From Thiogranum sp. (lineage in GTDB: Bacteria > Pseudomonadota > Gammaproteobacteria > DSM-19610), in assembly GCA_022340245.1 (NCBI GenBank), contig JAJDOI010000119.1:1-35640 (forward strand): a DNA stretch of 35,640 nucleotides. Direction: 5' to 3'. The position numbers and the translations under genes are program-made. Positions 1 through 35,640 of this stretch are shown here, piece after piece. How positions within the stretch are numbered: the first letter of the stretch is position 1; each line of letters starts with the position of its first letter. The notes below the pieces were generated by a model. That model ran no database searches. It was not told where the DNA came from and worked only from the letters and a program-made list of their open reading frames with translations.

Positions 1-378
1 ACCGCGCGTCATGCCGCGGGCGTCGAGAACCAGCACCACGGGGGCTGCGAGGAGTTTCGCCAGCGCGGCGTTGCTGTTGCTGCCGTGCAGATCGAGACCG
101 TCGTAAAGCCCCTTGTTGCCTTCGATCAGGCTGATCTCGGCATCGCGGGCGTAATAGCCCACCGTATCCCGGATTTCATCGCGACTCTGGGTGTGGAAAT
201 CCAGGTTGTGGCAGGTGTATCCGGCGGCGCGGCCCAGCCACATGGGGTCGATATAGTCGGGTCCTTTTTTGAACGGCTGGACGTTCAGGCCGCGGGCGCG
301 CAGCGCCGCGCACAGACCCAGCGTGACCGTGGTCTTTCCGGAGGACTTGTGTGCGGCAGAGATAAGGATCTGGGACAT
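1..378 (-). CDS. dsrN: DsrN, siroheme amidase (cobyrinate a,c-diamide synthase family), 3' part missing
   Basis: This open frame begins at the ATG at 378 and runs off the left edge, giving the N-terminal 126 residues. It starts MSQILISAAHKSSGKTTVTL, a CobB/CbiA-type P-loop with the deviant Walker A segment HKSSGKTT at about residues 10-17. The motif KKGPDYIDP follows at about residues 38-46 and is typical of cobyrinate a,c-diamide synthases. DsrN is known to amidate siroheme to the siroamide used by DsrAB, with glutamine as nitrogen donor. The glutaminase half would lie beyond the window. Its place downstream of dsrP matches the order in Allochromatium vinosum. The name rests on family plus context; sequence alone would only support the CobB family. 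Confidence 0.88.
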   Translation of the reverse strand, partial: MSQILISAAHKSSGKTTVTLGLCAALRARGLNVQPFKKGPDYIDPMWLGRAAGYTCHNLDFHTQSRDEIRDTVGYYARDAEISLIEGNKGLYDGLDLHGSNSNAALAKLLAAPVVLVLDARGMTRG

Positions 379-432
379 GTGCGGCTGGCTTGTCACCCCG
401 CGCAGGGGAGTTCAGTCTGCGTTAATCTCAAA

Positions 433-519
433 GCGTTTCCGGCCCGCCGGGAAACGCAAGCACACCGGGCCAGAACGGCGGAAACCACAAGGCCGGCAGT
501 TGCAACCGCCGGCCTTGTG
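433..519 (-). terminator. Tandem hairpins between dsrP and dsrN (attenuator or processing signal)
   Basis: Two hairpins lie in the 172-nt gap between dsrP and dsrN. The first in transcription order pairs 508-519 with 486-497 (12 bp perfect, 10-nt loop that is itself partly complementary). The second pairs 450-457 with 433-440 (8 bp) and is followed on the minus strand by TTTGAG. Neither has a full U-tract, so complete termination is doubtful. Partial attenuation or protection of the upstream mRNA 3' end is the likelier role, which would lower dsrN output relative to dsrP. Confidence 0.5.
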
Positions 520-550
520 CGAGCTTCGCGAGCCCCGGAGAGTCGCGGTA

Positions 551-1771
551 CTACTTCCCGCTGCCGGCAGCGTGCGGATCGATGGCGGCGTCTTCGAGCG
601 TTTCGGGCAGGAAGCGCAATACCCGGACGGCGACAGTGACAATCAGCAGGGCGAGGGCGATACCGCCCACGCCGAGCGCAATTTCCCAGATGCTCGGGCT
701 GTAGCTGGTGATCTGGCCATCGAAGAAAGCGCTGCTTACCTCGTAACCCGGGAACAGCACCAGCGGGTAGGCTTGTCCACCGATCAGGATGACGTACAAC
801 TGGGCGAAGGCGCCGACGATGACCAGCGCGGCCGCCGTGGCGATCGCCGGCCGGGACTTGCCGACGGTGGGGTGATAGATCATGGCCAGCGGTAACAGGC
901 TGCCGATGCCGATTTGCACAATCCAGAACAGCTTGGTATAGATGCCGCCGTCCAGCAGGATGAAGCGTTCGATTCCGTGGTGCTCGGTGGCGTACAGGTT
1001 GGTCAGATTGAAGACCAGCACGAAGTACAGCACCGCGGCGATGAATACCCCGAGAAGATTCTTGAGACGGTACAGGATTACGTCACCCAGTGGGCGGTTG
1101 GTCCAGTTGTAGGCCGCCATCAGCACGAGGATAAACACGGCCAGCCCATAGGAAAATGACATGATGACGAACATCGGCGCCATAATGGCGGCATCGTAGC
1201 TCTGGCGGGCGACCAGGAAACCGAAAATCGAACCGGTACCGGTGGTGAGTATCAGGCGCCAGACGAAGGCGACAAAGCCGGCCGGTTTGTAGTACTTGTT
1301 CATCCTGCGCTCCATCATCAGCCACAGGTAGACGATGGTGACGGCAAGGAAGCCGTTGTACAGGATGATGTTCCAGGCAAAAATCGACTTGAAGTTGTAA
1401 TAGGTCATGGCCACGATGAGGCGGTCGGGGCGACCGAGGTCAAGAACCAGGACCACCAGGCCGCCCAGCAGCAGCGCGATCGCCAGCAGGCCGGAGAGCC
1501 TGCCCAGCGGTTTGTACAGCGGCTTGCCGAACACGGTGCCGATCGAGGCCACGTTCAATGCGCCTGATGCGGCGACGATGAGGAAAATGGCGAACACGTG
1601 AGGCATGCCCCAGACAATCTGGTTGCTCATGCCGGTGACATGGTGGCCTTCGTGCTCCATGAACAGCGTTGCACCGCCAGCCAGTGCGATTATCAGGGCG
1701 AGGCCACCCAGGAGTATCCAGAAGCCGGTGCTTTTGCCTTCGATTTCACGATAGTTCAGCGATAGTTTCAT
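551..1771 (-). CDS. dsrP: DsrP, NrfD/PsrC-type membrane subunit of DsrMKJOP
   Basis: 406 residues, start ATG at 1771. The protein is almost entirely hydrophobic, with about ten predicted membrane helices (for example residues about 18-40, 55-75, 90-112, 130-152). It resembles the NrfD/PsrC family of quinone-interacting integral membrane subunits. DsrP is the second membrane anchor of the DsrMKJOP complex and is thought to exchange electrons between the quinone pool and the periplasmic subunits DsrJ and DsrO. It follows dsrO by 27 nt in the same direction. The length matches known DsrP proteins (about 400 residues). Confidence 0.95.
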   Translation of the reverse strand: MKLSLNYREIEGKSTGFWILLGGLALIIALAGGATLFMEHEGHHVTGMSNQIVWGMPHVFAIFLIVAASGALNVASIGTVFGKPLYKPLGRLSGLLAIALLLGGLVVLVLDLGRPDRLIVAMTYYNFKSIFAWNIILYNGFLAVTIVYLWLMMERRMNKYYKPAGFVAFVWRLILTTGTGSIFGFLVARQSYDAAIMAPMFVIMSFSYGLAVFILVLMAAYNWTNRPLGDVILYRLKNLLGVFIAAVLYFVLVFNLTNLYATEHHGIERFILLDGGIYTKLFWIVQIGIGSLLPLAMIYHPTVGKSRPAIATAAALVIVGAFAQLYVILIGGQAYPLVLFPGYEVSSAFFDGQITSYSPSIWEIALGVGGIALALLIVTVAVRVLRFLPETLEDAAIDPHAAGSGK

Positions 1772-1798
1772 TGGTCAGTCGCAGTTCCAGTAGTGGTA

Positions 1799-2557
1799 TC
1801 AGATGCCGCGATAGCGGATGCCGGTGTTAAGGCCGAGATCGCCACGGATCTCGACACTGTCCTGTGCCTTGAGCGCTTTCGATATCTCGCTGTTTTCGTC
1901 GTAGAGGTCGCCGAAGATCAGGGCGTTGTGATTGTCCGCGCTGCAAGCCTCGACACAGGCCGGAATCCTGTCCTTGTCCACGCGCTGTACGCACATGGTG
2001 CAGGACTCCACGGTACCCTTGCCGCGCGGGGCCCAGGGCTTCTGATCGTGCAGGTCCTCGTGGACGAAGCTGCGCGCCTTGTAGGGGCAGGCCATCATAC
2101 AGTAGCGGCAACCGATGCAGATATGCTTGTCGACCAGAACAATGCCGTCGGCACGGCGAAACGAGGCTCCGGTCGGGCACACATCCACGCAAGGCGGGGT
2201 TTCGCAGTGCTGGCACATTATCGGCAGCGTTTTCGCGAAACCGGTTGATTTGTTCCTGATATCGACGGTACGAATCCAGTGGGCTTTCTGTTCGGGGTTC
2301 GATTCGGGCTCCGAATGGCCCCAGCCGTTTTCTTCTTCGCAGGCGGTAACGCAGTCATTGCAACCGGAGGCGCACTTGTTGGTATCCACCAGAATACCCC
2401 AGCGCTTCCTGGCGGTGACCGCCTCGTCAGCAGGCCGCGCGCTCGCCGTTACGCTGAGGAAAACGCCCGGTGCGATGGCGGCGGCGCCGGTGACGGCGCC
2501 GGCCCTGGTGAGAAAATTCCGCCGCGCGATGTCGGCCAGATTGCTGGATTCGCTCAT
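1799..2557 (-). CDS. dsrO: DsrO, Tat-exported periplasmic iron-sulfur protein
   Basis: 252 residues. A twin-arginine signal is present (RRNFL at residues 12-16, then a hydrophobic stretch ending near ARPADEA), so the protein is exported folded to the periplasm. Four ferredoxin-like cysteine clusters follow: CASGCNDC...C, CQHCETPPCVDVC, CIGCRYCMMAC and CTMC...CVEAC. These would bind four [4Fe-4S] clusters, as in the DmsB/NrfC family. DsrO passes electrons between the haem protein DsrJ and the membrane subunit DsrP. Its ATG overlaps the dsrJ stop codon in an ATGA arrangement, implying translational coupling. Confidence 0.95.
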   Translation of the reverse strand: MSESSNLADIARRNFLTRAGAVTGAAAIAPGVFLSVTASARPADEAVTARKRWGILVDTNKCASGCNDCVTACEEENGWGHSEPESNPEQKAHWIRTVDIRNKSTGFAKTLPIMCQHCETPPCVDVCPTGASFRRADGIVLVDKHICIGCRYCMMACPYKARSFVHEDLHDQKPWAPRGKGTVESCTMCVQRVDKDRIPACVEACSADNHNALIFGDLYDENSEISKALKAQDSVEIRGDLGLNTGIRYRGI

Positions 2558-3081
2558 TGGGCTGGTCCTTCGGAAGCCAGTAGCGGGTTGATGGTGCCAC
2601 TCAGCTCGCGGGTCGTATGTTCTGTCTCAGTGGATGATTGCGTATGCAGCGTCGAAGGACGCACGGGCTTGGTCGCGTGGCACTGGAAACAGTCGATGTT
2701 GACCGATGCATAGCTGTGGCAACTGGCGCAGAACTGATCGGGACCGTTGACCGGTACATATTCTCCCTCGTCGTTCTTGACCGCGTGGCAGTTGACACAC
2801 TCTTCCAGCGAATACTGGCGGGTGCGGATGCCTTCGTGCATGGTTTCGTCGCGCTGATGAAGTATGTACGTCATATGGTTCCTGCGCATTTCCGCGACCG
2901 GTCGTACACATTTCTGGGTGGCGCTGAAGCGCCTTTCGGGCTCGGGAAACGAAAGCTCCGAGAAAGGCAGTGTTTCCTTGTCGCCACCGTCATCGTCGTC
3001 TGCTGTTGCCGCCTGCGGCAGCAACAGCAGCAACGATAGCAGCACGGCGAAGACGCGCAGAGCGGGTAGAAACTGGCTCAT
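2554..3081 (-). CDS. dsrJ: DsrJ, periplasmic triheme cytochrome c
   Basis: The start chosen is the ATG at 3081, preceded by AAGGGAG and 16 nt after the dsrL stop. Longer readings would run back into dsrL. The product is 175 residues: an N-terminal signal or anchor (residues about 5-27), then three haem-binding CxxCH motifs, CVNCH at 95-99, CASCH at 118-122 and CFQCH at 131-135. Cys58, in KCVRPVAEMRRNHM, sits where A. vinosum DsrJ has the cysteine proposed as axial ligand of a rare His/Cys haem. DsrJ is the periplasmic redox subunit of DsrMKJOP, and its direct partner is DsrO. Confidence 0.93.
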   Translation of the reverse strand: MSQFLPALRVFAVLLSLLLLLPQAATADDDDGGDKETLPFSELSFPEPERRFSATQKCVRPVAEMRRNHMTYILHQRDETMHEGIRTRQYSLEECVNCHAVKNDEGEYVPVNGPDQFCASCHSYASVNIDCFQCHATKPVRPSTLHTQSSTETEHTTRELSGTINPLLASEGPAQ

Positions 3082-3097
3082 AACGGCCTTGACTCCC

Positions 3098-5044
3098 TTA
3101 TTCACCCAGTGCCATGTCGATATAGCCGGTCGGGCAGACGTCGGCGCAGATGTGGCAGCCGACACACTTGGCGTAGTCGGTATCCACGTAGCGTCCGGTG
3201 GTTGACTCGCCCTTCTTCACGCGGAACACGGCATCCTGCGGGCAGTAGATGACGCAGTTGTCGCACTCGAAGCACATGCCGCAGCTCATGCAGCGCTCGG
3301 CTTCGGCCACCGCCTGCTCATCGCTGAAACCACTGGTGCGTTCGGCGAAATGACCGAGCACCTGATCCGCGGTCGGTACGTCTTCCTCGCGCAGCAGGCG
3401 GGGCGTGAACTTGAAGTGCCCCAGGAAGAGTTTCTCGGCGGTGATGACCTCATTCTTGGACCGGTCTTCATAGTTGTGCACAGCGAACTTCTCGAAGTTG
3501 GTGCCGCGGGTTTCGCCCTGGGTGTAGGCAGCGGGCTCGAGCCCGGCTTCCTTCATCTTGTCCAGCAGGGAGAAGTGGTGCTTGTCGACCTTGGGACGCT
3601 TTTTCTGATCCTCGTTCCTCAGGTAGTGCTCGATTGATTCCGCAGCTATGGAGCCCTGACCAATCGCGGTGGTCAGCAGGTGCGGACGCACGATATCACC
3701 GGCGACGAAATGGCCGGGACGGTTCGGTACCTGGTAGTACTTGTCGGCGTCGATCAGGTTGCGCTCGTTGGCGTAGGCTTCGAGGCCGCTCATCTCGCCG
3801 CCCTGGCCGATAGCCGCGACGATCATGTCGCACTCCACGACGTATTCCTTGCCGCCTTCGACAACCACGGGGCCGTTGTTTTCCCACTTGCAGTCGACCA
3901 GTTTCAGCGCGGTCGCACGACCTTCCTCGTTGCGGATGATTTCCACCGGCATGACTTCGTTCATGATGGTCACGCCTTCGGTGGTGGCATCATTGACTTC
4001 GTGCTCGGCGGCGGTCATCTGGTCGCGCGGGAAGAGAGCCGTCAGGGTGACGTTGTCACAGGGCTTCTTCAGGGAGGGATCGATCTCGCCGTGATTCGTC
4101 AGCCCGTTGATCACGTCTTCGGGCTTTTCTTTCAGGTCCTTGAGCGTCCCGATACGGCGGGACACCGATACCACGTCAATGGAGGTGTCGCCACCACCGA
4201 CGCAGACCACGCGGTTTGCGGTGTACTGCAGGTTGCCCTTGTTGAACTGTTCCAGGAACTTGACGGCCGACACGCAGTTCGGGGTCTCGCTCCAGCCTTC
4301 CAGCGGCAGATCACGGCCAGTCCAGCAGCCGAGTGCCCAGAGGACTGCGTCGTAGTCCTTGTCCAGGTCTTCGACGGATACGTCGCGGCCCACGCGGGTG
4401 TTGGCCTTGAACTCGATATCGCCGAGGTCGAGGATACGCTGGCATTCGTGGTCCAGTTCCTCGCGCGGAATACGGTAGCCGGGAATGCCGTAGCGCATCA
4501 TGCCGCCGAGTTTTTCATGGTCGTCGAAAATAGTGGAGGCAATGCCACGGCGGCGCAACTGGTAGGCGGCTGCCATACCGGCGGGTCCGCCGCCAATGAT
4601 GGCCACTTTCTTGCCGGTCAGTTCAGAGCCGGCTTCGAACTTGAAGCCTTCCTTGAAGGCGGTGTCGCCGATGTACTGCTCGACAGCGTTGATGCCGACG
4701 AAGTCCTCGACTTCATTGCGGTTGCAACCGTCCTGGCAAGGCGCCGGACAGACGCGGCCCATCATGGCCGGGAACGGGTTGGCGTCAGTGGAGCGGCGGA
4801 ATGCATACTCCTGCATGCTCACGCCTTCCGGCGGACGCTCGATACCGCGCACGATGTCCAGCCAGCCGCGGATGTCTTCGCCGGAGGGGCAGCTGCCCTG
4901 GCACGGCGGGGTACGGTGGACATAGGTCGGGCACTTGTGGGAGTGGTCGCCTTCGAAAATGGCATGTGACCAGTTGTCCCAAGTATTATCGCCGTCTTCG
5001 AACTTTCTGAATGTCAGTTTCGTATCATCGCGAGAAGTAGCCAT
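3098..5044 (-). CDS. dsrL: DsrL, iron-sulfur flavoprotein NAD(P):acceptor oxidoreductase
   Basis: 648 residues, ATG at 5044 preceded by TAGGAGAG. Domain order: an N-terminal GltB/glutamate-synthase small-subunit-like cysteine region (CQGSC, CPAPCQDGC), an FAD-binding Rossmann motif (GGGPAGMAAAYQLRRRG, about residue 150), an NAD(P)-binding motif (GGGDTSIDVVSVSRR, about residue 285), a linker, and a C-terminal pair of [4Fe-4S] ferredoxin motifs (CMSCGMCFECDNC and CVGCHICADVC). DsrL is essential for oxidation of stored sulfur in A. vinosum and takes electrons from DsrAB to reduce NAD(P)+ in the cytoplasm. The C-terminal ferredoxin domain and the position between dsrK and dsrJ are standard for sulfur oxidisers. 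Confidence 0.95.
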   Translation of the reverse strand: MATSRDDTKLTFRKFEDGDNTWDNWSHAIFEGDHSHKCPTYVHRTPPCQGSCPSGEDIRGWLDIVRGIERPPEGVSMQEYAFRRSTDANPFPAMMGRVCPAPCQDGCNRNEVEDFVGINAVEQYIGDTAFKEGFKFEAGSELTGKKVAIIGGGPAGMAAAYQLRRRGIASTIFDDHEKLGGMMRYGIPGYRIPREELDHECQRILDLGDIEFKANTRVGRDVSVEDLDKDYDAVLWALGCWTGRDLPLEGWSETPNCVSAVKFLEQFNKGNLQYTANRVVCVGGGDTSIDVVSVSRRIGTLKDLKEKPEDVINGLTNHGEIDPSLKKPCDNVTLTALFPRDQMTAAEHEVNDATTEGVTIMNEVMPVEIIRNEEGRATALKLVDCKWENNGPVVVEGGKEYVVECDMIVAAIGQGGEMSGLEAYANERNLIDADKYYQVPNRPGHFVAGDIVRPHLLTTAIGQGSIAAESIEHYLRNEDQKKRPKVDKHHFSLLDKMKEAGLEPAAYTQGETRGTNFEKFAVHNYEDRSKNEVITAEKLFLGHFKFTPRLLREEDVPTADQVLGHFAERTSGFSDEQAVAEAERCMSCGMCFECDNCVIYCPQDAVFRVKKGESTTGRYVDTDYAKCVGCHICADVCPTGYIDMALGE

Positions 5045-5107
5045 GCCTATTCTCTCCTAAATCAATTATGAATCCCGGCTGGTGATTCAAAGTTACCGTG
5101 ATAAAAA

Positions 5108-6628
5108 TCAGTCTGTTGTACCATCGAGCTCGGCTTCCTGCTCCGAACCCTTCAAAACGATCGCGTTACTGACCAGCTGGTGTACGCTGACAATCTGGTC
5201 CATGGTGAATCCGTAATAGGGCAGCACTTTGGCGAACTGGCTCTTGCAGATGGCGCAGATCGCCGCGAGATTGGTGACACCGTGGTCTTCGGTGACCCGC
5301 TTGAGGGCCTCCATGCGCGGCTGCGAGCCCTTGACGCGCAGCTCCATCAGGTCGTCCGTGAGCAAGCCGCCGCCGCCGCCGCAGCAGAATGTGGCGTCGT
5401 GAATGGTGTCCTGCGGCATGTCGTAGAAATAATTACAGGCCGCCTTGATGACTTCCCGCGGAATCGTGAACTGGCCGCCCTCGACGTTACCCATGCCGGC
5501 GCCGCGGGCGACGTTGCAGGAGTCGTGGAAGGTCAGTTTCATGTGGTCGTTTTCTTCCTTGTTCAGGCGCAGCTTGTTTTGCTTGATCAGGTCGAGGGTG
5601 AACTCGCAGATGTGCTGCGGCACCGGGTAATTGGGATCAAGGAAGTCGAACGGGCCGGCCAGGGTGTTGAGGAAGCTGTAGGCGACGCGCCAGGCGTGGC
5701 CGCATTCGCCGAAGATAATGCGTTTGACGCCGAGTTCCAGCGCGGCTTCGCGAATGCGCAGCGAGACACGGCGCATGTTCTCGTAGCTGCCGATGAACAT
5801 GCCGAAGTTGGCGGCCTCCGAGGCCTTGGAGCTCATGGTCCAGGAAACGCCGGCTTCGTGGAAAACCTTGGCGTAACCGATCAGCCCGTCGACATGCGGC
5901 TCGGCAAAGAAATCGGCCGAAGGCGTGATCAGCAGAATATCGGCGCCTTTCTCGTCCAGCGGGAAACGCACCTTGACGCCGGTGTCTTCCTCGACTTCCT
6001 CCTCGAGGCCTTCGAGGGTGTCGCGCAGCGCCGGTTCCGGCAGGCCGAGGTTGTTACCGATGACGAACACTTTGCCGATAATCTCGTTGCAGTATTTCTG
6101 CCCCTTACCGACAGCGTCCAGAATCTCGCGCGCGGCCATGGAGATTTCGGCGGTGTCGATGCCGTAGGGGCAGAACACCGAGCAGCGGCGGCACTGCGAG
6201 CACTGGTGGAAATAACTGTACCAGTCGTCCAGCACTTCTTCGGTCAGGTCAACCGCACCGACCAGCCTGGGGAAATATTTGCCGGCAAAGGTGAAATAAC
6301 GGCGGTACACCTTGCGCAACAGTTCCTGGCGGGCTACCGGCATGTTCTTTGCGTCGCTGGTGCCGAGATAGTAGTGACACTTGTCGGTGCACGCGCCGCA
6401 GTGTACACAGATATCCAGGAAAACCTGCAGGGAACGGTACTTGCCCAGCAGTTCGCCCATCTTGTCGATGGCGACTTCCTTCCAGTTCTCCGGTAATTGA
6501 CCGGGAAAGCCCAGTGGCGTCTGGAATTTCTCCGCCGCGATGAAGGGCGCGGAGTGCGCCATCACCCCTTCCTTGAGCTTGGGAATGATGGGGTATTCGT
6601 TCAGTTCCGGTACGTCAAAATCAGCCAC
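5108..6628 (-). CDS. dsrK: DsrK, HdrD-like catalytic subunit of DsrMKJOP
   Basis: 506 residues with a GTG start at 6628, preceded by GGAGG. Two [4Fe-4S] motifs lie at residues 74-84 (CVHCGACTDKC) and 143-153 (CSQCRRCSVFC). The C-terminal half carries the heterodisulfide-reductase-type cysteine segments HDSCNVARG and FCCGGGGG and a third region GECGHAWR, matching the special noncubane cluster site of HdrD/HdrB proteins. DsrK is the cytoplasmic subunit that acts on the DsrC disulfide or trisulfide, exchanging electrons with DsrM in the membrane. The gap to dsrM is 19 nt. Confidence 0.95.
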   Translation of the reverse strand: MADFDVPELNEYPIIPKLKEGVMAHSAPFIAAEKFQTPLGFPGQLPENWKEVAIDKMGELLGKYRSLQVFLDICVHCGACTDKCHYYLGTSDAKNMPVARQELLRKVYRRYFTFAGKYFPRLVGAVDLTEEVLDDWYSYFHQCSQCRRCSVFCPYGIDTAEISMAAREILDAVGKGQKYCNEIIGKVFVIGNNLGLPEPALRDTLEGLEEEVEEDTGVKVRFPLDEKGADILLITPSADFFAEPHVDGLIGYAKVFHEAGVSWTMSSKASEAANFGMFIGSYENMRRVSLRIREAALELGVKRIIFGECGHAWRVAYSFLNTLAGPFDFLDPNYPVPQHICEFTLDLIKQNKLRLNKEENDHMKLTFHDSCNVARGAGMGNVEGGQFTIPREVIKAACNYFYDMPQDTIHDATFCCGGGGGLLTDDLMELRVKGSQPRMEALKRVTEDHGVTNLAAICAICKSQFAKVLPYYGFTMDQIVSVHQLVSNAIVLKGSEQEAELDGTTD

Positions 6629-6647
6629 GCTTTATCCTCCGTTCCGA

Positions 6648-7385
6648 TCAGCGTTCGCCCGCTTCCAGTTGTTCGGCCCAGGGCGCGATATGCCGGCGCT
6701 CGCGGGAACTGTCAGTCTGGTTGCGCGTCGGGCTGAAGAACACGCCCGGCGCATGCAGCAGTTTACTGATCGGGAAAATGATCATCAGCGTCGCCACCAG
6801 GCCCAGGTGGACCAGCAGGAACGGGTCACCGGGCAGCGGCTGCGGCGAGAAGTGCATCAGCCCGAGGAAGAACGCTTTGACGGAGACGATATCGGTGTGT
6901 GACACGTAGTCCATACCCAGACCGCTCATGCCGATGCCGACCAGCAGCGCCAGCATCAGGTGATCCGAAGGCGTGGATATGTAACGCACCCGGTCGACCA
7001 GGAAGCGGCGCGCCCAGAGGCCAAGCAGTCCGGCAACCATGGCGAACGCGGCGTACTTGCCGAACGGTTGAACCCAGTTGACCCAGAACCAGACCGGTTC
7101 GGTGAAATAGCGTAAATGCCGCAGTAGAACCAGCAGCAGACCGAAGTGGAAAAGATAACCGAAAATCCAGGTCCACTTGTTGGAGCGGAACAGGCTTTCG
7201 AAGAAAACCACTTCGCGGAACATGCGCAGTGCCACGCCGGTTTCCGTACGCGGAGCCGGCATGGTGGGAATCTTCAGGGGAGAGGGTGTCTGGGCGTACT
7301 TTTTTATACGCAGTGCGATACCGACTACCAGGATAATCGTCGCAGCATAAAACAGTCCGACATACAGTGCCGTAACCAGCGTCAC
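6648..7385 (-). CDS. dsrM: DsrM, cytochrome b-type membrane subunit
   Basis: 245 residues, GTG start at 7385 with AGGAGAG just upstream. About five membrane helices are visible (residues about 5-25, 68-90, 103-127, 140-165, 190-212), as in the NarI (nitrate reductase gamma subunit) family, with histidines in helices for haem b. DsrM anchors DsrK and links it to the quinone pool. A terminator-like hairpin lies between dsrC and this gene, so transcription of dsrM onward may be lower than that of the preceding genes. Confidence 0.93.
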   Translation of the reverse strand: MTLVTALYVGLFYAATIILVVGIALRIKKYAQTPSPLKIPTMPAPRTETGVALRMFREVVFFESLFRSNKWTWIFGYLFHFGLLLVLLRHLRYFTEPVWFWVNWVQPFGKYAAFAMVAGLLGLWARRFLVDRVRYISTPSDHLMLALLVGIGMSGLGMDYVSHTDIVSVKAFFLGLMHFSPQPLPGDPFLLVHLGLVATLMIIFPISKLLHAPGVFFSPTRNQTDSSRERRHIAPWAEQLEAGER

Positions 7386-7415
7386 GCGTCACTCTCCTTG
7401 CATTTGCAGATGATA

Positions 7416-7449
7416 TAAAACAAGGGGGAGGCAAGCTCCCCCCGTTGTT
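7416..7449 (-). terminator. Terminator-like hairpin after dsrC
   Basis: On the minus strand, directly after dsrC, a GC stem (7436-7442 paired with 7424-7430, 7 bp, 5-nt loop, extended by ACAA/TTGT) is followed by TTGTTTTAT. This resembles an intrinsic terminator inside the operon. Partial read-through would give far more dsrC mRNA than dsrMKLJOPN mRNA, in keeping with the known high abundance of DsrC. Confidence 0.65.
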
Positions 7450-7464
7450 CAGTGCGCCGGGAGC

Positions 7465-7797
7465 TCAGACGCAACCGGTCGGCTTGGGCAGACCGGCATA
7501 CTTACAGGCCTGCTTCGCAGGACCATACGGAAACAGTTCGTACAGGTACTTGCTGTTGCCCTTGTCCTTGCCCAGCTTCTTGCCGATGGCCTTGGTCAGA
7601 ACGCGCACCGCCGGTGCGATCTGGTACTCTTCGTAGTACTCGCGCAGGAAGTTGATGACTTCCCAGTGAGCGTCGGTCAGTTCGGTGCCGTCTTCCCTGG
7701 CCATGATGGTCGCTACTTCAGGCTCCCACTGATTCAGGTCGGCCAGATAGCCCTCTTCATCCACTTCCAGCGACTTACCGTTTACTTCGATAGACAT
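7465..7797 (-). CDS. dsrC: DsrC, sulfur-carrier protein
   Basis: 110 residues, ATG at 7797 after GAGGAGAG. The flexible C-terminal arm has both redox cysteines, Cys98 (QACKYAGLP) and penultimate Cys109 (PTGCV), the hallmark of true DsrC as opposed to TusE, which keeps only one. DsrC accepts sulfur from DsrEFH, delivers it as persulfide to DsrAB, and its trisulfide or disulfide form is processed by DsrK. The gene sits between dsrH and dsrM as in A. vinosum. A short stem (TTTGCA/TGCAAA) occurs in its leader. A second, cysteine-less paralogue is encoded at 13842. Confidence 0.97.
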   Translation of the reverse strand: MSIEVNGKSLEVDEEGYLADLNQWEPEVATIMAREDGTELTDAHWEVINFLREYYEEYQIAPAVRVLTKAIGKKLGKDKGNSKYLYELFPYGPAKQACKYAGLPKPTGCV

Positions 7798-7841
7798 GAT
7801 AGCTCTCCTCGTTTGCAGCTGTAGTGCAAATCAATTGCGGT

Positions 7842-8156
7842 TTATAACCAGGACTGGACCTTGTCATATTCAGTGACAAGGTCCACGAATCCGCCGTAAT
7901 CCACGACGCCGATACCCTCAATGACGTGGTGTTCTGACATGCCGCGGGCGGCAACGTCCGGGCCGAGCACGTAGATCTTGTGATCTGCCAGTGCGGCCTT
8001 GACCTTTTCAGCGACCACCGTGCCGTCGAAAGCGGCATAGACGCCGTCTTCGATCAGCAGAATCGCGGCACCCTTGACGGCGTGACGCAGGGCGGTATCC
8101 AGCGTGCGACGCTCAAAAGGCGATTTATTTACCGTGTGTAACATAGGCATTGTCAA
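7842..8156 (-). CDS. dsrH: DsrH, subunit of the DsrEFH sulfurtransferase
   Basis: About 102-104 residues. Two starts are possible: TTG at 8156, 5 nt after GGAG, or ATG at 8150, which gives MPMLHTVNKSPF, the usual DsrH/TusB N-terminus. The protein belongs to the DsrE/TusB family and forms the cytoplasmic DsrE2F2H2 hexamer that hands sulfur to DsrC. With the ATG start, position 20 is alanine (TLDTALRH), where A. vinosum DsrH has Cys20, and no cysteine occurs anywhere in the sequence. Sulfur transfer would then depend on DsrE alone. Confidence 0.93.
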   Translation of the reverse strand: MTMPMLHTVNKSPFERRTLDTALRHAVKGAAILLIEDGVYAAFDGTVVAEKVKAALADHKIYVLGPDVAARGMSEHHVIEGIGVVDYGGFVDLVTEYDKVQSWL

Positions 8157-8164
8157 TATCTCTC

Positions 8165-8560
8165 CTAGAAGCTCAGGATAACTTCCTGCTCTTCCATCAG
8201 CTGGGCCAGTTGGTCCTTGTCCACCAACTGGACAGGCACAATCAGATCGTCAGTGGTCAGGCCGCGGGATGCCAGCGACTCCTTTTCCACATACAGCTTC
8301 TCGACATCGTAACCCTCGAGGGCCCGATAGGTCGGGGAGAAGTTTTTCACGCCGATGGCATCGGTGTTCTGATCCTTCTTGATCTGATACACGCCGTCGT
8401 CCATGAACACCAGAGTGACGTCCTGCTCAAAGGCGGCGGCGATCAACACGACTTCCAGCGACTCCAGGGCATAAATGGTGCCGTAGGGTGCGCGACGATT
8501 CACATACATGAACTTGCGGACCGGGCCCTCAAGTTCGTCGTCTTCCCAGGGTTCTGCCAT
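8165..8560 (-). CDS. dsrF: DsrF, subunit of the DsrEFH sulfurtransferase
   Basis: 131 residues, ATG at 8560. It belongs to the DsrE/TusC family, and the segment KFMYVNRRAPYGTIYALESL near the start is typical. It contains no cysteine, as expected for the structural subunit of the DsrE2F2H2 complex. The gene lies 17 nt after dsrE and 8-14 nt before dsrH, inside the tight dsrEFH trio that distinguishes sulfur oxidisers from sulfate reducers. Confidence 0.95.
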   Translation of the reverse strand: MAEPWEDDELEGPVRKFMYVNRRAPYGTIYALESLEVVLIAAAFEQDVTLVFMDDGVYQIKKDQNTDAIGVKNFSPTYRALEGYDVEKLYVEKESLASRGLTTDDLIVPVQLVDKDQLAQLMEEQEVILSF

Positions 8561-8577
8561 AACTCAAGATTCCTCAA

Positions 8578-8970
8578 TTAGTCGCCAAAGATGACCATGC
8601 GGTCTGACTGAATGCCGGCCTCGATGAGCTGGCCAAGTCCGGAAATACGGAAGCCGTCGGCGATGTTGTTGCCGTCCTTCCCCTGGCGCTTGGCTTCGTT
8701 CTCATCGAGTATGCCGCGACGCTGGGCCGCGGCAATACATACAACCAGGTCCAGGCCATGCTCTTTGGCCAGTGCGGTCCACTCCTGGGTGATATTACGG
8801 TCGTCCTGCGGCGGAACCGCAAAGCGTGTGCCGTTATTTACACCGTCGTGGTAGAAGAACACACGAAAGATCTCGTGGCCCCTCTCCAGCGCAGCCTTGG
8901 TGAACTGTATCGCAGAGTCGGCAGACTGGTGCTGATACGGACCCTCGTTAACCAGTACAGATAGCTTCAT
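8578..8970 (-). CDS. dsrE: DsrE, sulfur-carrying subunit of DsrEFH
   Basis: 130 residues, ATG at 8970 after AGGAG. TusD/DsrE family. The single active-site cysteine is present at position 78 (DLVVCIAAAQRRG), the same number as the essential Cys78 of A. vinosum DsrE, which carries persulfide sulfur and passes it to DsrC. It lies 18 nt downstream of dsrB. Because the neighbouring DsrH here lacks its cysteine, DsrE is probably the only sulfur-binding subunit of this complex. Confidence 0.95.
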   Translation of the reverse strand: MKLSVLVNEGPYQHQSADSAIQFTKAALERGHEIFRVFFYHDGVNNGTRFAVPPQDDRNITQEWTALAKEHGLDLVVCIAAAQRRGILDENEAKRQGKDGNNIADGFRISGLGQLIEAGIQSDRMVIFGD

Positions 8971-8988
8971 AGCGCATCGACTCCTGGC

Positions 8989-10065
8989 TTAGAAACGGAT
9001 GTGCGTAGAAGCATTCAGGCTGGCACGGGCGCCACGCCAGTTGTCCACGTGGTACTTGGTGAACGGCAGCCCCGTCACTTCGAAGAATCGCGGCCAGCCA
9101 ATGCGCTCAACCCATTCGTTGATACGTTCCCAGTCCTTGGCGCCGGCTTTGTATTCTTTAAGAATACGCTTGACGATGGCGGTAGCCTCGGGCCAGCGTG
9201 GCGGGTTGTTCGGGATACCGGAAGCGACGAGCTTCTGGAAGGTCGGCTTGCCACGGGCGTTGGAGTGGTTGCCGCCGATCCAGACGGCGAGCTTGGTGTG
9301 TTCGGCGTCGTTGATCTGCATCGGCGGGCAGGGCGGGAAGCAGGCGCCACAGCAGATGCACTTCTTCTCGTCCACTTCCAGCGAAGGCTTGCCGTTGACC
9401 ATGGCCGGACGAATTGCGGCGACCGGGCAGCGGGCTACGACCGAGGGGCGCTCACAGACGTTGGACACCAAGTCGTGGTTGATTTTCGGGGGCTTGGTAT
9501 GCTGCACGTTGATGGCGATATCGCCCTGGCCGCCGCAGTTGATCTGGCAGCACGAGGTGGTGATATGCACGCGGTTCGGCATGTTCCACGCGGTGAACTC
9601 GCCGATCAGTTCGTCCATCATGGATTTCACAACGCCGGAAGCGTCGGTGCCGGGGATGTCGCAGTGCAGCCAGCCCTGGGTGTGGGACAGCGAGGTCACC
9701 GAGTTCTTGGTACCGCCGACTACGAAGCCGGCGTTGGTCAGCGCCTCGATCAGGGGCTGGACCTTGGCTTCATCGGTGACGATGAATTCGATGTTGGAAC
9801 GGATGGTGAAGCGGATGTAGCCGTCGGCGTACTTGTCACCGATGTCGCACAGGGTGCGCAGGGTGAATATGTCGAGAATACGCTGGGTGCCGGCCTTGAT
9901 GGTGAAGACCTGGTCGCCGCTGAAGGCCACGTGGCGCAGGACGCCGGGCTGCGGGTCATCATGGTACTTCCACTGACCGAAATTCTTGCGCATCACCGGA
10001 TGCATGTACTGGAAACCGTCGGGGCAACCCGATTCGATCGGTTCCCTCATATCTGCCATTGCCAT
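8989..10065 (-). CDS. dsrB: DsrB, beta subunit of reverse dissimilatory sulfite reductase
   Basis: 358 residues. The start chosen is ATG at 10065 (MAMADMREPIESGCPDGF), 5 nt after CAGGAGAG; an ATG 33 nt upstream lacks a site as good. Cofactor-binding cysteines are C172, C173 and C177 (SCCQINCGG), then C204 and C213, followed by a ferredoxin insertion (CICCGACFPPC) at about residues 233-243. With DsrA it forms the cytoplasmic alpha2beta2 enzyme that, in sulfur oxidisers, oxidises DsrC-bound sulfane sulfur to sulfite using siroheme-[4Fe-4S]. The length is close to A. vinosum DsrB. Confidence 0.96.
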   Translation of the reverse strand: MAMADMREPIESGCPDGFQYMHPVMRKNFGQWKYHDDPQPGVLRHVAFSGDQVFTIKAGTQRILDIFTLRTLCDIGDKYADGYIRFTIRSNIEFIVTDEAKVQPLIEALTNAGFVVGGTKNSVTSLSHTQGWLHCDIPGTDASGVVKSMMDELIGEFTAWNMPNRVHITTSCCQINCGGQGDIAINVQHTKPPKINHDLVSNVCERPSVVARCPVAAIRPAMVNGKPSLEVDEKKCICCGACFPPCPPMQINDAEHTKLAVWIGGNHSNARGKPTFQKLVASGIPNNPPRWPEATAIVKRILKEYKAGAKDWERINEWVERIGWPRFFEVTGLPFTKYHVDNWRGARASLNASTHIRF

Positions 10066-10101
10066 GTTGCTCTCCTGAATTTGAGTACTGTCTAACATGC
10101 C

Positions 10102-10125
10102 CCGGAGCGGGAAAACCCGCTCCGG
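10102..10125 (-). other. Perfect hairpin between dsrA and dsrB
   Basis: A perfect 10-bp stem (10116-10125 with 10102-10111) closes a 4-nt loop (TTTT on the transcribed-sense minus strand) in the 93-nt gap between dsrA and dsrB. There is no U-tract after it, so it is not an intrinsic terminator. It may stabilise the dsrA 3' end or serve as an RNA processing site that sets the DsrA:DsrB ratio. Confidence 0.75.
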
Positions 10126-10158
10126 ACCACAGGTACCAGGTTTGGAAAACCGGAGTAA

Positions 10159-11415
10159 TTAAGCGCTGGCTTTTTCAGCCTGACGCTGGAACCACTTCTC
10201 GGCTTCCTCGTCCCAGCCGTCCATGCGGACGTAAGAGGACTGACGCGGGTTGTTGACCATGTTCGGATCAACCTCCACACCGATACCTTCAAGGAAGTTC
10301 ACCAGGCCGATACGCTCGATCATTTCACCGCAGCGTTCGTGCTCCAGACCGTTCTCAGCCCAGAAATCGATGATTTCTTCGGCCATCTCCACCAGGGACT
10401 CGTAGTCTTCTTCGGTCTCCAGCTTCTTGAACGGCACCACAACGGTGCCCATCAGGTCGCCGATCTTCAGGGTGCGCTTGCCGCCGATGAGGATGGTCAC
10501 GCCCCTGTCGTCGCCGGGGTGCAGGGCTTTCGGCATGACGTTCAGACAGTGCATGCAGCGTACGCAGTTGCGGTTGTCAACAGCCAGCGTGTCGTCGTCG
10601 TTCAGGCTCAGGGCCTGGGTGGGGCAACGGGTAATGACGTTATCGATAATGTACTGACGGCCCTTCTTGGCGACATAGCCCTTGACTTCTTCCTGGTCGA
10701 CTTTCATGTCGTCGCGCCAGGTACCGATGACGGCGAAGTCGGAACGCTCGATGGAGTTCTGGCAGTCGTTCGGGCAACCGGAGACCTTGAACTTGAACTT
10801 GTAGGGCAGGGCCGGACGGTGCACGTCGTCGGTGAAGTTGTTCACCAGGTGACGGTGAATGCCGTGCTCGTTGGCGCAGGACATTTCACAGCGGGCGGCA
10901 CCGACGCAGGACATGGCGGTACGCACGCAGGGACCGGCACCACCGAGGTCCCAGCCGTACTCGTTGATTTCGTCGAAGAAATGCTGGGTGTTCTCGGTAG
11001 TGGTACCGATAAACATGATATTACCGGTCTGACCGTGGAAGGTCTGAAGGCCGGAACCCCATTTTTCCCAGCTGTCGCCGAGCTTGCGCAGCATGTCGGT
11101 GGTGTAGTAGTTGCCCGGGGTGGGCTGAACGCGCAGGGTGTGGAACTCGCGGGATTCGGGGAAGGCATCGCCAACTTCCGAGAAGCGCGGAATGATGCCA
11201 CCGCCGTAACCGAACACGGAAACCGTGCCGCCTTTCCAGTAACCCTTGCGGGTTTCGTAGGAGTGCTCGAGCTGACCGAGCAGGGAGTTGGTTACTTTAC
11301 GGATACGCTCATCCGGATGATCGTCTCGCAGACGCTTGATACCGGAAATAAAACTCGGCCAGGGGCCGTTTTCCAGTTCGTCGAGCATAGGCGTTGGGTG
11401 GTGCTTGTCAGCCAT
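10159..11415 (-). CDS. dsrA: DsrA, alpha subunit of reverse dissimilatory sulfite reductase
   Basis: 418 residues, ATG at 11415 preceded by GGAAGGAGA. The siroheme-[4Fe-4S] ligand pattern is intact: C170-x5-C176 (CVGAARC) and C214-x3-C218 (CPNDC). A C-terminal ferredoxin insertion (CPTQAL, CVRCMHC) carries a further cluster. It is the first gene of the operon and forms the catalytic alpha2beta2 complex with DsrB. Companion dsrEFH and dsrL show that it runs in the oxidative direction, producing sulfite from DsrC-bound sulfur. The length agrees with A. vinosum DsrA (about 417). Confidence 0.97.
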   Translation of the reverse strand: MADKHHPTPMLDELENGPWPSFISGIKRLRDDHPDERIRKVTNSLLGQLEHSYETRKGYWKGGTVSVFGYGGGIIPRFSEVGDAFPESREFHTLRVQPTPGNYYTTDMLRKLGDSWEKWGSGLQTFHGQTGNIMFIGTTTENTQHFFDEINEYGWDLGGAGPCVRTAMSCVGAARCEMSCANEHGIHRHLVNNFTDDVHRPALPYKFKFKVSGCPNDCQNSIERSDFAVIGTWRDDMKVDQEEVKGYVAKKGRQYIIDNVITRCPTQALSLNDDDTLAVDNRNCVRCMHCLNVMPKALHPGDDRGVTILIGGKRTLKIGDLMGTVVVPFKKLETEEDYESLVEMAEEIIDFWAENGLEHERCGEMIERIGLVNFLEGIGVEVDPNMVNNPRQSSYVRMDGWDEEAEKWFQRQAEKASA

Positions 11416-11848
11416 GGCCGTCTCCTTCCAGAGTGTTGGGTGGCGGTTACTGCGTACGCTCAGAGCCGCCGTTACGTAACGTCAAAATTCGGTATTCGGT
11501 ACTTCTCTGTGTTGAGCCGAAGTTCCGGTATCGGTACTCGCACCACCGATACCGGGAACCCCCTCAATCACGCGAGTAGAAGTCTAGGAGCCTGAAGCGG
11601 GCGCGAGAATCCTACCCTTGGGGTGTACGCCTACGGCAACACTATCCCATTGGAGATAGGGGATAAATGGGCCGATCGCGGCCCGGGAGTATATGCTCCG
11701 GACGGGGGAAATGCCATGCCCCAAGAATGTACTAATATTATCAGAAGCTTATGCATCAGCCGGGTTGCCGAAAGCGACTAAACACCGGCCTTCCACAGAT
11801 AAACCTATAGAAAATAGCGGCTTTGCATGAAGTCTGTGCGACTAAATC
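11416..11848. promoter_or_regulatory. Divergent control region between dsrA and the TauD-like gene
   Basis: This roughly 470-bp gap has no convincing gene. It holds a 12-bp perfect palindrome at 11470-11481 (CGTTACGTAACG), an 11-bp inverted repeat at 11525-11535/11545-11555 (CCGGTATCGGT, 9-nt spacer) and a direct repeat sharing CGGTAT(T)CGGTACT at 11490-11503 and 11526-11538. All lie within 55-140 bp of the dsrA start, where a regulator controlling dsr expression would bind. I could not assign a convincing sigma-70 promoter for dsrA. The rest (11600-11820) has only short imperfect dyads. The palindromes are seen directly; the operator role is inferred. Confidence 0.6.
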
Positions 11849-11857
11849 TGGTAAACT
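11849..11857 (+). promoter_or_regulatory. Possible extended -10 promoter of the TauD-like gene
   Basis: TGGTAAACT fits an extended -10 (TGn then a 4/6 match to TATAAT) about 30 nt upstream of the ATG at 11888. There is no good -35. If real, transcription would start near 11864 and rule out the TTG at that position as a start codon. Confidence 0.3.
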
Positions 11858-11887
11858 ACGCATTTGGCTGATAGGGCTTTCATTGGA

Positions 11888-12829
11888 ATGAGCGCCATGA
11901 CGGCACCGTTATCACAATCTTTCAAACAGGCCGGCCGCGCCGACCACTTCGATCTCGCGAACGAGGGCGCATACCACGCCTGGCGGGTGAGGAAACTGGC
12001 TGACTATCCCATGCGGGCAGGTGGTCTGCTGGTGCCCGTCGCTGACGGCTTCCGGCTGACGCGCGCGGAACGGCTGGCGGTTCTGCGCACTGTCGGCAAG
12101 ACGAATATTGCGATTTACCAGCTGTCGGGGCCCGCTGCCGCTGACAAGCACATGGTTCGGGAACTGGCGCGGCAGTTCGGCCTGCAACACCTGGACAACA
12201 ATCTTTGCGCGGATGAAGACGGTATCACCTCCCTGCAGGTGGTCGGCAAACGCCGGGTGGGAGAATACATTCCCTACACCAGCAAACGTCTCAACTGGCA
12301 CACGGATGGCTACTACAACAGTCCCGACCGGCAGATCCGGGGCGTCATCCTCCACTGTGTCCGGCCGGCCGCCAGCGGCGGGGAAAACGCGTTTATGGAT
12401 CACGAAATTGCCTATATTCAGCTGCGCGACGAAAATCCGGACTATATTCGGGCGCTCACGGCGCCCGACGCAATGACCATTCCCCCGAATGTGCAGAACG
12501 GCGAAGAACTGCGGGCCAGCCGGACCGGACCGGTATTCTCGGTTGACGTCGGGGGCCACCTGCACATGCGCTATTCGGCGCGCGGGCGAAATATTGTCTG
12601 GAAAAAGGATTCAACCACACAGGCGGCAGCAGAATGCCTGTTGAACTTGTTTCAACCGGATTCGCCCTATATATTTCGGCACCGGCTCGAAGCGGGGCAG
12701 GGCGTGATCAGTAACAATGCCTTGCACTGCAGGACGGAATTCGAGCATGACGCCGGCAGTGATCAGGGTCGATTGCTTTATCGCGCGCGCTATTTCGACC
12801 GCGTCCGCGACACCCATCAAAGCGGATGA
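11888..12829 (+). CDS. TauD/TfdA-family Fe(II)/2-oxoglutarate dioxygenase, dsr-linked
   Basis: About 313 residues from ATG at 11888; ATG at 11897 is also possible. The iron-binding facial triad is visible: H138 and D140 (LNWHTDGYY) and distal H280 (NNALHCRTEF), with an arginine at about 295-299 for 2-oxoglutarate. This places it in the TauD/TfdA/gamma-butyrobetaine hydroxylase superfamily. The substrate cannot be read from the sequence; TauD itself releases sulfite from taurine. It heads a plus-strand cassette divergent from dsrA, followed after 6 nt by a 64-aa gene. The linkage to dsr suggests a role in sulfur metabolism, but a protein-modifying hydroxylase is equally open. Confidence 0.85.
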   Translation: MSAMTAPLSQSFKQAGRADHFDLANEGAYHAWRVRKLADYPMRAGGLLVPVADGFRLTRAERLAVLRTVGKTNIAIYQLSGPAAADKHMVRELARQFGLQHLDNNLCADEDGITSLQVVGKRRVGEYIPYTSKRLNWHTDGYYNSPDRQIRGVILHCVRPAASGGENAFMDHEIAYIQLRDENPDYIRALTAPDAMTIPPNVQNGEELRASRTGPVFSVDVGGHLHMRYSARGRNIVWKKDSTTQAAAECLLNLFQPDSPYIFRHRLEAGQGVISNNALHCRTEFEHDAGSDQGRLLYRARYFDRVRDTHQSG

Positions 12830-12835
12830 TCGAAC

Positions 12836-13030
12836 ATGCTGTGTCTGAGCGAAATACTGTTACAACACCACGAGCTGCAAACTTTCGAAGACCTGCTTGG
12901 GGTCGTCGAGGACAAGGCCCGTGGCGGCGAACTGTTTTTCCAGATGGACGTGCGGCCGCCGTTTCCGGATACGCCGGAAAGCTGGGAGGATCGTCTTGAG
13001 GCGGCTTTCGCCGCGGCCGGCAGACGCTAG
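12836..13030 (+). CDS. Small acidic protein, unknown, in the dsr-linked cassette
   Basis: 64 residues, ATG at 12836, 6 nt after the dioxygenase stop and 13 nt before the Cas6-like gene. No strong ribosome-binding site is present, so coupling to the upstream gene is likely. The sequence (MLCLSEILLQHHELQTFEDL...) is acidic and helical with no cysteine beyond Cys3 and no recognisable motif. The tight spacing on both sides is the best evidence that it is a real gene. It could be a partner of either neighbour. Confidence 0.6.
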   Translation: MLCLSEILLQHHELQTFEDLLGVVEDKARGGELFFQMDVRPPFPDTPESWEDRLEAAFAAAGRR

Positions 13031-13043
13031 CGGGAGTGTGAAC

Positions 13044-13754
13044 ATGTTCTGGGAAGAGCAGACAGACGAAAACTCGCCCCTGGTCGTGCCCGATGACGTG
13101 GTGGACCTGGTCTACAGCATCAAGTGCAAATGCCTGCCGCTGGATCACGCCTACAGCTTTTCCGTGGCCATGCGTGCGGCACTGCCGTGGATCGATGAAG
13201 AGACACAGGCCGGTATCCATTTGATTCACGGCGCCGAGTCCGGTAACGGCTGGATGCGCCCGGAAGACGGCAGCAACGAGGTTTTACACCTGTCGCGGCG
13301 CTCACGGCTGACGCTGCGGGTGCCCAGGCACCGTATCGAGGAGGCCCACGGCCTGAGCGGACAGACGCTGGACATCGACGGCCACTCACTCAAGGTCGGC
13401 GAGGCAAAAGTGAAGCTGTTCAGCCCGCTGCCGACCCAGTTTGCGCGTTACGTGGCGCTGCCCGAGGGTGTAGATCGTGACGATGAAGCGGCGTTTATGG
13501 CGGCTGCGGCCGAACAGATCAGGGCGCTGGACATCAAGGTGCGCAAGCTGCTGTGCGGTCGCGCGCACAGCATACGCCACCCGCAGGGGGACATTTTCAC
13601 TCGCAGCGTCATGCTCGCTGACCTGGAAGCGGACGAGGCTATCGCGCTGCAGCAGCACGGTATTGGCGAGCACCGCAAGATGGGCTGCGGTCTGTTCATT
13701 CCGCACAAGGGGATCAAGGCGGTTCACGAGGCGACCGTCGGGAAGAAGGCGTAA
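13044..13754 (+). CDS. cas6: Orphan Cas6/Cmx6-like CRISPR RNA endonuclease
   Basis: 236 residues, ATG at 13044 preceded by GGGAG. It resembles the Cas6 subtype known as Cmx6 (type I-MYXAN). The segment CLPLDHAYSFSVAMRAALP (residues about 30-48) places His35 at the start of the first helix, the position of the catalytic histidine in Cas6 RNases. The C-terminal glycine-rich loop is GIGEHRKMGCG at 206-216, followed by LFIPHKGI. Cas6 enzymes cleave precursor crRNA at or near a repeat hairpin. No CRISPR array and no other cas gene are visible in the window, so this copy probably acts on another RNA. It lies between the TauD-like gene and a DsrC paralogue. I recall similar solitary copies near dsr genes in other sulfur oxidisers, which needs a database check. 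Confidence 0.75.
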   Translation: MFWEEQTDENSPLVVPDDVVDLVYSIKCKCLPLDHAYSFSVAMRAALPWIDEETQAGIHLIHGAESGNGWMRPEDGSNEVLHLSRRSRLTLRVPRHRIEEAHGLSGQTLDIDGHSLKVGEAKVKLFSPLPTQFARYVALPEGVDRDDEAAFMAAAAEQIRALDIKVRKLLCGRAHSIRHPQGDIFTRSVMLADLEADEAIALQQHGIGEHRKMGCGLFIPHKGIKAVHEATVGKKA

Positions 13755-13768
13755 CCGATGTTTGTTCC

Positions 13769-13829
13769 AACCCGGCTGCCAGTAGTGCATAACCGGGTTT
13801 AATAATTACCTTTAACCTTCTAATTATTA
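13769..13829 (+). other. Two leader hairpins between the Cas6-like gene and the DsrC paralogue
   Basis: The first pairs 13769-13775 with 13793-13799 (AACCCGG/CCGGGTT, 17-nt loop). The second is AT-rich, pairing 13800-13808 with 13821-13829 (9 bp perfect, 12-nt loop), and ends just before the GGAGA ribosome-binding site of the next gene. The first could be a weak terminator or a processing hairpin; the second could control access to the ribosome-binding site. The structures are seen; the roles are inferred. Confidence 0.6.
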
Positions 13830-13841
13830 TGGAGAACTGTA

Positions 13842-14180
13842 ATGGCACTTGAAGTCGACGGCAAAACCATCGAAACCACAGAAAATGGTCACCTGGTCAA
13901 CGCGGAAGACTGGACGGAAGCAGTGGCTGAGGCGATCGCCGCAGCGGACGCGCTGGAATTGACGCAGCAACACTGGGATGTCGTCAAGTACCTGCGCGAC
14001 GAGCACTACAACAACGCCGGCAACGAGCCGAACGAGCGTACCATCCTGAAAGACATGGCCAAGAAATGGGGCAGCAAGCCGACCAGCAAGGACATGTACA
14101 ACATGTTCCCGGGCATGCCCAGCAAACAGGGCCGCAAGATCGCCGGTCTGCCGCAGAGCACCCGCAAAGGTGGATACTGA
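13842..14180 (+). CDS. rspA: Cysteine-less DsrC/TusE-family paralogue (RspA type)
   Basis: 112 residues, ATG at 13842, GGAGA upstream. The whole DsrC fold is recognisable (VDGKTIETTENGHL, LTQQHWDVVKYLRDE, MFPGMPSKQGRKIAGLP). However, the two redox cysteines are replaced: Arg98 stands where DsrC has Cys98, the tail ends TRKGGY, and there is no cysteine in the protein. It therefore cannot carry sulfur. Homologues without cysteines have been named RspA and proposed to be regulatory; the DsrC fold includes a helix-turn-helix-like element. It may compete with DsrC for DsrEFH, DsrAB or DsrK, or bind DNA. The neighbouring Cas6-like gene is a further hint of a regulatory module. Confidence 0.88.
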   Translation: MALEVDGKTIETTENGHLVNAEDWTEAVAEAIAAADALELTQQHWDVVKYLRDEHYNNAGNEPNERTILKDMAKKWGSKPTSKDMYNMFPGMPSKQGRKIAGLPQSTRKGGY

Positions 14181-14295
14181 GCGCGGCCGGGCCTTACCCA
14201 TAAGGGATATGGCTGAGATTTGTCATGCGTAATATAGTTCGGCGCATTGTTGTGCGGAGCAGACCCGCTGAATTGAACGCTTTGGAGGCAAAACC

Positions 14296-14499
14296 ATGAG
14301 CGAGAGGCAAGAGCTGATTAAAGAAATGCTGGAAATGCAGAAGCATTTCATCTCCTACGAACACGAGCACGGCGTGACCCAGGAAGAATACTTCGCGTCC
14401 GCCGAAGGCCATGAGCTGCACAACTATCGTCAGCGTTATAACGAACTGGCGATGAAGCTGGTCGATATGGCCCATTCCGAGAAGGGCTCGCACCGCTAG
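14296..14499 (+). CDS. Small helical protein, unknown, end of the dsr-linked cassette
   Basis: 67 residues, ATG at 14296 with a strong GGAGG site 9 nt upstream. The sequence (MSERQELIKEMLEMQKHFIS...) is charged and predicted mostly helical, without cysteine or a known motif. It follows the DsrC paralogue by 115 nt and precedes a strong terminator. The strong ribosome-binding site suggests good expression. The function is unknown; a small partner of the DsrC paralogue is one possibility. Confidence 0.75.
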   Translation: MSERQELIKEMLEMQKHFISYEHEHGVTQEEYFASAEGHELHNYRQRYNELAMKLVDMAHSEKGSHR

Positions 14500-14517
14500 A
14501 TCTGCAGCGAGCTGCAG

Positions 14518-14556
14518 AAACGGGCCGGGCGCGGTGCGCCTCGGCCCGTTTTTTTT
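14518..14556 (+). terminator. Intrinsic terminator of the dsr-linked cassette
   Basis: A stem AACGGGCCG (14519-14527) pairs with CGGCCCGTT (14542-14550), closing a GC-rich loop, and is followed by a run of eight T in total. This is a textbook Rho-independent terminator, 19 nt after the 67-aa gene. Confidence 0.93.
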
Positions 14557-14568
14557 AGGCGGATACCG

Positions 14569-15243
14569 TCAGAGCTGCGCCCATAGCCGTACCAGGTTGA
14601 CGTAGGCGTGGTCGACCTGTGTCGCGGCCTCTGAACCGGGCTGTGACTGCATCAGCGCCTCCCTGGCCTGGTACAACTGGTACAGAATCTCCCGCTGTTG
14701 CGGGTCGCGCAGCATGCTTTGCGTCCAGGTGACCGCGACCAGACGTACCCCGTCGGTGACTTCATTGATATGGTGCAGGCTGGACGAGGGGTAGATAACC
14801 GCATCGCCGGCCGGCAGCTTGAGACACTCTTCGCCGTAAGCCGTGCGGATCACCAGTTCGCCGCCCTGGTATTCCCCGGGCGCGTTCAGAAAGACCGTGG
14901 TCGATATGTCGGAGCGATACTGGCCGCCGGGCGGACCCATGACCGGGTCGTCGACATGATCGCCGTACGACATGCCGCTGGTGTAGCGTGCGTAATAGGG
15001 CGTCGCCACGCGGTAAGGCATGGTGGCGGCCTGGTACAACGGGTGTTGCACCAGCGCCCCCATCACCAGGCGGTTCAACTGTTCCATCTGCGGGGCGTCG
15101 GGCGGCAGCTCCTCGTTGCGTTTGACGCGACCGGCACTCGCGCCGGCCGACAGGCGACCGTTGCGGAACTGCCCCTGTTGCAGCAGGAAGCGCACCTGTT
15201 CGAGTTTTCCGGGCGCAAGGACGGCGGGAATGACGAGCAGCAT
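14569..15243 (-). CDS. PKHD-type Fe(II)-dependent hydroxylase (PiuC/YbiX family)
   Basis: 224 residues, close to the usual 225 of the PiuC/YbiX family. The facial triad is H96 and D98 (MSYGDHVDDP) with distal H157 or H158 (SSSLHHINEV), and R167 (GVRLVAV) would bind 2-oxoglutarate. Family members are cytoplasmic prolyl-4-hydroxylase-like enzymes, often linked to iron uptake, with unknown substrates in most bacteria. No siderophore receptor lies beside it here. It points toward the cassette terminator and is divergent from the gene at 15282. It is the second of three Fe(II)/2OG oxygenases within 5.5 kb. Confidence 0.92.
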   Translation of the reverse strand: MLLVIPAVLAPGKLEQVRFLLQQGQFRNGRLSAGASAGRVKRNEELPPDAPQMEQLNRLVMGALVQHPLYQAATMPYRVATPYYARYTSGMSYGDHVDDPVMGPPGGQYRSDISTTVFLNAPGEYQGGELVIRTAYGEECLKLPAGDAVIYPSSSLHHINEVTDGVRLVAVTWTQSMLRDPQQREILYQLYQAREALMQSQPGSEAATQVDHAYVNLVRLWAQL

Positions 15244-15281
15244 AGGACGGGCCCTGTGGCGAAAGAGTCGGAGAAGCGGAC

Positions 15282-15602
15282 ATGATATTGAAATTGACCA
15301 TCGACGATCAAACTTATGACATCGACGTGCCGGCTGACATCATGCAGGAAGCCGGGGCGTTTTACGCGAAGATGGACCAGGATATGGACAAAGGCTGGCA
15401 AATGAGCCGCCTGTGGGTGGAAAAGCCCGATCTCTATCAGCGTTGCCAGATCGTTGCCGATCGCGTCCTCGGCGCTTTTCACACGGAGAACAAGCGTATG
15501 GTGCTGCTCATGTCCGGCTATATTCTCAGCCGCGTTCCCCACGTCCAGGAAGTGGTCGTCGATACTTCCGGCGATATTACCCTGACCGAAATCATTGCCT
15601 GA
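15282..15602 (+). CDS. Conserved hypothetical protein, 106 aa
   Basis: ATG at 15282 with GGAG about 10 nt upstream. The sequence MILKLTIDDQTYDIDVPADI suggests a short beta hairpin followed by helices. There is no signal peptide or membrane segment, so the protein is probably cytoplasmic. One cysteine occurs (YQRCQIV). No known family is recognised. It is divergent from the PKHD hydroxylase (39-nt gap) and converges with the gene ending at 15607. The reading frame has typical codon use for the window. Confidence 0.75.
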   Translation: MILKLTIDDQTYDIDVPADIMQEAGAFYAKMDQDMDKGWQMSRLWVEKPDLYQRCQIVADRVLGAFHTENKRMVLLMSGYILSRVPHVQEVVVDTSGDITLTEIIA

Positions 15603-15606
15603 GGTT

Positions 15607-16002
15607 TTACCCGCTGCGGTCGAAGCGCGGGTCGCCAATGGCGAGGTTTGCAACCCTGGCGGCTTGCACCCTCATCTGCGTTTCGATGTCGGCCTTTTCC
15701 GGGTAAGCCTCCCCCAGTTGCAGTAAACGGGTCTGCCAGCGGCTGAAGTCGCCAGCCAGTTCGGCGTCGGTGCCGTGGCAACCCAACACCGTGATCACAG
15801 CATTGCCGACCTTCCAGGGGCCGTCGCCCTCAATGGGGCCGGGTACGTAGCGCAGCGCGTCCGCTACGCCGGTATCGGTCCAGAATACCGGCAGGAACAC
15901 CAGTCCGTCGTTATAGGGAATCCGTTCGATCATGATCTGTTTTTCGCCGCTGTCCCGGAAACGGATCGCCAGCGGCGCGGTAACGGAGAATAAGTCAGCC
16001 AT
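15607..16002 (-). CDS. Conserved hypothetical protein, 131 aa
   Basis: ATG at 16002. A soluble protein with the opening MADLFSVTAPLAIRFRDSGEK, a hydrophobic middle (GLVFLPVFWTD) and a helical C-terminal region. A single cysteine lies in VLGCHGTDAE. No motif is recognised and no function can be given. Its stop is 4 nt from the stop of the 106-aa gene, so the two converge without room for a terminator between them. Upstream lies the inverted repeat element at 16035-16117. Confidence 0.7.
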   Translation of the reverse strand: MADLFSVTAPLAIRFRDSGEKQIMIERIPYNDGLVFLPVFWTDTGVADALRYVPGPIEGDGPWKVGNAVITVLGCHGTDAELAGDFSRWQTRLLQLGEAYPEKADIETQMRVQAARVANLAIGDPRFDRSG

Positions 16003-16034
16003 TGCGAAAGCCTAACGATATGTTTACCAACAAC

Positions 16035-16117
16035 CGCAGGTTGGGCTGAGCGCAAGCGAAGCCCAACAGACCGGGACCAGTAACGTTGGGCTTCGCCTGC
16101 GCTCAGCCCAACCTGCG
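16035..16117. repeat. Inverted repeat element (33-bp arms), copy 1
   Basis: The arms at 16035-16067 and 16085-16117 are complementary over 33 bp with one mismatch and are separated by 17 nt. The arm core GTTGGGCTTCGC...CTCAGCCCAACC resembles a family of intergenic palindromic repeats widespread in proteobacterial genomes. It lies between two minus-strand genes. A diverged second copy is at 33312-33402. Possible roles include an mRNA hairpin or a small non-autonomous mobile element. Confidence 0.9.
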
Positions 16118-16154
16118 ACGATCCGCTGTCGAATGCGGCCCCCAGTTCGCCCGT

Positions 16155-16610
16155 TCACGAGACGCCGTCCAGCTGCTTGCTCATCAGGTAATGCTGAATC
16201 TCGTCAAACAGCAGAAAGGTTTTTTCCACGGTGTGGTAGCCATGCTGGCGATAAAAGGGCACGGCGTTTTCCCTGGCCTGGAGGATGATGCTGTGCAGCC
16301 CCAGTTCCCGTGCGGCCTGTTCCAGCGCGTTCAGCAGCAGTGAGCCGTAGCCCTTTCGTTGTTGCCCGGTATCGACTGCCATGAAGCGAATCTGGCCGGT
16401 GGCGTCGTCCACGCGGTGCAGCTGGCCGACCGCAAGCACCTGGCCCTGTCGGTTGCACACCATCCGGTGGGTACTGATAGCGTCGCTTTCGTCGCGCTCG
16501 GGCCCCTGTTGTTGCCAGGGTGCCCGCAGTACCCGCCAGCGCAGCGCATAGTACGCCGTCCACTCGGCGTCGCTGCGCGGCTCCCGCGCTTCGACCCGCT
16601 CGCTGCTCAA
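16155..16610 (-). CDS. GNAT-family N-acetyltransferase
   Basis: 151 residues from a TTG at 16610 that overlaps the TGA of the upstream oxygenase gene, suggesting translational coupling. The acetyl-CoA binding signature QQRKGYGSLLLNALEQAA (about residues 83-100) and the C-terminal NAVPFYRQHGYHTVEKTF are typical of the GNAT fold. The N-terminal part (YYALRWRVLRAPW) resembles ElaA-like acetyltransferases. The substrate is unknown. Coupling to a 2OG-Fe(II) oxygenase hints that both could modify the same target. Confidence 0.88.
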   Translation of the reverse strand: MSSERVEAREPRSDAEWTAYYALRWRVLRAPWQQQGPERDESDAISTHRMVCNRQGQVLAVGQLHRVDDATGQIRFMAVDTGQQRKGYGSLLLNALEQAARELGLHSIILQARENAVPFYRQHGYHTVEKTFLLFDEIQHYLMSKQLDGVS

Positions 16611-17212
16611 GCAAACACGACCCAGGTGGTGGCAATATATTTCACGCCCTCTTGCAGCGTGACGGCACGGTGTTCGTGCGTCCAGAATGGCGGGAACAGC
16701 ACCAGCTTGCCCTGCTCGGGTTTGATCTTGATACCTTGAAACAGGAATTCGGTTTCGCCGCCGGGCCCAGGAACGTCATTCAGATACCACAGCGCCACGA
16801 GCTGCCGCTGGCTGAATTCGTGACTTCCTCCGTCGATGTGCCAGTGATAGTGCTCCCCGGGCAGGTAGCGCTGGATGCCATAACCCATGTCCTTGAACGG
16901 GCCCTTGAAGTAGGCATATGTCTCGCGAAACTCGAGGATCGCCTGACCCAGCGAGCGGAACAGGGCCTGGTCGATGTCTTTCCAGTGCGCTTTGCCGCTG
17001 ACCACCAGGTCGGTGGTTCGCTTTACGCTGCGGTCTTCGCCGGCCAGTTGTCCGATGCGACCCTGGTATTGTTCATCGCCGGCCTGCTCGAAACGCGCGA
17101 TGGCCGTGCGGCAGATGTCTGCAGGCAGGGCATTGCGCTTTTCGAAGATGAAGGTGTCGGGCCTGACCTCGACGATGGTGCGTAGCGGTACGACGCGCTT
17201 ACTCTGTGGCAT
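16607..17212 (-). CDS. 2OG-Fe(II) oxygenase
   Basis: 201 residues from ATG at 17212; a TTG 9 nt upstream is an alternative. The prolyl-4-hydroxylase-like core carries H125 and D127 (HYHWHIDGG), distal H179 or H181 (PPFWTHEHRAV) and K191 as a possible 2-oxoglutarate ligand. The FLFQGIKIKPEQGKLVLFP segment is typical of the P4Hc/PKHD fold. The enzyme is cytoplasmic with unknown substrate. The stop overlaps the start of the acetyltransferase gene. It is the third Fe(II)-oxygenase in the dsr neighbourhood. Confidence 0.88.
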   Translation of the reverse strand: MPQSKRVVPLRTIVEVRPDTFIFEKRNALPADICRTAIARFEQAGDEQYQGRIGQLAGEDRSVKRTTDLVVSGKAHWKDIDQALFRSLGQAILEFRETYAYFKGPFKDMGYGIQRYLPGEHYHWHIDGGSHEFSQRQLVALWYLNDVPGPGGETEFLFQGIKIKPEQGKLVLFPPFWTHEHRAVTLQEGVKYIATTWVVFA

Positions 17213-17242
17213 GGGTATCAATCCGGTACTGTGCGGTGCGTA

Positions 17243-18313
17243 CTACAGTTGCTTTTCTTCGATCAGCGATTCCATATCCCGCCACGCCGTGGTCACGCGG
17301 CTGTCGTGCAGATCGAGCAAAGCGCGTGCGACCTGCGTCCAGTGTTCGCGGCCGGCGTTGATCTGCTCTTCCAGTCGACCGGTGTCATTGTACTCCACCC
17401 AGTAGCGGTAGGCCTCCAGAATGGCCGGGTAAATCTGTTTGCGCATGCCGGACAGGTTGGCAAAGTAAAAGTGCAGGGAGGGCGGGTGCGCCGAGCGCAG
17501 CAGCGCGGGCAGGGTGGACAGGGCATCGGCGAGATGGTCGCGCACCGCGCGGGCCATGAGTTCCAGGCGCGAGCGGGGGAACGAGTCGATCATGTCCCGC
17601 CAGCGCTCGCCAAGCAGTTCGCCGGCCTGCACTTCACCGATTTCATGCAGGGCCAGGGTCTCGATCTCGGTGTCGGTCATCCGCTCGAGCGCGTCTTCGA
17701 GATTGTTTTCGAAATCGTAACACCGCAGCGCGCGGCCCATGGCATTGTCCAGGCGATTCCAGCGCCATTCTTCCAGCCGTTCCCACAACATGCGCCTCAG
17801 GGATTCGCGACGTATGAAGACCTCGCTGTTTTGCGACATGGCGGGCGGCGCCGACAGGTCGCGGGCATATTCTTCGGCCGAGATGTGAATACGGTAGGCC
17901 TGGTGATCGATGTTGCGTTCCAGACGGGCGAGGTAGAAATGCGGCTTTGCCTTGGCGCCGTAACCGGCGCTGTAGATAAGCTGGTGCTTCTCCAGCGTCC
18001 TGTTGATGCTCTCGGCATCGAAGGGGTCGTAGCGTTTGCCGTCGATTTCCAGGGGGATGAACGGCTTGCTTTCAAGCGTTTCCCAGAGGTGCTCGCGCTG
18101 GGTCAGCCACTCGCCGACAGCGTCGTGCGGCAGCTTGGCCGCATAGTCGAGGCCCATCTCCCAGCGGTAGTATTCGCGCATCTTGAGCAGGTACACGCAC
18201 ATGGTGAAGTCGCTGGCAAAGCGCGCATCGGAAATGTGGCAGTTATGCTGTACGGCGCCTGGTAATGCCTGCAGCTGCTGTGGCAGGCTGGCCCGCTGTG
18301 GCTGGTCATTCAC
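17243..18313 (-). CDS. Conserved protein of unknown function, 356 aa (resembles the Sfum_1244 family)
   Basis: GTG start at 18313. The protein is soluble, highly charged and mostly helical, with many paired Arg/Glu and aromatic residues (KMREYYRWEMGLDYAAKLP near residue 45). Cysteines are few (CHISD, CVYLL and CYDFE). From memory it resembles a family annotated as Sfum_1244, found in sulfur-metabolising bacteria, but this could not be checked. It lies 31 nt upstream of the oxygenase gene in the same direction and may form an operon with oxygenase and acetyltransferase. It is similar in size to DsrS, yet the gene at 20069 is the better DsrS candidate. Confidence 0.65.
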   Translation of the reverse strand: MNDQPQRASLPQQLQALPGAVQHNCHISDARFASDFTMCVYLLKMREYYRWEMGLDYAAKLPHDAVGEWLTQREHLWETLESKPFIPLEIDGKRYDPFDAESINRTLEKHQLIYSAGYGAKAKPHFYLARLERNIDHQAYRIHISAEEYARDLSAPPAMSQNSEVFIRRESLRRMLWERLEEWRWNRLDNAMGRALRCYDFENNLEDALERMTDTEIETLALHEIGEVQAGELLGERWRDMIDSFPRSRLELMARAVRDHLADALSTLPALLRSAHPPSLHFYFANLSGMRKQIYPAILEAYRYWVEYNDTGRLEEQINAGREHWTQVARALLDLHDSRVTTAWRDMESLIEEKQL

Positions 18314-18400
18314 GGCTAATACCCGAGTAAAATAGTATGGAATTCAATGCTAGCATGATGTATTCTTTGGCGCCAGCCGAAGCTTCAGGACCGATCTGCC

Positions 18401-19006
18401 GTGCGAATCAGAAGTCGTTGGAATGACAAGAAAAAGACGCGTTCCCTGGAAGAAACCGCGGGTGCGTTGGCGTTTATTGAGTGGCGGATTGCCGCCCAGG
18501 CACTGCTCAACCTCGAGAACGAGGGCTTTCAGACAGACACCCAGTCGCAGCGGCTCGACGTGCTGCAGGAACTGTGCGCTTTCCTGATACATGTTACCGA
18601 TCGGCTGGTGCATGACGCTATGGACGAGGAACAACGTCGGCGTTTTGTTGTGGCGCTGGCCATCAAGACCGCCGACACCTACCACGACAACCGTGTCGAC
18701 AGCGAAGGGCGGGGGCAGGATTTTCGCCAGCCGTTCATTGATGTTCTCAACCAGCGCATGGCCGATTATGCCGAGTTTCGTTTCGAAGGCGACGTCCCGG
18801 GTTACGGCCTGAAACGCTACCTGGGGGAATGCGTGACTGAGACTATGGGCCCGAAGGACCGCAAGTGGATCAGCGACCAGGTGATGGAAATCGAAGTGCC
18901 GGCCATGCTCAAGACCCTGAACAAGGGCCTCGGGGACCTGCTTGGCCCGGGTCCCGCTGAAAAGACCCCGGCTGGCGGGGACGCAAACGCCACGCAGTCG
19001 TCCTGA
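18401..19006 (+). CDS. Conserved hypothetical protein, 201 aa
   Basis: GTG start at 18401 (MRIRSRWNDKKKTRSLEETA), with AGGA 9 nt upstream. The N-terminus is strongly basic and the rest is helical. The middle has the acidic and histidine-bearing stretch TADTYHDNRVD. There is no signal peptide, membrane segment or known motif. It is divergent from the 356-aa gene with an 87-nt gap and followed by a bidirectional terminator. It may be another sulfur-oxidiser-specific protein, but nothing in the sequence proves this. Confidence 0.7.
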   Translation: MRIRSRWNDKKKTRSLEETAGALAFIEWRIAAQALLNLENEGFQTDTQSQRLDVLQELCAFLIHVTDRLVHDAMDEEQRRRFVVALAIKTADTYHDNRVDSEGRGQDFRQPFIDVLNQRMADYAEFRFEGDVPGYGLKRYLGECVTETMGPKDRKWISDQVMEIEVPAMLKTLNKGLGDLLGPGPAEKTPAGGDANATQSS

Positions 19007-19029
19007 GCAGGACGTACCCGAGGCAGGCA

Positions 19030-19057
19030 AAAAAAAACGGGCCGTGAGGGCCCGTTT
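19030..19057. terminator. Bidirectional intrinsic terminator
   Basis: A run of A, then the stem AAAACGGGCC paired with GGGCCCGTTTT around a GTGA loop. With A upstream and T downstream it can terminate both converging genes (18401+ and 19078-). Confidence 0.88.
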
Positions 19058-19077
19058 TGCGATCTTGCGATCTCGCG

Positions 19078-19269
19078 TTACTTCCAGTTGGAAAAATTGT
19101 CCATGTTGCGGGCCTTGCCGTCTTCGTAACCGGCGTCGTAGGCTTCCGTCTTGTGCTGCTCTTCGCGCGGCGGGTTCAGGAGGTAGCCGCTCTGCCAGCC
19201 CTGGACGTAATCGGTGTTGATGCCTTCTTTTTCCATCTTGGTGGTAAAGTCGTAATAAGTTTGATCCAT
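19078..19269 (-). CDS. Small protein of unknown function, 63 aa
   Basis: The start chosen is ATG at 19269 because GAAGGAG lies 8 nt upstream; the frame stays open for a further 165 nt but without an equally good start. The sequence MDQTYYDFTTKMEKEGINTD continues with YVQGWQSGYLLNPP and ends EDGKARNMDNFSNWK. It is rich in tyrosine, asparagine and acidic residues and resembles no family I know. It is a monocistronic gene with its own upstream region and a terminator, so it is probably well expressed. Confidence 0.75.
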   Translation of the reverse strand: MDQTYYDFTTKMEKEGINTDYVQGWQSGYLLNPPREEQHKTEAYDAGYEDGKARNMDNFSNWK

Positions 19270-19604
19270 GGTTGCGATCTCCTTCGACAGGGTTTTGAGT
19301 CGTTGGACAGCGAACAGTTCGCTGACATAAAAATTCCGCACCACGTCCAGTGTGGTTCCGGTGAAAAAGCGGCCGCTCAACAGGGTATCTTGCCACCCGT
19401 GCGCCCGTCGGGGCCGGTCGAGACCGGCGTCCATCGAATGGCGCGCAAGTATACAGGTATATCAGGATTTCTCTATATATCCCCAGTGAGATAATACGTC
19501 TACTGTTTTGTGGGTATAAGGCGGAGCGGCCGCAAATAACCTGACTAATTTGGTAGGGAAAGTAAACTCTAATATACTAGGCTCTTTTTCGCGGGGAGAG
19601 AGAC
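19270..19604. promoter_or_regulatory. Divergent intergenic region with a good sigma-70 promoter (19550-19578, +)
   Basis: This 335-bp gap separates the 63-aa gene from the Sel1 gene. On the plus strand TTGGTA (19550-19555) and TATACT (19573-19578) are exactly 17 nt apart, a strong sigma-70 match about 26 nt before the Sel1 ATG. On the minus strand an AT-rich area at 19450-19500 could hold the promoter of the 63-aa gene, but no pair of hexamers is convincing. Nothing else is recognised. Confidence 0.7.
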
Positions 19605-20045
19605 ATGTCAGAAACGACTAACGATGACGTAGAGTTCGCCAGCGGCATGGCGGCATTCGAGGCCAGGCACTTCTCCCGGGCGGCCCAGCTGTTGTCACCG
19701 TTTGCCAGCGAAGGCAATGCCGAGGCCCAGCATCGGCTGGCAATCATGTACCAGAACGGTCTTGGCGTCGCCCAGCACGACGGACTGGCGTTGCGCTGGA
19801 TGCAGGCCGCGGCCGAAAGCGGTTACGCGGTGGCGCAGCACGGGCTGGGCTTTATGTACCTGGAAGGCGAATGCGTCGACAAGGACCCTGCCAAGGCGGT
19901 GGAGTGGTTTCAGAAGGCGGCTGACCAGGGGCTGGTCGGTTCGCTGACGACGCTGGCGATGATGTATGAAGAAGGCAAAGGCGTCGAGCAGGATATCGAC
20001 AAGGCCAACGAGTTGTACCGCGCCGCCGGCTTCGACGAGCGTTAG
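19605..20045 (+). CDS. Sel1-like repeat (TPR-related) protein
   Basis: 146 residues, ATG at 19605 after GGGGAGAGAG. Three Sel1-like repeats are visible at about residues 38-73, 74-109 and 110-145, each with the A.A...L..MY..G.GV pattern (HRLAIMYQNGLGV, HGLGFMYLEGECV, LTTLAMMYEEGKGV). No signal peptide is present, so the protein is cytoplasmic. Sel1 repeats mediate protein-protein contacts. It starts the run that includes the DsrS-like protein, glutaredoxin and siroheme synthase, and precedes the next gene by 23 nt. A scaffold role in sulfur metabolism is inferred only. Confidence 0.9.
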   Translation: MSETTNDDVEFASGMAAFEARHFSRAAQLLSPFASEGNAEAQHRLAIMYQNGLGVAQHDGLALRWMQAAAESGYAVAQHGLGFMYLEGECVDKDPAKAVEWFQKAADQGLVGSLTTLAMMYEEGKGVEQDIDKANELYRAAGFDER

Positions 20046-20068
20046 GTCGCCTCACGCAGCGCCCGGTT

Positions 20069-21205
20069 ATGGAACTCTCGGCCGAAGATGCCCTGCGTCT
20101 GAATGTCCTGCTGGCCAACCCGCTGGAGGCGGTGCGCATCGACGAGTCCTCGATGACCGTGTACGCGCTGTCCGAGCAGGGCGAAGCCAGCGTCAGCCTG
20201 AATCCGCGCGGGCGTGACGACCAGTACCTGAAAAAAGTGCGCGAGCTGCTTTCCAGCCAGGTCCTCGGCTCGCCGGGTGGATATCCGGTTTTCCTGCGCC
20301 GCTGGACCCGCATGGGACAGGCGCGCGACCACAGTCTCGAACAGTTGCTGCTGCTCGGTGAACCCGAGGCCGTGGTTGCGGTGGTGCACGCCGCCGGACT
20401 CAGCAACGAGATCGCGCGGCGGGCCTGGTGGGCCATGCCGGTGGCCGACAACGCCCGTCGCATGCTGGAGCGGGAGTGCGTCGTCAAAGGCTCCATGGGG
20501 CCGGTGCTGGCCGAATACCTGATCGAGTTTCTGCCATTCGAGACCGAACATCGCGCGATGATCGAAACGGTGCGCCTGGTTCTGCAACCGGGACTGATCG
20601 AGGCGGACATGCGCGACAAACTCTGGCGCCAGGCCAAACGCAGAAACTCCTATTACATCGGGTTTATCGACGCCATACCGGACGAGCTTCCCGAAGTCGG
20701 CCGGGCGCGTGCCGATGCCGAGACGGTACACCAGCGCCTGCAGCCGCTGGTGGAATCCGGCAACCCGGTTGCACAGCAACTGTGCCGTTGTCTGAGTGAG
20801 CGTGGCCAGGGGGTTCTGGCCACCGCCGAGGCGGTCATGAAAAAACCCACCAACCAGGACGTGGTGGTTGAATTTCTGAAATCCGTCCAGCGCTATTTTT
20901 CGGGTGTCTGCCCCAACGGGGATCCCGGCGCCGACATGCAGACCATCGTCGCCGATGCGCAGGCGCTGCTGGACGTGCCGGCCGTGTGCCCGACGACCAC
21001 CGCGGTGCAGCAGGTGCTGGCGGCATTGCCCGATTACCGCGAGGATATCGCGGCGATCCTGGCCCTGTCGTGGGTAGGGGAGCCGCTGGTCAACCCGATC
21101 TTTTCACGTACCGATGCCATCGGTTCGGTTATGCGCAAGAAGATCGAACCGGTGACCACGCTGGTTCAGCAACAGTTCGACCAGTTGCGCGGCACACGTG
21201 GATAA
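20069..21205 (+). CDS. dsrS: DsrS-like cytoplasmic protein
   Basis: 378 residues, ATG at 20069 (MELSAEDALRLNVLLANPLE). The protein is soluble, helical and lacks known catalytic motifs. Recognisable segments are GSPGGYPVFLRRWTRMGQAR (about residues 68-87), LGEPEAVVAVVHA and RRAWWAMPVADNARRMLE. From memory it matches proteins annotated as sulfur reduction protein DsrS. In A. vinosum DsrS is a cytosolic protein affecting dsr expression after transcription, encoded after dsrN and dsrR. Here it is about 9 kb from dsrA in a separate unit next to cysG. The name is a family-level recollection; without it the protein would be a conserved unknown. Confidence 0.6.
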   Translation: MELSAEDALRLNVLLANPLEAVRIDESSMTVYALSEQGEASVSLNPRGRDDQYLKKVRELLSSQVLGSPGGYPVFLRRWTRMGQARDHSLEQLLLLGEPEAVVAVVHAAGLSNEIARRAWWAMPVADNARRMLERECVVKGSMGPVLAEYLIEFLPFETEHRAMIETVRLVLQPGLIEADMRDKLWRQAKRRNSYYIGFIDAIPDELPEVGRARADAETVHQRLQPLVESGNPVAQQLCRCLSERGQGVLATAEAVMKKPTNQDVVVEFLKSVQRYFSGVCPNGDPGADMQTIVADAQALLDVPAVCPTTTAVQQVLAALPDYREDIAAILALSWVGEPLVNPIFSRTDAIGSVMRKKIEPVTTLVQQQFDQLRGTRG

Positions 21206-21279
21206 CAGTATTGTGGTCGTTTTGCTAGTATCGCCGGTGCCTGCGGGCAACGGAGCCATCATTCTCAGGTCAGGAAAAT

Positions 21280-21555
21280 ATGTCTGAAGTTATTATGTAC
21301 TGCACCCGGTTCTGTCCCTACTGTATCAGCGCCGAACGCCTGCTCAAGGCCAAGGGTGTCACGGCCAACAAAATACCCGTCGACCACGACATGGCCATGT
21401 GGGGCGAGATGGAGAAGCTTACCGGTCGCAACACCGTGCCGCAGATCTTCATTGGGGATTATCACGTCGGCGGCTATGATGATCTCGCTGGGCTCGAACG
21501 TCGGGGCGAGCTGGATGCATTGCTGGAACCGGTGTTGAGCGCCAGCAAGGCCTGA
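21280..21555 (+). CDS. grxC: Glutaredoxin (class I, CPYC)
   Basis: 91 residues, ATG at 21280 with AGGA upstream. The dithiol active site CPYC is at residues 12-15 and the cis-proline/GSH-binding segment is NTVPQIFIGDYHVGGYDDL. The length and motifs match GrxC (E. coli Grx3, 83 residues). It reduces protein disulfides and glutathionylated thiols in the cytoplasm. It lies 75 nt after the DsrS-like gene and 10 nt before cysG, suggesting joint expression with the sulfur genes. Confidence 0.95.
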   Translation: MSEVIMYCTRFCPYCISAERLLKAKGVTANKIPVDHDMAMWGEMEKLTGRNTVPQIFIGDYHVGGYDDLAGLERRGELDALLEPVLSASKA

Positions 21556-21565
21556 GGTAAACACA

Positions 21566-22996
21566 GTGGACTTTTTCCCCGTATTCCTCGATCTGGAAAA
21601 CCGCAACTGCCTGGTGGTCGGCGGCGGTAGGATCGCTGCGCGCAAGGCGGCTTTGCTGCTGCGCGCGGGTGCCGCCGTGCAGGTGGTGGCGCCGCAGCTG
21701 TGCGATGAACTTGCCGGCCTGGCGACCGACGGGCGCATTGTCCATCTGCAACGCGAGTTCGCCGACGCAGATATCGAGGGCACGGTGCTTGTGATTGCCG
21801 CTACCGACCGCGAAGCGGTAAACGGCCGGGTATCGGAACTCGCCACGGCGCGGAACATCCCGGTCAATGTGGTCGATCAGCCCGAGCTGTGCAGTTTTAT
21901 CGTCCCCTCGGTCATAGACCGCTCGCCGGTACAGGTGGCGGTATCCACGGGAGGCAGTTCACCGGTGCTGGCGCGTCTGCTGCGGGCGCGTCTGGAAAGC
22001 TACGTTCCGGCGGCCTACGGGCGTCTGGCGCGTCTGGTGGAGAGTTTTCGCGAACGGGTGAAACAGCGTTTCAGCCGCGTCGAGCAGCGCCGCCAGTTCT
22101 GGGAAAACGCCCTGCAGGGCGACGTCGCGGAGCTGCTGTTCGCCGGCCGCGACGACATCGCCCGCCAGCAGCTGGAACGCCAGCTGGCCGGAAGCGAGGA
22201 CAACCCGCATCCGGTCGGTGAGGTCTACCTGGTGGGAGCCGGACCGGGTGACCCGGACCTGCTGACGTTCCGCGCCCTGCGTCTGCTGCAGATGGCCGAC
22301 GTCGTGGTCTACGATCGTCTGGTGGCGCCACCGATACTGGAACTGGCGCGGCGTGATGCAGAGCGCATCTACGTGGGCAAACAACGCGACAATCACGCGC
22401 TGTCACAGGAAAATATCAATCAATTGCTGGTGAGACTGGCGAAAGAAGGCAAGCGCGTGGTGCGTCTCAAGGGCGGCGATCCGTTTATCTTCGGGCGCGG
22501 CGGCGAGGAGATCGCAACCCTGATGGAAAACGGTGTTGCCTTCCAGGTGGTGCCGGGTATTACCGCGGCATCCGGTTGCGCTACCTATTCGGGCATCCCT
22601 CTCACTCATCGAGACTATGCGCAGTCGGTGGTTTTCGCGACCGGCCATTTGCAGGACGGGACGGTGGACTTGAACTGGAAGGCCCTGGCACACCCCAACC
22701 AGACGATCGTCTTCTACATGGGGCTGCACGGCGTCGGCATTGTGTCCAGTCAGCTCATTACGCACGGGCTGCCCGCGGATACCCCGGTGGCGCTGATCCA
22801 GCAGGGCACCACCCAGAATCAACGTGTCGTGGTGACCACCCTGGACAGGCTGGAACAAACCGTCAGGGATGAAGCACTCAAGCCGCCGACCATTATCATC
22901 GTCGGCAAGGTGGTTGAGCTGCACAAGACGCTGCAATGGTTCACACCGCTGCCGGGCGCCGATCCCCGCCCGTTTGGCGGCACACCACACGTTTAA
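21566..22996 (+). CDS. cysG: Siroheme synthase CysG (trifunctional)
   Basis: 476 residues, GTG start at 21566. The N-terminal part (to about 210) is the precorrin-2 dehydrogenase/sirohydrochlorin ferrochelatase with NAD-binding [13 protein letters not shown]. The C-terminal part is the uroporphyrinogen-III methyltransferase with [30 protein letters not shown] and [16 protein letters not shown]. The enzyme converts uroporphyrinogen III to siroheme, the prosthetic group of DsrAB, which DsrN then amidates. Its nearness to dsr therefore makes direct biochemical sense. E. coli CysG is 457 residues. Confidence 0.97.
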
Positions 22997-23005
22997 TACG
23001 CCTTC

Positions 23006-23659
23006 ATGGACCCCGAGTTCTGGCACCAGCGCTGGCGGGACAACCGGATCGGTTTCCACCAGGGCGAAATCAACCCGCACCTGGTGCGCCACTGGCCCCG
23101 GCTCGGCGTCGAGCCGGGAGGACGCGTGCTGGTCCCTCTGTGTGGCAAGAGCCGCGATATGTCCTGGCTTGCCGAAAGCCACCCGGTGCTCGGCGTCGAA
23201 CTCAGTCCGAAGGCTGTCGAGGACTTCCACCGCGAAAGCAACCTGCCGGTCACGCGGCGCAATGATGAGCCGTTCGCTGTGTACCAGTCGGGGCCGGTCG
23301 CGCTGCTGTGCGGTGATTTCTTCGACTTGCAGCCTGCGCACACCCAGGGGATTGCCGCTGTGTATGACCGTGCTGCCCTGATCGCCTTGCCGGCGGACAT
23401 GCGGCCGGCGTATGCAGCCAAACTCGGCGCGTTGGTGACCTCAGGGACGCCGATGCTGCTCATCACGCTGGCATACGAGCAGGCGCAGATGGACGGTCCC
23501 CCGTTCTCGGTGGAAGCGGCCGAAGTCGAGGCGCTGTTCGCTGCAGACTGGCGGATCGAATCACTGCAACGCGACGACATACTGGAAGAGGAACCGAGAT
23601 ATCGTGAGCGCGGCCTGTCCCGGCTCGCGGAGCACGTCTATCTGCTGGCCAGGCGCTGA
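23006..23659 (+). CDS. tpm: Thiopurine S-methyltransferase family protein
   Basis: 217 residues, ATG at 23006, 9 nt after cysG. The N-terminal WHQRWRDNRIGFHQGEINP and the SAM-binding VLVPLCGKSRDMSWLAE are hallmarks of bacterial TPMT, whose usual length is about 218. The enzyme transfers a methyl group from S-adenosylmethionine to sulfur, selenium or tellurium compounds. In this context it could methylate reduced sulfur or chalcogen by-products. The position right after cysG implies co-transcription. Confidence 0.93.
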   Translation: MDPEFWHQRWRDNRIGFHQGEINPHLVRHWPRLGVEPGGRVLVPLCGKSRDMSWLAESHPVLGVELSPKAVEDFHRESNLPVTRRNDEPFAVYQSGPVALLCGDFFDLQPAHTQGIAAVYDRAALIALPADMRPAYAAKLGALVTSGTPMLLITLAYEQAQMDGPPFSVEAAEVEALFAADWRIESLQRDDILEEEPRYRERGLSRLAEHVYLLARR

Positions 23660-23709
23660 ATCCGGGGGTTCTGCGCAACATTCCCTAAATAGCCATTAAG
23701 CGTTTGAAT

Positions 23710-23773
23710 CTCAATTAATTCTCGCGTCTGCCGTTACAGGCTCTGAGGACCATCGACGCGAGAATAATTTGAG
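23710..23773. repeat. Long-spacer inverted repeat upstream of the vWA gene
   Basis: The arms 23710-23728 and 23755-23773 (CTCAATTAATTCTCGCGTC and its near complement) match at 17 of 19 positions, with a 26-nt spacer. The repeat lies 40 nt upstream of the vWA start in a 154-nt gap. It may be an operator pair, a leader hairpin or a small element; there is no U-tract. Confidence 0.7.
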
Positions 23774-23813
23774 TATTTAACGTTATATCAATGGGTTAAA
23801 GGGATGTTACGGC

Positions 23814-25409
23814 ATGAACAGGATTCCACTCGCTAGCCCCCGGCTGCGTCACTTCGCGATTTTCTTCACTTATCTGCTTACCCTGGTACTGCTGGTCACG
23901 GCGGCATCGGCGGGTTTCGCCGCCCCCGGGCGTAGTGGTGTGGACGCCATTCTGCTCATGGACAGCTCGGGCAGCATGGCCAAGAACGATCCGCACAAAC
24001 TGCGTATTCCCGCTGCCAAGTTGTTCATGTCGCTGCTTGGGCAAGACGACCGCGTCGGTCTGATCAGCTTCAGTGACAACGGCTATCCGGTGCTGCACCT
24101 CACTGCGCCCGGGCCGGAACAGAATGCGCGCATCCTGGCATCCGCCGACCAGGTGTCTTCGCGCGGCGTCTACACCAATCTGTACGCCGCGCTCGCCAAG
24201 GGCGCGGAGATGCTCGACAAGGAAGGCCGGCCCGGGCAGGAAAAGATGCTGGTGCTGATGTCGGACGGCAAAATGGATGTCGGCAACACCGACGAGGACT
24301 GGCGGCTTACCCAACAGTTGCAGGGCGAACTGCTCAATACGCTCAGAGACAAGCATATCAAGGTCTACACGATCGCGTTCACGGAAAGCTCCGATGTGGC
24401 GCTACTGCAGGACGTTGCCCGCAAGAGCGGCGCCCTGTTCGAGCTGGCCCGGACCGACGCCGATCTGCACGAGGTCTTCAGCGATATTTTTGAAACCGCC
24501 AAGTCACCCGACATGCTGCCCATCGACGGCGGGGAATTCACGGTTGATGCCTCGATCGACGAAGTGACAATCGTTGCTTCCAAGGAACGCGAGGACGTAC
24601 GGATCTTTCTGCAGTCGCCCGATGGCAGCAAGTTCAGTTCGGACGATGCCGGTGACAAGCTCAAATGGTTCGTGTCGGAGCACTTCGACATGATCACACT
24701 GCCTGCCCCCCAGGCCGGCACCTGGAAACTGTTGTTCAGCGGTGGCCACAATCGCGCCTATATCGTTACCAACATGACCCTGAACCACAATCCCCAGCAA
24801 CCGAGTCTGGACGCGGGCGAGGACATGGTGCTCGAGAGCTGGCTGGAACAGGACGGTAAACTTCTGGACAAGGAAGCGGTGCTCACCAATACCCGGTTCA
24901 CCTTGAAGATCCAGGGCCCGGACGGCGCCGCGGACATCCCGCTGTACGATACGGGGCAGTACGGCGACAGGAAAGCGGCCGACGGGATTTATTCCAACAC
25001 CCTGTCTTATGAACATCCGGGCGCCTACCGGATGGATATTATTGCCGAAGGCGAGACCTTCAAGCGTCAGAAGACTGTCCACTTCGAAGTCGCCGCGGCA
25101 GCGCCGGGGCTGAAACCACCGGCGCCAGAGCCGGCTGCGGCCGCGCCAGAAGCAAAACCGCCTGCGAGTCCGCAAGCGCCGCCCGAGGGGGCCGCCCTGC
25201 CTGCGGAACCGCAAAAGCCGGTCGAGCAGCCGCCCGTCGCTGAACCGCCGCAGCTGAAAAAGGCAAGCAAGCTCGGCGTGGCTGTCGGCATCTTCGTCGG
25301 CGTCAACCTGTTGCTGGGTCTGATCGGGTTCGGCGTATGGTGGCTGCTGAAGAAACGCAAAGCGAAAGCCGCCGAGCAGGAGCAGGGGGAGGACGCCGAC
25401 GAGATTTAG
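23814..25409 (+). CDS. Membrane-anchored von Willebrand factor A domain protein
   Basis: 531 residues, ATG at 23814. A signal peptide or anchor spans about 12-36 and is followed by a vWA domain whose MIDAS motif DSSGS is at 50-54 (ILLMDSSGSMAKNDP). A conserved threonine and aspartate (YTNLYAAL, MSDGKMD) complete metal binding. The middle is a beta-rich region (about 240-425) resembling a filamin or Ig-type fold. A Pro/Ala-rich linker follows, then one membrane helix (about 489-511) and a basic-acidic cytoplasmic tail. The domain faces the periplasm. vWA domains bind ligands via a divalent metal; the partner is unknown. The coiled-coil gene 48 nt downstream is probably functionally linked. Confidence 0.85.
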   Translation: MNRIPLASPRLRHFAIFFTYLLTLVLLVTAASAGFAAPGRSGVDAILLMDSSGSMAKNDPHKLRIPAAKLFMSLLGQDDRVGLISFSDNGYPVLHLTAPGPEQNARILASADQVSSRGVYTNLYAALAKGAEMLDKEGRPGQEKMLVLMSDGKMDVGNTDEDWRLTQQLQGELLNTLRDKHIKVYTIAFTESSDVALLQDVARKSGALFELARTDADLHEVFSDIFETAKSPDMLPIDGGEFTVDASIDEVTIVASKEREDVRIFLQSPDGSKFSSDDAGDKLKWFVSEHFDMITLPAPQAGTWKLLFSGGHNRAYIVTNMTLNHNPQQPSLDAGEDMVLESWLEQDGKLLDKEAVLTNTRFTLKIQGPDGAADIPLYDTGQYGDRKAADGIYSNTLSYEHPGAYRMDIIAEGETFKRQKTVHFEVAAAAPGLKPPAPEPAAAAPEAKPPASPQAPPEGAALPAEPQKPVEQPPVAEPPQLKKASKLGVAVGIFVGVNLLLGLIGFGVWWLLKKRKAKAAEQEQGEDADEI

Positions 25410-25457
25410 GCAGGTCCACGCCTGCACATCAATCCGCTGTCGACAATACGACTGCCA

Positions 25458-26678
25458 ATGGACGACTCTCAGATCGATATTTATGCCCTTTTCGCGGTGG
25501 CCGAGTTTAGCGTCGTGCTGCTGGTGCTGGCGGTCGTGTTCGTGCTGCGCAGCAAGGCGTTGAGCGCGCGCGTGCGGATGTTGCAGGGGGAGTTGAAGAA
25601 GGCCAGGGCCGAGACTGATCCGATCGGCTTCGATCAATACCTGCGCGATGCGATCATCCGTAACCAGGCGCTGATCGAGGGCGCCGCAGTGGCCGAGGAC
25701 AAAGCGGAAAAAAAAGCCGGTGAACTGCTGGGCCTGCGCAAGAAATTTCTCGAACTGGAACTCACGGCGCACGCGCTGGAAAAAAACCCGGTGCAGTTCC
25801 AGCAGACCCTGGCCGCCGGTTTCAGCGAACTGATCGAGCAAATGCGGCCGGAGGCCGAAACGGTGACACTGGCCGCGGCGTCGGAGCCGTCGGCGCAGCC
25901 GTCGTCAGCGGAGCCGGCGACCGCAGATGAACCTGCCGCGCCACGCAGTACGCTGGATACTCACGATCAGGAATTCAATCGCCTGAAGCAGGTCATCAAC
26001 AACCAGCAGGACGCCATGTCGGCGCTGCGCGCCGAACTCAAGGCGCGCGAATCCGACATCGAGGACCTGGACGGTATTCTGCGCAAGCTCGATGAGTTCG
26101 AGCAGCACGACGGCGAGTTGCAGCAGTGTCTGAAGATGCTTGAGCATGAAAATGAACAACTCAAGGCGGCGAAATCGGCGGACCAGGGCAATGGCGCAAA
26201 GGTTGCAAGCTTGAGTTCGGCGCAGCTGGGCGGGTTGAAAAACATGATCGGCAACCAGCAGGAAACCATCGCCAATCTGCAGGATCTGATCAAAGAACTC
26301 GCGCCGGAGGCCAGCAAGGCCGCCGACCTGGAAGCCGCCATCAACGGTATTCAACGAGCCAACCAGGAACTGAACAGTTGTGTGGCGGTGCTGGAAGACG
26401 AAAACTCCATGCTGCGCGCCGAACTGGAGGCAGTCAATGCACAGCTTGACCGCGAGGAGGCGCTGCGGGATGCGGCCGCCGACGCGGTGGACGTTGTGCC
26501 GGACGCAGGCGAGCCGGACGCCGACGGGGGTGCGGCCGAGGAAGAAAAACAGCAGCTCGAGATCAAGGTGCAGGAGCTGGAGGCGCTGGTCGAATTCAAG
26601 GATGCCGCCATCGAGGAGCTGGAAAAACAATACAACAAGCTGGAAGCGAAGTACCACGCGCTGAGCGGGGGGAAATAG
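25458..26678 (+). CDS. Membrane-anchored coiled-coil protein
   Basis: 406 residues, ATG at 25458. One N-terminal membrane helix (about residues 6-29) is followed by extended heptad-rich coiled coil (about 30-110, 175-340 and 360-406), interrupted by Ala/Pro/Glu-rich linkers (about 135-165). Repeated NNQQDAMSALRAEL-like and GNQQETIANLQDL segments suggest internal repeats. No catalytic motif is present. It is in the same direction and close to the vWA gene, so a paired structural role at the cytoplasmic membrane is inferred. The long low-complexity coil makes homology searches unreliable. Confidence 0.8.
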   Translation: MDDSQIDIYALFAVAEFSVVLLVLAVVFVLRSKALSARVRMLQGELKKARAETDPIGFDQYLRDAIIRNQALIEGAAVAEDKAEKKAGELLGLRKKFLELELTAHALEKNPVQFQQTLAAGFSELIEQMRPEAETVTLAAASEPSAQPSSAEPATADEPAAPRSTLDTHDQEFNRLKQVINNQQDAMSALRAELKARESDIEDLDGILRKLDEFEQHDGELQQCLKMLEHENEQLKAAKSADQGNGAKVASLSSAQLGGLKNMIGNQQETIANLQDLIKELAPEASKAADLEAAINGIQRANQELNSCVAVLEDENSMLRAELEAVNAQLDREEALRDAAADAVDVVPDAGEPDADGGAAEEEKQQLEIKVQELEALVEFKDAAIEELEKQYNKLEAKYHALSGGK

Positions 26679-26803
26679 GCCGGCCTGTTGCCGGTTGCCG
26701 ACAGTTTGCGCCGACGGCTCTGCACCAAGCTGCTCTCGAGGGTATACTAGGGCTTTTACGCCGCCTTCGGGTGGGTACCTACCGGTTCGGACTGTTGTAT
26801 TGA

Positions 26804-29113
26804 ATGCCGCCTAAAAAGCCGACAAACGGACGCCGCCGCACACGCAAGAAACGGCGCCGTTCCCGCAAATCCTCGTCGTTTCCCTGGGCCAAGATCATCG
26901 TCAGCGTGCTGGTGGTGGTAGTCGCCTACGTGGCGTTTCTCGATTTCCAGATCTACCGCAAGTTCGAGGGCAACCGCTGGTCGTTGCCGGCGCGCGTGTA
27001 TGCGCGTCCGCTGGAGCTGTACACAGGGCTCCAACTGAGCGCTGCACAGTTCGCCAACGAACTGAAGGCGTTGGGTTACCGGTTTGTGAGCCGGCCGCGC
27101 CGGGCCGGCGAAGTGTCGCGAAACGGCAATGATTTTCAGCTCATCAGCCGGCCCTTCGATTTCTGGGACGGCCGTGAGGAGTCGCGTGCCCTGCGCGTGA
27201 GTTTCACAGAATCGCATCTGGGGCAATTGAAGGATGACCGCAGCGGACAGTCCGTGGCTCTCGCGCGGCTGGATCCCCTCGCAATCGGCAGTATTCACAC
27301 GGCTCGCCAGGAGGACCGGATCCTGCTGCGGCTCGACGAGGTTCCCGACACCCTGGTGAAGGCGCTGATCGCCGTGGAGGATCGCGGCTTCTACCAGCAT
27401 TCAGGCGTTTCGCCGCGTTCGGTGGCGCGCGCCCTGTGGGTCAACCTCCGCTCGGGGCGGGTGGTGCAGGGAGGCAGCACGCTGACCCAGCAGCTGGTGA
27501 AGAATTTTTTCCTCAGCAACCAGCGCAGTCTGTGGCGCAAAATCAACGAGGCGATCATGGCCCTGTTGCTGGAGAGGCGCTACGACAAGAATGAAATTCT
27601 CGAAGCCTACCTGAACGAGGTCTACCTGGCCCAGGATGGGCAGCGTTCGATTCACGGTTTCGGGCTGGGCAGCCGGTTTCTGTTCCAGCGACCGGTCGGT
27701 GAACTGAGTACCGCGCAGGTGGCGTTGCTGGTCGGGATGGTGAAAGGACCGTCTTACTACGATCCGCGCCGTCACCCGGAGCGCGCGCTGAAACGCCGTG
27801 ACCTGGTGCTCCAGGTGATGCTGGAGCAGGGTATCCTGGATCGCACCCAATACCAGAAGGCCCGTAATGAAAAGCTCGGCCTGGTGACCGCGGCCGCCGG
27901 TACCAGCAAGACCTTCCCCGCGTTTCTCGACCTGGTACGCCGCCAGTTGCGGCGCGATTATAACGAGGCGGACCTGGTAGGTGAGGGTCTGCGTATTTTC
28001 ACCACGCTGGATCCCCAGGTGCAATGGGCCCTGCAGAAGAGCCTGGACCGGCGTATCCGACCGCTGCTCAAGCAGCAGCCGGATCTGCAGGGTGCCGGGG
28101 TGGTGACGCATTCCGCCAATGGCGAAGTGCTGGCGCTGGCCGGCGGACGCCAGGCCGGATTCGCGGGTTACAATCGGGCGCTGGACGCACAGCGCCAGGT
28201 GGGGTCGCTGATCAAACCGGCGATCTACCTGACTGCGCTGGAACACGCCGAGCGCTACAATCTGGCCACCCCGCTGGACGATTCCGTTCTCCAGTACGAA
28301 CAATCGGGACAGCTCTGGTCGCCGGACAACTACGACCACCAGTTTCACGGCAAGGTCATGCTGTACCAGGCGCTGGCGCATTCCTATAACGTGGCGACGG
28401 CCCGGCTCGGTTTGAACCTCGGCGTCAACAGCGTGGTGTCGACGCTGCGGCGCCTGGGTATAGACGCGCCGCTGAATCCCTATCCGTCGCTGTTTCTCGG
28501 GGCTACCAACATGAGCCCTATCGATGTTGCCCGCTTGTACCTGAACTTTGCCAGCGGCGGATTCCACGTGCCGCTGCGCAGTATCCGCGAAGTCCTTGAT
28601 GCAAACGGGAAACCCCTGCAGCGCTACGATCTGAGTGTCGAGCGGGTGATAGATCCCGCGCCCGCGTTCCTCGTAAACCGCGCCTTGCAGATGGTGGTCG
28701 CCGAGGGTACTGCGCGTGCGCTCAACCAGCGTTTTGCCGCCGCGCTGGGGCTGGCCGGCAAGACCGGTACCACCAATGATCTGCGCGATTCCTGGTTTGC
28801 CGGCTATGACGGCGAAAAACTCGGGGTTGTCTGGATAGGCCGCGACGACAATCAACCCATGGGGCTTACCGGCTCGACCGGCGCGATGCGGGTCTGGTCG
28901 GATCTTTACGCCGAAGCCGGGGTGGTGCCGCAGCAGGCGCTGAAACCGGAGGCGGTCGTCTGGCACGGTGTCGACCGCGACAGCCTCGGTCTGGCGGACA
29001 ACGGCTGTCAGGATACCGTACAATTGCCGTTTATCGAATCCGGTTCGCTGCCGGCGCGCGCTCCCTGCGCCACCGGCGGCGGGCCCGACTGGTTACCCGG
29101 ATGGTTACGATGA
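26804..29113 (+). CDS. mrcB: Penicillin-binding protein 1b (bifunctional glycosyltransferase/transpeptidase)
   Basis: 769 residues, ATG at 26804. Order: basic cytoplasmic tail (RRRTRKKRRRSRK), one membrane helix (about 29-49), a UB2H-like domain (about 60-130), GT51 glycosyltransferase (EDRGFYQHSGVSPR, GGSTLTQQLVKNFF, ERRYDKNEILEAYLNEVY) and the transpeptidase with SLIK (active serine in RQVGSLIKPA), SYN and KTGT boxes. It polymerises and crosslinks peptidoglycan in the periplasm. TATACT at 26743-26748 is a possible -10, with a poor -35. It overlaps the following lipoprotein gene by up to 13 nt. Confidence 0.97.
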   Translation: MPPKKPTNGRRRTRKKRRRSRKSSSFPWAKIIVSVLVVVVAYVAFLDFQIYRKFEGNRWSLPARVYARPLELYTGLQLSAAQFANELKALGYRFVSRPRRAGEVSRNGNDFQLISRPFDFWDGREESRALRVSFTESHLGQLKDDRSGQSVALARLDPLAIGSIHTARQEDRILLRLDEVPDTLVKALIAVEDRGFYQHSGVSPRSVARALWVNLRSGRVVQGGSTLTQQLVKNFFLSNQRSLWRKINEAIMALLLERRYDKNEILEAYLNEVYLAQDGQRSIHGFGLGSRFLFQRPVGELSTAQVALLVGMVKGPSYYDPRRHPERALKRRDLVLQVMLEQGILDRTQYQKARNEKLGLVTAAAGTSKTFPAFLDLVRRQLRRDYNEADLVGEGLRIFTTLDPQVQWALQKSLDRRIRPLLKQQPDLQGAGVVTHSANGEVLALAGGRQAGFAGYNRALDAQRQVGSLIKPAIYLTALEHAERYNLATPLDDSVLQYEQSGQLWSPDNYDHQFHGKVMLYQALAHSYNVATARLGLNLGVNSVVSTLRRLGIDAPLNPYPSLFLGATNMSPIDVARLYLNFASGGFHVPLRSIREVLDANGKPLQRYDLSVERVIDPAPAFLVNRALQMVVAEGTARALNQRFAAALGLAGKTGTTNDLRDSWFAGYDGEKLGVVWIGRDDNQPMGLTGSTGAMRVWSDLYAEAGVVPQQALKPEAVVWHGVDRDSLGLADNGCQDTVQLPFIESGSLPARAPCATGGGPDWLPGWLR

Positions 29114-29607
29114 TGAAACGACTGGTGGCGCCCCTGTTTATGCTGCTGGGCGCCTGCAGCAGCACGCCGACGCGGCCGTTACCGCCGGTGATCGACGGGC
29201 AGACCGGCGAGCCGGCGCCGGGCGTGCCGTACGAGCCTCCCGAGCAAACGGTGCCGGTGCCGCTGCCGCCGTCGTCGTCCAGCGGCGGAGCAGTGGTTGC
29301 GCTGCTGGATCAGGCCGAGACCTATCACCGCTCGGGTGATAGCGATAACGAAGCGGCCACGATAGAGCGGGCGCTGCGCATCGATCCGAAAAACGCCAGC
29401 CTCTGGAGCCGCCTGGCTGCGGTGCGGCTCGAGCAGGGGCGGCCCGCGCAGGCCGAGCAGCTGGCTCTGAAGTCCAATGCGTTGGCCGGTGAGGACAACG
29501 CGCTGCAGGCACGCAACTGGCGTCTGGTAGCGCGCGCGCGCTGGTCGGTCAATGACGGCAGCGGCGCCCGGGCGGCCGAGAAAAAGGCCAGGGATCTGGG
29601 CGGTTAA
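29101..29607 (+). CDS. TPR lipoprotein, LpoP-like activator of PBP1b
   Basis: 168 residues from ATG at 29101; ATG at 29110 or 29113 is also possible and gives a better signal start MKRLVAPLFMLLGACSSTP. The lipobox LGAC near residue 18 predicts an outer-membrane lipoprotein. A Pro-rich linker (about 25-60) leads to TPR-like repeats (AETYHRSGDSDNEAATIERA, DPKNASLWSRLAAVRLEQGR). In Pseudomonas aeruginosa a TPR lipoprotein, LpoP, encoded beside PBP1b activates that enzyme. The overlap with mrcB here strongly suggests the same role, although sequence similarity to LpoP was not tested. Confidence 0.8.
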   Translation: MVTMMKRLVAPLFMLLGACSSTPTRPLPPVIDGQTGEPAPGVPYEPPEQTVPVPLPPSSSSGGAVVALLDQAETYHRSGDSDNEAATIERALRIDPKNASLWSRLAAVRLEQGRPAQAEQLALKSNALAGEDNALQARNWRLVARARWSVNDGSGARAAEKKARDLGG

Positions 29608-29705
29608 GCGTTGATTTGTGTACAATCCCTGCCTTGAATCGGCAGATTGCTGGATTTGACTTGGACAGTTCCGACCGCACACCTGGTAATGCACCCGCGG
29701 CGACT

Positions 29706-29829
29706 CCTGTGGCCGCAAGCGGGGACAGGAGGCTGCCACTGCGCATCCGGGGCACCGTTGCGGGCCGCCTGTTGCCCATACGCCGGGCGCTGCCTGAGCT
29801 CCGCCAACCTGACAAGAAGCGCCGGCCAC
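29706..29829 (+). pseudogene. Possible remnant of a YchJ-type cysteine motif
   Basis: In the frame that continues into the next gene, residues CHCASGAPLRAACCPYAGRC (starting about 29735) resemble the N-terminal metal-binding motif of YchJ/SEC-C proteins (CPCGSG...CC.PY). LTRS then stands where YchJ has LMRSRY. There is no good start codon or ribosome-binding site, and the rest of the YchJ fold is missing. This may be a relic or chance similarity. The remainder of the 222-bp gap (29608-29829) has only a TACAAT box at 29621-29626. Confidence 0.25.
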
Positions 29830-30339
29830 GTGGGCATTTATTCAGTCGATAAGCTCATCAGCGAGGCCCGCCGCCTGGCTGCCGAATTCCGCCGCACCAC
29901 GGGCAAGCCCCTGCCGGGTGTCAGCGGCGAAATCGCCGAACACGACGCGGCGCGCCTGTTGAGCCTGAAGATCTGTGAAGACCGCAGCCTCGGCTATGAC
30001 GCAGTGGGCGAGGGCAACCGCGAGGGCAAGCGGATCCAGATCAAGGCGCGGGTGATTTTCGACGAGGAGAAATCCGGACAGCGGGTCGGCCAGCTGAGGC
30101 TCGATCACGACTGGGACAGCGTGCTACTGGTCATCATGGACGACGACTATGAACCCTTTGAGATCTACGAAGCCGAGCGGGACGACATCATGGACGCCAT
30201 GGACGAAGCCGCCAGCAGCAACCGCAAGAAGCGCGGCGCCATGAGCGTTGCGCGTTTCAAGATTCTTTCGCGGCTGGTGTGGACCCGCGAGGAAGGCGTC
30301 ATAGAAGACGAAATCTGGGATAACCGCTCCGGTTCCTGA
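29830..30339 (+). CDS. Nuclease-like protein of unknown function (DUF6998-like)
   Basis: The start is uncertain; GTG at 29830 (GIYSVDKLISEARRLAAEFR) gives 169 residues. The core GVSGEIAEHDAARLLSL...YDAVGEG...GKRIQIKAR has an E-x(n)-D-x(n)-QIKAR layout similar to PD-(D/E)XK nucleases, and from memory it matches proteins annotated DUF6998. The Asp of YDAVG and the Glu-Lys pair could form an active site. No partner methylase is nearby, so restriction is unlikely; a housekeeping DNA or RNA repair nuclease is possible. It lies 21 nt before the helicase gene. Confidence 0.65.
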   Translation: MGIYSVDKLISEARRLAAEFRRTTGKPLPGVSGEIAEHDAARLLSLKICEDRSLGYDAVGEGNREGKRIQIKARVIFDEEKSGQRVGQLRLDHDWDSVLLVIMDDDYEPFEIYEAERDDIMDAMDEAASSNRKKRGAMSVARFKILSRLVWTREEGVIEDEIWDNRSGS

Positions 30340-30360
30340 CCGGCGGTCGACAGCTCGCTT

Positions 30361-32313
30361 ATGTATCCCCTTGAACAAGGCGGCCCGGGACAGGCGGCGC
30401 ACTGCCTGAGCGACAGCGGCGCGCTGGCCGGCGAAGTGGCCGGATTCGCCGTTCGCCCGCAGCAGGTGCAGATGGCGGACGCGGTCGAACAGGCGCTCGA
30501 GGACGGCACGCCGCTGATTGTCGAGGCCGGTACCGGCATCGGCAAAACATTCGCCTACCTGGTGCCCGCGCTGTTGTCGGGCAAGCGGGTGATTATCTCC
30601 ACCGGGACGCGTCACCTGCAGGACCAGCTGTTTCACCGCGATCTGCCCACGGTCCGCTCTGCACTGGCGGCGCCGGTCACCGCGGCGCTGCTGAAAGGCC
30701 GCGCAAACTACCTCTGCCATCACCGCCTGGCGGTTACCCGCAGCGAGGGACGTCTGGAATCCCGCCAGCAGATCATTCAGCTGGAAGCCATCCGCGACTG
30801 GGCCGGGCGCACGCGCAGCGGCGATATCGCCGAGCTGTCGGGTATCCCGGAGGATGCGCCCATCTGGCCGCGGGTCACGTCGACGGCGGAGAACTGCCTG
30901 GGCCAGGAGTGTGAGTGGTACCAGCAGTGTCACGTGGTCAAGGCGCGGCGCACGGCCCAGGATGCGGACCTGGTGATTATCAATCACCACTTGCTGTGTG
31001 CCGACCTCGCGCTCAAGGAAGAAGGCTTCGGCGAGTTGTTACCCGGCGCCGAGGTTTTCATCGTCGATGAGGCGCATCAACTGCCGGAAACCGCCACGCG
31101 CTTTTTCGGTATCAGCCTGTCCAGCCGCCAGTTGCAGGAACTCGCCCGCGACAGCATCGACGAGTATGTGCGCGAGACCGCGCTGCTCGAAGGCCTGCCC
31201 GACCTGGCGCGCGCACTGGAACGGGCCCTGCGCGAACTGCGCCTGGCGCTTGGACAGGACGAACAGCGGGCGCCCTGGGCGCGCGTAGCCGCTGACAACG
31301 GCGTGCAGGAAAGCCTGCCGCGCCTTAGCGAGGCGCTGCGTGAACTGGCTGAAGCACTGTCACAGGAAGCCGAGCGCAGCCGCGGCCTGGAAAACTGCCA
31401 CCAGCGTGCGCTGAAACTGCAGGCCCAGCTGCAACAGACCACCGCGCAACCGCCGGAGAACCACATTCACTGGTTCGAAACCTGGAAAAGCGCATTCCGC
31501 ATCAACCTCACACCGCTCGATGTTGCGGAGAACTTCGACAGCCAGCGCCGCACCTTGCCCAGCTGCTGGGTGTTTACCTCGGCGACCCTGTCAGTGAACG
31601 GTGACTTCGAACACTTCGCCCGGCGCCTGGGGCTGGAGGCTGCCCGAACCCTGCAGCTGGACAGCCCGTTCGATTACCGGCATAACGCGCTGTTCTATTT
31701 GCCCAAGGGTCTGCCGGAGCCGGGCGCCCCGGATTTCACCGAACGTATGCTGGATGTCGCCGAAACCGTCATTCAGGCATCGCGTGGCCGCACCTTCGTG
31801 TTGTTTACCAGTTACCGCGCCCTGCACCTCGCGCGTCGGCGGCTGCAGGCGAGCTGCGACTACCCGTTGCTGGTCCAGGGCAGTGCACCGCGTAACGAGC
31901 TGCTGGAACGCTTCCGGGAACTGGGCAACGCAGTGTTGCTGGGCACCAGCAGTTTCTGGGAGGGGGTGGACGTGCGCGGCGAGGCCTTGTCCTGTGTGAT
32001 TATCGACAAACTGCCATTCGCCTCGCCGGGCGATCCGGTGTGGCAGGCGCGTATCGATGCCCTGAAATCCCGGGGTGGCAACCCTTTTGTGGAGGAGCAG
32101 TTGCCGCACGCCGTGATCACTCTCAAACAAGGTGTCGGGCGCCTGATCCGCGACGTCACCGACCGCGGGGTACTGGTAGTGTGTGACTCGCGCCTGGTCA
32201 GCAAGAGCTACGGCAAGGTCTTCATCAACAGTCTCCCTGACATGAAGCGCACCCGGGATCTTGACGAAGTGACAGCTTTCTTCGAGGCCGACGACGTCGC
32301 GAGGCTGTCATGA
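30361..32313 (+). CDS. yoaA: YoaA/DinG-family ATP-dependent DNA helicase
   Basis: 650 residues, ATG at 30361. Superfamily 2, XPD-like. Walker A is at residues 56-63 (AGTGIGKT), DEAH at 236-239, and the C-terminal motif VI is GVGRLIRD. Four cysteines at 119, 179, 184 and 190 match the [4Fe-4S] cluster of XPD-type helicases, as in YoaA and DinG. It unwinds DNA 5' to 3' and helps repair stalled forks. The length fits YoaA (636) better than DinG (716). Its stop overlaps the tsaB start in an ATGA arrangement. Confidence 0.92.
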   Translation: MYPLEQGGPGQAAHCLSDSGALAGEVAGFAVRPQQVQMADAVEQALEDGTPLIVEAGTGIGKTFAYLVPALLSGKRVIISTGTRHLQDQLFHRDLPTVRSALAAPVTAALLKGRANYLCHHRLAVTRSEGRLESRQQIIQLEAIRDWAGRTRSGDIAELSGIPEDAPIWPRVTSTAENCLGQECEWYQQCHVVKARRTAQDADLVIINHHLLCADLALKEEGFGELLPGAEVFIVDEAHQLPETATRFFGISLSSRQLQELARDSIDEYVRETALLEGLPDLARALERALRELRLALGQDEQRAPWARVAADNGVQESLPRLSEALRELAEALSQEAERSRGLENCHQRALKLQAQLQQTTAQPPENHIHWFETWKSAFRINLTPLDVAENFDSQRRTLPSCWVFTSATLSVNGDFEHFARRLGLEAARTLQLDSPFDYRHNALFYLPKGLPEPGAPDFTERMLDVAETVIQASRGRTFVLFTSYRALHLARRRLQASCDYPLLVQGSAPRNELLERFRELGNAVLLGTSSFWEGVDVRGEALSCVIIDKLPFASPGDPVWQARIDALKSRGGNPFVEEQLPHAVITLKQGVGRLIRDVTDRGVLVVCDSRLVSKSYGKVFINSLPDMKRTRDLDEVTAFFEADDVARLS

Positions 32314-33008
32314 GCGCAGCGTGCATTCTTGCCCTGGAAACCGCCACAGACGCCTGTTCGGCAGCACTCAGTATCGGCGGCGAGATCCGTGAGCGTTTCG
32401 AGATCGCCCCGCGACGCCATGTCGCCCTGGTGTTACCGTTCGTCGAAAGCCTGCTCGCCGAAGCGGGACTTGGCATCGCCCGGCTGGACGCAGTCGCCTT
32501 CGGGCGCGGTCCCGGTTCGTTTACGGGCCTGCGCATCGCCGCGAGCATGGCGCAGGGCATCGCCTTCGGTGCCGACATCCCGGTGGTTCCGGTATCGACC
32601 CTGGCGGCCGTGGCCCAATGCTGTGTGCGTGAATGCAACGCCGGAGCCGTGCTGGCAGCCCTCGACGCGCGCATGCAGGAAGTGTATTTCGGGGCGTTCC
32701 GGGTCGCCCACAACGGTCTGGTGACGGCGACCGGCGAGGAAGTTGTATGTCCGCCCGACAGCGTGCCGGTCCCCGACGGTGCCGACTGGTACGGCGCGGG
32801 CGACGGCTGGTTGAGTTATGCGGCCCTGTTGCAGGCGCGGCTGTCGCGTGCGACTGTCGGCACGCTGGCCAGTGCCAGCCCGCACGCCGCGGATGTGGCC
32901 GCGTTGGCGCTACCGCTGCTGCAAGCCGGCGGCGGATTGCCGGCAGAACAGGCCGCGCCCGTTTACCTGCGCAACAAGGTCGCCGACAAACCCAGGCCCA
33001 GGGTGTGA
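32310..33008 (+). CDS. tsaB: TsaB, tRNA threonylcarbamoyladenosine biosynthesis subunit
   Basis: 232 residues, ATG at 32310 inside the helicase stop region. It opens ILALETATDACSAALSIGGE and contains GRGPGSFTGLRIAASMAQGI, both diagnostic of TsaB in the ASKHA superfamily. TsaB scaffolds TsaD and TsaE in making t6A37 on ANN-decoding tRNAs. The yoaA-tsaB gene order also occurs in E. coli. Length is normal for the family. Confidence 0.96.
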   Translation: MSAACILALETATDACSAALSIGGEIRERFEIAPRRHVALVLPFVESLLAEAGLGIARLDAVAFGRGPGSFTGLRIAASMAQGIAFGADIPVVPVSTLAAVAQCCVRECNAGAVLAALDARMQEVYFGAFRVAHNGLVTATGEEVVCPPDSVPVPDGADWYGAGDGWLSYAALLQARLSRATVGTLASASPHAADVAALALPLLQAGGGLPAEQAAPVYLRNKVADKPRPRV

Positions 33009-33009
33009 T

Positions 33010-33276
33010 ATGTCCCAGGAAGCACTCCAGCAGGTCGTTGACCTTGTCAAAGCCGATCCCCACGGGGGCGCCAGCCTGAATCTGTATGCCCTGGTGAGTA
33101 CGCTGCGTATGGACAAGGGCGGCTACATGTATATGCTGCGCAAACTGCGCGATCTGAATCCCGAGCATCGCCGGCTGGCCTATGGCCTGATGGAACTGAT
33201 GGCCGAGCACGGCAACCGCGGCGAGGTCTGGGAGCAGGCGCTTGCCGAGATGGATGCAGCCATAAGGCGCGGCTGA
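33010..33276 (+). CDS. Small protein of unknown function, 88 aa
   Basis: ATG at 33010, one nucleotide after the tsaB stop codon, so it is translationally coupled. The sequence (MSQEALQQVVDLVKADPHGG...) is predicted helical with two tight helices (YMYMLRKLRDLNPEHRRLAYGLM). No known family is recognised. Tight coupling argues that it is real. It is followed by the second repeat element. Confidence 0.75.
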   Translation: MSQEALQQVVDLVKADPHGGASLNLYALVSTLRMDKGGYMYMLRKLRDLNPEHRRLAYGLMELMAEHGNRGEVWEQALAEMDAAIRRG

Positions 33277-33311
33277 CGATCTGGCTGTGTCACCGTCAAG
33301 CCTGAACATGT

Positions 33312-33402
33312 CGGCAGGTTGGGCCGAACAAAGTGAAGCCCGACAACAGCGCTTGCGGGCAGCCTGCGACGTGGGGCTTGGCCGGCTCGGCCCAACTTGC
33401 GG
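33312..33402. repeat. Inverted repeat element, degenerate copy 2
   Basis: The arms at about 33312-33345 and 33371-33402 share the core of the element at 16035-16117 (GGCAGGTTGGGC... and ...GGCCCAACTTGC) but have several mismatches. The intervening sequence is about 25 nt. It occupies part of the 224-bp gap between the 88-aa gene and the U32 gene; the rest of that gap shows nothing else. Confidence 0.75.
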
Positions 33403-33500
33403 GGTGCGGACATACCCCGGCAATCTCGCGGCTTTTGCGGCTTGCCCCCTCCGGGCGCGGGGTTTATTGTCGCCTCTGGCCTGATCAGACCGGATAAACC

Positions 33501-34772
33501 ATGAACGCACCTGAACTGCTGGCGCCTGCGGGCACGCTGCGCAATCTCCGCTACGCCATTGCGTATGGCGCCGACGCGGTCTATGCGGGCATGCCGCGCT
33601 ACAGCCTGCGCGTGCGCAATAACGACTTCAACCGGGTCGAGAACCTGGCAGCCGGTATCGAGCACGTGCACGCGCACGGCAAGGCGTTCTTCATGGCCAC
33701 CAATGCGCTGCCGCACAATGCCAAAGTGAAAACCTTTCTCGCCGATATGGCACCCATTATGGAACTCGGGCCGGACGCGCTTATCATGGCGGATCCGGGA
33801 CTGATCATGCTGGTGCGCGAGCGCTGGCCGGATGTCGCCATACACTTGTCGGTCCAGGCCAACACCATGAACTATGCCAGCGTGAAATTCTGGCAGCGCA
33901 TGGGTATCCGGCGCATCATCCTCTCGCGCGAGCTGTCGCTCGACCAGGTCGAGGAAATCCGCCAGGAATGTCCCGACATGGAGCTGGAAGTCTTCGTGCA
34001 TGGTGCGCTGTGCATCGCCTACTCCGGGCGTTGCCTGCTGTCGGGTTATTTCAATCATCGCGATGCCAACCAGGGTAGCTGCACGAACGCCTGCCGCTGG
34101 GACTACAAGGTGCAGCCGGGGCAGGAAGATATCAGCGGCGATATCCGCCCGGCCACGGTGGGGCTGATCGAGGAGTCCCAGCGGCCCGGTGAACTGATGC
34201 CCATCGAGGAAGACGAGCACGGCACCTACATTATGAACTCCAGGGACCTGCGCGCCGTGGAACACGTCGAACGCCTGGTGAAAATGGGTATCGACAGTCT
34301 CAAAATCGAGGGGCGCACCAAGTCCCATTACTACGCCGCCCGCACGGCGCAGGTGTACCGCCAGGCGATCGACGATGCGGTGGCCGGACGACCGTTCGAT
34401 GCCGCGTTGCTGGGCAAGCTGGAAAATCTCGCCAGTCGGGGTTATACCGACGGCTTCTTTCAGCGCCATCATCACGGCGACTACCAGAACTACCTGGATA
34501 ACCACTCGAAAAGTGTCCGGCAGCGTTTCGTCGGCGAACTGGTCGGTTATGACGACGCGACCGGACTGGCTGAAGTGGATGTCAAGAACCGGTTTGCCGT
34601 CGGCGACGAACTGGAGCTGATTACGCCCGCGGGCAACCGCGTTTTTCGCCTCGAAGACATGCGCGACATGCAGGGTAACGCCGCCGCGGTGGCGCCGGGC
34701 AGTGGCCACCGCGTGCGGATTCCGCTGGCGGGCGCGGACTGCGGGATGGCTTTGCTGGCGGTCACTCTGTGA
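33501..34772 (+). CDS. trhP: U32-family protein, TrhP/YegQ-like tRNA hydroxylation factor
   Basis: 423 residues, ATG at 33501. It starts ELLAPAGTLRNLRYAIAYGA, followed by YAGMPRYSLR, typical of peptidase-U32 proteins. Four cysteines in CIAYSGRC and QGSCTNAC bind an iron-sulfur cluster in this family. YegQ (TrhP) takes part in prephenate-dependent 5-hydroxylation of uridine 34 of tRNA. The length (E. coli 453) and the C-terminal beta-barrel region (RFVGELVGYDDATGLAEVDV) fit TrhP better than UbiU/UbiV or RlhA. Confidence 0.88.
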   Translation: MNAPELLAPAGTLRNLRYAIAYGADAVYAGMPRYSLRVRNNDFNRVENLAAGIEHVHAHGKAFFMATNALPHNAKVKTFLADMAPIMELGPDALIMADPGLIMLVRERWPDVAIHLSVQANTMNYASVKFWQRMGIRRIILSRELSLDQVEEIRQECPDMELEVFVHGALCIAYSGRCLLSGYFNHRDANQGSCTNACRWDYKVQPGQEDISGDIRPATVGLIEESQRPGELMPIEEDEHGTYIMNSRDLRAVEHVERLVKMGIDSLKIEGRTKSHYYAARTAQVYRQAIDDAVAGRPFDAALLGKLENLASRGYTDGFFQRHHHGDYQNYLDNHSKSVRQRFVGELVGYDDATGLAEVDVKNRFAVGDELELITPAGNRVFRLEDMRDMQGNAAAVAPGSGHRVRIPLAGADCGMALLAVTL

Positions 34773-34839
34773 CCAACGGTTTGTCTGTGTTTGCAGTCGC
34801 GGCCATAGCATGTTTCCATTCATAACAGGGAGTCTGCCG

Positions 34840-35328
34840 ATGAAACGCATTGTATTGCTGTTCGCCTGTCTGTGGCTGACGCCGGTTCATGCCGGCGGTG
34901 ACAACGTCCGGGTATGGGCTGTCGACAAGACCCTGACCGCCGTGTACAAGGTGGTGTACCAGCACCTCGAGAGCAACAATTTCTTTGTCGTGTTCGAGCC
35001 CGATATCCAGGACAACCTGAGCCATTTCGCCGAGCGCTGGGGCGAGGACTACAATCGCAACAAGCTCGAAGGCATCCGCGCGATGGTGTTCTGCAACGGC
35101 TGGTATGCGAACCAGGTCAGCAACGCCGATCCCGACATGCTGGCCATGTGTCCGCTGCACCTCACGCTGGTACAGCAGCTGGGCCAGACACGCATTCTGT
35201 TTGTGCGGCCGAGCGTGGTTGCCGCCGGCAGCAAGGCGCAGCGTATCGCCAGGGAGCTGGAGGATGATGTTATCAAGGCCGTCGACGGAGCGGTCAACGA
35301 ATTGCGCGGTTGTCCCGCAGCCTGTTGA
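34840..35328 (+). CDS. Periplasmic DUF302-like protein
   Basis: 162 residues. ATG at 34840 was chosen because GGGAG lies 6 nt upstream and a clear signal peptide follows (MKRIVLLFACLWLTPVHA, cleaved before GGDN). The mature part (about 140 residues) resembles DUF302 in layout: a YQHLESNNFFVVFEPDIQDN region, a hydrophobic LEGIRAMVFC strand, then CPLHLTLVQQ and RPSVVA. DUF302 proteins are small alpha-beta proteins of unknown function, often in sulfur-oxidising bacteria. It has four cysteines in the mature part (FCNGW, AMCPL, RGCPAAC), so one or more disulfides are possible. Confidence 0.75.
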   Translation: MKRIVLLFACLWLTPVHAGGDNVRVWAVDKTLTAVYKVVYQHLESNNFFVVFEPDIQDNLSHFAERWGEDYNRNKLEGIRAMVFCNGWYANQVSNADPDMLAMCPLHLTLVQQLGQTRILFVRPSVVAAGSKAQRIARELEDDVIKAVDGAVNELRGCPAAC

Positions 35329-35356
35329 CGTCCACCACGTCGGGGGAATTCGCGTC

Positions 35357-35635
35357 TCAGCCGGATTTTTCGTTTTCCATCGCCTTGTCGGTGATCTCCT
35401 TGTAGAGGTGTATGGCGCGGCTGACCAGTTCCTGGTACTCGGGGTGCCGGTCCACAAGCGGCTTGATCCGGTTGGAGTCGGCAAGCACTTCCTCGAGGAA
35501 GGCGAGGTCGTATTCGTCGAGCAATTCCCCCCCGTCGACTTTTTCCTTGAGTGACTGTGCCCGTGGCAGGCGCTGTTTCTCGAAGCGCTCCAAGAGCACA
35601 GCGATCAATCCCGCATCCTGTGGTAATTCATTCAT
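35357..35635 (-). CDS. Small acidic helical protein, unknown, 92 aa
   Basis: Complete: ATG at 35635, stop at 35357. Acidic, soluble and helical (LIAVLLERFEKQRLPRAQSL, DEYDLAFLEEVL). No cysteine, signal or known domain. It converges on the DUF302-like gene with a 28-nt gap. The upstream region is beyond the window, so its operon is not visible. Confidence 0.75.
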   Translation of the reverse strand: MNELPQDAGLIAVLLERFEKQRLPRAQSLKEKVDGGELLDEYDLAFLEEVLADSNRIKPLVDRHPEYQELVSRAIHLYKEITDKAMENEKSG

Positions 35636-35640
35636 GCGCT

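Follow-up and report, generated by a model that had tools for sequence, protein, structure and literature searches.

Genes at the locus

The window, the whole stretch of 35,640 nucleotides from Thiogranum sp. that was analyzed, carries a dsr operon and, divergent from it, a cassette that includes a cas6 gene. On the minus strand lie dsrC (7465 to 7797; PF04358, E 7.2e-48), with both C-terminal cysteines, dsrB (8989 to 10098; PF01077 and PF03460, in a position adjoining dsrA) and dsrA (10159 to 11415; TIGR02064, 661.5 bits). On the plus strand, the first cassette gene, a conserved neighbor, encodes a TauD-family dioxygenase (11864 to 12829; PF02668, E 7.6e-22). It is followed by s64 (12836 to 13030), a gene for a strongly conserved 64-aa protein that ends 13 bases before cas6 (13044 to 13754), which has an ATG start and encodes 236 aa. 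Farther along the same strand are a DsrC paralogue (13842 to 14180; PF04358, E 2.2e-31) that ends in KGGY and has no C-terminal cysteines, and s67 (14296 to 14499), a small conserved protein that is also encoded near cas6 in other genomes and for which no Pfam or NCBIfam match was found. The earlier note, made from the sequence alone, had placed cas6 beside dsr between a dioxygenase and a DsrC paralogue; that setting was described correctly, but the 64-aa gene at 12836 to 13030, between the dioxygenase and Cas6, had been overlooked. Downstream, between 14569 and 19396 on the minus strand, are genes for two 2OG-Fe(II) oxygenase-family proteins, a DUF6866 protein and a 348-aa protein, all of which turn up next to the cassette at many loci.

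The Cas6 protein

Profiles from three libraries (Pfam, NCBIfam and PADLOC) identified the 236-aa protein as Cas6: PF09559 in a Pfam profile search at 216.6 bits (E 3.8e-64; cut-off 26.7), TIGR02807 (Cas6/Cmx6) at 133.6 bits (E 8e-39; cut-off 98.85) and the PADLOC Cas6 model at E 1.2e-61. No non-Cas6 family was listed among the matches in these libraries. A structure model built from 38 sequences, the window protein and 37 relatives of 50 to 71% identity, had a pLDDT of 87.3 and a pTM of 0.83. Its top PDB match by Foldseek was the type I-B CAST Cas6 8fcj (E 3.7e-17; TM 0.73/0.79), followed by Pyrococcus Cas6, Thermus Cse3 and others, and all of the best matches were Cas6 folds. By sequence profile, 8fcj was the sole convincing solved relative (E 8.9e-26, with the runner-up at E 0.37). 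The Cas6 identity given in the earlier note therefore stands, on profile matches far above chance and on the best PDB folds; profile search and structure prediction, two of the checks it had proposed, returned no better-scoring non-Cas6 family.

That note had also pointed to a histidine, His35, and to the C-terminal G-loop GIGEHRKMGCG (residues 206 to 216). Both are in the sequence, and both are conserved over the 118 gammaproteobacterial genomes with Cas6, counted with one protein per genome. Position 35, at the start of helix 36-46 in the model, is His in 117 of the 118 and Asn in one; the G-loop glycines G206, G208, G214 and G216 are retained in 112 to 116; and G69, W70, R86 and R92 are invariant (118/118). 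All three divergent homologues at loci L231 to L233 have H35, R86, R92 and the G-loop and lack an insert, NGWxRP, that occupies residues 68 to 73 of the window protein. The insert is also absent from 8fcj, in which Asn is aligned to H35. Because of that Asn, H35 is only a presumed catalytic base.

These residues bear on the main rival to a cutting enzyme, namely that Cas6 is a structural or regulatory RNA-binding protein that does not cut RNA. Such a role would fit the Asn of the nearest solved relative, which makes the His less than universal in the family, the conservation that extends beyond the G-loop and the His to NGWxRP, R86 and R92, and the hairpin searches described below, in which no RNA substrate was found. 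Against it, His is kept in all but one of the class genomes and in every divergent homologue without the insert, a pattern suggesting that the chemistry is under selection. We consider a noncutting Cas6 unlikely, if the most serious of the competing explanations.

Cas6 is under purifying selection: dN/dS, computable for 10 of the 12 pairs chosen, ranged from 0.05 to 0.40. No Cas6 match was found in phage records. Plasmid records yielded one, a Gloeobacter record annotated cas6, which cannot be used as a CRISPR-linked comparison because the genes listed nearby are mostly hypothetical. The Cas6 gene of a Thiomargarita nelsonii record (L127, 8021 to 8695) contains an in-frame stop, which reflects either a pseudogene or a sequencing error.

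Co-occurrence with dsrA and cas1

Among 369 gammaproteobacterial genomes, PF09559 was found in 118, Cas1 in 135 and dsrA in 119 (112 over the TIGR02064 cut-off and 7 fragments with E <1e-30). Cas6 and dsrA occurred together in 111 genomes, Cas6 alone in 7, dsrA alone in 8 and neither in 243 (Fisher p 7e-75, kinship ignored). The same pattern appeared at the level of taxonomic families, 57 of which had Cas6 and 59 dsrA: 55 had both, 2 Cas6 only and 4 dsrA only. Cas6 and Cas1 occurred together in 50 genomes, Cas6 alone in 68, Cas1 alone in 85 and neither in 166; the resulting frequencies of cas1, 50/118 with Cas6 and 85/251 without, reveal no association among the 369 genomes (Fisher p 0.13), and Cas1 against dsrA gave p 0.06, kinship again being ignored in both tests. 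In this class, then, Cas6 is nearly always present with dsrA and nearly always absent without it, independently of cas1. The earlier note had named the joint occurrence of the gene and dsrAB in CRISPR-free genomes as an observation that would favor a domesticated enzyme, and this was strongly borne out, with dsrA in 111 of the 118 Cas6 genomes and cas1 missing from 68. That most of the sampled gammaproteobacteria with dsr keep Cas6 beside it, whether or not CRISPR genes are present, suggests recruitment into sulfur metabolism and not a function in immunity.

The majority of the 15 mismatch genomes are incomplete or split into hundreds of contigs; in G318, for example, the Cas6 locus (L037) ends in a piece of dsrA at the contig end. 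Completeness does not explain the mismatch in G127 (100% complete, 40 contigs), where the locus runs into a contig end, or in G207 (99% complete), where dsrA is present and Cas6 was not found. G207 may be a real exception to the pairing.

A second sample, of 299 genomes drawn from the whole phylum and overlapping the class sample, with dsrA called at E <1e-40, contained PF09559 in only four (the Thiogranum sp. assembly, G569, G596 and G620), all of them gammaproteobacterial and all with dsrA. The gene dsrA itself was found in 52 genomes, those four and 48 from other classes. None of the 48, defined by dsrA alone, oxidative or not, had PF09559, so Cas6 is not a general requirement of dsr. Distances between Cas6 proteins and between DsrA proteins were only moderately correlated (r 0.42; 77 genomes).

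Cas6 is retained in five genomes of 1.0 to 1.1 Mb (G039, G142, G255, G287 and G351), and in seven genomes it lies apart from dsr. On the single contig that carries both, the two are 42 kb apart in G109 and 518 kb apart in G325; in G226, G032, G097, G042 and G177, Cas6 is on a different contig from dsr, among other neighbors. From reading the sequences, we take the genes next to Cas6 to be rnc- and era-like in G109, G226 and G325, rlmB-like in G032 and YeeE/YedE-like in G042.

Search for CRISPR genes and arrays

The Thiogranum sp. assembly (3.41 Mb, 238 contigs, 92.4% complete) contains one PF09559 match in total. Four cas families were looked for in it: cas1, the cas3 core, DevR and Cmr2. At that completeness the Cas1, DevR and Cmr2 models had no match, and the same three were absent from the complete genome of a member of the same genus (G080). 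The cas3 core model returned nothing over its cut-off in the 20 genomes tested, both of these included, and its sub-threshold matches resembled other helicases. Cmr2 was present in 1 of 21 genomes (G620).

Arrays were sought as exact 18-mers in three or more copies with a period of 45 to 95 in 228 sequences, some overlapping, that comprised the window and the loci L001 to L227, and none was found beside cas6. The sole match of the scan, in L111, was rejected as an ordinary tandem repeat, since it has identical “spacers.” The claim that the window holds no array or other cas gene thus agrees with an empty scan and with the four families that stayed below cut-off genome-wide, and the latter result, at 92% completeness, gave no sign of a type I-MYXAN locus elsewhere in the genome that might use this gene.

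Another explanation to weigh is that Cas6 works in trans, processing the crRNAs of arrays at other sites in the genome. The protein does pass the TIGR02807 equivalog cut-off, and the 50 Cas6 genomes with cas1 would leave room for such a role. It is hard to reconcile with the 68 that have none, with the lack of association between the two genes, with a Thiogranum genome in which cas1, DevR and Cmr2 had no match and cas3 none over cut-off, and with the absence of arrays from every sequence scanned, and we judge it very improbable.

Conservation of the cassette

Neighborhoods were surveyed at one locus per genome in all 118 Cas6 genomes, each denominator counting the loci with enough flank. Divergent dsrAB lay upstream of cas6 in 76 of 95 loci. 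Near cas6 were s64 in 95/109, the dioxygenase gene in 75/106 and, on the cas6 strand, a DsrC-family gene in 84/110; s67, likewise on the cas6 strand, was close by in 52 of 108 genomes. Between s64 and cas6, 43 of 109 loci have a 235-aa gene, absent there in the window, whose product we presume from reading it to be TPR-like. In five loci from records titled Marithrix, Parabeggiatoa, Thiotrichaceae or Thiomargarita (L106, L107, L110, L111 and L127), s64 and Cas6 were the only cassette families found together.

The frequency with which dsr adjoins cas6 would also be expected if Cas6 were a passenger, kept merely through its position beside the dsr cluster. A passenger would hardly persist in seven genomes away from dsr or in genomes of 1.0 to 1.1 Mb, and it would not account for the purifying selection on Cas6; this explanation, too, we regard as most improbable.

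The cassette is not uniform. In G042 the dioxygenase gene, s64 and the 235-aa gene stay at dsr, with Cas6 located on a different contig, and in L232 Cas6 and a KGGY paralogue are divergent from dsrA, with neither the dioxygenase nor s64 found. Outside the class, the region upstream of dsrA was read in ten genomes. Four of them (L275 to L278) have the dioxygenase gene and s64 divergent from dsrA, in three cases followed by a siroheme synthase gene, and neither Cas6 nor a KGGY paralogue in the stretch; from the other six (L279 to L284) the dioxygenase, s64, Cas6 and the paralogue are all absent upstream of dsrA. Cas6 probably joined an older dioxygenase-s64 cassette at dsr in the gammaproteobacterial line.

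The DsrC paralogue of the window is 42% identical to the DsrC of its dsr operon, and we take it to be RspA-like, of a class of Cys-less DsrC relatives; a literature search for the name RspA returned no relevant paper. Its KGGY end is characteristic of the Cas6 neighborhood: 93 of 96 DsrC-family proteins encoded within 2.2 kb of Cas6 end this way and the other 3 have the penultimate Cys, whereas among the remaining DsrC-family proteins of the same loci a GGY end occurs in 0/60 and the penultimate Cys in 57/60. In dsr loci without Cas6, 0 of 10 DsrC-family proteins have a GGY end. The penultimate Cys is described as strictly conserved among DsrC proteins, whose interaction with DsrEFH requires it (PMC3397948). 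It marks sulfur-carrying DsrC, and the neighbor at 13842, with its KGGY end, lacks it. Proteins ending in KGGY were also found in four dsr genomes without Cas6 (G542, G594, G207 and G110), which means that the paralogue is not exclusive to genomes with Cas6.

The s64 protein is modeled with three helices and had no convincing family or fold match. Its dN/dS values were 0 to 0.13, with one pair at 0.38 (10 of 12 chosen pairs). An s64 profile found the gene somewhere in 6 of 17 Cas6 genomes, these being the Thiogranum genome and 16 picked for a divergent lineage or because no s64 had been seen next to Cas6. Among dsrA genomes in which Cas6 was not found, the profile matched 1 of the 8 gammaproteobacterial ones and 4 of the 5 from other classes, and it matched 0 of 20 genomes with neither Cas6 nor dsrA. 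The idea that s64 and the KGGY paralogue are obligate partners of Cas6 is unsupported, since both occur without Cas6 and Cas6 occurs without s64, and for the same reason their proximity is no proof of a shared complex.

Search for an RNA substrate

A G+C-rich hairpin directly 3′ of dsrC, inside the dsr operon (7424 to 7443, minus strand), is a weak candidate substrate. Scored by z against mononucleotide shuffles, with z < -2 taken as significant, a hairpin at this site reached significance at 56 of the 70 Cas6 loci that could be used, at all 5 usable dsr operons of gammaproteobacteria where Cas6 was not found and at 1 of 5 dsr loci outside the class. In the window it was not significant (z -0.7), and it was missing from L200, a 1.1-Mb genome with Cas6. 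The hairpin thus tracks the class rather than Cas6. By eye, a second hairpin is often present between dsrA and dsrB. The spacers between cas6 and the paralogue, of which the first 60 of 146 were compared by eye, often fold, with no common structure seen, and in the five genomes of 1.0 to 1.1 Mb no shared hairpin was seen by eye.

A narrower form of the domesticated-Cas6 reading holds that the enzyme cuts the dsr transcript at the operon hairpins, after dsrC and between dsrA and dsrB, and so sets the amount of DsrC. The frequency of both hairpins at Cas6 loci is in keeping with this. The post-dsrC hairpin is just as regular in gammaproteobacterial operons where Cas6 was not found, falls to shuffle level in the window and is missing from L200. 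There is, moreover, another way to raise DsrC, a promoter of its own, and the genome paper of A. vinosum assigns dsrC such an additional promoter (PMC3368242). Action on dsr mRNA, which had been proposed for this protein, is therefore not borne out by the best of the hairpins, and we consider it doubtful.

Between dsrA and the TauD-family gene lies a conserved block of 80 bp (11580 to 11659) with two palindromes, ACCCTTGGGGTG at 11614 to 11625 and CTATCCCATTGGAGATAG at 11642 to 11659. Its pattern was found in 53 of 83 dsrA upstream regions, a count that is partly circular because the pattern was written after those sequences had been seen; the two controls, 0.2 occurrences expected from mononucleotide shuffles and none in 106 other windows of 500 bases, are not circular. 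The pattern was absent from the 400 bases upstream of 35 Cas6 genes without dsrA upstream in the locus, of which many are in contig-broken loci and others are relocated. The block had no Rfam match, and on neither strand did it fold better than shuffled sequence (z 0.30 and -0.40); G-U (17) and C-A (11) mispairs, counted over 38 distinct copies of the second palindrome, were similarly frequent, as in a DNA operator. On these three grounds it was rejected, for now, as a structured RNA substrate. It is probably a DNA operator common to the dsr and cassette operons, which suggests that the two are under shared control.

Interpretation

We favor, with a probability of about 0.6, the view that the gene encodes a stand-alone, domesticated Cas6 endoribonuclease that operates outside CRISPR-Cas in the service of gammaproteobacterial dsr sulfur oxidation. 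The suggestion in the earlier note of a domesticated Cas6 acting on host mRNA survives in part: Cas6 does sit beside dsr in a genome in which no CRISPR genes were found, and dsr mRNA as the target is unsupported. Cas6 enzymes cut RNA in a metal-independent manner. The predicted RNase of the cassette would recognize a short element, either a hairpin or a sequence, in an RNA of the host and cut it, again presumably without metal, and the cut would adjust sulfur oxidation genes posttranscriptionally. It may work with its cassette neighbors, the Cys-less DsrC paralogue and s64, each of which is also encoded in genomes without Cas6. A fuller version is offered tentatively, as a possibility with odds clearly below even: a CRISPR crRNA-processing enzyme would have been domesticated as a standard and long-kept part of gammaproteobacterial dsr sulfur oxidation, cutting a dedicated host RNA to control sulfur metabolism posttranscriptionally, and the Cys-less DsrC paralogue would serve it as a sensor or an adaptor.

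The gene is distributed like a standard gammaproteobacterial dsr gene. Annotation probably files it as a CRISPR component, because the protein passes the cut-off of the NCBI naming model TIGR02807, and dsr-linked cas6 genes of this kind should not be counted as CRISPR-Cas. If the protein does cut host RNA, it would represent the exaptation of Cas6 for metabolism and would show that dsr systems are also controlled at the level of RNA.

Comparison with known systems

A literature search, with preprints and most subscription journals outside its reach, returned no paper discussing a link between Cas6 and dsr. The legend of Figure 3B in a study of mangrove metagenome-assembled genomes, a map of dissimilatory sulfur genes, includes a color for cas6, and the main text of that article has cas6 once and CRISPR never (PMC10989796); the neighborhood has thus already been drawn in print, apparently without discussion. 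Passages that mention Cas6 elsewhere concern CRISPR-Cas systems (among PMC10952691, PMC7540712, PMC5944118, PMC8889020, PMC5728499, PMC8226683, PMC5109826, PMC4046663 and PMC7188992).

The closest known relatives of the window protein are the Cas6 of type I-B CAST (8fcj and 8fcu) and the Cas6/Cmx6 proteins of type I-MYXAN described by TIGR02807, with which it shares sequence family, fold and G-loop region. It differs from 8fcj in having the NGWxRP insert and a His rather than an Asn at position 35, and from both systems in being tied to dsr, in a genome where none of the four cas families tested was over cut-off. Pyrococcus Cas6 and the Cas6e/Cse3 proteins of Thermus and E. coli resemble it in fold (Foldseek) at 8 to 16% identity, the weak sequence match to E. 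coli CasE being limited to the G-loop; these enzymes serve CRISPR arrays. The neighboring protein encoded at 13842 to 14180 is a member of the TusE/DsrC family in which the C-terminal Cys is missing and the tail is KGGY.
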